A DNA stretch of 47,344 bases from assembly GCA_003141855.1 (NCBI GenBank), contig PLNS01000005.1, positions 6,261 to 53,604 of the forward strand, written 5' to 3'. The position numbers and the translations under genes are program-made. This DNA comes from Candidatus Bathyarchaeota archaeon (lineage in GTDB: Archaea; Thermoproteota; Bathyarchaeia; Bathyarchaeales; Bathycorpusculaceae). Positions 1 through 47,344 of the stretch are shown in pieces (the first letter of the stretch is position 1; each line of letters opens with the position of its first letter). The notes below the pieces were generated by a model, which did no database searches, was not told the DNA's origin, and saw only the letters and a program-made list of their open reading frames with translations.

Positions 1-302
1 CAAGCGGCCTTTGACGCCTCATCCGCAGATGTTAGCCCGTCATATAGGGGATTTACGGTACAATGGACCCCTAACCCACCGCCTAAGATCCACCGCCGCA
101 CATAGAAAGTTTAATCATACTATAAAACTTTCCCAGTGCTTGTTTTTGTTTTTTCAGGTAATGTTGCGTGTTATTTTTTGTCTGCCATTTGGTTAACTAT
201 TAGTTACCTTTTGTATTGATTGTGTGTACATTTGGTTACAACAAACGCTTTTATGAGCTCGTAGCATCCGTTAATATGATCACTTTTTTAAGTTGATACA
301 AT
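1..302. other. Left-edge region without a recognisable gene
   Basis: I see no convincing gene here. A 61-codon open frame begins near 11, but it has no family resemblance and no promoter, so I leave it out. From about 100 on the region is A/T-rich. A TATA-like stretch, TTAATATG, near 271-278 lies about 25-28 nt before the ATG at 303 and could serve as a leaderless promoter for the following surface protein. Confidence 0.4.
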
Positions 303-3020
303 ATGAGAAAAAAAATTTTGAATAGACGTAAAATCAGCAATTCTTTTGGAAGAAAAATACTCAAAAGCAACGGATTAATGGCTATATTGCTTGTAGGCCT
401 ACTGCTTTTTTCCTCAGCAATCGCATTGCAAGGTGCCTTAGCTGCGAGCCCACCAACGGTGCTTCTGGGAACCTCTGCCAATTTCTCGGTTTTGGCAGGC
501 TCTGGAATCACCAACACTGGACCAACCACCATCCATGGAGATGTTGGCACTTATCCGACGCCCTCAGAGACCGGATTTGGCAGCGTAACTATCATTGGAA
601 CTAACCATGTGGACGACGCTGTAACACAACAAGCCAAAATCGACTTGGTAACTGCTTATAACGACGCTGCTGGACGAACACCGGTCATTACAATTCCAAC
701 AGAACTAGGCGGAACAACCCAAATTCCGGGAGTCTACAACTCTGCTGATGGCACATTTGGCATAACCGGTACAGTCACTCTTGATGGCCAAGGCGACCCT
801 AATGCTGTTTTCATATTCCAGATGGCAAGTACACTCACCACTGCATCGAGTAGCGTTGTGCTCCTTATTAACGGCACCCACGCTTGCAATGTCTTTTGGC
901 AAGTTGGCAGTTCAGCGACAATCGGTACTAGCTCTTCTTTCGTGGGAACCATTCTGGCTTTGACATCAATCACCGTGACTACAGGCGCTACGGTTGATGG
1001 CAGATTGTTGGCACGCAACGGAGCGGTCACATTAGACACTAATACCATCGGTCAAACGGTACATCTTGAAGGCATAACTTTAACCCCCGCAACTGCCACG
1101 AATCCTGTTGGCACTAACCATACTGTCACCGCAACTGTGGCAGGCACAGGCGATCCAGTTCCTGGTCGTAATGTCAACTTTACAGTTGTTTCAGGACCAA
1201 ATGCAGGATTAACAGGTTCCGCCATAACTGACAGCAACGGACACGCAACATTCACCTACACAGGCAACACAGCAGGAACCGACACAATTCAAGCGAGCTT
1301 CGTAAACACCCAAGGCGTGACAGTAGTCTCAACTCAAGTAACAAAAATCTGGAATCCAGCGCCTGGCCCCGCAATAATTGTGTCTAAGCAGATATCTGGT
1401 GATAACAGTACGTGGATAAATGCCGATCTACCGCCTGGACTCATAGTTACCGTTGGTTCAAATGTATACTTCAAGTTCAATGTTACCAATATTGGCAATG
1501 TCGCACTATCAACTATAACCTTGACAGATAATACCTATGATTTGAGTGGTGCTTCAGTTCCTCCAACTTTGGCACCCGGCGAATCCTTTGTCTACTACAT
1601 AGGCCCAATTTCAGCTGTATTAGGTCAACATACAAATATTGCAACGGCTTCTGGACAATTTGAAAGCACAAATTATACTTATACTGACAATGCAAACTAC
1701 AATGGCATCCCAGAGTTTACACCCTCAATAAGCGTAGCTAAGCAAATTTCCGGCGACAATACAACTTGGGTTGACGCAGATTTACCACCTGGAATCTCAG
1801 TCGTTGTAGGCGCAAATGTGTACTACAGATTCAATGTCACAAACACTGGCAACGTCGCACTATCGAATATCACTTTGACAGATAATACTTATGATTTAAG
1901 CGGTGCTGCGATTCCTCCAACTTTAGCTCCTGGTGCATCCTTTATTTACTATCTGGGCCCAATTGCAGCTCTGTCGGGTCAACATACAAACATTGCCACC
2001 GCCACCGGCCAATACAACAATGTAACTTATAGCGATACAAATAATGCAAACTATAACGCCGTTCCAGTGACTATTGTTGCAATAAACGTGGAAAAGCAGA
2101 TTTCTGGCGACAACATTACTTGGATTGATGCAGACGTTCCTCCTGGACTCACAATCACAATTGGTTCAAATGTCTACTACAGGTTCAACGTCACAAATAC
2201 TGGCACTGTTACATTGACTAACATCACTCTCACCGATAACAGGTATACCTTAAGTGGTGCTTCAGTTCCTCCAAGTTTAGCTCCTGGTGCATCCTTTATT
2301 TACTACTTCGGCCCAATCACCGCTCTGTCAGGTCAACATACGAACATTGCTACTGCAACGGGTCAATTCAATAACGTTACATACATCGACACAGACAATG
2401 CAAACTACTTTGGGACTTATGCACCGAAACCTACTCCAAAACCAACTTGCGCACCACGACCGACTTGCACACCAACGCCAACTTGTACGCCAAAGCCAAC
2501 TTGCACACCACGACCGACTTGCACTCCAAAGCCAACTTGTATGCCAACTCCTACTTGCACACCAAGACCAACTTGCGCACCAACTCCTACAGCCACCCCC
2601 AAGCCTACTTGCACACCTAAACCCACTTGCACGCCAAAGCCAACTTGCACACCAGCACCGACTTGCGCACCAACTCCAACTGCAACTCCCACGCCAACTC
2701 CTACTTGCACACAAGCACGATCCGACGTGATGAACTACATAAAAACGTACCATAGAGAAACAGCCCAGTACATGCAGTGCTTCTATTGGACCGGCGGGTT
2801 AGTCAACATAGGCACGGTGGGAACAGCAACCTACAAGTACCTAAGCAACGGCTGGACGGTAACCATAACCAGCCCCATAGTCCCTAATCCAGTGTACACG
2901 GTAAAGGTAACCTACGAGAGGCACGCTTACTGGTTCATGCCCGAAAAAGTCATCGTATATTGGCAAGGCACCTGGCAAAACGGAGCAATTAAACAAACAA
3001 ACTACAAGTACACGCCATAA
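303..3020 (+). CDS. Secreted multidomain surface protein: ice-binding-like (DUF3494), Ig-like, three DUF11-like repeats, Cys-rich Pro/Thr stalk
   Basis: 905 aa. A basic N-terminus and a hydrophobic segment (about residues 24-45) ending in ALAAS form a signal peptide. Residues about 50-260 match the DUF3494 ice-binding-like beta-solenoid pattern ([15 protein letters not shown], then GDVGT, and YNDAAGRTP). Residues about 260-350 look like a Big_1-type Ig domain ([15 protein letters not shown]). Three repeats spaced exactly 354 bp (118 codons) follow at about residues 358, 476 and 594, each opening with KQISGDN-TW and resembling DUF11. Residues about 706-804 are a Pro/Thr stalk with 13 evenly spaced cysteines (PKPTC, PRPTC). 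A C-terminal domain of about 100 aa with many aromatics follows. Many NxT/S sequons suggest glycosylation. DUF3494 domains are common in adhesins, so actual ice binding is not implied. Likely a cell-surface adhesin or S-layer-associated protein. Confidence 0.85.
1375..2418 (+). repeat. Three tandem 354-bp repeats inside the surface protein gene
   Basis: Copies begin around 1375, 1729 and 2083. The motif AAGCA.AT.TC.GG.GA.AA recurs at exact 354-bp spacing (1383, 1737, 2091 for its AAG context). Units are conserved at protein level ([40 protein letters not shown]) but diverged at third codon positions, so they are old duplications under protein-level selection rather than a recent expansion. 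Confidence 0.85.
2419..2715 (+). repeat. Pro/Thr/Cys low-complexity repeat encoding the stalk
   Basis: Degenerate 18-bp units of the type CCAAAGCCAACTTGCACA encode (T/A)P(K/R/T)PTC. About 13 units carry Cys. The same DNA produces long spurious open frames on both strands, which are shadows. The amino-acid pattern is uniform, while codons vary (ACT/ACC/ACA, TGC/TGT). Confidence 0.85.
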
Positions 3021-3053
3021 GCTCAAGTAGACAGCTGGCACTATACACTCCCC

Positions 3054-3066
3054 TTTCTTTTTTATT
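3054..3066 (+). terminator. T-rich terminator after the surface protein gene
   Basis: The stop codon at 3018-3020 is followed by TTTCTTTTTTATT, typical of archaeal intrinsic termination in U-runs. A second T-run lies at about 3116-3132. The convergent trp operon ends at 3218. The 197-bp gap holds no gene. Confidence 0.4.
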
Positions 3067-3217
3067 GCAAATTTAACCGAGCTACAACTTATCTAAAACT
3101 AAACTAAAACCCCAATTTTTCACCTTTTTTTTAAGAATCCGAATTTTGATTTTCCGGGATAGAAAATAGGTCATCACCTAGCCAATTCATATTTTATTTT
3201 TTGCGAGGATACGCATT

Positions 3218-4027
3218 TTATTTAGCAGTTGCCGCTTTCAAGCTACTTGCTGTTGCTTTTAGCCCTTTAAGCATCAAATCCTCGTTGCCTTGGTTTTTAG
3301 TGATGGCGTTTATGAATGCGCTACCGACGATGGCTGCGTCTGCTCCTGCTGCAATGATGCGCTGAACATGTTCTGGTTTTGAAATGCCAAAGCCAACCGC
3401 TAACGGGATTTTTCCAGCGGTGAATGGCAAGACACGTTTGATTAGTTGAACCGTCGAATCCTCCACTGTTGACTTTGCGCCTGTGACTCCGAAACGCGAA
3501 ACCAAATACAGAAAACCGCTGCTACACTCGACTATGCTGTTTAACCGCTCGTTTGAAGTGGATGGCGCCGCCAAGAAAATCGTGTCCAAACCATGCGCCT
3601 TTGCAGCTTTCTTGTAGTCGGCTGCTTCTTCCATGGGCAAGTCGGGAACGATGAAGCCGTCAACCATGCAGTCCTTAGCCGAACGGCAAAACTTTTCAAG
3701 CCCAATTCTGAACACCGGATTATAATACGTCATAACCACGATTGGCACGTCATGCTTGGATTTGATTTGTTTGGCGATTTCCAGCACCTTCATCGACGTA
3801 GTTCCAGCCGCTAGAGCCCTAACGCTTGCCGCTTGAATTGTTGGTCCATCAGCAATGGGGTCAGAAAACGGCAATCCCAACTCAAGAATATCTATCCCGC
3901 CTCTAATGAGCGCGTCGGCAATTTTGGGTGTAAGTTCGGGGTTTGGGTCTCCAGCCATAATGTAGCCAATTAACGCTCCGTTTCCCTGCGCCTTCGCTTT
4001 CTCGAACGCTTTGTATATGCTGTTCAT
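3218..4027 (-). CDS. trpA: Tryptophan synthase alpha subunit
   Basis: 269 aa, full length for TrpA. It cleaves indole-3-glycerol phosphate to indole and glyceraldehyde-3-phosphate in the alpha2-beta2 complex. The TIM-barrel motifs [19 protein letters not shown] and GFGIS are clear, and the catalytic acids fall at Glu49 and Asp60, the same numbers as in Salmonella. The phosphate-binding loop is near [13 protein letters not shown]. Its ATG overlaps the trpB stop (ATGA), so translation is probably coupled. It is the last gene of the trp operon. Confidence 0.97.
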
Positions 4028-5220
4028 ATTTTCGCCCCAATGTAGTCTGCGATTGTTTCCACGTCTTTGTCTCCGCGCCCAGACAGGGTAACTACGATTG
4101 ACTGGGTCTTCTTCATTTTCGGCGCAAGTTTCATGGCGTATGCCACGGCATGTGAGGATTCTAACGCTGGCAGGATTCCTTCTTCCTTTGACAAAGTCAG
4201 GAAAGCCTCCACTGCCTCTTTGTCTGTTGCAGAAGTGTATTGGGCGCGTTTGGATATTTTTAGGAAGGAGTGTTCGGGTCCAACGCCTGGGTAATCTAAG
4301 CCTGCTGAGATGCTGTTTGTGTTTTGGATTTGTCCGTTGCTGTCTTGTAGGACGTAGGTTAGCATGCCGTGGAAGACACCTTCTGCTCCTTTGCCCAGCG
4401 ACGCGGCATGTTTGCCCGTTTCCAAGCCTTCGCCTGCAGCCTCAACACCGTACATTTTAACCTCTTCATCGTCTTCGAACGGGTAGAAGGTTCCCATCGC
4501 ATTGCTTCCGCCACCCACACAAGCCACCAAGGCATCGGGCAATCCGCCTTCTTTCTGCTTGAACTGCTCCTTGATTTCGTTGCCGATTACGCTCTGGAAA
4601 TCCCTAACAATCATCGGGTAAGGATGCGGACCAACAACTGAGCCAATCAAGTAGTAAGTGGTTTCAATGTTGGTTACCCAGTCCCTAAACGCCTCGTTAA
4701 TGGAATCCTTCAAGGTTTTTGAACCCGTTTCCACAGGATGCACTTGAGCGTTTAAAAGCTTCATCCTAAAAACGTTAAGCCGTTGCCGCTCGCAATCCTC
4801 GGTGCCCATGTAAACCTCCGCTTTCAAACCCAAAGCAGCACACGCAATAGCCGTAGCAACGCCATGTTGCCCTGCCCCAGTCTCGGCGATGACACGCGTC
4901 TTCCCCATTCGCTTGGCAAGCAGCGCTTGCCCGATGGTGTTGTTTATTTTGTGGGCTCCACCATGCGCTAAATCCTCGCGTTTAAGGTAGATTTTTGCTC
5001 CGCCAAGATTCCGCGTCAGGTTTTCAGCGCAGTAGAGTGGTGTTGGTCTGCCCACAAACTCTGAAAGGTAATAATCCAGTTGCCTTTGAAACTCTGGGTC
5101 TTTTCTGGCTTTTTCATAAGCTTGTTCGAGTTCCTTGATGGCTTCCATAAGGACTTCGGGGACAAAGCGTCCGCCGTATTTTCCGTATTTTCCGTCAACT
5201 GGGTAGTTGCTAAGTTTCAT
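4024..5220 (-). CDS. trpB: Tryptophan synthase beta subunit (TrpB1 type)
   Basis: 398 aa. PLP enzyme condensing indole with serine. [15 protein letters not shown] contains the PLP-binding lysine (Lys91). The more usual sequence is KREDLNHTGAHK, so the Asn and Thr positions are changed to Ala and Gly here. Glu113 in ETGAGQHG is the catalytic acid, and GGGSNAMG binds phosphate. The size and the adjacent trpA indicate the complex-forming TrpB1 rather than TrpB2. It overlaps both trpA and trpC by 4 nt. Confidence 0.97.
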
Positions 5221-5993
5221 GCTTCTACAAACTCCTTAACTTTGTCTTCAATGTTTTCTGTTAACATGATGGCTGAGCCGATAAGGAAAGCCTTTGCACC
5301 GCATTGGCGTAGGAAACGCAGGTCCGCGGGTGTTTTGATTCCGCTTTCACTTACCACCATCTTGCCATGAGTATTATTTCTTTTAAGAGTTTCTTTTGTT
5401 GTGTTCAAATCGATTTTTAGGGTTTCGAGGTTTCTGTTGTTTATTCCAACGAGGTCAGCGTTGGTTTCTATGGCTGAGCTGAATTCCTCTTCTGTGTGTG
5501 TTTCCAGCAAAACCTCAAGTCCCTTTGTGTGAGCAAAAGCTATCATTTTATCGACGCTGGTTTCGCAATAGCCTTTTTCAAATAGAGCTTCAATTAGCAA
5601 GACTGCATTTGCACCTGCTTGTGAGGCAACTTCTATTTGCTCAGGAATAATGATTATGTCTTTCATGAGAAGGGGCAGATTCACCGCTTCACGGGCTTCC
5701 GAAAGCGCTTGCAGGGAACCATTGAAGTGTTTAGGCTCAGTTAAAACCGAAATACCGACTGCGCCGCCCTTTTCCATCGCCATTGCGATTTCTTTTGGGT
5801 TGATACTGCCTCTTATCGTTCCCAGCGATGGTGATGCGGCTTTAATTTCAGTTATTACGGGGTTGGCTTTGCATTCCAGGATTGCTTGTTTTAGGCTAAT
5901 TTGAGGCTTTGATGTTGGCTTTACATTTTGGTAGTAACCGCTGTCAACGGTCTCTTTGGCATCGTGCGCCAACACGTCGAGAAAGTCACCCAT
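5217..5993 (-). CDS. trpC: Indole-3-glycerol phosphate synthase
   Basis: 258 aa from ATG at 5993, starting [10 protein letters not shown] longer frame to 6122 runs inside trpD and adds sequence foreign to the family, so I reject it. Barrel motifs: [34 protein letters not shown] and FLIGSAIM. It performs the ring closure of CdRP to indole-3-glycerol phosphate. The start overlaps the trpD stop by 8 nt. No trpF lies between it and trpB, although the preceding isomerase step is required for the pathway. Confidence 0.95.
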
Positions 5994-7047
5994 ATTTCGC
6001 TTCCAACTCCTCAAGCCTATGCAGGCTTCCACCTGAAACTTTAACCAGGTTTTTAAGTTTGGTGTAGGCAGCTCCACTCTTAATCGATTCTCTGGCAAAA
6101 TCCATCCCGTCTCCGAAGCCATCTGCTTTTCCGCCTACGATGATTCCTGCGGCGCTGTTAACGAGCACAATCTCAGCCTTCACGTCGCTAGTTGTGTTGC
6201 CTCTTAGAATCCGAAAGAGGGCTTCCGCGCTTTCCTCAGACGTGGCCGTTTGCAAATCAGTTATTTTTGCTGTTTTTACGCCAAAATCGCTTGGAACACA
6301 CTCGGTCTTTGTTACTTTGCCCTGCTTCAAGTGAGCGATGGCTGTTTTTCCAACCGTTGAAATCTCATCCAACCCGTCAAGCCCATGAACAACCATCGCT
6401 TCCTCGCAACCTAACTGCCCCAGTGCATAGGCCATCGTTAAAGTCAACTTTGGGTCGTAAACGCCGAGCAGTTGGGCGTTGGCGCAAGCTGGGTTAGTTA
6501 AGGGTCCAAGAAGGTTGAAAACCGTTCGAATGCCGATTTCTCGCCTTGGCTCTGCCGCGTACTTCATGGCTGGGTGGAAGGCTGGCGCAAACATGAAGCC
6601 CACACCAACTTTTTCAATGAAGCCTTGGACTGCTTGTGGTTCAACGTTGAGGTTTAAGCCGAGTTTTTCCAGCACGTCGGCGCTGCCGCTTTTGCTTGTG
6701 ACCGCCCTGTTTCCATGCTTAGCCACCGCAACGCCTGCTCCAGCGATGACGAAGGCTGCAGCGGTGCTAACGTTGAAGGTTTTTATTTTGTCGCCGCCTG
6801 TTCCGCAAGTGTCCACGAGGCGCCCATGTACGCGGGGTTGAATTTGACAGCAATTCTTTCGCATAACTGAAGCAAACGCGATTAGCTCCTCAACCGCTTC
6901 TCCCTTCATTCGCAGGGCAGTTAGGAAAGCGGCAGTCTGGGAGTTTGTCGCTTTTCCAGACATGACTTCCCTCATGATTTCGCCCGATTCCTCAAAGGTC
7001 AAGTCGGAGCCTTCGATGAGCTTCTGTATGCCTTCCCTAATCATCAC
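5986..7047 (-). CDS. trpD: Anthranilate phosphoribosyltransferase
   Basis: 353 aa, the expected length. It transfers phosphoribose from PRPP to anthranilate. The glycine-rich PRPP loop GTGGDKIKTFNVST and the KHGNRAVTSKSGSADVLE motif are intact, as is REIGIRTVFNLLGPL. It starts with ATG overlapping the trpG stop by 4 nt, so it is part of one translationally coupled trp operon. Confidence 0.96.
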   Translation of the reverse strand: MMIREGIQKLIEGSDLTFEESGEIMREVMSGKATNSQTAAFLTALRMKGEAVEELIAFASVMRKNCCQIQPRVHGRLVDTCGTGGDKIKTFNVSTAAAFVIAGAGVAVAKHGNRAVTSKSGSADVLEKLGLNLNVEPQAVQGFIEKVGVGFMFAPAFHPAMKYAAEPRREIGIRTVFNLLGPLTNPACANAQLLGVYDPKLTLTMAYALGQLGCEEAMVVHGLDGLDEISTVGKTAIAHLKQGKVTKTECVPSDFGVKTAKITDLQTATSEESAEALFRILRGNTTSDVKAEIVLVNSAAGIIVGGKADGFGDGMDFARESIKSGAAYTKLKNLVKVSGGSLHRLEELEAKYG

Positions 7048-7629
7048 TGTTTGCCTTCCAAGAAGTTCTTAACAATTAATTTGCCATCCTCGCAAAGAAT
7101 CGATTCAGGATGAAACTGGACACCATAAATCGGGTATTGGGTGTGGCGTATGCCCATGATTTCTCCATCATCGACGGCTTCAGCGGTAATTTGCAGGCAC
7201 GCTGGAATAGAGTCTCTTTCCCCAGCAAGCGAATGGTACCTTGTCGCATTGAAGGGGTTGCGGACGCCTGTAAAGATGCCTTTTTGGTCGTGTTTTATGG
7301 TGCAGGTTTTGCCGTGCATGAGTCTTTTTGGCATGGATGATTTTTCCGCCATAGACGCTGATTATGCCTTGGTGGCCTAAGCAGACGCCTAAAGTTGGAA
7401 TTGTAGGACTCATTGTTTGCAGAATTTTTGTGCAAACGCCAAAATACCGCTCATCTTCAGGTGTGCCTGGACCTGGCGAAATCACAATTCTGTCAGGTTT
7501 AAGCTCGGTTAACTGTTCTAGGGTAACTTTGTTGTTTCTGTAAACGATGGTTTCCGCGCCCTGTTCGCCTATGTACTGGACAAGGTTGTAAACGAACGAA
7601 TCATAATTGTCAATTACCACTACCTTCAT
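7044..7629 (-). pseudogene. trpG: Anthranilate synthase glutamine amidotransferase subunit, split by a one-base frameshift
   Basis: The frame from 7629 reads a normal TrpG start (VVVIDNYDSFVYNLVQY, SPGPGTP, catalytic Cys in LGVCLGHQ) up to GGKIIHAK and then goes out of frame. The rest of TrpG continues in another frame, RLMHGKTCTIKHDQKG to GVQFHPESIL (His and Glu of the triad), ending at 7044. Dropping one A from the run of five (plus-strand T-run 7325-7329) restores a continuous protein of about 194 aa with AKRLMHGKT, the normal family sequence. It overlaps trpE and trpD by 4 nt at each end. It could be a homopolymer error in the assembly, a real mutation, or recoding. All catalytic residues survive across the two halves. 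Confidence 0.9.
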
Positions 7630-9059
7630 GGTTTTGCGCCTCCAGCCCGCTCAAGCGCCTGCATCAGCGCTTTTGCCTTGTGGTCTGTTTCGAACCATTC
7701 TCTTTCTGGAACTGAATCAGCCACGATTCCTGCGCCAGCTTGAATGTACGCTTGGTTTTTGTGGGCGAAGAGGGTGCGGATGGTTATGGCGAAGTCTGCG
7801 TTGCCGTTGTATGAGAAGTAGCCGACTGCGCCAGCGTAAGGTCCACGCCTGCACGGCTCAAGTTCGTCGATGATTTCCATGGCGCGGACTTTTGGCGCTC
7901 CAGAAACGGTGCCTGCTGGAAAAACTGCTCGCAGGGCATCGTAGCTTTGGAGGTTTTCTTTTAGTTCGCCTACCACTTGGGATACGATGTGTTGTACGTG
8001 GCTGTACTGGTGGACTTTCATGAATTCCGGGACGCTGACGCTTCCGTATTTGGATATTCTGCCGAGGTCGTTGCGGGCTAAATCAACGAGCATGACGTGT
8101 TCGGCTCGTTCTTTGGGGTCAGCAAGCAATTCCTGTGCTAATCGGTTGTTTTCTTGGGGGTTTTCGGAGACGGGTTTGGTGCCTGCAATCGGGAAGGTTT
8201 CAACCATGCGGTTGTCGATGCGGACGAGCATTTCTGGGCTGGAACCCACAATCTGCTGCTCACCAAATTTGATGTAGTACATGTATGGTGAAGGGTTTAT
8301 GGTGCGCAGGGACTGGTAGAACGGGATTAGGCTGCCTTTAAACTGGAACTGGTAGCGTTTGGAGAGGACAACTTGGAAAATGTCCCCTGCCGTCACGTAC
8401 TCTTTGGCTTTTTCAACCGCTTTCTCGTATTGCTCTTTTTTGATGTTCACTTTCGGCTGGGTGTACGATAAAGATTCGCAGTCGGATGGTTGCCCAAGCA
8501 ACTCTTCAACTTCGCTTAAGCGGTTTTCTTGGCGATAATAGTAGAACGCTTGCTTCTCTATGTGGTTGAATATGAACCCGTCATCGAAAATGCCCATCTC
8601 CAAATCAGGAAAGTCTTGGTCGACAGGGGACTTTTCGGGCAGTTTTTCCCAGTAGCGAACAGCATCATAAGAAATGTAACCAACGGCACCACCGACGAAT
8701 CGGAACTGGCTGTTTTGAACTGCCTCTTTTTTGACGAGTTTTTCTATTAGGTGGAGCGGGTCGCTTGTTGTTTCCGTGGTGGTTTCTTGGGTTTTGTTGT
8801 TGGTTATTTGAGCCTTTCCAGAGGTTATTTGGATGGTTGTTTTTGGGTCAAACCCGATGAATGAGTATTGGGCGAGTTTTTCTGGTCCTTCGATGGATTC
8901 TAAAAGATACGCGTTCTCGTATTGTTTTTGGAGTTTGGAGAATATTTCGAGGGGGTGCTGGTTTAGGGTGATTTGTTTGATTTTTAGGGTCTTAGCTGGT
9001 TTGGTGGTGGTTGGTTGTGTGCCAAAGGCGATTCCCCATTTGTCATGCTTCCTTATAGT
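7626..9059 (-). CDS. trpE: Anthranilate synthase component I; start codon not identifiable
   Basis: The frame is open from 9059 to the stop at 7626 (at most 477 codons) and encodes nearly all of TrpE. It has the N-terminal feedback motif LLES-x10-S (YLLESIEGPEKLAQYS, about 8857-8910), GGAVGYISYDAVRYWE, and the chorismate-binding core with IAGTKP, VMLVDLARNDLG and GTVSGAPKVRAMEI. Between the upstream in-frame stop (9060-9062) and a TTG at 8603, which is far inside the protein, I find no ATG, GTG or TTG in frame. ATGs at 9046 and 9039 are in the other two frames and hit stops within about 60 nt. The start may therefore be non-canonical, or an indel lies near 8990-9040. The retained LLES motif predicts inhibition by tryptophan. 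Confidence 0.88.
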   Translation of the reverse strand, partial: TIRKHDKWGIAFGTQPTTTKPAKTLKIKQITLNQHPLEIFSKLQKQYENAYLLESIEGPEKLAQYSFIGFDPKTTIQITSGKAQITNNKTQETTTETTSDPLHLIEKLVKKEAVQNSQFRFVGGAVGYISYDAVRYWEKLPEKSPVDQDFPDLEMGIFDDGFIFNHIEKQAFYYYRQENRLSEVEELLGQPSDCESLSYTQPKVNIKKEQYEKAVEKAKEYVTAGDIFQVVLSKRYQFQFKGSLIPFYQSLRTINPSPYMYYIKFGEQQIVGSSPEMLVRIDNRMVETFPIAGTKPVSENPQENNRLAQELLADPKERAEHVMLVDLARNDLGRISKYGSVSVPEFMKVHQYSHVQHIVSQVVGELKENLQSYDALRAVFPAGTVSGAPKVRAMEIIDELEPCRRGPYAGAVGYFSYNGNADFAITIRTLFAHKNQAYIQAGAGIVADSVPEREWFETDHKAKALMQALERAGGAKP

Positions 9060-9078
9060 TCAGAAGCATACTGTAATG

Positions 9079-9089
9079 TTTTATTTAAG
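9079..9089 (-). promoter_or_regulatory. TATA-like box of the trp operon
   Basis: The minus strand reads CTTAAATAAAA (core TTAAATAA, 9081-9088). An archaeal start site about 25 nt downstream would fall near 9059-9060, about 13 nt before the ATG at 9046. It is the only good TATA-like element in the 53-bp gap between cutA and trpE. Confidence 0.5.
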
Positions 9090-9096
9090 GCTTGCC

Positions 9097-9112
9097 AGTA
9101 CACAAGTGTACA
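9097..9112 (-). promoter_or_regulatory. TRP-box-like operator upstream of the trp operon
   Basis: The minus strand reads TGTACACTTGTGTACT: two tandem hexamers, TGTACA and TGTACT, with 10-bp spacing, which also form the inverted repeat GTACAC-AA-GTGTAC. It sits directly upstream of the trp TATA box. TGTACA is the TRP-box sequence bound by the TrpY repressor in Methanothermobacter. I see no TrpY gene in the window, so use by a TrpY-type regulator is inference. Confidence 0.45.
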
Positions 9113-9115
9113 CGG

Positions 9116-9454
9116 TTACTTGAGGACTTCCTCCATCCAACCCAGATAAGCCTTCGAACCCTCAACGATTGGAAGCGCCAAAACCTCTGGAACCACATAA
9201 CTATGCAACCCCTTCACACGCTCCGCCAATTCCGCGAACAAGTCCATGCGCGACTTCATAACCACCAGGCACTCCTCAGCCTTGTCGATTTTGCCTGACC
9301 AGTGAAAGAAGGAGGTGACTGGGTTGATGATGTTTGCGCACGCAATCAGTTTCTCTTTCAGGAGCGCTTGGGCGATTTTTTCTGCTTCCGCCTTGTTTGC
9401 GGTTGTAACCAGAACAATGATGAAATTAGTGTTAGTGCTCATGACGTTCGCCAT
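9116..9454 (-). CDS. cutA: CutA1 divalent-cation tolerance protein
   Basis: 112 aa from ATG at 9454 (a second possible ATG is at 9442). The longer frame to 9532 adds residues not found in CutA. Family features: IIVLVTTANKAEAEKIAQAL, KLIACANIINPVTSFFHW and SYVVPEVLALPI. CutA forms small trimers; the role in metal tolerance is loosely established. A T-rich TATA-like stretch at 9473-9483 lies about 25 nt upstream, consistent with a leaderless message. It is divergent from the next gene. Confidence 0.92.
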   Translation of the reverse strand: MANVMSTNTNFIIVLVTTANKAEAEKIAQALLKEKLIACANIINPVTSFFHWSGKIDKAEECLVVMKSRMDLFAELAERVKGLHSYVVPEVLALPIVEGSKAYLGWMEEVLK

Positions 9455-9517
9455 GTACTGTTTGGTTTTGGGAAATAAAAAACCTGCCGTCCTTCTTTTC
9501 ACGCAGGGATTAACACA

Positions 9518-9525
9518 TTTAAATT
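9518..9525 (+). promoter_or_regulatory. TATA box for the DUF5752-like gene
   Basis: TTTAAATT is centred about 25 nt before the in-frame GTG at 9546, predicting a leaderless transcript. This spacing decides the start of the following gene; the longer frame back to 9315 would run antisense through cutA. Confidence 0.55.
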
Positions 9526-9545
9526 TCCCCAAGATTAACTATAAA

Positions 9546-10067
9546 GTGTATTTGAGGCGAAACTTCTTGAAGGAAGAACAAATCAAAATTCTAAAAACCA
9601 TGAACGAAGCCACTAACCGCATGGACCTAAACATGTTCGCACAAATGGTAAACTTAAACCCAAACCAAGCCATAACAGAAGTGCAGGAACTTGCCAGGGA
9701 AGGCTTTTTGCGCAAGGTAGGCGGCGGATTTGGCTTAACTGAAAAAGGCAAAAATGCCCTAAAAGCTTATGTGCCTGTTTCGGCGGATGTGGGTTTTAAC
9801 TTTTATGTTGGCGTTGACAAGCCACTGGGTTTCTCTGCGCAGTCGCTTGACGAGTTTTACAGGTTAATTAAGCAGGTATGTTCTGACGCACTTGAATTTC
9901 ACCTGTATCGGGGAGATTTTGAGAATTGGCTAAGAGAAGTCTGTAGGGATGCGGATTTGGCTGAAGCCTTTGGAACCTTAAAGGCAGAGGGGTTGAAGGG
10001 TGAAGACCTCCGAAAAGCACTCCTAAAAGTCATAGACGCCAAATATGGCATTGGAGAACTACAATAG
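9546..10067 (+). CDS. Winged-helix protein with DUF5752-like C-terminal domain
   Basis: 173 aa from GTG at 9546. Residues about 8-75 form a MarR/ArsR-like winged helix (KTMNEATNRMDLNMFAQ, LAREGFLRKVGGGFGLTEKG). The C-terminal half (SLDEFYRLIKQV, LEFHLYRGDFENWLREV, ELA-type helix, GEDLRKALLKVI) follows the pattern of the archaeal DUF5752 domain, whose function is unknown. It is probably a regulator or nucleic-acid-associated protein. The 3' end overlaps the convergent trmO by 9 bp. Confidence 0.75.
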   Translation: MYLRRNFLKEEQIKILKTMNEATNRMDLNMFAQMVNLNPNQAITEVQELAREGFLRKVGGGFGLTEKGKNALKAYVPVSADVGFNFYVGVDKPLGFSAQSLDEFYRLIKQVCSDALEFHLYRGDFENWLREVCRDADLAEAFGTLKAEGLKGEDLRKALLKVIDAKYGIGELQ

Positions 10068-10532
10068 TATCTGCGGTTTTCCATCGTTGAGTTTTTTCCA
10101 CCAGTCGGGAACTTTAGCGTTTTCCGCCATATCCCAGAAATCATAAGGCTTTATGTCTAAAACTGGCGTTGCATCGTAAGCATCCAAACCTCTAACAGTC
10201 AAAACGTTGCCGTCCACCTTAACCAGTTCAACCAATGTTAATCCGATGGGGTTTGGACGGAGCATGGTTCTGGTTGCGAAAACGCCTGTTAAGGGCATGT
10301 CTTGTCTGCCTCTTGGATGAACCTTCAACGTTTTCCGCTGTTCACTGGTGACTTGGTTTAGATAGAACAGCACAAACAAATGCGAAAAACCAGAGATGCC
10401 ACTTAAACCTTCAACCAACTCGTTATTGAGGACAATTTGTGAAATTACGGATTTGTCTTTAACTTCATCGCCAACAACACTGGTTTTAACGTAACCGATT
10501 GGGCTTAAAACAATTTTTTCCCGAAAAGACAT
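10059..10532 (-). CDS. trmO: tRNA (t6A37) methyltransferase TrmO-like protein
   Basis: 157 aa. Motifs of the TrmO/YaeB (UPF0066) family: LSPIGYVKT, HPRGRQDMPLTGVFATRT, RPNPIGLTLVELV and DIKPYD. The bacterial enzyme uses SAM to N6-methylate threonylcarbamoyladenosine at tRNA position 37. The protein lacks the C-terminal extension of the E. coli form, as is usual in archaea. The start at ATG 10532 lies next to a large repeat element. Confidence 0.92.
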   Translation of the reverse strand: MSFREKIVLSPIGYVKTSVVGDEVKDKSVISQIVLNNELVEGLSGISGFSHLFVLFYLNQVTSEQRKTLKVHPRGRQDMPLTGVFATRTMLRPNPIGLTLVELVKVDGNVLTVRGLDAYDATPVLDIKPYDFWDMAENAKVPDWWKKLNDGKPQILL

Positions 10533-10640
10533 CAGGTTCTCCGCTCAACGTTTGAGTGAGCTGTGAAAATATATAAGCATTCGATTTACCTTCTTGCTGG
10601 GCATTACAGATTGTATCAATACATGAGAGGTACTAGTGCT

Positions 10641-10856
10641 CGGAGCAGACTATACCCCCCTCTATTTATACCCTCAACAAACGATGAGCCTAAATGCTAT
10701 GTAACGCGCGTTCATTTAGGGAGAAACGATTTTTTGGCAGCGTTTGTGGAGAAATATTTGTGCGCTTTCATCATTTGCTAGGGCGCCTGCTTTGTTGCTT
10801 TAAAATTTGCTTGAAAGAAACCTCTCTCTCGGCGACCTCCCCCTCCCTTATATTTA
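10641..10856 (-). repeat. Dispersed intergenic repeat, long copy A
   Basis: About 216 bp in the intergenic region between trmO and the glycerophosphodiesterase. It is an inverted match to 42611-42828. Two blocks of 23 nt are identical: 10642-10664 against 42806-42828, and 10772-10794 against 42675-42697; the rest is diverged with small indels. Its ends (TATAAGGGAGGGGGAGGTC and TATAAATAGAGGGGGGTATAGTC on the minus strand) recur in the short copies near 24.1 and 29.1 kb. No open frame is conserved between the two long copies. Confidence 0.85.
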
Positions 10857-10903
10857 CTAAAAATCCAGCAAGATATTATTCTTCGATTGACCAAGCTTAT
10901 AGT

Positions 10904-11578
10904 ATGTTGCGTGTTGGTCATCGTGGTGCGAGGGCTTATGCGCCTGAGAATACGTTGGCGAGTTTTAAGAGGGCACTGGAAATCGGCGTTGACGCGGTAG
11001 AGTTAGATGTTAGAAAAACCAAAGACAACCAAATCGTCGTTATTCATGATGCTGATGTTAAGCGGACAACTGACGGCGAAGGCTTGGTTAGCGAGCTTAC
11101 GCTTGCTCAAGTCAAGAGTTTTTCTGCTGAGGACGGTGAGAAGATTCCGACTTTGCAGGAAGCGCTGGATTTTTTGGACAAGAAAGTGAAGGTTTTGGTT
11201 GAGTTGAAGGAAGCGGGCGTTGAAGAACAGGTACTTTCAATAGTGCATAGGAAAGGTCTTGAGAAAAACGTTGTAATCATCTCGTTTCTTGAAGAAGCCC
11301 TAAAAAAGGTTAGGGAACTAAACAAGAACATTGAGACAGGGTTGATTTACGCCAAATACAGCAATCCTGTTAAAGTAGCCTTGGAACTCAAAGCAAACTA
11401 CCTCATTGCGCTCTACAGGTTTACTCATACAGCCACTGTCCAAAAAGCCCATGAAAACGGCTTAAAAATCATCGTCTGGACGATAAACACCGCTGAGGAA
11501 GCCCAGGAGTGCGCCAAGAAAGGTGTGGATGGCATAGCCAGCGACAAACCAGACATACTAGCGGGCGTTAGTGCATAG
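10904..11578 (+). CDS. Glycerophosphodiester phosphodiesterase
   Basis: 224 aa from ATG at 10904, starting MLRVGHRGARAYAPENT. The longer upstream frame enters the repeat element and is rejected. GDPD motifs: HRG near the N-terminus, ENT, ELDVRKTKDNQIVVIHD with the catalytic Glu/Asp/His, and C-terminal VWTINT and GVDGIASDKPD. It hydrolyses glycerophosphodiesters to glycerol phosphate and an alcohol, and has no signal peptide, so it is cytosolic. A TATA-like GATATTATT about 27 nt upstream supports this start. Confidence 0.94.
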   Translation: MLRVGHRGARAYAPENTLASFKRALEIGVDAVELDVRKTKDNQIVVIHDADVKRTTDGEGLVSELTLAQVKSFSAEDGEKIPTLQEALDFLDKKVKVLVELKEAGVEEQVLSIVHRKGLEKNVVIISFLEEALKKVRELNKNIETGLIYAKYSNPVKVALELKANYLIALYRFTHTATVQKAHENGLKIIVWTINTAEEAQECAKKGVDGIASDKPDILAGVSA

Positions 11579-12494
11579 CTACCTGCGCTTTGAGAACCTG
11601 CCCTATCCGCTCAACCTCCGCTTGGCTTTCGCTGTTCAAAGGCGTCAACTGTATTTGGTCGGCTGATTTTACTCCAAAGCCCAGCTCAGCCGCCCTTTTC
11701 AGTTGGTCTTGCTCAAAAACGTCAGCTTCGCCCACTTTGCCTTTGGCACCGTACATTTTTAGGATGACAACGCCAACCGCGTCTATGGCTACTCGGTCTT
11801 GGCTTGCAAGCAAAAGGTTAGGCTCAACCGCCTTGCCCTTTTCAGGACCGCCCGTAACGAACGCTTTTATCCCATCCATCAAGACCAAGTCGAGGTTGTA
11901 GCGGCTGTTTATTTCAGCAATCATCTGCCGCTGAAAAGGCGAAACATGCAGTTCCCACATGTAATCGTACATGCCGCCCGGAACCTTCTTGGCAACCAAG
12001 CCCACGGAGTTCTTCAGCGAAAGCGTAAAGTGTCCTCCGAACCTGTGGGTTTTTAGGCAGCAGGTTTGAACGATTTTGTCGGCGTCATGGAAAACCTTAG
12101 CCATGTAGAAGCCTCTGAGCCAGTGGGTTTCGTCGCGGTCAAACTTGACCCAGCCGTCTTTGCCTACGTCATCCAAAACGACCGCGTCAAACCCCAGTTC
12201 CCTCGATAGCGATAGGACGCCCATTTGCTCGAGCACCTCTTCGGTGTTGCCCATGCCGCTGCGTTCAGCCAGCGTTATCCCGCTTGCGCCTGCGCCTTTC
12301 AGGGTTTCCACTATGGCTCTTAGCGTGTCTAGGTGGGTTGACGCGGGAAACGGGTCGGCACTGTTAAAATTAGCCTTAATCGCCACTTGCTTCCCAGAAT
12401 AATCCGATAAATCAAACTTGCTAAGCAATGCAGGGACGCCTGTTGCGCGGTCAGTTGTTTTAAGCACAAAAACCTCGCCCAAAGAACCAAACAT
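11568..12494 (-). CDS. DUF362 domain-containing protein
   Basis: 308 aa from ATG at 12494 (MFGSLGEVFVLKTTD). A further in-frame start at 12587 adds 31 hydrophobic residues without family support. DUF362 features: KQVAIKANFNSADPFPASTH, a GASGITLAERSGMGNTEEV segment, CLKTHRFGGHFTLSLKNSVGL and DLVLMDGIKAFVTGGP. Members are often found next to iron-sulfur proteins; no CxxC clusters are present here, and the function is unknown. The 3' end overlaps the convergent GDPD gene by 11 bp. Confidence 0.8.
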   Translation of the reverse strand: MFGSLGEVFVLKTTDRATGVPALLSKFDLSDYSGKQVAIKANFNSADPFPASTHLDTLRAIVETLKGAGASGITLAERSGMGNTEEVLEQMGVLSLSRELGFDAVVLDDVGKDGWVKFDRDETHWLRGFYMAKVFHDADKIVQTCCLKTHRFGGHFTLSLKNSVGLVAKKVPGGMYDYMWELHVSPFQRQMIAEINSRYNLDLVLMDGIKAFVTGGPEKGKAVEPNLLLASQDRVAIDAVGVVILKMYGAKGKVGEADVFEQDQLKRAAELGFGVKSADQIQLTPLNSESQAEVERIGQVLKAQVAMH

Positions 12495-12610
12495 AAAAAC
12501 TCCCACAAAAACTAAAAGCGCTGCTTCGTTATTAGTCTTCACTGCATCAAGCTGCAACAACAAAACCGCAAGCTCTATATTACTCAATGAAACCCTTTTT
12601 CAAACCATGC

Positions 12611-12688
12611 GGGTCCGTAGCTCAGTCAGGCTAGAGCGGCGGACTCTTAATCCGTAGGCCGCGGGTTCAATTCCCGTCGGACCCGCCA
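12611..12688 (+). tRNA. tRNA-Lys (anticodon CTT), CCA encoded
   Basis: Cloverleaf: acceptor GGGTCCG/CGGACCC, D-arm GCTC-AGTCAGGCTA-GAGC, anticodon arm GCGGA-CTCTTAA-TCCGT giving CTT, T-arm GCGGG-TTCAATT-CCCGT, discriminator G at 12685, and CCA at 12686-12688. No intron. A TATA-like CTATATTA near 12575-12582 lies about 33 nt upstream. Confidence 0.96.
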
Positions 12689-12696
12689 CGATTTCC

Positions 12697-13644
12697 TCAA
12701 AGCGTCTGTTTCTTTGGATACCGATTTTCACGAAAAGTTTGGGGTCTGGGCAGGTTAGGGTTTGTGTTAGTTTCTGTGTTTAGTAGTTTCTTTAGTCGCC
12801 AGGTTAGTGCTTCTCGCTCATTGGGTTGTTGCATCCATAATTCGCGGTTTTCTCTGAATTGTTGTCCTGTGATTTTGCCTTTTGTTTGCAGTTCGCCGAG
12901 TAGTTTTACGAATTCTCTTAGCCCTAACTGTTCGTTGGTTACTATGTTTGGGTTTTTTCTTTCGCCTGACGCGTTGGTTGCGGCTGGTTCTCTGTCTGGT
13001 GGCGGGTAAGTGTTGTATAGGAATCGAGCGAAGTACGTGATTTCCCAGGTCTGCGTTACGGGCAGATTATTTTTGGCTTTTAGCAACTCAGAAGTATAGT
13101 GCGCATATTCTTCCCCGAGCGAATAATATTTTGTTTGATTATTTGGCGTCTCAACAACTCGATTAACAAAATGCCTCAAATGCGGAGTGCTAAAGATGGG
13201 CAGTACCTTTCCGCTTTCATAGTTAAAGCAAAATATAATTTTTTTGGCAATGTGCTTATCTTGTCCTAAACCGCTTATTTTTTCCCAAGAAGCATCCACT
13301 TTTTCAGCTAAAGACTTCTTCTTATCAACCGCTACGTGGAGCAAGTCCTTGAAATCCTCAATTTGCATTCTAATATTGTGGTAAACGTTAGAGCCGTGAA
13401 TCGTAAGGTGACCAAGCGGCTTAAGATAGTACTCCAAATAATGGAAAAATTCTCCAACTTCATCGGGATTAATTTTAAGGATTTTATCCGGTTCCAACGT
13501 ATCTATTGACTGGGGATTTTCAGCGAAAGGAAATTTTACCCTAAACTCCTTGAGCAACACAAGCGCATTATCTACCTCACGCTTCATTAACCCATTTTTA
13601 TCGTAAGCACTTGCTTTCTCAAGCATTGAATTACTTTTGGACAT
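12697..13644 (-). CDS. Hypothetical protein between tRNA-Lys and a tRNA-like fragment
   Basis: 315 aa with no family I can name securely. It is mostly helical and charged. A segment at about residues 130-160 (AKKIIFCFNYESGKVLPIFS) recalls a motif seen in some restriction-associated proteins, but I cannot verify this. The C-terminal 80 residues are polar, rich in Asn/Pro/Arg, and look partly disordered or DNA-binding. No membrane segments or signal peptide. It ends 8 bp from tRNA-Lys and is preceded by a partial tRNA, so it may be cargo inserted at the tRNA. No integrase is visible. Confidence 0.7.
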   Translation of the reverse strand: MSKSNSMLEKASAYDKNGLMKREVDNALVLLKEFRVKFPFAENPQSIDTLEPDKILKINPDEVGEFFHYLEYYLKPLGHLTIHGSNVYHNIRMQIEDFKDLLHVAVDKKKSLAEKVDASWEKISGLGQDKHIAKKIIFCFNYESGKVLPIFSTPHLRHFVNRVVETPNNQTKYYSLGEEYAHYTSELLKAKNNLPVTQTWEITYFARFLYNTYPPPDREPAATNASGERKNPNIVTNEQLGLREFVKLLGELQTKGKITGQQFRENRELWMQQPNEREALTWRLKKLLNTETNTNPNLPRPQTFRENRYPKKQTL

Positions 13645-13747
13645 TTTCCACCATACCTGTATTGTTAATTTGCTCTAATAAGACTTACAAAGTTTTATTG
13701 AAACGTAATCGGTAATCGTCGTTCTCGGGGCATCTTTAGTCGTTGCC

Positions 13748-13777
13748 ACGGGTTCAATTCCCGTTCTGGTCCCCCCA
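13748..13777 (+). other. tRNA-like 3' fragment (T-arm plus acceptor-like tail)
   Basis: ACGGG-TTCAATT-CCCGT (13748-13764) is a perfect T-arm, followed by TCTGGTCCCCCCA, which resembles an acceptor 3' strand with CCA. No D-arm, anticodon arm or 5' acceptor strand is found in the preceding 100 nt. It shares CGGGTTCAATTCCCGT with the nearby tRNA-Lys, but its acceptor strand differs, so it derives from another tRNA. It is probably a recombination scar; a 3' half of a split tRNA is a remote alternative. Confidence 0.6.
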
Positions 13778-13810
13778 CGTCTACTTTCACCTTCTGGCTG
13801 AATCTTTATA

Positions 13811-14070
13811 GTTGTGGCTACCTTCGGCAATCACATACCCGTAAATACGCAGTGCTTCTGATTCATGGCGACTCAGACATAGTAGCACTTCCACACAACT
13901 CAAAAGTTATCATGGAAAAACTCACTTCAGCAGACAAAACCCTCCACACGTTTGCCGGTGCAGACCACTGGTTCTATCAAAGCATCATTCCAACCATGAG
14001 TTCAAAATACAGTCTGGAACAAAAGAAGACAGTTTCCGCCGTAGCTAAGGAGTGGCTCAAGGCACATTAG
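13811..14070 (+). pseudogene. Truncated alpha/beta hydrolase, C-terminal remnant
   Basis: The frame from GTG 13852 gives LLIHGDSDIVALPHNSKVIM, TFAGADHWFY and a helical end, the C-terminal third of a dienelactone-hydrolase or acylaminoacyl-peptidase-like alpha/beta hydrolase (acidic residue in GDSD, catalytic His in GADHWF). Just upstream, another frame reads ATFGNHIPVNTQ, which fits the preceding strand, so a one-base shift lies near 13850. The nucleophile region is absent. The remnant starts about 35 nt after the tRNA-like fragment. Confidence 0.65.
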
Positions 14071-14117
14071 CCGAAGTTCAACTTGAACTAAGGGAATTGT
14101 AGTTAATTCTTGTATGT

Positions 14118-14774
14118 TTATGCTTGATTTTTCCTGAATTTTTGCGCTAACAGCAAGGCGGCTATTGGAAATAGGACGCCCCAAATGAAGCTGGCAAGTA
14201 TGTTGACCATGAAAATGCCCAATGCATTACCAATCAAAAATCCAACTCCGATGATGCCGTTGGCTATAAACAGCCACTTTATGGCCCGTTCAGATTTTTC
14301 GGCAAACACGGGCGCAACACATAACAGGGCAATACCCATGAAGCCGTATCCAAGAGCAGCGAACGTCCAGAAGAAAGAGTAAGGGTTCGGAGTGACAAAC
14401 TGCCAAAGCCCTGCTAATTCGTTGTTCAAGATACCCTGTTGCACTACTGTTAGCTGAATGTAGTAATGGATGCTGAGAACGGCAGCGCAGACTATGGCGA
14501 AGGAAAAGCCAAGTTGGCTCAGCATTTTCTTGTCTTCGGGAGCGTAGTGGTGAATGCTGAGCATCATTATGACGAACATGGGAGCAAGAAGTAGCGATGG
14601 GATGAACGGCAGCATTTGCAGGCTACTAAAGGAAGCTGCGTAAGCATCTATGCTGGTGATTGTCGTCATGGGAAAAAGGACAACAGATAAAATCATCCCT
14701 GCATCGATGAGGACAACAAGCAAAACGATAATGGCTGCTGACCAAAATCCCAGTCGGCTTGCAAGTTGGTTCAT
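14118..14774 (-). CDS. Six-helix integral membrane protein, unknown function
   Basis: 218 aa from ATG at 14774 (an in-frame TTG lies two codons upstream). Six hydrophobic segments lie at roughly residues 10-35, 55-75, 85-108, 130-152, 165-185 and 188-212, with a short KKM loop and a basic tail (KFRKNQ) that suggests a cytoplasmic C-terminus. The general pattern recalls DUF4386-type membrane proteins, but I am not confident. No partner gene is nearby. Confidence 0.7.
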   Translation of the reverse strand: MNQLASRLGFWSAAIIVLLVVLIDAGMILSVVLFPMTTITSIDAYAASFSSLQMLPFIPSLLLAPMFVIMMLSIHHYAPEDKKMLSQLGFSFAIVCAAVLSIHYYIQLTVVQQGILNNELAGLWQFVTPNPYSFFWTFAALGYGFMGIALLCVAPVFAEKSERAIKWLFIANGIIGVGFLIGNALGIFMVNILASFIWGVLFPIAALLLAQKFRKNQA

Positions 14775-14894
14775 TTCCAAGTTCCCCAGTACCTCTTGTA
14801 TTATGAGTTAAAGTATTTATTACTGCGGAAACCTGCGGTGGCTTGGGAAAGAATATTAATCCTCAAGCAGCCAACTTGCTTTAGGTTCAACATC

Positions 14895-15305
14895 ATGGCA
14901 AAACAAGTGTTCATATCAGGTCCAATCCTGGGCAGGGAAAAACAGCAAGATTACCGAAAAACCATCACCGACATCGCCGTAAAGTTGGGGTTAGAAATTA
15001 TTGACCCGTGGAAGAGGGAAAGAGTGATCTACAATGGAACGGAGGAGTGCTGGTGGAACAAGGTACCCACGTTCGATTTTGTCCAAAGAGACTTAGATGA
15101 CGCTGACCGATGCGACATCATGGTCGTTTACTTGCCTATACTTTCGGCTGGCGCCTGCATGGAAATGTTCTATGCCAAACGCAAGGGCAAACACGTCATC
15201 GTGGTGTCGGAACTGCCGTGCCTTAGCCCGTGGATTGTTTTCCACTCGGACGCGATAATAAAAAGTTTCAGCCAACTTGAAGAAGTGCTCAAAAAGTTCC
15301 TTTAG
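14895..15305 (+). CDS. Nucleoside 2-deoxyribosyltransferase-like protein
   Basis: 136 aa from ATG at 14895. VFISGPI at the N-terminus, the central VQRDLDDADRCDIMVVYLP and GACMEMFYAKRKGKHVIVV match the nucleoside deoxyribosyltransferase / DUF4406-like Rossmann fold; the Asp and Glu in these motifs are the usual catalytic positions. It is likely a nucleotide-salvage or N-glycosidase-type enzyme of unknown substrate. The TATA-like AATATTAAT at about 14851-14859 is further upstream than usual. The 3' end overlaps the convergent uvrC by 17 bp. Confidence 0.75.
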   Translation: MAKQVFISGPILGREKQQDYRKTITDIAVKLGLEIIDPWKRERVIYNGTEECWWNKVPTFDFVQRDLDDADRCDIMVVYLPILSAGACMEMFYAKRKGKHVIVVSELPCLSPWIVFHSDAIIKSFSQLEEVLKKFL

Positions 15306-16911
15306 GCTTGTTTTGCTTGAATTCGTCTCTGATTTTCATCTGCCGCCTCTTACGGTTGTAACCCAACGAAAAGTCATGGGCTGCATCACGAATTTTCCTC
15401 AGCAAAAGCATCATCCTGCTGTTCTTGTCAAAATTCCTCGGCGCCGATTCGTCTGGCAGATAGATTTCTTCATGCTCCTTCGCTAAACCAATAAGTGGAA
15501 GTTGGAGCCCGAGCGTTTGCAAAGCCGCTTTTGCTGCGCTAACCTGTCCAGGTCCCCCGTCAATCACCACTAAGTCGGGCAGTGGGCTTTTCTCTTCTAC
15601 CAAACGCTTGTACCGCCTCGTTACGACCTCGTTGACTGCTGCGAAGTCGTCTTGTCCTTTGAAGGTTTTGATTTTGAATTTGCGGTAGTTTTTCTTGTCG
15701 GGTTTGGCGTCTTTGAAGCTGACCATGCCTGAAACCACGTGTTCGGTTCCTAAGTTGGATATGTCGAAGCATTCGATTATATGTGGCAGGACGGGCAAGT
15801 TGAGGCTGTTTTGTAAATCTACTAGTGCACTGTCAACATCGAGGCTGGATTCAAGGTTTTTCTCTGCCAGCTGCACAAGCGCAAGTTTATCAGCTCGCCT
15901 AGGAATCGTCAATGATACTGGCGCAGCCCGCTTTGCAGACAGGAATTCCTCTAACGCCTTTTTCTCTTCGGCGCCCTGCCAACAGGGCTTATTGAGCAAG
16001 ATTTCGCGTGGAATCTGGTTGGTGGTGTAGAAAGCCTTCAAAAACTCCTGTTCAATCATGGGCTGAACATCAACGCTGAACTCTTTTTTGCCAAGCAACA
16101 CGCCTCTTCGCACGCCCATCTGAACCGCCAGCATCTTCTCGCCCACCTGCCTAAACACCATAATGTCTTGGTCAAAACGGCGCTCGTTGTCCACGATTTG
16201 GTGCTCGGTGAGGAGCCTGATGGATAGGATTTGGTTGCGTAATTCAAGAGCATTCTCGTACTGCTGGGCTTCGGAGGCGGTTTGCATTTGGGCTTTGAGT
16301 TGCTCGATTGTTTGCTGGTAGCTTCCGTTCAAAAAGGCGCGTGCTTGCTTAACCTGCTCCACGTATTGTTCAGCATTGACACGGCTGATGCATGGGGCGG
16401 TGCAGAGGTGAATGTGGTAGTTTAAGCAAGCCCGTTTGGGCATGGTCTTGCAGGTGCGCAGCTTGAAGACTCGCACTACCAAGCGTTGCAGGTCTTGTCT
16501 TGTGAAGCCGTCGGTGTAGGGACCGAAAGATTCCAGTTTGCGCGAAACCTTGCGGCTCGTAAGTATCCTCGGAAAATCTTCTCTTGTAAGCGAGATGTAA
16601 GCAAATGTTTTAGCGTCCTTAAGGTTAACGTTGTACTTGGGCGTATGCTGCTTAACCAGTTTATTCTCCAAAAGCAACGCCTCAACCTCGTTGTTCACCA
16701 CAATCCAATCTATACTTCTAATTCTTGTAACTAGCTGCCTTGTTTTGGCAGGCTGATCTGAGCTTGAAAAGTAACTTTTGACGCGTGCCCTTAGGCTTTT
16801 GGCTTTGCCGACGTAGAGGATTTCGCCCGCTTCATCCCTGTACAGGTAAACGCCTGGATTGGTGGGCACATCGGAGCTTTTGAAGTCTAAGGGACAGGTT
16901 ATTTGGATCAT
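15289..16911 (-). CDS. uvrC: Excinuclease ABC subunit C
   Basis: 540 aa. N-terminal GIY-YIG nuclease (NPGVYLYRDEAGEILYVGKA, 3' incision), a Cys-containing region (CKTMPKRACLNYHIHLCTAPC), a UVR helix pair (ASEAQQYENALELRNQ) and a C-terminal RNase H-like nuclease (ECFDISNLG, VVIDGGPGQ and RDAAHDFSLGYNRKRR, 5' incision). The protein stops soon after HDF, so the usual C-terminal helix-hairpin-helix pair of bacterial UvrC is missing. It overlaps the uvrA stop by 4 nt. It nicks both sides of a lesion with UvrB. Confidence 0.97.
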   Translation of the reverse strand: MIQITCPLDFKSSDVPTNPGVYLYRDEAGEILYVGKAKSLRARVKSYFSSSDQPAKTRQLVTRIRSIDWIVVNNEVEALLLENKLVKQHTPKYNVNLKDAKTFAYISLTREDFPRILTSRKVSRKLESFGPYTDGFTRQDLQRLVVRVFKLRTCKTMPKRACLNYHIHLCTAPCISRVNAEQYVEQVKQARAFLNGSYQQTIEQLKAQMQTASEAQQYENALELRNQILSIRLLTEHQIVDNERRFDQDIMVFRQVGEKMLAVQMGVRRGVLLGKKEFSVDVQPMIEQEFLKAFYTTNQIPREILLNKPCWQGAEEKKALEEFLSAKRAAPVSLTIPRRADKLALVQLAEKNLESSLDVDSALVDLQNSLNLPVLPHIIECFDISNLGTEHVVSGMVSFKDAKPDKKNYRKFKIKTFKGQDDFAAVNEVVTRRYKRLVEEKSPLPDLVVIDGGPGQVSAAKAALQTLGLQLPLIGLAKEHEEIYLPDESAPRNFDKNSRMMLLLRKIRDAAHDFSLGYNRKRRQMKIRDEFKQNKPKGTF

Positions 16912-19811
16912 GCAGGCTGCTTCACTGCCAAAACATGTTCTTGGGGTTTGCGGTTAAGTATTTTTTCCAAAAACAAACCCGTGTAGGAGCCGCTGTTCTT
17001 TGCGACTTCTTCAGGCGTTCCCTGAGCGAGCACTTCGCCGCCTGCTGCTCCGCCTTCAGGACCCAAGTCGATGAGGTAGTCGCAGCTTTTTATGACGTCT
17101 AGGTTGTGTTCGATGATGTAGACGGTGTTGCCGTTGTCCACCAGCCGATTGAGGACTTTAATGAGCCGTTTCGTGTCGTCAAAATGCAGTCCCGTGGTGG
17201 GTTCGTCGAGCATGTAAACAACGTGTCCTGACTTGTGTTTGCTGAGTTCGCGGGTGATTTTGATGCGTTGGCTCTCGCCGCCTGAGAGGGTGGTGGAGCT
17301 TTGCCCCATCTTAATGTACCCCAACCCCACGTCCAGCAACGTCTCAAGTTTACGTGAAACCCTCGGAGTGTTCTCAAAGAACTTCGCCGCTTCCTCCACC
17401 GTCATATCCAACACTTCAGCGATGTTCTTGCCCTTGAAGAATACGCCCAAGGTTTCTTTGTTGTAGCGTTTGCCCTTGCAGTCGCTGCATTGGACATAGA
17501 CGTCGGGTAGGAAGTTCATTTCTATGCGCAGTACGCCGTCGCCTTGGCAGATTTCGCATCTGCCGCCCTTCACGTTAAAGCTGAATCGTCCTTCCTTGTA
17601 GCCACGTGCTTTGGCTTCTTTGGTTGAAGCAAAAATGCGCCTAATCTCATCAAACAGCTTCGTGTAAGTCGCCGGGTTGCTTCGCGGGGTTCTTCCGATG
17701 GGGTCTTGGTCGATAACTATAACGTTCCGCACAACGTCGGGGACACCAATCGATTCGTGCTTCCCTATCTTGTCGACGCGTTCGCCAAACATCTGCCGCA
17801 ACGCTGGAATAACCGTCAAATTCATCAGCGTACTCTTGCCCGAACCAGAAACACCCGTAACCCCGCATAACACGCCCAGTGGCAACTGGAGGCTGAGCGT
17901 TTTGAGGTTGTTTTCTTGGGCGCCTTTCACGGTGATGTAGCCGACGGGTTTGCGCCTCTCAGCGGGCACTTCAATTTTGAGTTCTCCTGAGAGGTATTTG
18001 CCTGTGAGGCTGCGTTTGTTAGCCATGATTTCTTGGGGTGAGCCTTCGGCGACAACGTGGCCGCCGTGAACGCCTGCTCCGGGTCCCATATCAACGACGT
18101 AGTCGGCGTTGCGTATGGTTTCCTCGTCGTGCTCAACCACAATCAATGTGTTGCCTAAATCCCGCAGGCGGTGGAGCGTGTTTATGAGTTTCGCGTTATC
18201 CCTCTGGTGTAAGCCGATGCTGGGTTCATCCAGAATGTAGAGTACGCCCATCAGGTTGCTGCCGATTTGCGTGGCTAAACGGATTCTTTGCGCTTCGCCG
18301 CCTGAAAGTGTCCTTGCCGCCCTAGAAAGTGAGAGGTAGCCTAAACCAACGTTCTTAAGAAAGCCCAGCCGCTCATTGATTTCCTTTAGCACTTGCTTGG
18401 CGATGGCTAATTCCTTCTCGTTTAGCTGGGCTGGCAGGTTATGGAAGAAGTCAACCGCTTCCTCTATTGAGAGGTCGGTTGCATCGATAATGCTTTTGTC
18501 TAATATTTTTACGGCAAGCACTACTGGCTGAAGTTTTTTGCTTTTGCAGGCGTTGCAGGGGGTTGAGGTCATGAATTTTTCGATGTCTTCTTTGCGCCAT
18601 GCGCTCTCGGTTTGGCGGTAGAGTCTCATGGTTTGGGGGATTACGCCTTCCCAACCGTCGCGCATCCACATGCTGGCGCCGTTCGACCAGTTGCCATTGA
18701 TGGGTTCCTTGTCGCCATACAGGAGAACATGAAGCTGCTGTTCTGTGAAATCCTTAATCGGGGTGAAAACGTCAAAGCCGTACTTTTTGCCCACCGTCGC
18801 CAGTTGCTGCGCCCGCCAGCTAAGATCCATTGTGGTTTTGTAAACCGCTAATGCCCCATCCATGATTGAGAGGCTTTTGTCTGGAATCACAAGATCTGCG
18901 GAGACTTCCGTGATTTCTCCTAAGCCGTGGCAGCTTGGGCAAGCGCCGAAGGGCGAGTTAAACGAAAACATGCGGGGCTCAAGGCTTTCAAAAACAATTT
19001 CGGGATGGTTTGGGCATGCGCCGAAAGTGCTGTACATTGTTTCGTCTGCGAAGCGTTCAAGCTCCTTCTTCTTTTCCCCCACAGCTTTCTGGGCGTCGAT
19101 GACAATCATAGTTCCTTTGCCGACTTGAAGCGCCTGCTCCACGGCTTCGGAGATGCGTGAGCGTTCCTCATCGAGGATTGGCACCGTGTCGATGACTGCT
19201 TCAATCCAGTGCTTCTCATACCGAACAAGCTTCAATTCTTCTTTTATTCTGTCTGAATCGTAGATTTTTTGGTCGACGCGGATTTTGGTGTAGCCTTGTT
19301 TTTTTAGGTCGTCGAAAACTTGCTCGTGGGTTCCTTTAATGCCTCGGATGATTGGGGCTAAGAAAGTGAGTGTTTTGGTTTTTTCAGACATTACTAAACT
19401 TGTAATGTTTTCGGGACTCTGAGGGTGGATTGAGCTTCCGCATTTTGGGCAATGATGCGTTCCAATACGTGCGAAAAGCAAACGCAAGTAATCGTAGATT
19501 TCGGTAACTGTGCCAACGGTTGAGCGTGGGTTCTTGCTGGTGCTCTTTTGCTCAATCGAGATTGCGGGGGATAATCCTTCGATTGAGTCTACGTCGGGTT
19601 TATCCATTAAGCCGAGGAACTGGCGGGCATAAGCAGATAAGCTCTCCACGTACCTTCGCTGTCCCTCCGCGTAGATAGTGTCAAACGCCAGAGTAGACTT
19701 TCCTGACCCTGAGAGCCCAGTTATTACTATGAACTTGTTTCGGGGCAACTCTAAATCGATGTTTTTGAGGTTGTGTTCCCGTGCACCCTTAATTGAAACG
19801 CTATCTCGCAT
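16908..19811 (-). CDS. uvrA: Excinuclease ABC subunit A
   Basis: 967 aa, full length. Two ABC ATPase modules: Walker A GLSGSGKST near residue 32 and GVSGSGKST in the second half, signatures LSGGEAQRIRLA and LSGGESQRIKI, and Walker B ILDEPSIGL and MLDEPTTGL. Zinc modules: CPKCG, CPSCHG, CEICQGDG and CSDCKG. It is the damage-recognition dimer that loads UvrB. It lies 79 bp after uvrB and overlaps uvrC (ATGA). UvrABC in archaea is generally considered acquired from bacteria and is typical of mesophiles. Confidence 0.98.
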   Translation of the reverse strand: MRDSVSIKGAREHNLKNIDLELPRNKFIVITGLSGSGKSTLAFDTIYAEGQRRYVESLSAYARQFLGLMDKPDVDSIEGLSPAISIEQKSTSKNPRSTVGTVTEIYDYLRLLFARIGTHHCPKCGSSIHPQSPENITSLVMSEKTKTLTFLAPIIRGIKGTHEQVFDDLKKQGYTKIRVDQKIYDSDRIKEELKLVRYEKHWIEAVIDTVPILDEERSRISEAVEQALQVGKGTMIVIDAQKAVGEKKKELERFADETMYSTFGACPNHPEIVFESLEPRMFSFNSPFGACPSCHGLGEITEVSADLVIPDKSLSIMDGALAVYKTTMDLSWRAQQLATVGKKYGFDVFTPIKDFTEQQLHVLLYGDKEPINGNWSNGASMWMRDGWEGVIPQTMRLYRQTESAWRKEDIEKFMTSTPCNACKSKKLQPVVLAVKILDKSIIDATDLSIEEAVDFFHNLPAQLNEKELAIAKQVLKEINERLGFLKNVGLGYLSLSRAARTLSGGEAQRIRLATQIGSNLMGVLYILDEPSIGLHQRDNAKLINTLHRLRDLGNTLIVVEHDEETIRNADYVVDMGPGAGVHGGHVVAEGSPQEIMANKRSLTGKYLSGELKIEVPAERRKPVGYITVKGAQENNLKTLSLQLPLGVLCGVTGVSGSGKSTLMNLTVIPALRQMFGERVDKIGKHESIGVPDVVRNVIVIDQDPIGRTPRSNPATYTKLFDEIRRIFASTKEAKARGYKEGRFSFNVKGGRCEICQGDGVLRIEMNFLPDVYVQCSDCKGKRYNKETLGVFFKGKNIAEVLDMTVEEAAKFFENTPRVSRKLETLLDVGLGYIKMGQSSTTLSGGESQRIKITRELSKHKSGHVVYMLDEPTTGLHFDDTKRLIKVLNRLVDNGNTVYIIEHNLDVIKSCDYLIDLGPEGGAAGGEVLAQGTPEEVAKNSGSYTGLFLEKILNRKPQEHVLAVKQPA

Positions 19812-19890
19812 AACCTAAACCAAATTCCTATTCGCTTCTATTTTGTAACCAGTTTAAGCAGGAAGATTAGAACCTTTTTGCGTCAAATCT

Positions 19891-21849
19891 TTAATTTTCG
19901 GGCGTTAACGCTTCATTTTCCATCTTCTTAGATAACGCTCGATTCAACTCTGCAATAGCATCTCTGAGCTCAATTGCCCGCTCAAACTCCAATTTTTCCG
20001 CTGCTTCCCTCATTTTTGCGTCTAACTCGATTAGCTGGCGTTTTATGTCTGATTTTGGCAAGTGCTTGGTGCCCTTGATTATACTTTCCTTCTGGGACAC
20101 GCTCTTAACTATGGTCTTAGGGGTGATGTGGTGGAGTTGGTTGAAGCGTTTCTGGAACGCTCGCCTGTATTTGGTGATTTCCATGGCGCGCTTAATCGAC
20201 CGCGTTTCTATATCGGCGTAGAGGATTACTTTTCCGTTCACGTTTCTTGATGCCCGCCCCATGGTTTGGATGAGGCTTCGCTCGTCGCGCAGGAAACCTT
20301 CTTTGTCAGCATCCAAGATGAAGATGGTTGAAACCTCGGGTATGTCTAAGCCTTCCCGCAACAGGTTAATTCCAACGAGGATGTCGAATTCTCCGATTCG
20401 CAACTGCCTAATTAGCTCTATTCGGTCTAGGCTATCGATTTCCGAGTGCAGGTACCTGACTCGGAAGCCTTCCTTAGCGAGATAATCAGCTAAGTCTTCA
20501 GCCATCCTCTTTGTCAAAGTTGTAACTAAGACGCGGTCGCCTCGCTCGATGGTTTTCTTGGCTTCCGCCATCAAATGCTGCATCTGCCCATCTATGGGGT
20601 GAAGCTGAACTTCAGGGTCCAAAAGCCCTGTTGGTCGGGTGATCAGTTCGACTGGTGGTCCACTCTTTTCGAGTTCGTATTCGGCTGGGGTGGCGGAGAC
20701 GAAGAGGGTTTTGCCCATTTTCTGCTCGAACTCTTCAAACTTGAGTGGTCTGTTATCCAGTGCGCTTGGGAGTCTGAAACCGAAGTCTACGAGGTTCTTT
20801 TTTCTTGCAAAGTCGCCGTTGTACATGGCGCGTGACTGCGGAATGGTTTGGTGGCTTTCATCGATTATTAGCAGGAAGTCTTTTGGGAAGTAATCCATCA
20901 ACGTAAAAGGCGGCGCCCCAGGTCTGCGCCCGTCGAAGTGGCGGCTGTAGTTTTCCATTCCACCACAGAAGCCGACTTCCTTTATCATTTCGAGGTCGTA
21001 GTTTGTTCGTTGCTTTAGCCTGTGAGCTTCCAATGGAGGAAGATTGGGCAGTACCGCTTCCAATTCTTGCCTGATAAGCTCAAGCGCTAACGCATGCTTC
21101 TCTTCAGGCACCACGTACTGGCGTGCAGGATAAAGCGTAAACTTATCGAGCGCCGTCTTCACGTCCCCGTTTAACAGGTTTACTTCTTTTATTTTCTTGA
21201 TTGTGTTTCCTTCGAGTTCAACCCGTAAAATTTCATTCTCATACGAGGGCACAACATCCACCACGTCGCCTCGCACGCGAAACCTGCCTGGCTCAAGCAC
21301 CAAATCGTTGCGCTCGTACTGCATATCCACCAGTTCATGGATAAGCTGCTGCCTTGACATTTGCTTCCCAACCTCAAGCTCTGCCGCCATGGTTCTGAAG
21401 TCGTCAGGGTTGCCCAAACTGTAGATGCAGCTTATGCTAGCCACTATTATGGTGTCGTTTCGACTAACGATGCTCGACACGGCGTGCATGCGCATCTTTT
21501 CTATCTGTTCATTCACGTGGGAGTCTTTTTCAATGTACATGTCTTGGGCTGGCAGATACGATTCAGGCTGGTAATAATCATAAAAGCTGATGAAGTATTC
21601 TACGCGGTTGCGGGGGAAGAGCTCTTTTAATTCACCGTAAAGCTGCGCCGCCAACGTCTTATTATGCGCGATAATCAGGGTGGGTTTTTGGAGTTTGTTG
21701 ATTACGTTTGCCATGACAAAGGTTTTGCCGCTGCCCGTAATTCCCAGAAGGGTTTGTTTGGGTTTTGTGGAGAAGTTTTTCACTAACTGCTCTACCGCGG
21801 CTTGCTGCCCTGGCGAGATTTGGTATGGAGCGATAAGTTCGAATTGCAC
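19891..21849 (-). CDS. uvrB: Excinuclease ABC subunit B
   Basis: 652 aa from GTG at 21849 (MQFELIAPYQISPGQQ), which has GGGG about 8 nt upstream; a TTG five codons earlier (21864) is also in frame. Helicase motifs: GITGSGKTF, the beta-hairpin region YDYYQPESYLPAQD, DESHQTIPQ, SATPAEYE, GINLLREGLDIPEV and QTMGRASRN. The C-terminal UVR helix (KLEFERAIELRDAIAEL) contacts UvrC. It verifies lesions after UvrA hand-off. First gene of the uvrBAC set. Confidence 0.97.
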   Translation of the reverse strand: MQFELIAPYQISPGQQAAVEQLVKNFSTKPKQTLLGITGSGKTFVMANVINKLQKPTLIIAHNKTLAAQLYGELKELFPRNRVEYFISFYDYYQPESYLPAQDMYIEKDSHVNEQIEKMRMHAVSSIVSRNDTIIVASISCIYSLGNPDDFRTMAAELEVGKQMSRQQLIHELVDMQYERNDLVLEPGRFRVRGDVVDVVPSYENEILRVELEGNTIKKIKEVNLLNGDVKTALDKFTLYPARQYVVPEEKHALALELIRQELEAVLPNLPPLEAHRLKQRTNYDLEMIKEVGFCGGMENYSRHFDGRRPGAPPFTLMDYFPKDFLLIIDESHQTIPQSRAMYNGDFARKKNLVDFGFRLPSALDNRPLKFEEFEQKMGKTLFVSATPAEYELEKSGPPVELITRPTGLLDPEVQLHPIDGQMQHLMAEAKKTIERGDRVLVTTLTKRMAEDLADYLAKEGFRVRYLHSEIDSLDRIELIRQLRIGEFDILVGINLLREGLDIPEVSTIFILDADKEGFLRDERSLIQTMGRASRNVNGKVILYADIETRSIKRAMEITKYRRAFQKRFNQLHHITPKTIVKSVSQKESIIKGTKHLPKSDIKRQLIELDAKMREAAEKLEFERAIELRDAIAELNRALSKKMENEALTPEN

Positions 21850-21923
21850 ACTGCTTCCCCACAAGTAACAAGAAATGACCCTTTGTTTGAATTAATTAAG
21901 TTTTTTCTAAAAAACAGGTTAAT

Positions 21924-22067
21924 TCAGGCATTTCTCGGGGTGCAGTAATAAAATTTATTTTGGATGGTTAACCATATTGTTTCTTTGAAGGCAACAAGCG
22001 AGATTACTAGGGCAAATATAATGATAACGGCGAAGAAAGCGAGCTCTTTCTTTAAAACCATAACCAT
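21924..22067 (-). CDS. Small single-pass membrane protein (47 aa)
   Basis: From ATG at 22067 (second ATG at 22061) to TGA at 21924. It reads MVMVLKKELAFFAV, then a hydrophobic helix (IIIFALVISLVAF) and a short polar tail ending in YYCTPRNA. A TATA-like GTTTTATTTC around 22083-22092 lies about 22 nt upstream, consistent with a leaderless message. Basic residues before the helix suggest an N-in topology. No known family. It sits between uvrB and the OB-fold gene on the same strand. Confidence 0.45.
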   Translation of the reverse strand: MVMVLKKELAFFAVIIIFALVISLVAFKETIWLTIQNKFYYCTPRNA

Positions 22068-22202
22068 AGTCTAAATCGGGTCTGAAATAAAACAATTTCT
22101 GCTTTAAAAAAACCCAAAAAAAGGGATCTATGATAGTTCTGTCTCTTGAATGAAGGTTCCGTGCCAGGTGTGGTACCAGACTTGGCCAGTAGCGCTGAGT
22201 GT

Positions 22203-22496
22203 TTATTCGACGGTTAATTTTCCGAATTTGCCAACGTTAAGCTGGATTTCACTTTTAAAACTCGTCACGTAGCCGTTCTCGATTTTTATGTTGTCGCCCA
22301 CGTTGATTTGGTCAATCTGCTCGTTCCAAAGCGTTAGCTTTACGCTGCCTGATTCGTCGGCGACCACAGCGTCAACTATTCGGTAGGTTTCATCTTTGAA
22401 TCTTGATTTAACTTCTCGCGGGTCGCCTTTGTCGACAACTTTGGCTTCAACGCTAACCCGCTTCATCCCATCTTGTAAATCTTTAATCGCAACCAT
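22203..22496 (-). CDS. OB-fold single-stranded nucleic acid binding protein (RPA/SOSS-B-like)
   Basis: 97 aa. A single OB fold: VSVEAKVVDKGDPREV, YRIVDAVVADESGSVKLTLW, NVGDNIKIENGYVTSFKSEIQLNVG and GKLTV. This is the pattern of short archaeal RPA-like or SOSS-B-like ssDNA binding proteins. Its location near uvr genes fits a repair role, though it has its own promoter region. No zinc finger is present. Confidence 0.88.
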   Translation of the reverse strand: MVAIKDLQDGMKRVSVEAKVVDKGDPREVKSRFKDETYRIVDAVVADESGSVKLTLWNEQIDQINVGDNIKIENGYVTSFKSEIQLNVGKFGKLTVE

Positions 22497-22622
22497 TCAA
22501 TTACCTTCTAAACTGTTTACTGACAGTCGGTTTTCAATTGCAAAGGTGACCTGCAATCATATAAATCTTGCTAACTAAAAAAGGATTGAAAAAAATGAGT
22601 TGGCAAACGCCTTTTGGCGTTG

Positions 22623-23906
22623 CTAAACTGCCCCGACCAAGAAGACCAAGAGCAATATCACTATGGCTAAGCTGACGGTAGATAGGGCAATGCGTTTGAC
22701 CATTGAGAACTCGGGTTTGAGTGCTCCAATGACCATGGCACCTGCCGCGCCCAGCCACACGTAGGACACTACGAACATTGCGGAAACTATGGTTCTGAAG
22801 ACCAAAGTTGCTGAATCGATGCTGTTGAAAATAGTTGTTGAAATGACAGGTAGTGAGCGTAGTGCTTCTACAGGATAATACAATGTTGCGTATGGGTCAA
22901 AGCGTACTCCCAGCGATAGGTCAAATGGGTAATAGACAGCTGGCAGAGTGAGTGTTGCAGCCAGATTAACTAATGCTCGAATAACCATGATGAACATTGC
23001 AAAGCCTAACGCTATAAAGAGCGGTTTCCAAAACACTGGGTTTTTGAGGCCTTTGCAGATCAGGTAGATTATTCCTGTCAATATGAACCAGGCGAAAATG
23101 AACTGTAACGAGAACAGTTGCAAGAACTGCAAAAGGATACCAGTGCTATTGTATTCGATGGGTGTTAGGTATTGTCCATGGAAGAATAAGGCGCCAATAT
23201 GCATGGTTATGTTTGAGTTAGAGGGGTAAGAGAAATCCAGTTTTAAAGCTGTTACGTTGCTCCATGCGGGATTACCGCTTGGTGTCCAGCCTACTGCGTT
23301 GGGGCCTAGTGTGATTGTTAAGTTGTTCCATTGGCTGATTGTTGAAGTGCTGGATAATTGAGGCGTTAAGTCGTACTGGTAGAAGTCGGTGGTGGTATTT
23401 AGTGAATACAGCGTTAAAGTGGCGCTTTGCGGTGCCCCTTGAGGCTGCAACTGTTTTAGTGTTATGGAGAGGTTTTGGAAGCCACTTGAGCCACAGTCAA
23501 CGTTAAATGCGTTGCCTAAAGCTGCCGTAATGTTGTTTGTGTCGGCAACACTCATTTGCATGCTGCTGTTGCCAAAGAGGCTATAGTAAGCATTCGGATC
23601 CGTTGGCGGAAGCCCAAAACCCGCCACATAAATACTGTAATTTACGTAGTCATCAAAATTGTTGGTTAACGCAACGTTTGAACTGCTTCTCCAAGCCGTC
23701 GCATTTGTGAATGTACCTAACTGGTCAATTGTAGGCGTTGTTTGCTCAGTGTAAGTTTTAGAAAACTGTGAAAACTCATAGCCTACTTCTAAGCCAATGA
23801 AAAGAATTAGAACAATCAAGGCGCCAAGGTATTTTGGGTTATCAATTATTTGCTTGAATGCTTTTTTAGGCGCATAAATGACTTGCAGGATGTCGTTAAT
23901 AATCAA
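22623..23906 (-). CDS. Yip1-type membrane protein with a large extracytoplasmic domain
   Basis: 427 aa. The N-terminus DILQVIYAPKKAFKQIIDNPKYLGALIVL is typical of prokaryotic Yip1-domain proteins. One helix (about 28-47) is followed by about 200 mostly polar residues with several NxS/T sequons and a beta-rich jelly-roll-like pattern (LNLTITL-type strands, LDFSYPSN), then four or five helices (about 255-280, 290-320, 375-400, 405-427). Function is unknown. The extracytoplasmic insert may bind carbohydrate, but this is inference. Confidence 0.75.
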   Translation of the reverse strand: MIINDILQVIYAPKKAFKQIIDNPKYLGALIVLILFIGLEVGYEFSQFSKTYTEQTTPTIDQLGTFTNATAWRSSSNVALTNNFDDYVNYSIYVAGFGLPPTDPNAYYSLFGNSSMQMSVADTNNITAALGNAFNVDCGSSGFQNLSITLKQLQPQGAPQSATLTLYSLNTTTDFYQYDLTPQLSSTSTISQWNNLTITLGPNAVGWTPSGNPAWSNVTALKLDFSYPSNSNITMHIGALFFHGQYLTPIEYNSTGILLQFLQLFSLQFIFAWFILTGIIYLICKGLKNPVFWKPLFIALGFAMFIMVIRALVNLAATLTLPAVYYPFDLSLGVRFDPYATLYYPVEALRSLPVISTTIFNSIDSATLVFRTIVSAMFVVSYVWLGAAGAMVIGALKPEFSMVKRIALSTVSLAIVILLLVFLVGAV

Positions 23907-24135
23907 TCTGTTCGCTCCCTCGCAATGTGAGATTGCGCGGCATTTATTAAGTGTTTTTCACGTTCCCAGCTAAGCTGACGATAAGTTGCATAATCCACGT
24001 GTTTTAAATCGCTAATTGTGTGCTGACAAGTTAGTACTGTAAAGGTTGTCTATGGTAAGACAGGTAGAACATTGGAAAAACAAATTAACAACACCCAACA
24101 ACAGCCTGAAACTGCTTTCTGCCTAGTGCTCTTTT

Positions 24136-24225
24136 TGACTATAGCCCCCTTATTTAAAGCAGAATTAGGCGCCATGTTGAAGAGGATAACTCTCTCACGG
24201 TGACCTCCTCTCCCTTATATAAAGC
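24136..24225 (-). repeat. Dispersed repeat, short copy B
   Basis: About 90 bp. On the minus strand it starts CTTTATATAAGGGAGAGG, AGGTCACC, GAGAGAG and ends TTTAAATAAGGGGGCTATAGTC. It keeps both ends of the long copies but lacks their middle, as does the copy at 29050-29135. Confidence 0.75.
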
Positions 24226-24269
24226 AAAATAAGGTTTTTGGCTGTTAATTGCTTGAAAAATCACCAATA

Positions 24270-24290
24270 CCAACCTACCTCTCTTAGGGA
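24270..24290 (-). repeat. Related small repeat motif
   Basis: The minus strand reads CCTAAGAGAGGTAGGTTGG, a diverged version of the core found at 37662-37680 (CCTAAGAGGGGTAGGTCCG), 50 bp from another version at 24338. Confidence 0.5.
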
Positions 24291-24337
24291 AACCGAGATG
24301 CATTAAGGCTTGTTTTTGACTCCTAAAAACGGTAATG

Positions 24338-24390
24338 CCGACCTACCCCCTATAGGTTTGTGCATAGTATTTCTATTAGGCTCCAACTAT
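24338..24390 (-). repeat. Dispersed repeat, second subtype, copy E
   Basis: It shares about 50 bp with 37662-37715. On the plus strand both read CGACCTACCCC or GGACCTACCCC, then a TAGGTTT.TGCAT motif, GTATTTCTATTAGGCTCCAA and TATG. The block TATTTCTATTAGGCTCCAA is identical in both. Confidence 0.8.
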
Positions 24391-24588
24391 GCTGGCAAAC
24401 TGCCTGTGCACTGGACGCTAAAACAGCCCAAAACGCCTCGATTACGCCATCCCTCACTCACCAACACCAGCCGCTCACCCAAACAAACACAAGAAAAACC
24501 TTTTGCATCACTAAGTTGCTTGAAAAATTATATCTGCAAACAATGGAAAAAAGAAACGTAGGGGTTTGCCTATATTTTGGATTGTTCG

Positions 24589-26097
24589 TTACATTCCTAG
24601 TTTGAGTCGTCGGTAGGTTGTGTAGTCCACGTATTCTATGAATGGGTTTTCCGCTTGGAATTTAACGTTGATTTTTTGTCGTTTTCGTTTGTCGAGGAGT
24701 TGGCTTGTGGTCCTCAGCAGGTATGCGTCGCTTCCTGCCCCTGAACCGTAACTGACAACCAAAATGCGTTCATCGGGCTTTGCAATATCCAGCACTGCGG
24801 CTAAACCCACAAGCGAGCAGCCTGAGTAGGTGTTGCCGAACTTGTTGATTTGAAGCGCAGGCAAATACTGTTCATCTTTAAAGCCGAGTTCTTTGGCAAT
24901 GCGGACTGGGAACTGCGGGTTAGGTTGGTGGGGAACAAAATAGTTCAAATCAGCTGCCTTAAGGTTGGAGCGTTCCATGAGTTTGCATGCGGCTTTGCGC
25001 ATGTGCTTGAAGTATGCTGGGTCACCTGTGAATCTGCCGCCGTGCATGGGGTATTGTTCGCCGTCTCTGCGCCAGAAATCAGGCGTATCCGAAGTACAAG
25101 AATACCAGCCCTCAACTTCGGCGATAACGTCGTGTTTTCCGAATATGAAAGCGGCGCCGCCAAACCCAACGTAAGTATCCAACTCTCCGCCTGCGCAGCC
25201 TCGGGGTGCTGCTTGAGAATTGTCTGCACCGATAACCATAGCGTACTTTATGCCTGACCTTGAATAGCTAACAAGGGAAGCTGCGTCTTTGAACATGCTT
25301 GTGGCAGCTTTGCATGCAAACTCTGTGTCCACGGCATCGACGCCTTGCACGTCGCCGTCTTCCTCGCCGAGTTTGAGAACCTGAGCTACCTTAGATGCGA
25401 TAGGCTTAACGGCATACGGGTTTGATTCAGACCCAACATAGACTTTTCCAACCCATGAACTGTCAAGGCCTGAATGGATAAGCGCAAGTTTGCCAGCTTC
25501 CACAGAAGCTGTTACCGCGTCTTCGTCGATGAAGGGAACAGCACGTTCCAAGCTGCCTTCCTTTATGCGGAAGCGTGAAGCGTAAGCGCCATAACCCACG
25601 ATGCCCGGCAATTCGGATTCCTTGTTCGGTTGGACCACCGTGTACTCCTGATGCGGATAGTATTCGTCGGCTAAGGTGAAGGCTAAAGAAATCGTTGGAA
25701 CCACATCGTTTTTACCTACGGTGTAGCGTCTTCGGAAACGGGGAATTACTTCTCTGCCCTCAAGGCTTGCTAAATCAACGTCGTCACCGTCGCATATCAA
25801 TTGGTCTGTTAGCCTTGCGGGCACACGGATTTTGCCGTCATGGAAAGAAACGATGCCGTAAACATAGCTTGAGAGTTTCATGAACTTGTTTGTCGGCTCG
25901 TTGACAAATGTGCATAATTCTAGTTTGCCTTTGTCATAGAACAGGTCTATACTGTCCATTTTCCCGTAGCTTTTTCTGCCACAGTTATTGCAATAATCGC
26001 GCACTTCAAAGTATTCTTTGCCGCAGCTCTGGCACCTGCTCGCCTTTAACCTGTCACCTAAGTAAGAAACCCGCCGCTCTATCGGTTCACTACTCAT
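24589..26097 (-). CDS. DUF35 - HMG-CoA synthase fusion protein
   Basis: 502 aa. Residues 1-130 form an archaeal DUF35 unit: a rubredoxin-like zinc ribbon (Cys22, Cys25, Cys36, Cys39) followed by an OB fold. Residues about 160-500 are HMG-CoA synthase with the Glu-Cys-His set: Glu224 in VGSESNPYAV, Cys262 in TEFACKAAT and His390 in FVPHQPNPQF. HMG-CoA synthase makes HMG-CoA for mevalonate and archaeal lipids. In archaea studied so far, DUF35, thiolase and synthase are separate subunits of one channelling complex; here DUF35 is fused to the synthase N-terminus. It overlaps the thiolase-like gene by 8 nt. Confidence 0.9.
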   Translation of the reverse strand: MSSEPIERRVSYLGDRLKASRCQSCGKEYFEVRDYCNNCGRKSYGKMDSIDLFYDKGKLELCTFVNEPTNKFMKLSSYVYGIVSFHDGKIRVPARLTDQLICDGDDVDLASLEGREVIPRFRRRYTVGKNDVVPTISLAFTLADEYYPHQEYTVVQPNKESELPGIVGYGAYASRFRIKEGSLERAVPFIDEDAVTASVEAGKLALIHSGLDSSWVGKVYVGSESNPYAVKPIASKVAQVLKLGEEDGDVQGVDAVDTEFACKAATSMFKDAASLVSYSRSGIKYAMVIGADNSQAAPRGCAGGELDTYVGFGGAAFIFGKHDVIAEVEGWYSCTSDTPDFWRRDGEQYPMHGGRFTGDPAYFKHMRKAACKLMERSNLKAADLNYFVPHQPNPQFPVRIAKELGFKDEQYLPALQINKFGNTYSGCSLVGLAAVLDIAKPDERILVVSYGSGAGSDAYLLRTTSQLLDKRKRQKINVKFQAENPFIEYVDYTTYRRLKLGM

Positions 26098-27286
26098 CCT
26101 TTTGCACTCCTAAAATGGTAACGTAAGCTTTAGTTCCAAAGCCCTCAAACTCCAACACACAACCGTTATGAGGTGAACCACCACCAATGTTAACTTGTCT
26201 TTCCCCAGCTTCACCGTGGAGTTGGCGATAAATCTCATAAATCTGCGCGCCACCAGTTGCACCCAATGGGTTGCCGTCTGCTTTTAAGCCGCCATCCGTG
26301 TTTACATAAAGTTGTTTGCCGCCTATGTCATAGCAGTTTTGGCAACCGTGTATGCTTTTCCAAGCGGTTCCGGGTTCGCAGAAGCCCAAGTCTTCAAGAG
26401 AAACCATCTCCATCACGGTGGATTGGTCGTAAACTTCGATAACCTGCAAATCAGAAGGCGTGACTTTAGACATTTGGGAAGCGGTTTTCATTGCAAATTC
26501 AGCTGCAACAAAATGGGAGAGGTCTTCTCTTTTTGGATAGTTCAGGTAGTCGGTTGCTGAACCGATGCCTAAAACGGAGACAGGCTGCTTAGTCATTTTT
26601 TTGGCAACTGAGTCGCTTGTGAGGATTAGGGCTGATGCGCCATCCGAGATTGGGGCAAAATCGTAGAGTCCCAAGGGTTTATGCGCTGTTTTTCTTGCGC
26701 TTAAAACTTGGTCGATGGTGATTTTTCTTTGGAATTGAGCGTACTTGTTTTTGGTTGCGTTCGCATGGTTCTTAACAGTAATCTCTGCCAAAGCCATGTT
26801 GAGCTTGTCTAGGTTTTCGCCCGTTATATTGTGCTTTTTTATGTACGCTCGCAACATGAGTTCATGGTTTGATTCGGGTGTTCCACCTGCATAGTAGCTC
26901 CAGGGGTCATCGAGGAGCATGAGGTCGTCTCGGATTTTGTCCCAGCGATCCGTCATCTTCTCTATGCCGCCCACCAGAACCGTGTTGTAGACCCCAGCTT
27001 GAATCGCGTGACAAGCCGTCATCAAGGCGGCGCTAAAAGAACGCGTAACTTCCATGGGCACGTGAAGTTCAGTTAATTCTGAGAGAAAACCTTCTTCTAA
27101 ACCTAATTTGTTGGTGATGGGGAGAAAACAATCCGACATGTAACAAGCTTCAAGGTCTTTGCGTTCGATGTTGTATTCGTTTGAAGCGGCAAGCCACGCT
27201 TCCTCAATTAGTTTTTCTGGTTCTTTGCCGTAGTGCTCTCCAAACTTGGTTCGGCCAACAGCAACGATGGCTGGGCGGTTTTGCAT
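26090..27286 (-). CDS. Thiolase-fold protein (acetyl-CoA acetyltransferase family) lacking canonical catalytic residues
   Basis: 398 aa, full length for an archaeal SCP2-type thiolase, and adjacent to HMG-CoA synthase as usual. The fold motifs are present (VGGIEKMTD, KNKYAQFQRKIT, DGASALILTS, LEDLGFCEPG, NTDGGLKADGNPLGATG). The nucleophile motif normally reading ACASG is TRSFS here, placing Thr81 at the Cys position; the HDCF-type motif is YDQS; and GHPxGATG is GNPLGATG (Asn339). Each difference removes a residue normally needed for thiolysis or condensation. It is therefore probably a structural partner of the synthase or an enzyme with altered chemistry. The alignment is by eye. Confidence 0.85.
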   Translation of the reverse strand: MQNRPAIVAVGRTKFGEHYGKEPEKLIEEAWLAASNEYNIERKDLEACYMSDCFLPITNKLGLEEGFLSELTELHVPMEVTRSFSAALMTACHAIQAGVYNTVLVGGIEKMTDRWDKIRDDLMLLDDPWSYYAGGTPESNHELMLRAYIKKHNITGENLDKLNMALAEITVKNHANATKNKYAQFQRKITIDQVLSARKTAHKPLGLYDFAPISDGASALILTSDSVAKKMTKQPVSVLGIGSATDYLNYPKREDLSHFVAAEFAMKTASQMSKVTPSDLQVIEVYDQSTVMEMVSLEDLGFCEPGTAWKSIHGCQNCYDIGGKQLYVNTDGGLKADGNPLGATGGAQIYEIYRQLHGEAGERQVNIGGGSPHNGCVLEFEGFGTKAYVTILGVQKDE

Positions 27287-27413
27287 TGTGTTTTCCCCTT
27301 TTTGGATAACATTAAAGGTTTTCCAGAAAGACTATTAAGTGTTTGCCAAATTCCCCACGAAATATGCGACTAACATAAATACCGATCCAACAAAATACGG
27401 TACAGACGCTTAA

Positions 27414-27578
27414 ATGGGGAGGAAAAAGGGAGTATTAAGTAGTCTTCAAGAGAGAATTGACGGGTTTTTCTACAAGTGCGAATACTTGAAAGAATGCAAT
27501 AAGGTTTCACCGCAATGCCGACATGGCGGAAACAGCTATTGTGGCGAATACAAAAAGCGCAGCAACAAAAAAAATTAA
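27414..27578 (+). CDS. Small Cys4 protein, likely zinc-binding (54 aa)
   Basis: From ATG at 27414 to TAA at 27578. Basic, with four cysteines at residues 22, 28, 35 and 43 (C-x5-C-x6-C-x7-C) and a His at 37, and a Lys-rich tail. Aromatic residues cluster near the first Cys (GFFYKCEYLKEC). I know no family for it. It lies in the 304-bp gap between two minus-strand genes and is divergent from the thiolase-like gene. Confidence 0.5.
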   Translation: MGRKKGVLSSLQERIDGFFYKCEYLKECNKVSPQCRHGGNSYCGEYKKRSNKKN

Positions 27579-27590
27579 CCTAACCCCGTT

Positions 27591-28985
27591 TTAGAAGGCT
27601 CCATTTATCTCATTTTTAGTTAATTGAAACTTTGTGGTTTCTATCAAGTTCTGAAGTTTTTGGCTCAATTCAACAGGGTATGTTGAAGCGTTCGTTAATG
27701 CCTTGTATTCTTCTGGAAGCTTGGAGAGGTTCTCTGAAGCTACAACGCGGATTTTTTCAAGCGATGGCAAGCCATAGGATAGTTTGCCGTTTTCCATAAC
27801 TTTAACGAGCAACGGTTCACCCTCCGCACTCTCATCCGCTAAGGCAACAACATCCTTTCTAAAACTGCCATCCCCATTCTTGAAGCGGTAAACCTGCTTT
27901 CGTCCAGGCAACGTGATTTTGTCTTTGCTTAACTTCATTATAGGCGAAAAACCACCGTCGGGCGTCATGGTTTCGCATAGTTTATAGATGACGTCAAGGT
28001 ATGGTCGGTCGGCTGAGGTGCCCATCTTGGTGCCAACTCCAAACGCGTCAATCCTAGCGCCGTCGTTGAGCAGTTGCGTGATTTTGAATTCGTCAAGGTC
28101 GCCGCTCGCAAAAATCTTAACATACCCCAACCCGTGGTCATCCAAGATTTTCCTCACTTTCTTGCTTGTTTCTGCTAAGTCGCCGCTGTCCAATCGGACG
28201 CCGCCAAGCTTGAAGCCTTTTGCTTCGAGTTCTTTGGCTACTATGGCGGCTTTTTCTGCGCCTGCCATGTCGTCGTAGGTGTCTATGAGGAGGGTTGATT
28301 TGTTTGGGAAGGTTTTGGTGAAGGCGCGGAAGGCGTCGATTTCTTTGGGGTAGGACATGACAAAGGAGTGCGCCATGGTGCCGAACACTGGGATGCCGTA
28401 AGCCATTCCTGCTAAAACGTTGCTGGTTCCTTGGCATCCTGCGATGTAGCTTGAACGGGCAACTTTCATTCCCGCATCGATGCCGTGTTCGCGTCTCAAC
28501 CCGAACTCGATCACGGATTTGCCCTTGGCGGCGTGGACTACGCGTGAGGCTTTGGTGGCTATCATGGTTTGCAGGTTAATCGAGTTAAGCAGAAAAGTCT
28601 CCACCAGTTGCGCCTCGATGATGGGTGCAGTAACGCGAATGAGGGGTTCGTTGGGGAAAGTTACGGTGCCCTCGGGAACAGCCCAGACATCGGCAGAAAA
28701 CTTGAAGCCGCCGAGGTAGTCGAGGAAGTCCTCGTTGAAGCCCTGCTTTTTCAGGTAAGCCAAATGCTCCTCGGTAAACTTTATGCTTTGCAGGTACTGG
28801 AGCGCCTCTTCTAAGCCTGCGAAGAGGAAGTATGAGCGGTTTTCAGGCAGACGCCGTATGAAGAGGTCGAATGTGGCAGGCTCAAAGTTTTTGTTGTCAA
28901 AGTAGCTGGCGCACATCGTTAACTCGTAATAATCCGTGAATAAGCTCATGTTTTCCTCTTTGAGGAAGCCTAGAAAAGATTTCAT
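27591..28985 (-). CDS. pncB: Nicotinate phosphoribosyltransferase
   Basis: 464 aa. LFTDYYELTMCASYF at the N-terminus, EFGLRREHGIDAGMK, SSYIAGCQGTSNVLAG, GTMAHSFVMSYPKE (the region of the phosphorylated His) and GGVRLDSGDLAETSKKVR identify nicotinate phosphoribosyltransferase, which makes NaMN from nicotinate and PRPP in NAD salvage. A TTAAAT-type box near 29011-29018 is about 26 nt before ATG 28985, favouring it; ATG 28949 has GAGG upstream and is the alternative. Confidence 0.94.
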   Translation of the reverse strand: MKSFLGFLKEENMSLFTDYYELTMCASYFDNKNFEPATFDLFIRRLPENRSYFLFAGLEEALQYLQSIKFTEEHLAYLKKQGFNEDFLDYLGGFKFSADVWAVPEGTVTFPNEPLIRVTAPIIEAQLVETFLLNSINLQTMIATKASRVVHAAKGKSVIEFGLRREHGIDAGMKVARSSYIAGCQGTSNVLAGMAYGIPVFGTMAHSFVMSYPKEIDAFRAFTKTFPNKSTLLIDTYDDMAGAEKAAIVAKELEAKGFKLGGVRLDSGDLAETSKKVRKILDDHGLGYVKIFASGDLDEFKITQLLNDGARIDAFGVGTKMGTSADRPYLDVIYKLCETMTPDGGFSPIMKLSKDKITLPGRKQVYRFKNGDGSFRKDVVALADESAEGEPLLVKVMENGKLSYGLPSLEKIRVVASENLSKLPEEYKALTNASTYPVELSQKLQNLIETTKFQLTKNEINGAF

Positions 28986-29049
28986 GGGCTATTAGTGGAA
29001 ACTGGGCGGATTTAATGCTTTCTAGCCAGAAACTTTTGCTGCTCACAAG

Positions 29050-29135
29050 AGACTATAGCCCCTTATTCAAAGGCAGATTAGTTGGGTTTCCAAAAGCTGT
29101 CTCTCTCAGCGACCTCCCCCTCCCTTATATAAAGA
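29050..29135 (-). repeat. Dispersed repeat, short copy C
   Basis: About 86 bp between the PUA gene and the nicotinate phosphoribosyltransferase gene. The minus strand starts CTTTATATAAGGGAGGGG, GAGGTCGCTGAGAGAGA and ends TTGAATAAGGGGCTATAGTC, nearly the same ends as copy B. Confidence 0.8.
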
Positions 29136-29171
29136 AACAATTGGCAAGTGAACTGGCAGAAGCGGTAGCTG

Positions 29172-29675
29172 TTATTCAGCTATTGTTTTGATGTAGTCCC
29201 AGATTTTGTCGCTAACATAATGCAGCGTTTTTACGACGGGCCCTTTTTTGGTGACTTTGGCAACGTCTGCATCCATGAGGCTTTCGCCCAGCGCCAACGC
29301 TTTGCCGTGCTTCATATCCACGACCAAGACTAGGTCGCCTTTGCCGAATTCGCCTTCGATGCGCACGATTCCGGGAGCCATAACGGTCGCGCCCTTGCAA
29401 ACGTAGGGGATGGCGCCCATGTCAACCACGATTTTGGGCGCTTTAGCAGTGAACTCGGCGAAGAGCAGCGTGGGCAAAACCTTGTCGCCTGACTTGAAGA
29501 GGATTGGTTTTCCGCCGATTAGGTAGATTTCGCCAACGTCCGACTCGACGACTTCAACGTTAGCTTTAGAACCGAAAAGCGCTTCGAGGTCGAGTTGTAG
29601 TTTTTTTGAGGCTTCCTCTACGATTTGCTTGGCCTCTTTCGCTTTGAGGGGGTACCTGCGTTGTTTTGTGGGCAT
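29172..29675 (-). CDS. PUA-domain RNA-binding protein (MCT-1/Tma20-like)
   Basis: 167 aa. An N-terminal alpha/beta domain (LKAKEAKQIVEEASKKL, VEVVESDVGEIYLIGGKP) and a C-terminal PUA domain (PKIVVDMGAIPYVCKGATVM, PGIVRIEGEFGKGDLVLVVD, KGPVVKTLHYVSDKIW). Eukaryotic MCT-1 with DENR acts in translation re-initiation; the archaeal role is unclear. Confidence 0.88.
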   Translation of the reverse strand: MPTKQRRYPLKAKEAKQIVEEASKKLQLDLEALFGSKANVEVVESDVGEIYLIGGKPILFKSGDKVLPTLLFAEFTAKAPKIVVDMGAIPYVCKGATVMAPGIVRIEGEFGKGDLVLVVDMKHGKALALGESLMDADVAKVTKKGPVVKTLHYVSDKIWDYIKTIAE

Positions 29676-29698
29676 CTGTAACCTTCAGTACTTCGTTC

Positions 29699-30406
29699 TT
29701 ACTGGCTATTTAGTTTTTCTCGGTTTGCCTCTTCTTTTTGGTCGTGTTTTTTCTTAAGGTATTTCTCCGCAAGTTTGCCTACATCGACTTTGAGCAGGAT
29801 GACGGTGATGACAACGGTTAAGACGATGGAAATTATGACCATGACTACTGGGCTTAGGTAAGCTGAAAATATGTCGCCTGCAAAATTCCCAAGGATTGCG
29901 CCTGGAATAGTGATAACGATTTTTCCTAAAAAGTACGCTGAGAAAAACTTTGCAGGACTGTACTTCATGAGTCCAAGCGGAATAACCACGGGTTCGTCAG
30001 GAATAGGCGTTGCGGCAGCGATGAAGAGCAATGCGAACGCCCAACGCTTAACTTTCGCTCCGTCAGCGTCAAGCCGTGCCTGCCTCTTCTCGCTTAAATG
30101 TCCGCTGACAAAGAACGTGATCATGTAGTGGATGCCCTTAGCTAACGCGGCTGCTATTGCTATGATAAAACCGATAAGGAGCAAAGCGGTGAATCCGGGG
30201 TTTACTAAGCCGATTGCGGCTGAGGATGCGATAAGCAGGTTTGAGGGTCCAGCGAACGGGATGAGGTTTAAGGCGAAAGCAAACACAAAAAGAAGTACGT
30301 AGGTGTTTTGGGAATTAAGAAAAATCAATGAAGCAGCAATCAGGGAAATAGCGATTATGGCAACGATTAATATGGTGGCGCTATTTTTTCCCAGTTTATA
30401 CTTCAC
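29699..30406 (-). CDS. VTT/DedA-like membrane protein
   Basis: 235 aa. Helices at about 10-30, 36-70, 75-98, 120-140, 150-175 and 180-205, and a charged cytoplasmic tail. The motifs IPFAGPSNLL and FIAAATPIPDEPVVIPLGL match the re-entrant-loop signatures of VTT (SNARE-associated/DedA) proteins, proposed lipid scramblases or transporters. It ends 23 bp before the PUA gene start and may be co-transcribed with it. Confidence 0.75.
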   Translation of the reverse strand: MKYKLGKNSATILIVAIIAISLIAASLIFLNSQNTYVLLFVFAFALNLIPFAGPSNLLIASSAAIGLVNPGFTALLLIGFIIAIAAALAKGIHYMITFFVSGHLSEKRQARLDADGAKVKRWAFALLFIAAATPIPDEPVVIPLGLMKYSPAKFFSAYFLGKIVITIPGAILGNFAGDIFSAYLSPVVMVIISIVLTVVITVILLKVDVGKLAEKYLKKKHDQKEEANREKLNSQ

Positions 30407-30596
30407 TAATTTTTCCTCAATGAAACGTTCAAGGATTCAATTTGCTTATCCAAAAATTAGTACCTCTCAACCTTATAAGTGCAAGCATCAAATCACCCCG
30501 AACCTGCCTGATGCACAGAGCACAACGGTTGCTCACTTAATCAATCCAGATGCTTAGATAGGTTTAAATGGGGAGAGTTCAAGTATAGAAGAGATA

Positions 30597-30845
30597 ATGA
30601 TACATGAGGATTCCAATATGAGCGAAATGACAACCGAAATCCTTGAACAAAACATCAGCAAAATCGTACTCGTACGCCTAAAAGGCGGAAAAAGCCTCAG
30701 AGGCAGACTGAAGGGTTTCGACCAGCACTTAAATCTAGTTCTAGAAGAAACAGAAGACACCACGCAAGTTGAAAACCAAAAGAAACTGGGGCTCATAATC
30801 GTCCGCGGAGACAACGTAGTCCTTATTTCACCGCCGCCTAGGTGA
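30597..30845 (+). CDS. Sm-like (LSm) archaeal protein
   Basis: 82 aa from ATG 30597; an internal ATG at 30618 has GAGG 8 nt upstream and is possible. A TTTAAAT box at about 30563-30569 would place a transcript start near 30592. Sm1 motif: [26 protein letters not shown]; Sm2 motif: [15 protein letters not shown]. It forms a heptameric RNA-binding ring. It overlaps the L37e gene by 4 nt (GTGA). Confidence 0.95.
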
Positions 30846-31039
30846 CCAATGTGGGAAAAGGCACTCCATCAATGGGTAAGCGCCAGGGCAAAACTGTCCA
30901 TATCATGTGCAGGCGCTGCGGCAGACGCGCATACCACGTACGACATAAACGTTGTGCGGCTTGCGGTTTCGGAGAAACCACCACTATTAGACGGTACAAT
31001 TGGCGAACCAAGACTCTGCAAAGACAAAGAGTCTGCTAA
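30842..31039 (+). CDS. rpl37e: Ribosomal protein L37e
   Basis: 65 aa from GTG overlapping the LSm stop. [20 protein letters not shown], a zinc ribbon of two CxxC pairs (CRRCG and CAACG), and the basic tail [15 protein letters not shown] are diagnostic. LSm followed by L37e is a common archaeal arrangement and suggests coordinated expression with translation. Confidence 0.97.
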
Positions 31040-31047
31040 ACTGCAAA

Positions 31048-31096
31048 GTTTTATTATTTTTTCATAATTTCTTAAACTAAAATTTTTGTTTTTTTT
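31048..31096 (+). terminator. T-rich terminator after LSm-L37e
   Basis: Runs of T (TTTTATTATTTTTTC at about 31049 and TTTTTGTTTTTTTTT at about 31083) follow the L37e stop by about 10 nt, consistent with archaeal U-tract termination. Confidence 0.5.
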
Positions 31097-31113
31097 AACC
31101 AGTAGCCAATAGG

Positions 31114-31716
31114 CTAATCTGGCGTTTGCTTCCATTTATTAGCCAAATACAACCATAAAACCAACCCAACCGTGTTAGCTGCAATCATCGGAACAGCAAT
31201 TTTTTCCACAATCGTTACCGCTTGACTAAACGGTTGAACAAACACAAGTATCAAACCCATAGCTGCTGACTCCAACCCAAGACCGAGTGCTGCTCCCTTC
31301 AAAAGGTAAGTTCTTCCAGTAAGTCTCACCGAAACCAACCCTGCAATTACACCTATTAAAATCGTTGAAACTGTGCAGGGTAGAGCCGTTGCGCCGCCAA
31401 CTGTGTACCGTTGAACGCCGCCCATTAAGCCAGCAATCAGACCAGATATGGGTCCGCCCGCAATGCCTGCAATCATTACAGCAAGCTCTCTAACGTTAAT
31501 GATTGTACCATCAGCCATTTTAGTGCCCATTAACGTTCCAAAAACCGCTAACAAACCAAGAACGACGCCGATTGCCACTTTGGCCACCGTGGCGTTCTTC
31601 GCTGACGAGGGCTTGAAGAACTTGAAGCCTGAAAAGACAAGACCGACAATTATCATGAATGAGGCGGTGCCCAAGAGCGTAAAGATGCTTGTGAGAGTTG
31701 CAATAGAGTCAGCCAT
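31114..31716 (-). CDS. Stand-alone 5TM-LytS-type membrane domain protein
   Basis: 200 aa, about five or six helices. The sequence NVRELAVMIAGIAGGPISGL, IAGLMGGVQRYTVGGATALPC and STILIGVIAG match the 5TMR-LYT sensor module of LytS/YhcK proteins. It has no GAF, kinase or GGDEF domain, so it is either a sensor without output or a small-molecule carrier. It follows the dCache gene by 39 bp on the same strand and probably shares its transcript. Confidence 0.8.
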   Translation of the reverse strand: MADSIATLTSIFTLLGTASFMIIVGLVFSGFKFFKPSSAKNATVAKVAIGVVLGLLAVFGTLMGTKMADGTIINVRELAVMIAGIAGGPISGLIAGLMGGVQRYTVGGATALPCTVSTILIGVIAGLVSVRLTGRTYLLKGAALGLGLESAAMGLILVFVQPFSQAVTIVEKIAVPMIAANTVGLVLWLYLANKWKQTPD

Positions 31717-31755
31717 TTTAATCGCTTCTCTCTTGCTTGCTATGCAAATAAAAGT

Positions 31756-32628
31756 TTATGGATTCACAGCATGTACTATTACCAATCGCCATTCTGTACC
31801 GTAGATGCCTATGGTTGTCCAGTAAGCTTCCTTGCTAACGACCTGCTTTGATGCGTCATCGAGGTTGGTGTTGTAGTATTGGTAGGTGCCGTATCCTGAT
31901 TGTGCACCGGCGACTTGGCGGGTGAAGGTTTGGACTTCCGTGTAGTTTGTGTAGATTGAGTCAGTGAAGAGGTTTCTTCCTTGCTGCTGCGGGTCAGGGT
32001 CATAAATAAACGTGCCGTTGGTCTGCATTGCCCACATTGAATATGGTGTGCCATTTATAGGTGGTTCAACGATTTTGCCTATGAGTAAACTGGGGTGAAT
32101 GACTATGCTTAAGGAACCCATGAATTTTCCGTTGTTATCAAATATTGGCGCTACCATAACGACACCCGGGAACCCTTCAACTAAAGGTATGATGTTGCTC
32201 ATGGCTGGCCGCATGGTTTGGTGTAGCTGAATGTTTTGCGCTTGGCCGCTGATGTCTTGGCCTTCGATGTGGCTGTATTCGCTGGGTTCAACAGCTAATA
32301 AAATGTCGTTTAGGTCTGATGTTGCCGCGTTAACTATCAGCGAATTGTTACTAACAATATCCTCCAATACGGTCCTGGCTTGTGCACCGCTTAGTTCGGT
32401 GGTGGAGAGTCTCTGGCAGGCGGTTTGAAGGCTGCTGTCGAGTCTTTCCAGTTCAGCGTTTATGCTTGATTGCGCTTGGATTAACAGAGAAGTCATTGTT
32501 TGTTTTGCTTCCAAATCGTCTTTCTGCTGGGCAAGTTTAAGGTTCACGTTCAATTGGTAAGCGTTAACACCTAAAGAAACAACCATGACAATAATCAAAG
32601 CATAAACTATCGTTTTCGATTTATCCAT
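31756..32628 (-). CDS. Membrane-anchored dCache-type extracellular sensor protein
   Basis: 290 aa. One N-terminal helix (about 7-27) anchors an extracytoplasmic region: a long coiled helix (residues about 28-110), then PDC/Cache strands (FPGVVMVAPIFDNNGKFMGSL, YSMWAMQTNGTFIYDPDP, GTEWRLVIVHA). No C-terminal membrane helix and no cytoplasmic output domain, unlike chemoreceptors or kinases. It probably acts with the adjacent 5TM protein. Confidence 0.75.
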   Translation of the reverse strand: MDKSKTIVYALIIVMVVSLGVNAYQLNVNLKLAQQKDDLEAKQTMTSLLIQAQSSINAELERLDSSLQTACQRLSTTELSGAQARTVLEDIVSNNSLIVNAATSDLNDILLAVEPSEYSHIEGQDISGQAQNIQLHQTMRPAMSNIIPLVEGFPGVVMVAPIFDNNGKFMGSLSIVIHPSLLIGKIVEPPINGTPYSMWAMQTNGTFIYDPDPQQQGRNLFTDSIYTNYTEVQTFTRQVAGAQSGYGTYQYYNTNLDDASKQVVSKEAYWTTIGIYGTEWRLVIVHAVNP

Positions 32629-32722
32629 TTTTGCACCGCTGACTTTTTCTTGCGCTTTTAGTTTTAAACGTTTGCACGGTTGTCCATCAAACGTGTCAAC
32701 GATTTATTAGAAATTTTAAAAA

Positions 32723-33484
32723 TTAGGGATTGCTTTGTAGGTATTCTGTTGTTGGTGTCACGGATTTAACGGTGACCGTTGAGTTTTGTCTTAGGATAAA
32801 TTCGCTTAAGCCTACGTGGTTTGCGGTGTTTCCCCAGTCATAGGTGTAGCCTAAACGTGTCCACGGGTACTTCAGGGGGTAGTACGAGTAGATTATGTTG
32901 TTGTTGAACCATGCTTTGTAATCTGTGGTTGCATTGCTGGGGAATGTAAGCGTTGCAACGGTGTCGGTGATTTCGTTGTCTGGTGAGGGACGGAACAGCG
33001 ATTGCGGATTAACCCATAACTCCACAAAATACGTGTTGGTTGTATTTGCTGGTAAGCCTAGCAACTGAGCTGCTCTGATTGTGGCGTTTGCGTCTGGGTT
33101 AACGTGGCCTTTAAAGAAGACCTTGATTTCAGGAGCTACGGTAACCCATGTTTCACCCCAACTGGTAGTTACCGTTCCATTCACGGGATAGCTGCTGGCA
33201 TACTTTGTCCAAGTAACCACGAGCACACTTTCATTGCCTGGTTCCCCTTGCCAAATCAGATGACTGTTATTTTCCACGATGGGAGTTAAGCCTGCGTAAA
33301 CTTCACTTTCTTTAGCAACCATGGCGTCCTCTACTGCTTTCTCATACATTTGGTCAAGACTTGATTTGGGTGCAAAGCTGGGTGCGATTATACCTGTGTA
33401 AAGCTGGGACAATCCCAGACTGAGGACCATGCCTATAATTAAAAAAGCGACAAGGAATATACGGTATTTTGGTTGAGATTTCAT
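32723..33484 (-). CDS. Secreted or membrane-anchored protein of unknown function
   Basis: 253 aa from ATG at 33484; the frame opens eight codons earlier (33508). One hydrophobic segment (about residues 8-28) is a signal anchor. The exported part has conserved-looking stretches (VLVVTWTKYASSYPVNG, SWGETWVTVAPEIKVFF, RAAQLLGLPANTTNTYFVEL, LWVNPQSLFRPSPDNEITD), a pattern I associate with an uncharacterised family also seen in bacteria. No catalytic motif recognised. Confidence 0.7.
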   Translation of the reverse strand: MKSQPKYRIFLVAFLIIGMVLSLGLSQLYTGIIAPSFAPKSSLDQMYEKAVEDAMVAKESEVYAGLTPIVENNSHLIWQGEPGNESVLVVTWTKYASSYPVNGTVTTSWGETWVTVAPEIKVFFKGHVNPDANATIRAAQLLGLPANTTNTYFVELWVNPQSLFRPSPDNEITDTVATLTFPSNATTDYKAWFNNNIIYSYYPLKYPWTRLGYTYDWGNTANHVGLSEFILRQNSTVTVKSVTPTTEYLQSNP

Positions 33485-33608
33485 GTTAACTACTCTGGTA
33501 TAATGCAATGTTACCCTTTAAGCGCTTAGTCGCCTTATAAGTTTTGTAGGGCTTGCTCTAAAAACACAGTATTAACTTTTGAAAACTAAGAAAAGTAAGA
33601 AGTGGGTT

Positions 33609-34223
33609 TTAGTCGCTTGTTGTGTCGTAGTAGCCCTTGTCTATCTTGACAAAGATTAGAGGACCCTTACTCTGAGACATTTCCCGCGCTTTCCGCAACG
33701 CATTATTCAACGTAGTAAAGAGTCTTTCTTTGTCGCTAACGTTTTGAAGGTTTTTTTCTCCAAGCTCCATCTTCAAGAGGTTCTCTGCCAAGATTTCAGT
33801 CCCACAAACCTCGCCATTCTTTATGAGCGTGGATATTACGACTTCTTGGAGTTCTTGTTTGTGCTCGATTTTTCGCCATAGTGGTTCGGCGTCAGCGAGT
33901 GTTTTGGATATTTTATTCCATTTGTTAGCGTTCTGGTTGCCGATGAGCAGTTTAACGCGTTCCTTCCATTTCTTAAACCAAATGCCCGTCCAAACCGTCA
34001 GAAACGCATCCAACTCAGCAGCGTCTTCCTTGAACAGCTTCTCCAGTCTCTCCACCAGTTCGCATTGGTTTGCTTCCTTTCCAATCAGGTTCCAATGAAA
34101 TTTAAGGTAATTAGTGAAGTCTTGACAGGCAACCTGCAAAACTTTACGGTCCGAGCCCATAATATCAAGCGCTGGATCCGCATCTTTCAATTTCTCCCCT
34201 AACATAATCTCCACAAAGTTCAT
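33609..34223 (-). CDS. Hypothetical cytosolic protein
   Basis: 204 aa, helical, no membrane segment. Trp-rich middle (LTVWTGIWFKKWKERV and KWNKISKTLADAEPLW) and a C-terminal part resembling a winged helix (ISTLIKNGEVCGTEILAENLL, then FTTLNNALRKAREMSQ, then LIFVKIDKGYYD). It could be a regulator with a C-terminal wHTH. I do not recognise the family. Confidence 0.6.
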   Translation of the reverse strand: MNFVEIMLGEKLKDADPALDIMGSDRKVLQVACQDFTNYLKFHWNLIGKEANQCELVERLEKLFKEDAAELDAFLTVWTGIWFKKWKERVKLLIGNQNANKWNKISKTLADAEPLWRKIEHKQELQEVVISTLIKNGEVCGTEILAENLLKMELGEKNLQNVSDKERLFTTLNNALRKAREMSQSKGPLIFVKIDKGYYDTTSD

Positions 34224-34363
34224 TCTGATTCCCGCTCCGAAGCCTTCTCCTTCTCCATAGTGGTTAAGATTGAGGTTTTAATTAAACCTTATTTTTATTA
34301 CGCAATATAACTGGCTTAGGTGGATTATAGCAATATTCCGAGTTCTGATATACCAAAAAAAAG

Positions 34364-35020
34364 TTACTCGATGAACTCTGGAAGTATACTAACATCTGGC
34401 AGTATCAAATCGGGACATTCTCTGGCGAGTTCTTCACGTTGAAACAGCCCTGAGAGCACTGCAACGGTCCTTGCGCCAGCAGCTTTTCCCGCCCGTACGT
34501 CATTAACTGAGTCTCCCGCAATGATGCAGTCGCACATTTCAAGGTCTAAGGCTTCGATGCACCTGATTAACGCTTCAGGCGAAGGCTTAGGCTTAGATGT
34601 ATCCAAGGCGGTTACGACGTGGGTGAAGTATTTTGAGATGCCAAAATAATCCAGTTCTTTGACGATGACTTGGTTTGGGACATGGCGCATGGTTATCAAC
34701 GCAAGTTTAGCCTTTCTCGAGAGGGCATCAAGTGTCGCTGTAACATTGGGTATTAGTTTTGTTTTAGCTTCTGTGAGGGAATAGTACGCTTTCAAGTAGA
34801 CTTGCATGAACTCTTTTGTGTCTCCATGCGTTAAGTCGTCGATTTTGAGGCGTTGCTCTATTCTCCGTGGAATTTCAAGGAGAAATCTGGTTTCGGGTGG
34901 TTTTTTCCCCATCGCTTGGAAGGCGATTTTTGCTGCTTCAAAGTAGGCTTCTGTAGAGTCTACGACGGTTCCGTCTAAATCGAGAAAAACGCCTTTCGCT
35001 TTCCATCTGTTCTGGTTCAT
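34364..35020 (-). CDS. HAD-superfamily phosphatase (phosphoglycolate phosphatase-like)
   Basis: 218 aa. The nucleophile motif FLDLDGTVVDS lies at the N-terminus, motif II in LALITMRH, Lys in TSKPKPSPEAL, and the acidic motif IIAGDSVNDVRAGKAAG. The helical cap after motif I marks subfamily I, as in Gph. Substrate unknown; phosphoglycolate or a similar small phosphate ester is likely. Confidence 0.88.
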   Translation of the reverse strand: MNQNRWKAKGVFLDLDGTVVDSTEAYFEAAKIAFQAMGKKPPETRFLLEIPRRIEQRLKIDDLTHGDTKEFMQVYLKAYYSLTEAKTKLIPNVTATLDALSRKAKLALITMRHVPNQVIVKELDYFGISKYFTHVVTALDTSKPKPSPEALIRCIEALDLEMCDCIIAGDSVNDVRAGKAAGARTVAVLSGLFQREELARECPDLILPDVSILPEFIE

Positions 35021-35197
35021 TGCTGTCTGGGATTGAGTGTTTTCCTTATTTCTTAAAGGTTCCCGTGCATTTTAGCGGTTTTATGGTTTGACTCTATTTT
35101 TTCTATATAGATTATGGAGGGCATCTCTATAGAAGGCTATGGCGAATCAATCGTGTACATAGTGACGGGTGAAAAAGTAACCTTAGGCTCAACCGCT

Positions 35198-36760
35198 CTA
35201 ACTCAACGGCAGTTCAATGATGAATGTCGTGCCCCTGCCCAGTTTGGTTTCAAAACCGATGTTTCCACCTAACGCCTCCGCCAGTTTCTTCACCACTGCT
35301 AAGCCGAACCCTTGACCTTTAGATTTAGTAGTGAACAAGGGCTTGAAGATTTTTTCTTTAATTGCGTCAGGGATTCCTGGTCCAGTGTCCGAGACGGCTA
35401 TTATGGTTGATTTTTCTCTTCGAAACGCGTTTATGGTTAGTTGGCCGTCTCTCTCTTGCATAGCTTGTACGCCGTTTAGAGCTAAATTTGTCAATATCCG
35501 CTTCATAAAGGATGGGTCAGTTTTAAGCATCGGGAAGGTTTTCTCAACAGCGTAAGAGAGTTCAATGTTGTCTGGAATGTCGAGTGCTGAGATTACGGCT
35601 TGGATGGTTTCTTCAAGGTCTATTTCTTGGATGGCAGGGGTTAACGGTTTAGCGTAATCCTGCAGATCTGTGACGATTTTGTTTATGTAAACGGTTTGCT
35701 CTTCAATCGAATTGATGCTTTCCATCAAGTTTTGTTTGGCTTCACCCTCGGGTAGCTCCTTTAATTCATCCTTTGCCAGGTACAATTCGCCTATGATGGA
35801 TTGTAGGGGGTTGCGGATGTCGTGGCCTATCATTCCCGCTGTTTCGCCTATGGCGGCTAAACGTTCAACACTTTTCAGTTTCTCACTGCGTACTCTTACG
35901 AGTTCTTCAAGACGTTTAGTATACTCTTCCAATGAGCCTTGGAGTTTTTTGCGTTCCGTAATGTCTTTAGCGAACACTGATATGCCATTTTCAGTGGGAT
36001 AGATCTGGATTTCAAAAATCGACTCGGCGCCCTTAGGAAGTTTATCAATCACTGTTCTAGGTTTTTTTGTCCTCATCACGTTCTGATAAATCCTGACTGC
36101 CTTTCTTGTGGCTTTGTCTTTTCCGAAAACTTCAAAGAAATGCTTTCCCAAAGCATTTTCAGCGTTGATTCCCGTGAATTTTTCGCTAGCTTTATTCCAA
36201 TAGTTGAATTTTAAGCATGAATCCAAGGCGAAAAAGGGGTCTGCTATGCTGTTGGCGAGTTTTTTGTATTGTTTCTCGCTTTGCCTGAGCGCTTGCTCGG
36301 TTTTTTTGCGCCCGGTGATGTCTTTGGCTGTCATGGCGAAGTAGCCTTTTTCTGGGCAGTAAGCGTTAACAGAGAACCATTTATCTGAAGTTGGGCAACG
36401 TTGTTCGAAGGTTAAACTTCTGCCTGTTAAAGCGACTGTGCTGCAAGTCTTTAGCCAATCAAAAAAATCTTGTTTTAGGCTTGGCATTAATTCGGTGGCT
36501 TTTCTACCAATAATCGGCTTGTCGTGTATTCCAATAAGGCGTCTGTAGGCTTTGTTTACATCCTGAAAAACATAATCAACTGGTTTTCCATCATCATCAC
36601 GCTCTACTTTGCAGTATGCAAATCCATCGTTCATGTGCAAAAATAAGTCGTGGTAGAGATTCTGATTTGACAGCGGCTGCTCACTAATCGTGGGGCTATC
36701 AATAGAGTTAGCTCTCGACAGTTCGTCTCCTTTTTGTGTAAACATACTTGAATCAGTCAT
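35198..36760 (-). CDS. PAS-PAS sensor histidine kinase
   Basis: 520 aa, soluble. PAS domain one at about residues 35-155, PAS two at about 160-275 (with FWNKASEKFTG-like core NYWNKASEKFTGI), HisKA with His313 in GHDIRNPLQ, and HATPase with N-box NLALNGVQAM, G1 DTGPGIP (458-464) and G2 GQGFGL (482-487). The signal is probably sensed in the cytosol. No response regulator gene is adjacent, as is common for archaeal kinases. Confidence 0.94.
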   Translation of the reverse strand: MTDSSMFTQKGDELSRANSIDSPTISEQPLSNQNLYHDLFLHMNDGFAYCKVERDDDGKPVDYVFQDVNKAYRRLIGIHDKPIIGRKATELMPSLKQDFFDWLKTCSTVALTGRSLTFEQRCPTSDKWFSVNAYCPEKGYFAMTAKDITGRKKTEQALRQSEKQYKKLANSIADPFFALDSCLKFNYWNKASEKFTGINAENALGKHFFEVFGKDKATRKAVRIYQNVMRTKKPRTVIDKLPKGAESIFEIQIYPTENGISVFAKDITERKKLQGSLEEYTKRLEELVRVRSEKLKSVERLAAIGETAGMIGHDIRNPLQSIIGELYLAKDELKELPEGEAKQNLMESINSIEEQTVYINKIVTDLQDYAKPLTPAIQEIDLEETIQAVISALDIPDNIELSYAVEKTFPMLKTDPSFMKRILTNLALNGVQAMQERDGQLTINAFRREKSTIIAVSDTGPGIPDAIKEKIFKPLFTTKSKGQGFGLAVVKKLAEALGGNIGFETKLGRGTTFIIELPLS

Positions 36761-36968
36761 TTTGAAACCCCGATACTGATTAGAGAATACTTCATTTATT
36801 TAATAACAACAAGGCAACCAGTTTGACGGTAACTGCGTAGCTTGGTATCTCTTATATTTGGTTTGTTCTTTAAGCTTTTCTGTGCATTGAGGTCTTAAAT
36901 TTTATGGTGTTTTCCAACTAAAGATGGAGTAACATTCAAAAGTAACGTTTTGACCTCAGATTAGATTA

Positions 36969-37601
36969 ATGATACCTGTTCTGAATGTTAATTGGCAAAG
37001 CCTACCAGCCGACTACAGCCTTAGCGAGCGCGATGCTGACGTGTTGGCGCTAATCGAAACCGAAGACTTAGCCGCCTTCACATTCGACGGATTAAAACGT
37101 AGAACAGGACTGCACTCAGAAACGCTCTCACGTATCCTAAGCCGACTAGAACAAGAAGGCATCGTGAAAAAGGAGCATGAAGGCTACCGAGTAACGCCGA
37201 AAATAAACGAATTAAAACTCCGCCCAGCACGCAACGAAACCCCGACAACACCGCTCATACAGACTTTTCTTCCATCAGACCTGATGACGCAACAACTGAT
37301 TTTGTCGCTTAAGGGCAAATGGTTCGGCATGCTCCGCTGGCTGGGCATATCCGAAAACAACCAAGGCGTTACCCTCAAGTGGATCACGGAGGACGGCGCA
37401 ATCCAAATAGCCGCAAACATACAAGGCACAGCCCTAAACATCGAAGCTAAATTCCTAACCAGCAACAACTTGAACTTGGCGTTGAAGGCTTCTTACCAGT
37501 TGATGTCGCTTATCGGCAAGCTATGCATAAGCTCACAATCGACCCGACATGCCATGGCTCGAAACGTGGCTTACTACGGCGGCTTTATGATGCCAGCCTA
37601 A
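36969..37601 (+). CDS. Winged-helix transcriptional regulator
   Basis: 210 aa. Residues about 18-85 form a MarR/Lrp-like wHTH (LSERDADVLALIETEDLAAF, TGLHSETLSRILSRLEQEG, VKKEHEGYRVTP). The rest is an alpha/beta domain without a named family, which may sense a ligand or mediate dimerisation. It is divergent from the histidine kinase across a 208-bp gap containing an inverted repeat TGAGGTC (36888-36894) / GACCTCA (36952-36958). Confidence 0.8.
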   Translation: MIPVLNVNWQSLPADYSLSERDADVLALIETEDLAAFTFDGLKRRTGLHSETLSRILSRLEQEGIVKKEHEGYRVTPKINELKLRPARNETPTTPLIQTFLPSDLMTQQLILSLKGKWFGMLRWLGISENNQGVTLKWITEDGAIQIAANIQGTALNIEAKFLTSNNLNLALKASYQLMSLIGKLCISSQSTRHAMARNVAYYGGFMMPA

Positions 37602-37661
37602 AATCTCTGAAATCCAAAACCCTATTTTTCAACATATTAATGGCTGCTCAAAACGCCAAAA

Positions 37662-37715
37662 CGGACCTACCCCTCTTAGGTTTCTGCATTGTATTTCTAT
37701 TAGGCTCCAAATATG
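37662..37715 (-). repeat. Dispersed repeat, second subtype, copy F
   Basis: Matches 24338-24390. On the plus strand GGACCTACCCCTCTTAGG, TTTCTGCATT, GTATTTCTATTAGGCTCCAA and ATATGG. It lies between the wHTH regulator and HtrA. On the minus strand the core reads CCTAAGAGGGGTAGGTCCG. Confidence 0.8.
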
Positions 37716-37841
37716 GACAAAAGCCTTCCCCGTTAAAAAGTTGAATTGAAGGGGGCTTAGCGCCAAGTTTTGTGACTGACTTTGGCTATTCCTTAGTCAA
37801 CAAATACTATTTTGCAGTATACTCTTTTGGTGAAAAACCAA

Positions 37842-38771
37842 ATGAGTCAATTAGCTAACCCGTTAGAAGTCTTAAAATCGCTCTCAGAAGCAACAAGCAT
37901 ACTTATCAAGAAAATCTCAGAATCCGTAGTCACCGTAAAAGCGCAGATGTCAAGGGGCACAGGCGTCGTCTTAACCAAAGACGGCTACATAGTCACCTGC
38001 AACCATGTCCTCGCAGGCTGCAACGCCGTCAAAATCGGCCAAGGAGAAAAAACCTTCAACGCAAAAATCGTAGGCACAGACCCATACGACGACGTAGCCT
38101 TACTGAAGGCGGAGAAAGGGGAATTTACGCCCATTGAGATGGGGGATTCAGAAAAACTAAACGTGGGCCAATATGTTTTGGCTCTCGCTAACCCGTTCAA
38201 CCGAAACCAGCCAACCGCCACTTCAGGCATGGTAACGAGCGTAAACAGCACACTCAGGGGCTGGCGCGGCACACAGATGGAAAACATCATCGCCACCGAT
38301 GCACAACTCAACCCGGGCTTTAGCGGCGGACCACTCGTCGACGTCCAAGGCAGATTAATCGGCATAAACACCGCTTACGTTTGGCAAAGAGGCATCGCCA
38401 TACCCGTAAACAAGGTAAAAGGCATCGCTGACCGCTTAATGACTGGAAGAGTAGCGCAAAGAGGGTATCTTGGCATAATCGCCAACACTGTTGCCATTCC
38501 AGAGGAAATCGCTGAGCAAGCAGGACTTGAGCAGGAAACAGGCGTTATGATCTTCTCAGTTGAAGCAGGCTCCCCAGCACGCAAAGCAGGCTTAGCCATG
38601 GGCGACGTACTCGTCAAATTCAACGGCAAACCCATCACCGACTTCTACGACCTGCCAAGACTGCTCGCCGAAGACGTCATCGACAAAGAAACCACTCTAA
38701 CCATCATCCGTAGAGAAAACCTAATCGAAACAACCATCGTCCCAACCGTCCACGGAGGCGAAGAAGATTGA
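37842..38771 (+). CDS. HtrA/DegP-like serine protease with PDZ domain
   Basis: 309 aa from ATG 37842 (in-frame GTG 37830 and TTG 37812 are alternatives). Trypsin-like triad: His55 in VTCNHVLAG, Asp84 in YDDVALL, Ser161 in NPGFSGGP (usual GNSGGP, so Asn is Phe here). One PDZ domain follows (QRGYLGIIAN, GVMIFSVEAGSPARKAGLAM, GDVLVKFNGKPI). No signal peptide, so probably cytosolic or peripheral. A 49-aa ORF overlaps its stop. Confidence 0.93.
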   Translation: MSQLANPLEVLKSLSEATSILIKKISESVVTVKAQMSRGTGVVLTKDGYIVTCNHVLAGCNAVKIGQGEKTFNAKIVGTDPYDDVALLKAEKGEFTPIEMGDSEKLNVGQYVLALANPFNRNQPTATSGMVTSVNSTLRGWRGTQMENIIATDAQLNPGFSGGPLVDVQGRLIGINTAYVWQRGIAIPVNKVKGIADRLMTGRVAQRGYLGIIANTVAIPEEIAEQAGLEQETGVMIFSVEAGSPARKAGLAMGDVLVKFNGKPITDFYDLPRLLAEDVIDKETTLTIIRRENLIETTIVPTVHGGEED

Positions 38772-38917
38772 TAAACAAAATTCCCTTAGAGCTTGAACCG
38801 CCATCGCCAATGCAGCCGCCGCCCCTGCGCAGACGACCATCCCCCATGCCCCAACTCAGCATCGTCCCACAGGAAGACCCATCGCTCCGATTATTCGTAG
38901 ATGAGCGCTGGAACTAA
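38768..38917 (+). CDS. Small Pro-rich protein overlapping htrA (49 aa)
   Basis: It starts with TTG overlapping the protease stop (TTGA) and ends at TAA 38917, so translation would be coupled. It reads MINKIPLELEPPSPMQP, then PPLRRRPSPMPQLSIVPQED and a C-terminal LFVDERWN. Proline-rich and probably unstructured. GGAGG lies about 10 nt upstream. It may be a substrate or ligand of the protease. No known family. Confidence 0.5.
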   Translation: MINKIPLELEPPSPMQPPPLRRRPSPMPQLSIVPQEDPSLRLFVDERWN

Positions 38918-38926
38918 AAATATTAC

Positions 38927-38945
38927 CTTTTTTCTTTTTATTTTA
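38927..38945 (+). terminator. T-rich terminator after htrA and the small ORF
   Basis: CTTTTTTCTTTTTATTTTA begins 10 nt after the small ORF stop and ends at the vapC stop of the convergent operon. Confidence 0.5.
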
Positions 38946-39347
38946 TTATCGTATTCTTATAAGTGGAATATCCAAGTTTTTAAGTTCTTTGTCGCTTCCA
39001 ACCACAAGTTTTGTTTTAAAGGCTTGAGCGGTTGCAACTGCAAAGGAGTCTCCCAGTGATAACAAATATTTGTTTTTTATAATGGCAGCTTCACGCCATA
39101 AACCATTGTCCATTACCGGAACAACATTCAATCCGTAAATACGTAGCAATTTTAGTTTATCATCAGCTACTTTTGGATCTCGGCGTGCGATTGCATAGTA
39201 GACTTCGGTTAAATTTAAGATATTGATGTAGCCTACAATGTCATTACTTTGAATTTTCTGTAAAAGATCGATAACCGGTTTAGCTCCAGGCTCTCCAAAA
39301 AAGAAAGCCACGATTGGTTCAGTATCAAACGTCAGGCAGTCCCGCAA
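38946..39347 (-). CDS. vapC: VapC-type PIN-domain toxin
   Basis: 133 aa. PIN ribonuclease fold with the acidic residues Asp8 (FDTEPIVAFF), Glu47 region (NLTEVYYAI), Asp in LSLGDSFAVATA and Asp in VVGSDKEL. It likely cleaves tRNA or other RNA when free of antitoxin. Its start lies 23 bp inside the antitoxin gene, the usual coupling of vapBC. Confidence 0.92.
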   Translation of the reverse strand: MRDCLTFDTEPIVAFFFGEPGAKPVIDLLQKIQSNDIVGYINILNLTEVYYAIARRDPKVADDKLKLLRIYGLNVVPVMDNGLWREAAIIKNKYLLSLGDSFAVATAQAFKTKLVVGSDKELKNLDIPLIRIR

Positions 39348-39609
39348 TTTTGAGCAACCTCTTTTCCCTTTCGTAATCTTCTTTTCGACCCTCTTCTACT
39401 ACTTCTCTTGCAGTTTTTCCTGGAAAAAGATGCTTTAGAGAGCCAAATTCTTCATACGGTGAAGGCAGAGGTTTGAGCAATATTCCTTTTCCATCCTCCT
39501 CTACAAGCAGAGCCTTGTCTTTGATGCCGTATTTTTCTCTGAGTTTTTTTGGTATGGTTGCCTGACCTTTTTTGGTAACACTTACGACAACTTCAACCAT
39601 ATTCTTCAC
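39325..39609 (-). CDS. vapB: AbrB/SpoVT-type antitoxin (VapB)
   Basis: 94 aa from GTG 39609; ATG 39600 (MVEVVVSVTKKGQ) is equally possible. The N-terminal swapped-hairpin AbrB motif VTKKGQATIPKKLREKYG binds DNA; the C-terminal charged tail (GKTAREVVEEGRKEDYERE) wraps the toxin. An inverted repeat overlaps the promoter, consistent with autoregulation. Confidence 0.92.
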   Translation of the reverse strand: MKNMVEVVVSVTKKGQATIPKKLREKYGIKDKALLVEEDGKGILLKPLPSPYEEFGSLKHLFPGKTAREVVEEGRKEDYEREKRLLKIAGLPDV

Positions 39610-39636
39610 AGTATTACCTAAACATTAAGTAATACT
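39610..39636 (-). promoter_or_regulatory. Operator palindrome of vapBC
   Basis: AGTATTAC (39610-39617) and GTAATACT (39629-39636) form perfect 8-bp arms with an 11-nt spacer directly upstream of the antitoxin start. The minus-strand TATA-like TTTAAG at about 39636-39641 abuts it, so binding would block transcription. Confidence 0.6.
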
Positions 39637-39725
39637 TAAATTTAGCGGATTACTTTTCGCTCGCTTCTTCTTATCTGAAATACCTAATAAGCAGATTAAG
39701 ACTATCACTAGTTTAAGGGATTTGC

Positions 39726-40121
39726 ATGCACGCTGGATTAGCTTTCCTCATAGGCATTTTAGTAACTATTGCGGCGTTTCTCTTTTTTGCTGCAATTTCC
39801 GGAACAACATATTATGGATTAGCTGTTCAGGTGGAGGTAACCCTTGCAATAACATTGACCATTGTCGCTGTGATTATAGCGCTGATATTCTATGTAGGGG
39901 TTAAAGCTCAGTATAGACGGGTAAAAACAGGTAAAGAAGCCTTAATCGGCGCCAAAGGCGTAGCGACAACTGACCTTAAACCTAAAGGTGAAGTCAGAGT
40001 ATTGGGCGAATTCTGGGAAGCCACTGTCCAAGACGGCGAGATAGCCAACGGTCAAGCAGTGGAAGTTGTAGGCATGGAAGGCATGTTCCTCGTAGTAAAA
40101 TCAGCCGAGCAAAAAGCTTAA
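39726..40121 (+). CDS. NfeD-like membrane protein (short form)
   Basis: 131 aa. Two helices (about 5-25 and 35-58) followed by a soluble OB fold (KEALIGAKGVATTDLKPKGE, RVLGEFWEATVQDGEIANGQ, VEVVGMEGMFLVV), which is the short NfeD form without the ClpP-like protease. It is 40 bp upstream of the slipin gene; NfeD-slipin pairs are conserved and linked to membrane quality control. Confidence 0.9.
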   Translation: MHAGLAFLIGILVTIAAFLFFAAISGTTYYGLAVQVEVTLAITLTIVAVIIALIFYVGVKAQYRRVKTGKEALIGAKGVATTDLKPKGEVRVLGEFWEATVQDGEIANGQAVEVVGMEGMFLVVKSAEQKA

Positions 40122-40161
40122 TTCTCCAAAGCACAGAATACCACTAGTTGAGGGATGAAGA

Positions 40162-41025
40162 TTGGTTGATGTTCTAACTCCTATAATAGGTTTTATAGCT
40201 ATAATTGTTGCACTTTTCCTGTTAAGCGGCATCCGCGTGCTCAAAGAATGGGAACGAATGCCAGTTTTAAGGCTCGGACGCTACGTGGGCTTGAGGGGTC
40301 CTGGAATCATCTATCTTGTCCCGTTAATCGATAGGGCTCCCCTAAGAATCTCAACAAGATTAGACACGATACAGTTCCGAACAGAATCCACCCTGACCAA
40401 AGACAACGTACCCGTAAACGTTGATTCAGTATTGTACATGAAACCCGTGGATTTAGAGAAGGCGGTGCTGCAAGTTGAGAACTATTTTCAAGCCACACAA
40501 CTAGCTTCACAAACTACCCTAAGGGAAGTAATAGGCAAGGTTACACTTAACGAGTTACTGGCTGAACGTGAAAAAGTTGGGGCCCGTCTGCGCGAGATCA
40601 TTGACGAAAAAACGGAGTCATGGGGAATAAAAGTCACAGCTGTTGAAGTCAGAGACGTCATAATCCCCGCCAACCTACAAGACGCTATGAGCCGCCAAGC
40701 TCAGGCTGAACGTGAACGCATTGCAAGAGTAACCTTAGCTACAGCTGAGTTTGAGGCAGCGGGAAAAATGATTGAAGCAGCAAAAATGTATGAGTCAAGC
40801 GAACAAGGTTTACGTTTAAGATGGATGAACATTATCTACGAACTTGGCCAACAGTCGGGCACAAACACCATAATGCTAATTCCCTCATCTATGCCTGAAG
40901 CTGGTTGGCCACCCGTTGGCACGTTCGGTTTCAAAGAACTGCCCAAAGGTCAACCCGGAGAGAAGCCAGCAAAGAAAACAGCGCCCAGACCCGAACCGCC
41001 TCAGCCTGAGGAACCGCAAGAATAA
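40162..41025 (+). CDS. Slipin/stomatin-like SPFH protein
   Basis: 287 aa from TTG at 40162, with GAGGG 7 nt upstream (the ribosome site decides this start). N-terminal helix (about 5-25), then the SPFH domain (RVLKEWERMPVLRLGRY, RISTRLDTIQFRTESTLTKD, TLREVIGKVTLNELLAEREK, WGIKVTAVEVRDVIIPANL), helical QAQAERERIARVTLA and a Pro-rich tail. Forms membrane oligomers with NfeD. Confidence 0.93.
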   Translation: MVDVLTPIIGFIAIIVALFLLSGIRVLKEWERMPVLRLGRYVGLRGPGIIYLVPLIDRAPLRISTRLDTIQFRTESTLTKDNVPVNVDSVLYMKPVDLEKAVLQVENYFQATQLASQTTLREVIGKVTLNELLAEREKVGARLREIIDEKTESWGIKVTAVEVRDVIIPANLQDAMSRQAQAERERIARVTLATAEFEAAGKMIEAAKMYESSEQGLRLRWMNIIYELGQQSGTNTIMLIPSSMPEAGWPPVGTFGFKELPKGQPGEKPAKKTAPRPEPPQPEEPQE

Positions 41026-41030
41026 CAGGA

Positions 41031-42053
41031 TTAAGCGGTTTTTACTGCCTCAACCGTACGCTTCAAAAGTAACGTGGCTGCGTCTTGGCTTGGCCAGCCG
41101 CCTAAACCGCAGTCAGGACCCGTAAACGTCATCCTATCACCATACTTTTCTTTGGCAACAAGAAACCTTTTCTTTATTGTTTCCTCTGGCTCAACCAACT
41201 GCTCAGCTGAAGGTTTAGAGATGCCTTTCTCGTAGAGTTCAGCCAAAATACTATCGATGTCGGTTCTGGAAACTCCAACCCTAATCTGCTTATCCGCACG
41301 CTCAAGCATGCTTTTTGGGACTGATTCAATGTTTTTTGGGGAAGCAGCGTACTCAAACGATAACACATCGAGGTTTTTAACGCACAGCAAATCGTGCACA
41401 CCCGCAGCCGAATGCAAATGAATCTGGCGAGTGGCACCTTGAAAATCAAACGCTTTCTCGAGCACTTCACAAACCAATTCAGATGTGGCTTGTATGTTGT
41501 TGATGCCGAAGCTGGGTTCGTCGATGGAGACGGCTGTGGTCTGGATGTACTTGTTGTTTACCGTGGAGTTTTTTGCAAAACGGTTTATTGTCTTTGCTAT
41601 CCCTTCCAACACGTCGGGATAGGGTGTTTTTCCAACCTCAACCAAATACTGCTCCAAAGGACCAAAAATTGAAACGCGTAGCTGGATTTTTTTGCCAAAC
41701 TCCTCGCTGAGCGCTTTAGCTTCTTGATTAATTAAGTAAACCTCTGGGAAAACGGCGTTTTTTTCTTCCACGAGGAATGAGCCCTTCTCCATTGCCACAT
41801 GCAGGGCGTCGCCGACTTGTTTTATCCCGTCATACTGCTGGGGAAAATTCGCCACATCCAAGCCCGAAGCCAGTTTTTTCCTAAAGGAGTCAAGCACAAC
41901 TTTGCAGAAGTTTGTTTGTAAGTAGTCGTCTTTGGTTATGTCTTTGCCTTGCAGGATTGCCTCTCGTGCAAGCTGATACGCCTTGCTATAGCTATCTCTT
42001 GCAACCCCTGGGGGCAACGGAAAACTGCCAACATCATCAACTAAAGTGTCCAT
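41031..42053 (-). CDS. Archaeal MetE-like methionine synthase (C-terminal-domain form)
   Basis: 340 aa, single barrel, lacking the N-terminal half of bacterial MetE. Opening DDVGSFPLPPGV, zinc-site pattern HLHSAAGVHDLLC, SFEYAA and FTGPDCGLGGWP. The archaeal form is thought to take the methyl group from a corrinoid protein rather than directly from a folate. Length and motifs are complete. Confidence 0.88.
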   Translation of the reverse strand: MDTLVDDVGSFPLPPGVARDSYSKAYQLAREAILQGKDITKDDYLQTNFCKVVLDSFRKKLASGLDVANFPQQYDGIKQVGDALHVAMEKGSFLVEEKNAVFPEVYLINQEAKALSEEFGKKIQLRVSIFGPLEQYLVEVGKTPYPDVLEGIAKTINRFAKNSTVNNKYIQTTAVSIDEPSFGINNIQATSELVCEVLEKAFDFQGATRQIHLHSAAGVHDLLCVKNLDVLSFEYAASPKNIESVPKSMLERADKQIRVGVSRTDIDSILAELYEKGISKPSAEQLVEPEETIKKRFLVAKEKYGDRMTFTGPDCGLGGWPSQDAATLLLKRTVEAVKTA

Positions 42054-42087
42054 AAAGTATTATTGACTGGCGAAATTCTATTAAAGC

Positions 42088-42095
42088 TATATCCT
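42088..42095 (+). promoter_or_regulatory. TATA box for the HIT gene
   Basis: GCTATATCC, centred near 42091, is about 26 nt before ATG 42117, predicting a leaderless mRNA and choosing that ATG over the upstream in-frame start at 42063. Confidence 0.55.
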
Positions 42096-42116
42096 ACCAA
42101 CAAACCGCTGAAAGGT

Positions 42117-42569
42117 ATGACAACTGTGTCCGAATGCATATTCTGCCAGATAATCCGCAAACAAGCGCCTGCAAACATAGTCTACGAAGATGACCAAGTG
42201 GTTGCTTTTTTGAGTAACCGCCCAGTAAACGAGGGTCACACGCTTGTAGTTCCCCAAAAGCATTACGAGAACATTTATGAGATTTCGGAAGAAGAAGCCG
42301 CTTACCTCTTTAAGATTGCTAAGAGGGTTGCCCATGCGGTCAGGGATGCAACGGGCGCTGAAGGCATCCGAATTGTGCAGAATAACGGGGAAGCGGCTGG
42401 GCAAGTGGTTTTTCACTTGCACGTGCATGTTATTCCCCTGAAACCGCGCAACCAATTTGGCCATGACGGTGCTTTTCGTGACCCAACCAATTATCGAGAT
42501 GCTGAGGCGTTGGAGCGGGATGCGCAGAAAATTGGGCATCGACTACAGCAAACAAACAGCAGAAAATAG
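42117..42569 (+). CDS. HIT-family nucleotide hydrolase/transferase
   Basis: 150 aa from ATG 42117. CIFCQIIRKQAPANIVYEDD, AFLSNRPVNEGHTLVVPQKH, and the histidine triad HLHVHVIP after QNNGEAAGQVVFH. Members hydrolyse nucleoside phosphoramidates or dinucleoside polyphosphates. The CxxC near the N-terminus, with His, can bind zinc as in Hint-like proteins. Confidence 0.94.
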   Translation: MTTVSECIFCQIIRKQAPANIVYEDDQVVAFLSNRPVNEGHTLVVPQKHYENIYEISEEEAAYLFKIAKRVAHAVRDATGAEGIRIVQNNGEAAGQVVFHLHVHVIPLKPRNQFGHDGAFRDPTNYRDAEALERDAQKIGHRLQQTNSRK

Positions 42570-42610
42570 AACAAGCGTAGAGAATCCGCTGTTCAAATAG
42601 CCCTTTTTTC

Positions 42611-42828
42611 TTTATATAAGGGAGGGGTAGGTCGCTTGAGAGGTAGAGGTTTCTTCCAAGCAGTTTTGAAGTTTCAAAGCAGGCGCCCTAGCAAATGCTG
42701 AGAGAGCGCAAAGATATTCTAACAAGCTTTGCGTGTAGGCTACTTCTATGTAATGAACGTAAACTACCGACTCATTTTAGCCTCTCCAAATGTTGAGCCT
42801 ATAAGTAGAGGGGGGTATAGTCTGCTCC
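42611..42828 (+). repeat. Dispersed intergenic repeat, long copy D
   Basis: About 218 bp, inverted relative to copy A at 10641-10856. It starts TTTATATAAGGGAGGGG, TAGGTCGCTTGAGAGG and ends TATAAGTAGAGGGG, GGTATAGTCTGCTCC. Two identical 23-nt blocks are shared with copy A. It lies between the HIT gene and a hypothetical gene. Confidence 0.85.
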
Positions 42829-42925
42829 AAGCGCTAGAGTAAGCAAGGGTTCTTTTGCCAAAAAATAGGCACACCTATAAAAGGGTGAAAAACAATCATT
42901 GCTCATTCAAAAAGCTGGATAATAC

Positions 42926-43273
42926 ATGACTCAACAACCAAACGAGCAAAACAACAATAATGAAACATCTCCCCCAATTGTGAAACTTTTAATCGACAAC
43001 GACCCCGTGAACTTTCCGTTCCACGCCGCATACCTCGTTTATGAGGAAGCTTTTGACAAGGCAACTGAGGCTCAAGCAAAAAACGAATTAAACCAGAACA
43101 TCCAAGACCTAAAAGAAAACAAAATAGACCTTGAAACGTTCTACCGCAATTTGGCGCCTTTTAGAAAACTGGACCTTCCCCGTCAAGAAAGGTTCTCTAT
43201 GCAGACTCAGCGAAAGAAAGATTGGCGCAAGAAAACGCAGCGGCAAGAGAGAATCAAAAGGCACAAGAAATAA
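42926..43273 (+). CDS. Hypothetical charged protein
   Basis: 115 aa. Asn/Gln-rich N-terminus, then a helical core (PIVKLLIDNDPVNFPFHAAY, EEAFDKATEAQAKNELNQ), then a very basic tail (TQRKKDWRKKTQRQERIKRH), suggesting nucleic-acid binding. No known family. The start at ATG is plausible but lacks a strong ribosome site. Confidence 0.55.
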   Translation: MTQQPNEQNNNNETSPPIVKLLIDNDPVNFPFHAAYLVYEEAFDKATEAQAKNELNQNIQDLKENKIDLETFYRNLAPFRKLDLPRQERFSMQTQRKKDWRKKTQRQERIKRHKK

Positions 43274-43351
43274 ACAAGTCAAACTTTTTCTTAACGTTTT
43301 CAAACTCTTCTATGCTTTTTAGTTTTGTTAAGTATGCAATTGTTGATTTTA

Positions 43352-43425
43352 CCGTTTAATCATGTTTAAACGTTATAAACGGAACACTTAACTGGAACAT
43401 GGGTTTCCACTTTGTAACTTAAACG
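43352..43425 (+). promoter_or_regulatory. Cluster of TTAAACG half-sites before the CoA gene cluster
   Basis: CGTTTAA (43353-43359) and TTAAACG (43366-43372) form an inverted repeat; TAAACGG (43376-43382) is also inverted to CCGTTTA (43352-43358), and another TTAAACG is at 43419-43425. The third site overlaps a TATA-like TTATAAAC (43373-43380). It looks like an operator array for the operon starting at 43439. Confidence 0.5.
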
Positions 43426-43438
43426 TAGTTGACCAAAC

Positions 43439-44164
43439 TTGAAAACAATAAATGTCGCCGCTTTGGCATTAAACATAGCCCTGTACATAGCAGTTGGCTA
43501 TATATTCTACACACTTATTCCAATCAAATTCGAACAAGTCAGATTTTGGCCCCCTGTAATTGTCCCAGCTGTGTTCGCGGTGGTTTTTGGTCCACTCGTA
43601 GGCGGTATTGGTGCCGCAGTTGGAATATTTGTTAGCGATGCTATGTTTGGTAACAACTTATTTCTCAGTCTCTTGGCTGGTGTTACTAGCAATTTTGTTG
43701 CTTTTTATTTAATTGGTTACATCGCAAAAAAGAAAATACGCTGGCTAGTACCTGTGGTAGCTTATGGAGCAGCTACTGCCCTGTTCGTGTGGATGGGGTA
43801 TTCGTATCTTGGCCTTGATTTTTGGACTAAAACCGCTTTCATAGGCGTAGCCGCAGCAAGCTACATTATTTTCCTCATACCAGTGGTGGTTTTGAGAAAT
43901 TCTAAGTGGCGCAGTTTCGAAGTAGGCTCAATAATAGGTATGCTACTGGGAGCCGCAATAATCGGCATAACGGTACCAGTTTTCACTCAATTCTTTACAC
44001 CCGCCGCAACACCTTTTACCGCTCCAGTCGCGATAGCAACTTTCTTTTTCACATTCTTCACAGAGATACCCTTTGTAATAATTCTTGGTCCACCCATCAT
44101 CTTAGCGATTTACAGAGCATTCCCCAACCTCAAACACAAAGAAGACCCAAGTGAAGTAAAGTGA
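43439..44164 (+). CDS. ECF-transporter S-component-like membrane protein
   Basis: 241 aa from TTG at 43439. Six or so helices, with ALALNIALYIAVGYIFY, VFAVVFGPLVGGIGAAVGIF and SLLAGVTSNFVAFYLIGYI giving the usual S-component look. The final stretch (FFFTFFTEIPFVIILGPPII) resembles ECF-S helix 6. It overlaps pantoate kinase by 4 nt (GTGA), so I infer a substrate related to CoA synthesis, perhaps pantothenate or pantoate. No ECF A/T genes are nearby. Confidence 0.75.
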   Translation: MKTINVAALALNIALYIAVGYIFYTLIPIKFEQVRFWPPVIVPAVFAVVFGPLVGGIGAAVGIFVSDAMFGNNLFLSLLAGVTSNFVAFYLIGYIAKKKIRWLVPVVAYGAATALFVWMGYSYLGLDFWTKTAFIGVAAASYIIFLIPVVVLRNSKWRSFEVGSIIGMLLGAAIIGITVPVFTQFFTPAATPFTAPVAIATFFFTFFTEIPFVIILGPPIILAIYRAFPNLKHKEDPSEVK

Positions 44165-45096
44165 AGAAAACCGCCAAGGCCTTCGCTCCAGCGGCAATCT
44201 CCAGTTTCTTTGGAATCCACGACACCCAAAACGGCAAACCAATTACTGACTTGGAAAAAGTTGGCGCTATAGGTGGAGGTTTCGGGCTTGAAAAAGGCGT
44301 CCTAACCGAAGTAACCGCAAAAGAATCACAAAAAAACAGCATCAAAGTTTTTATTAACTCAAAGCCAGCTGCGGAAGCAAAAACAACAAAGAACGTGGTA
44401 GAAACGCTTCTGAGTAAAACAAGCACCAAATACGATGTTAAAGTTGAACATCAGATTGAAGTGCCTATTGGAACGGGTTTTGGCACCAGTGCGGGCGGAG
44501 CATTAACAGCAGGCTTAGCACTCAGGGAAGCTTTAGGGTTGCCGTTGACGTATAATCAGATTGGCAAAATAGCGCACGTTGCCGAGATCCAGTGCCAAAC
44601 CGGCTTAGGCACAGTGAGTTCCTTAACGTTTAGCGGTGGCTGCGTGCTCGTCGTTGAACCAGGCGCACCAGGCATCTGCCAAATCGACCGCATACCAATA
44701 ACACCCGACTACACAGTTGTAGCGGGCTTTTTCAAATCAAACATCCCCAAAAAACCAACGCTGTCATCGCCTGAGAGAAAGCAGGAGATAAACCGCTACG
44801 GCAAAAAAACCTTAGAAGCCATACTTTCAGAGCCAAACCTTGAGAATTTTCTTGAATGCTGCTGGGAATTCTCCCAAAAAGCAGGTTTCGCAACCGAAAA
44901 CATCCGCCAACTAGTAAAATCCGCCAAGAAAGCTGGTGCGGTGGGTGCAACCCAGAACATGATTGGTGAGGCAGTGCACGCCGTGGTACATGAAGAGAAC
45001 GCTGACTCGGTAGCAGAAGCTTTTAAGCAAACCTTGCCCTCACCACAAATAATAGTTAGCAAAATCGATTTTCAAGGCGCTAGGCTGGTAAAATGA
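44161..45096 (+). CDS. Pantoate kinase (archaeal GHMP kinase)
   Basis: 311 aa. AFAPAAISSFFGIHD at the N-terminus, the GHMP ATP loop VPIGTGFGTSAGGALTAGLA, then QCQTGLGTVSSLTFSGG, and C-terminal AGAVGATQNMIGEAV. It phosphorylates pantoate in the archaeal PoK/PPS route to CoA. GTG start overlaps the ECF-S-like stop; its stop overlaps the coaD ATG. Confidence 0.92.
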   Translation: MKKTAKAFAPAAISSFFGIHDTQNGKPITDLEKVGAIGGGFGLEKGVLTEVTAKESQKNSIKVFINSKPAAEAKTTKNVVETLLSKTSTKYDVKVEHQIEVPIGTGFGTSAGGALTAGLALREALGLPLTYNQIGKIAHVAEIQCQTGLGTVSSLTFSGGCVLVVEPGAPGICQIDRIPITPDYTVVAGFFKSNIPKKPTLSSPERKQEINRYGKKTLEAILSEPNLENFLECCWEFSQKAGFATENIRQLVKSAKKAGAVGATQNMIGEAVHAVVHEENADSVAEAFKQTLPSPQIIVSKIDFQGARLVK

Positions 45097-45575
45097 AAAA
45101 ATTCAAGAAAGTTGCTGTCGGCGGAACTTTTGACGAACTACACAGAGGACACAAAGTATTAATCGATAAAGCCTTTGAAATTGGCGATAAAGTTGTTATC
45201 GGCTTATCTTCTGATGAGTTTGTTTCTAAAATGGGCAAACCCCACGAAACCGCATCATACAATGAAAGATGCAAAGAACTCGAGGCATTTCTAGAAGCAT
45301 CAGGTTTAGCTGAAATAGCCGAAATAGTGCCATTAAACGACCCATATGGTTTAACCATCTCGGGGAAAGGCTTGGAAGCTTTAGTTGTAAGCAAAGAGAC
45401 GCAGAAAACAGCGGATAAAATTAATGAAAAACGCCAAAAAGCAGGGCTTTTGCCGCTCGAAATTGTCGCAGTTAACATGGTTCCAGCCGAGAATAATGCT
45501 CCCATTTCTACGACGAGGATTCGCAGCGGAGAAATCGACCGCAACGGGCGCATGCTAAAGAGCGCTCAGAGGTAA
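45093..45575 (+). CDS. coaD: Phosphopantetheine adenylyltransferase, archaeal type
   Basis: 160 aa. Nucleotidyltransferase motif VAVGGTFDELHRGHK (HxGH-like), IGLSSDEFVSKMGKPHETAS, SKETQKTADKINEKR and STTRIRSGEID. It makes dephospho-CoA from phosphopantetheine. ATG overlaps the pantoate kinase stop. Third gene of the CoA cluster, convergent with the RHH regulator. Confidence 0.94.
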   Translation: MKKFKKVAVGGTFDELHRGHKVLIDKAFEIGDKVVIGLSSDEFVSKMGKPHETASYNERCKELEAFLEASGLAEIAEIVPLNDPYGLTISGKGLEALVVSKETQKTADKINEKRQKAGLLPLEIVAVNMVPAENNAPISTTRIRSGEIDRNGRMLKSAQR

Positions 45576-45588
45576 CGGTTCTTTTTGG

Positions 45589-46518
45589 TTAGAGTATTTC
45601 TCCCACTACATTGATGGGTTTAGGAATCAACGAGGTTAAATCCTCAAGTTTCTCTCTATCGATTGTTGCAAGAATAACCGTTGCTGGACCAGCCGACTTA
45701 TTCAAATCCAACCCCTGCACCTCAAGGAGTTTTAGTTGCCTGCCAACGCCATACGCCATCATTCTCGCTTCACTGGCAATCCCAAACCCTCCAACAGGCG
45801 CAATATCATGAACGTACTTTCTCTGTGAAAGCTGAGTGACGTTTTTGAGGTCTGCAATTTCACCTCTCGCTTCAGCCGCAATCACTTCATCTCCAACCTT
45901 GGGCTTGCCAATCGCAACTATCAAGTCGCCGGGGCATGTTTTTCCAAGCCTTAGCTCGTCCTCATTCGCAAAACCCACCACTGTTAATCCCGCGCCAGTC
46001 TGCACGGTTTCAAAATTGTCCTCGGTGTTCTCCATCATCACTTGGTTTGGGTCAAGACCTATGCTTCTGGCTTCACGCCGAATTCCCTCAAGTATCGCGT
46101 TGCCTGTGGGCTCCTTCTCCACGCCCAATGTGACTGACAAAAGAACAGGAAACGCGCCCGTTGCGGTAACATCCATTAAGGCAACTCTTGCCAAGAATTT
46201 TCCCAGCACGCGCCCGTCAACTTTGACTTTATCCATTTCTTTGGGTCCGACGGCTCCAGAGGATGTTGAACCTGTTACGATGGCGTGTCCTGTGGGGACT
46301 TTTAGGATGGAGACGTCGCCTCTTCGGGTGTAGGTTATTTGGGCAGGTTTCACTTGGAAAACTATGGGTCTTAGCATGGTGCCGACGTTTTCTGTTAGGT
46401 GCAGGTAGATGGTTAATGCTTGGCGAATGACTTCTGATCGGGTGAGACTGTGCTTTTTGGCTAGTTTGTCTATGTCTTGGGTTAATTTGTCGGGTAAGCG
46501 TACGTTTATGATTTCCAT
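45589..46518 (-). CDS. Ribbon-helix-helix regulator fused to a PurM/AIR-synthase-like domain
   Basis: 309 aa. Residues 1-45 are a CopG/NikR-like RHH (INVRLPDKLTQDIDKLAKKH, LTRSEVIRQALTIYLHL). Residues about 55-309 resemble the PurM/ThiL/SelD ATP-binding fold (ALMDVTATGAFPVLLSVTLG, GILEGIRREAR-type helix, TVQTGAGLTVVGFA, GDLIVAIGKPKVGDEV). It is likely a transcription factor that senses a nucleotide or phosphate metabolite. It ends 13 bp from coaD, in convergent orientation. Confidence 0.85.
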   Translation of the reverse strand: MEIINVRLPDKLTQDIDKLAKKHSLTRSEVIRQALTIYLHLTENVGTMLRPIVFQVKPAQITYTRRGDVSILKVPTGHAIVTGSTSSGAVGPKEMDKVKVDGRVLGKFLARVALMDVTATGAFPVLLSVTLGVEKEPTGNAILEGIRREARSIGLDPNQVMMENTEDNFETVQTGAGLTVVGFANEDELRLGKTCPGDLIVAIGKPKVGDEVIAAEARGEIADLKNVTQLSQRKYVHDIAPVGGFGIASEARMMAYGVGRQLKLLEVQGLDLNKSAGPATVILATIDREKLEDLTSLIPKPINVVGEIL

Positions 46519-46529
46519 TATCGGTCCCT

Positions 46530-46547
46530 GTATTACGTATGTAGTAC
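46530..46547 (-). promoter_or_regulatory. Candidate operator before the RHH regulator gene
   Basis: GTATTAC-GTAT-GTAGTAC is an imperfect inverted repeat (6 of 7 arm positions) 12 nt upstream of the start at 46518. Its size and position fit an RHH dimer-of-dimers site for autoregulation. Confidence 0.45.
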
Positions 46548-46655
46548 GCTTGAATTCTCTTATCCTTTGTCCCGTTCAAGCTAACAAAATCAGGTGGATA
46601 ATTTAATTAAAGATTTTTTGGGTTTAGAACAAAAAGGGAAAGGAGGGTTAAACTT

Positions 46656-47344
46656 TTAACGGAAGTAGAAGAACCAGCCGTTAAAGTGTCCCCAATTGAA
46701 ATTTGGCCAAGAGTACCTGTACCTGTAATTGTTTGTTGGTGGCTGCGTCGGTGTTGGCGCGTTTGTTGGGCTAGGGGTTGCTGTGGGTTTTGCTGTGGGT
46801 GTTGGAGTTGAGTTAGCTGGGTTTGTTGTTGGTGCGGGTGCTTGTGTAGGTGTGGGAGTCGGGGTTGCAGTTGGGACTGGTGTCGGGGTCGGTGTGGGAG
46901 TTGCTGTTGGAGTTGCTGTCGGTCTAGGCGTTGGTGATGGAGTCGGGCTTGGGGTTGGTGTCGGTGTCGCTGTTGGTATAGGGGTTGGTGACGGTGAAGC
47001 TGTTGGGGCTGGAGCACCGTTGTAGGCGTTGATATAGGATTGTCCCATAGTGTTGGGTGTGTAGCCGCTGGTTAACATTGACTCTCCTGAGTATACTGGG
47101 CCTAAGCCTGAGTCGCTAAGCCAATAGTATGCTCCAGCGCCCACGCCTAAGTCGCGCTGCGCCAGTATCAGGTTTTGCCACCATGCGTAGTCGTTTTGTT
47201 TGTTGGGCGAGCTTGACAAACATGAGCCTTCTTCGTTGATTACCAGTGGAGCGCTGACACCCATGCTGGTGACGGCGGTTTGGATTTGCGATTTTAATGT
47301 GGCATAGTCTTTTGCCCAGTACGAGCTTAGGTCGGTTGGCGCGT
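46656..47344 (-). CDS. C-terminal part of a secreted glycoside-hydrolase-like protein with Pro/Thr linker (partial)
   Basis: The frame is open to the right edge, so the N-terminus is outside. Residues encoded at about 47050-47344 ([63 protein letters not shown]) look like the end of a GH5-like TIM barrel, with the Glu of INEEG a possible nucleophile. A Pro/Thr/Ala linker of about 95 residues follows, then a tail rich in aromatics ([20 protein letters not shown]). Probably exported and surface-associated. Confidence 0.7.

Follow-up and report, generated by a model that had tools for sequence, protein, structure and literature searches.

Two inverted intergenic copies in a Candidatus Bathyarchaeota genome probably belong to a lineage-specific family of modular non-coding repeats

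Introduction

Mosaic intergenic repeats are well described for bacteria but little for archaea. The BOX elements of Streptococcus pneumoniae are composite intergenic repeats whose modules stand in a set order with variable module content; they number about a hundred copies, are over-represented between convergent genes and differ in their module sets among related species (PMC3049150). Neisserial NIME and Correia elements (named in PMC3049150) are mosaic intergenic repeats of 70-200 bp, and Correia elements have 26-bp terminal inverted repeats. REP/BIME and REPIN sequences (PMC3116915, PMC2817692) are high-copy extragenic short repeats that sometimes form regular clusters, and prokaryotic MITEs, including those of Sulfolobus and Haloquadratum (PMC10969869), are short, non-coding, multi-copy and intergenic, with element-free sites in relatives. 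A literature search for intergenic repeats in Bathyarchaeota or Bathyarchaeia found no report for that group.

Apart from the terminal inverted repeats of Correia elements, none of which is found in the archaeal element, these traits recur in the sequences described here, and by analogy the archaeal family resembles the pneumococcal BOX and BIME mosaics. The sequences come from a draft Bathyarchaeota MAG (G000; 2.39 Mb, 30 contigs, 96% complete, 3% contamination), in which an initial annotation of one 47,344-nucleotide stretch, hereafter the window, had singled out two long inverted intergenic copies.

Results

The two copies belong to a genome-wide family

Copies 1 and 2 are homologous (74% over 221 nt, E 3e-28). 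Their alignment bears out the end-to-end match in opposite orientation first proposed for them, with two identical 23-nt blocks and a diverged middle, and TATA-like starts are present in both as described. The features at the two sites are as follows.

10641..10856, - strand: copy 1, a long-form U1-U2 element between trmO and the GDPD gene
10059-10532, - strand: trmO, neighbour of copy 1
from about 10904 (start of homology), + strand: GDPD gene, neighbour of copy 1
10834..10851, - strand: U1 core of copy 1 (ATAAGGGAGGGGGAGGTC)
10650..10670, - strand: U2 core of copy 1 (TATAAATAGAGGGGGGTATAG)
10570..10577, - strand: putative native trmO TATA box, judged from its sequence, outside the element
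42611..42828, + strand: copy 2, a long-form U1-U2 element starting ~40 bp past the stop codon of the HIT-domain gene
42063-42569, + strand: HIT-domain gene, 5' neighbour of copy 2
42616..42633, + strand: U1 core of copy 2
42800..42820, + strand: U2 core of copy 2
42876..42883, + strand: putative native TATA box (CCTATAAAAG) of the gene at 42926

When the whole G000 genome was searched with copy 1, 30 places were returned at E <= 0.001. Copy 2 was found at E 2.7e-28 (74% across query positions 34-254), and the nearest relative of copy 1 is not copy 2 but a place on contig C23 (81%, E 5.6e-53). The possibility that no other copies exist, which the initial annotation had named as part of what would refute its reading, is thereby excluded. 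The window itself holds at least three further members:

24069..24390, - strand: third element, with the order M0, M0c, U1, U2, U3b on that strand
29033..29136, - strand: fourth element, a short-form U1-U2 upstream of the NAPRTase gene
37662..37714, - strand: fifth element, an M0 module

At the window start, positions 303-3020 encode a protein of 905 aa that carries an Ice_binding domain and DUF7507 repeats.

Elements are built from ordered modules

Both flagged copies run from U1 (TTTATATAAGGGAGGGGGAGGTCAC..GAGAGG) to U2 (CTATAAATAAGGGGGGTATAGTC......GAGCACTAGAG). A search of intergenic gaps for enriched words added M0 (ATATTTGGAGCCTAATAGAAATAC.ATGCAGAAACCTATAGGGGGTAGGTC), M0c (CCCTAAGAGGGGTAGGTCGG) and U3 (CCTAAATTCCATTTCCAATAG); M0' and M-1 are tandem variants of M0 at 60-64 bp. 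A G-run core is present in all four of M0, M0c, U1 and U2. Sequence-only models matched U1 about 60 times and U2 81 times in G000 (67 of the U2 matches were used), and U1 and U2 matches together form 85 clusters. M0 was matched 103 times, and a reversed-pattern control gave 0. With modules <=500 bp apart merged, the family occupies about 160 sites.

Spacing within elements is regular. U1 and U2 are separated by 46-69 bp in a short form (16 clusters) or by 173-193 bp in a long form (12 clusters, including both flagged copies), and tandem M0 modules lie 60-64 bp apart in 8 of 9 cases. In 14 of 16 cases where M0 neighbours a U module, both share one strand and M0 comes first, against a chance expectation of a quarter. 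The subset of modules present differs from site to site in many combinations, and conservation within the element is lowest between U1 and U2. A conserved block called U3 (AAAAAAGACCTAAATTCCATTTCCAATAG) was observed ~60-100 bp beyond U2 at five loci (L172, L236, L223, L165 and L155). At four others (L307, L315, L319 and L327), additional diverged GT-rich sequence of ~130-215 bp, common to some elements, lies upstream of M0, so that a full element may exceed 600 bp.

Copies are intergenic and without preferred orientation

Gene context was assessed on stretches of G000 with a simple, home-made gene caller based on codon usage. By these calls, 241 of 243 module hits fall outside genes and 2 inside. 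Gaps with modules are enriched in convergent ones (29 of 98, compared with 23 of 168 without modules; Fisher p 0.002) and are longer (median 418 bp vs 157 bp). Many copies end <=40 bp from the stop codon of a convergent gene. Element orientation relative to the flanking genes is even across the three gap types (24/23, 15/14 and 12/10). A comparable context pattern in pneumococcal BOX, RUP and SPRITE elements has been taken to indicate DNA that is mobile and parasitic (PMC3049150).

Element-free sites occur in related species

G000 was compared with stretches of its relatives' genomes. At the copy 2 site, the HIT gene and the next gene are kept in G005, G006 and G017 with no module in the gap, which measures 356 bp in G000, 77 bp in G005, 121 bp in G006 and about 212 bp in G017. 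A stretch with CCTATAAAAG and GAAAAACAA ahead of the gene at 42926 is common to all four genomes and, judging by this conservation, is probably that gene's true promoter. Since this putative promoter stretch is shared by element-free species, copy 2 would lie between the HIT stop codon and the next promoter. In a one-protein tree G000 groups with G005, G013, G017, G016 and G003, and G006 falls outside; gain in G000 is thus the simpler reading at copy 2, although a single gene tree is no proof.

At the copy 1 site, the gap between trmO and the GDPD gene is 371 bp in G000 vs 102 bp, element-free, in G003. The trmO TATA stretch is also found upstream of trmO in G003 and G005, both of which lack the element there; the G005 gap at this site is long and free of modules. 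The gap holding the third window element measures 682 bp, against 52 bp in G005, which lacks about 630 bp there. G005 also lacks M0 and U1 at locus L163, and the M0 site L334 spans 151 bp in G000 vs 92 bp in G005; module-free gaps are mostly of similar length in the two genomes. The presence or absence of elements amid unchanged genes argues against the alternative allowed for in the initial annotation, that the copies are parts of longer duplicated genes.

Some elements have a counterpart at the corresponding site of a second species, oriented the same way. These insertions may be old, may have occurred repeatedly at the same gene, or may have been kept by function. Behind the HIT gene (L419, L426), the module is U2-like in G015 and M0-like in G007: the same gene end with different modules.

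Related species amplified different modules

U1 was matched 76 times in G009, 108 in G011, 24 in G015, 11 in G007, 8 in G006 and not at all in G005. M0 was matched 103 times in G000, 24 in G013, 15 in G007, 6 in G018 and at most once in other genomes. With U1 rich in G009 and G011, and M0 in G000, G013 and G007, related species have amplified different modules. U1 copies of G011 (L237-L251) carry a nearly identical species-specific tail, GAGACGTCGCGTG...GGATACGGAAACGTATGCG, with GGATACGGAAACGTATGCG forming an inverted repeat, which suggests recent amplification of a different sub-family. In a public collection, archaeal records carrying the U1 core are mostly Candidatus Bathyarchaeota MAGs. 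A viral origin was considered and set aside, as IMG/VR yielded the U1 core in a single contig and U2 in none.

Alternative readings as promoter, RNA or binding site

A regulatory role is distinctly unlikely. It would make U1 and U2 tandem core promoters, or the sites of one regulator, controlling downstream genes, as their TATA-like core, G-run and GAGCACTAG block at promoter-like spacing suggest; some copies do precede a gene of like direction by 40-200 bp, and some sites are common to relatives with orientation kept. Against this, the copies are evenly oriented with respect to flanking genes, many of them face the 3' end of a convergent gene and M0 has no canonical TATA box. At both flagged sites, moreover, the neighbouring gene keeps a putative promoter of its own, conserved in element-free species, and the TATA-like start of the element is unlikely to be that gene's promoter. 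The regulon reading was dropped because of the even orientation and the retained native promoters. A set of 37 convergent cases had also suggested antisense promoters at the 3' ends of genes, a reading dropped on the even orientation.

The initial annotation had left the choice between an RNA and a non-autonomous mobile element. The second gains from dispersed intergenic copies, element-free sister sites and random orientation. An RNA gene, with U1 as its TATA box and the stretch from U1 to U2 transcribed as a small RNA, has become very improbable: the TATA-like starts of U1 and U2, and a purine-rich conserved stretch at the distance expected of an archaeal start site, would suit it, but the would-be transcribed stretch is the least conserved. 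An Rfam search matched no family, and folding z-scores were near zero for the flagged copies (0.13, -0.21 and -0.18); for 64 copies, with both strands folded, the means lay between -0.28 and 0.55. The compensatory base changes by which the initial annotation proposed to recognise an RNA were not found: M0 has no pair with a two-sided change. With Rfam, covariation and folding all negative, the RNA gene was rejected. The idea that each module forms a small hairpin with a G-rich loop was also discarded, the predicted pairs being invariant and the folding energy equal to that of shuffles.

The remaining proposal is of very low probability. It holds that the modules are chromatin or protein-binding sites kept by selection, with units of ~60 bp and ~186 bp positioning archaeal histones or a G-tract-binding protein. 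The regular M0 and U1-U2 spacings, the shared G-run core and a placement free of orientation would fit it, but ancestral tandem duplication could alone explain the spacing, and the modules are absent or nearly so in close relatives such as G005.

Comparison with described repeat classes

At 28 U1+U2 sites, the longest direct match was 5.7 in matched vs 5.9 in mismatched flanks, a comparison made with element ends that are not sharp, and the longest inverted match was 6.2 vs 5.9. With neither target-site duplication nor terminal inverted repeats detected at these sites, and with variable module content, the family departs from MITEs, and that assignment was rejected. Y1 (PF01797), the transposase family searched for as a partner, is absent from G000, G011 and G018 and has three matches in element-free G005. 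The modules repeat in direct orientation, not as inverted palindromic doublets. A REPIN with a RAYT-type partner was rejected accordingly, as G000 has no Y1 and the elements no hairpin and no such doublets.

The comparison with BOX goes further. Modules are ordered (14/16 in order and strand) with many subsets, and copies are intergenic (241/243), numerous (about 160 sites) and over-represented in convergent gaps (p 0.002). The elements differ from BOX in being archaeal, in consisting of ~60-bp modules with a G-run core and in lacking stem-loop potential, the mean folding z of -0.28 to 0.55 giving no sign of a stem-loop if transcribed; the family is BOX-like in its working but, for want of this signal, is not filed as a BOX element.

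Discussion

Dispersal, module order, confinement to intergenic DNA, even orientation and presence or absence between related species characterise the sequences described here. We consider it likely, with a probability of roughly 80%, that the two flagged copies are members of a family of modular, non-coding repeats that is specific to this lineage, lies between genes and has spread as non-autonomous DNA within the archaeal genus. Elements consist of ~60-bp modules of fixed order and strand (M-1/M0', M0, M0c, U1, U2, U3), with the subset varying by site. In the proposed model, new copies would insert, in either orientation, in the spacer past a stop codon and clear of the promoter of the following gene, and would be kept because they do little harm in such spacers. 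The elements may move in trans by some recombinase or copying process and may be mainly parasitic, and their absence from a site would be the ancestral state.

Several observations count against spread, namely the elements shared at corresponding sites in two species, the lack in G000 of a terminal inverted repeat, target duplication or Y1 partner, and the long module-free G005 gap at the copy 1 site. Loss could also account for part of the absence in relatives. We raise only tentatively that the family stands for a class of archaeal non-autonomous DNA, made of ~60-bp fixed-order units that land just past stop codons by an undescribed mechanism, without terminal inverted repeats, target-site duplication, hairpins or Y1.

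The elements lengthen the intergenic gaps of these genomes, and their TATA-like starts could mislead promoter or RNA prediction there. A 2.4-Mb genome with about 160 sites, a close sister almost devoid of elements and species-specific module amplification together form a natural series, which could show how DNA spreads without inverted repeats, hairpins or a Y1 transposase.
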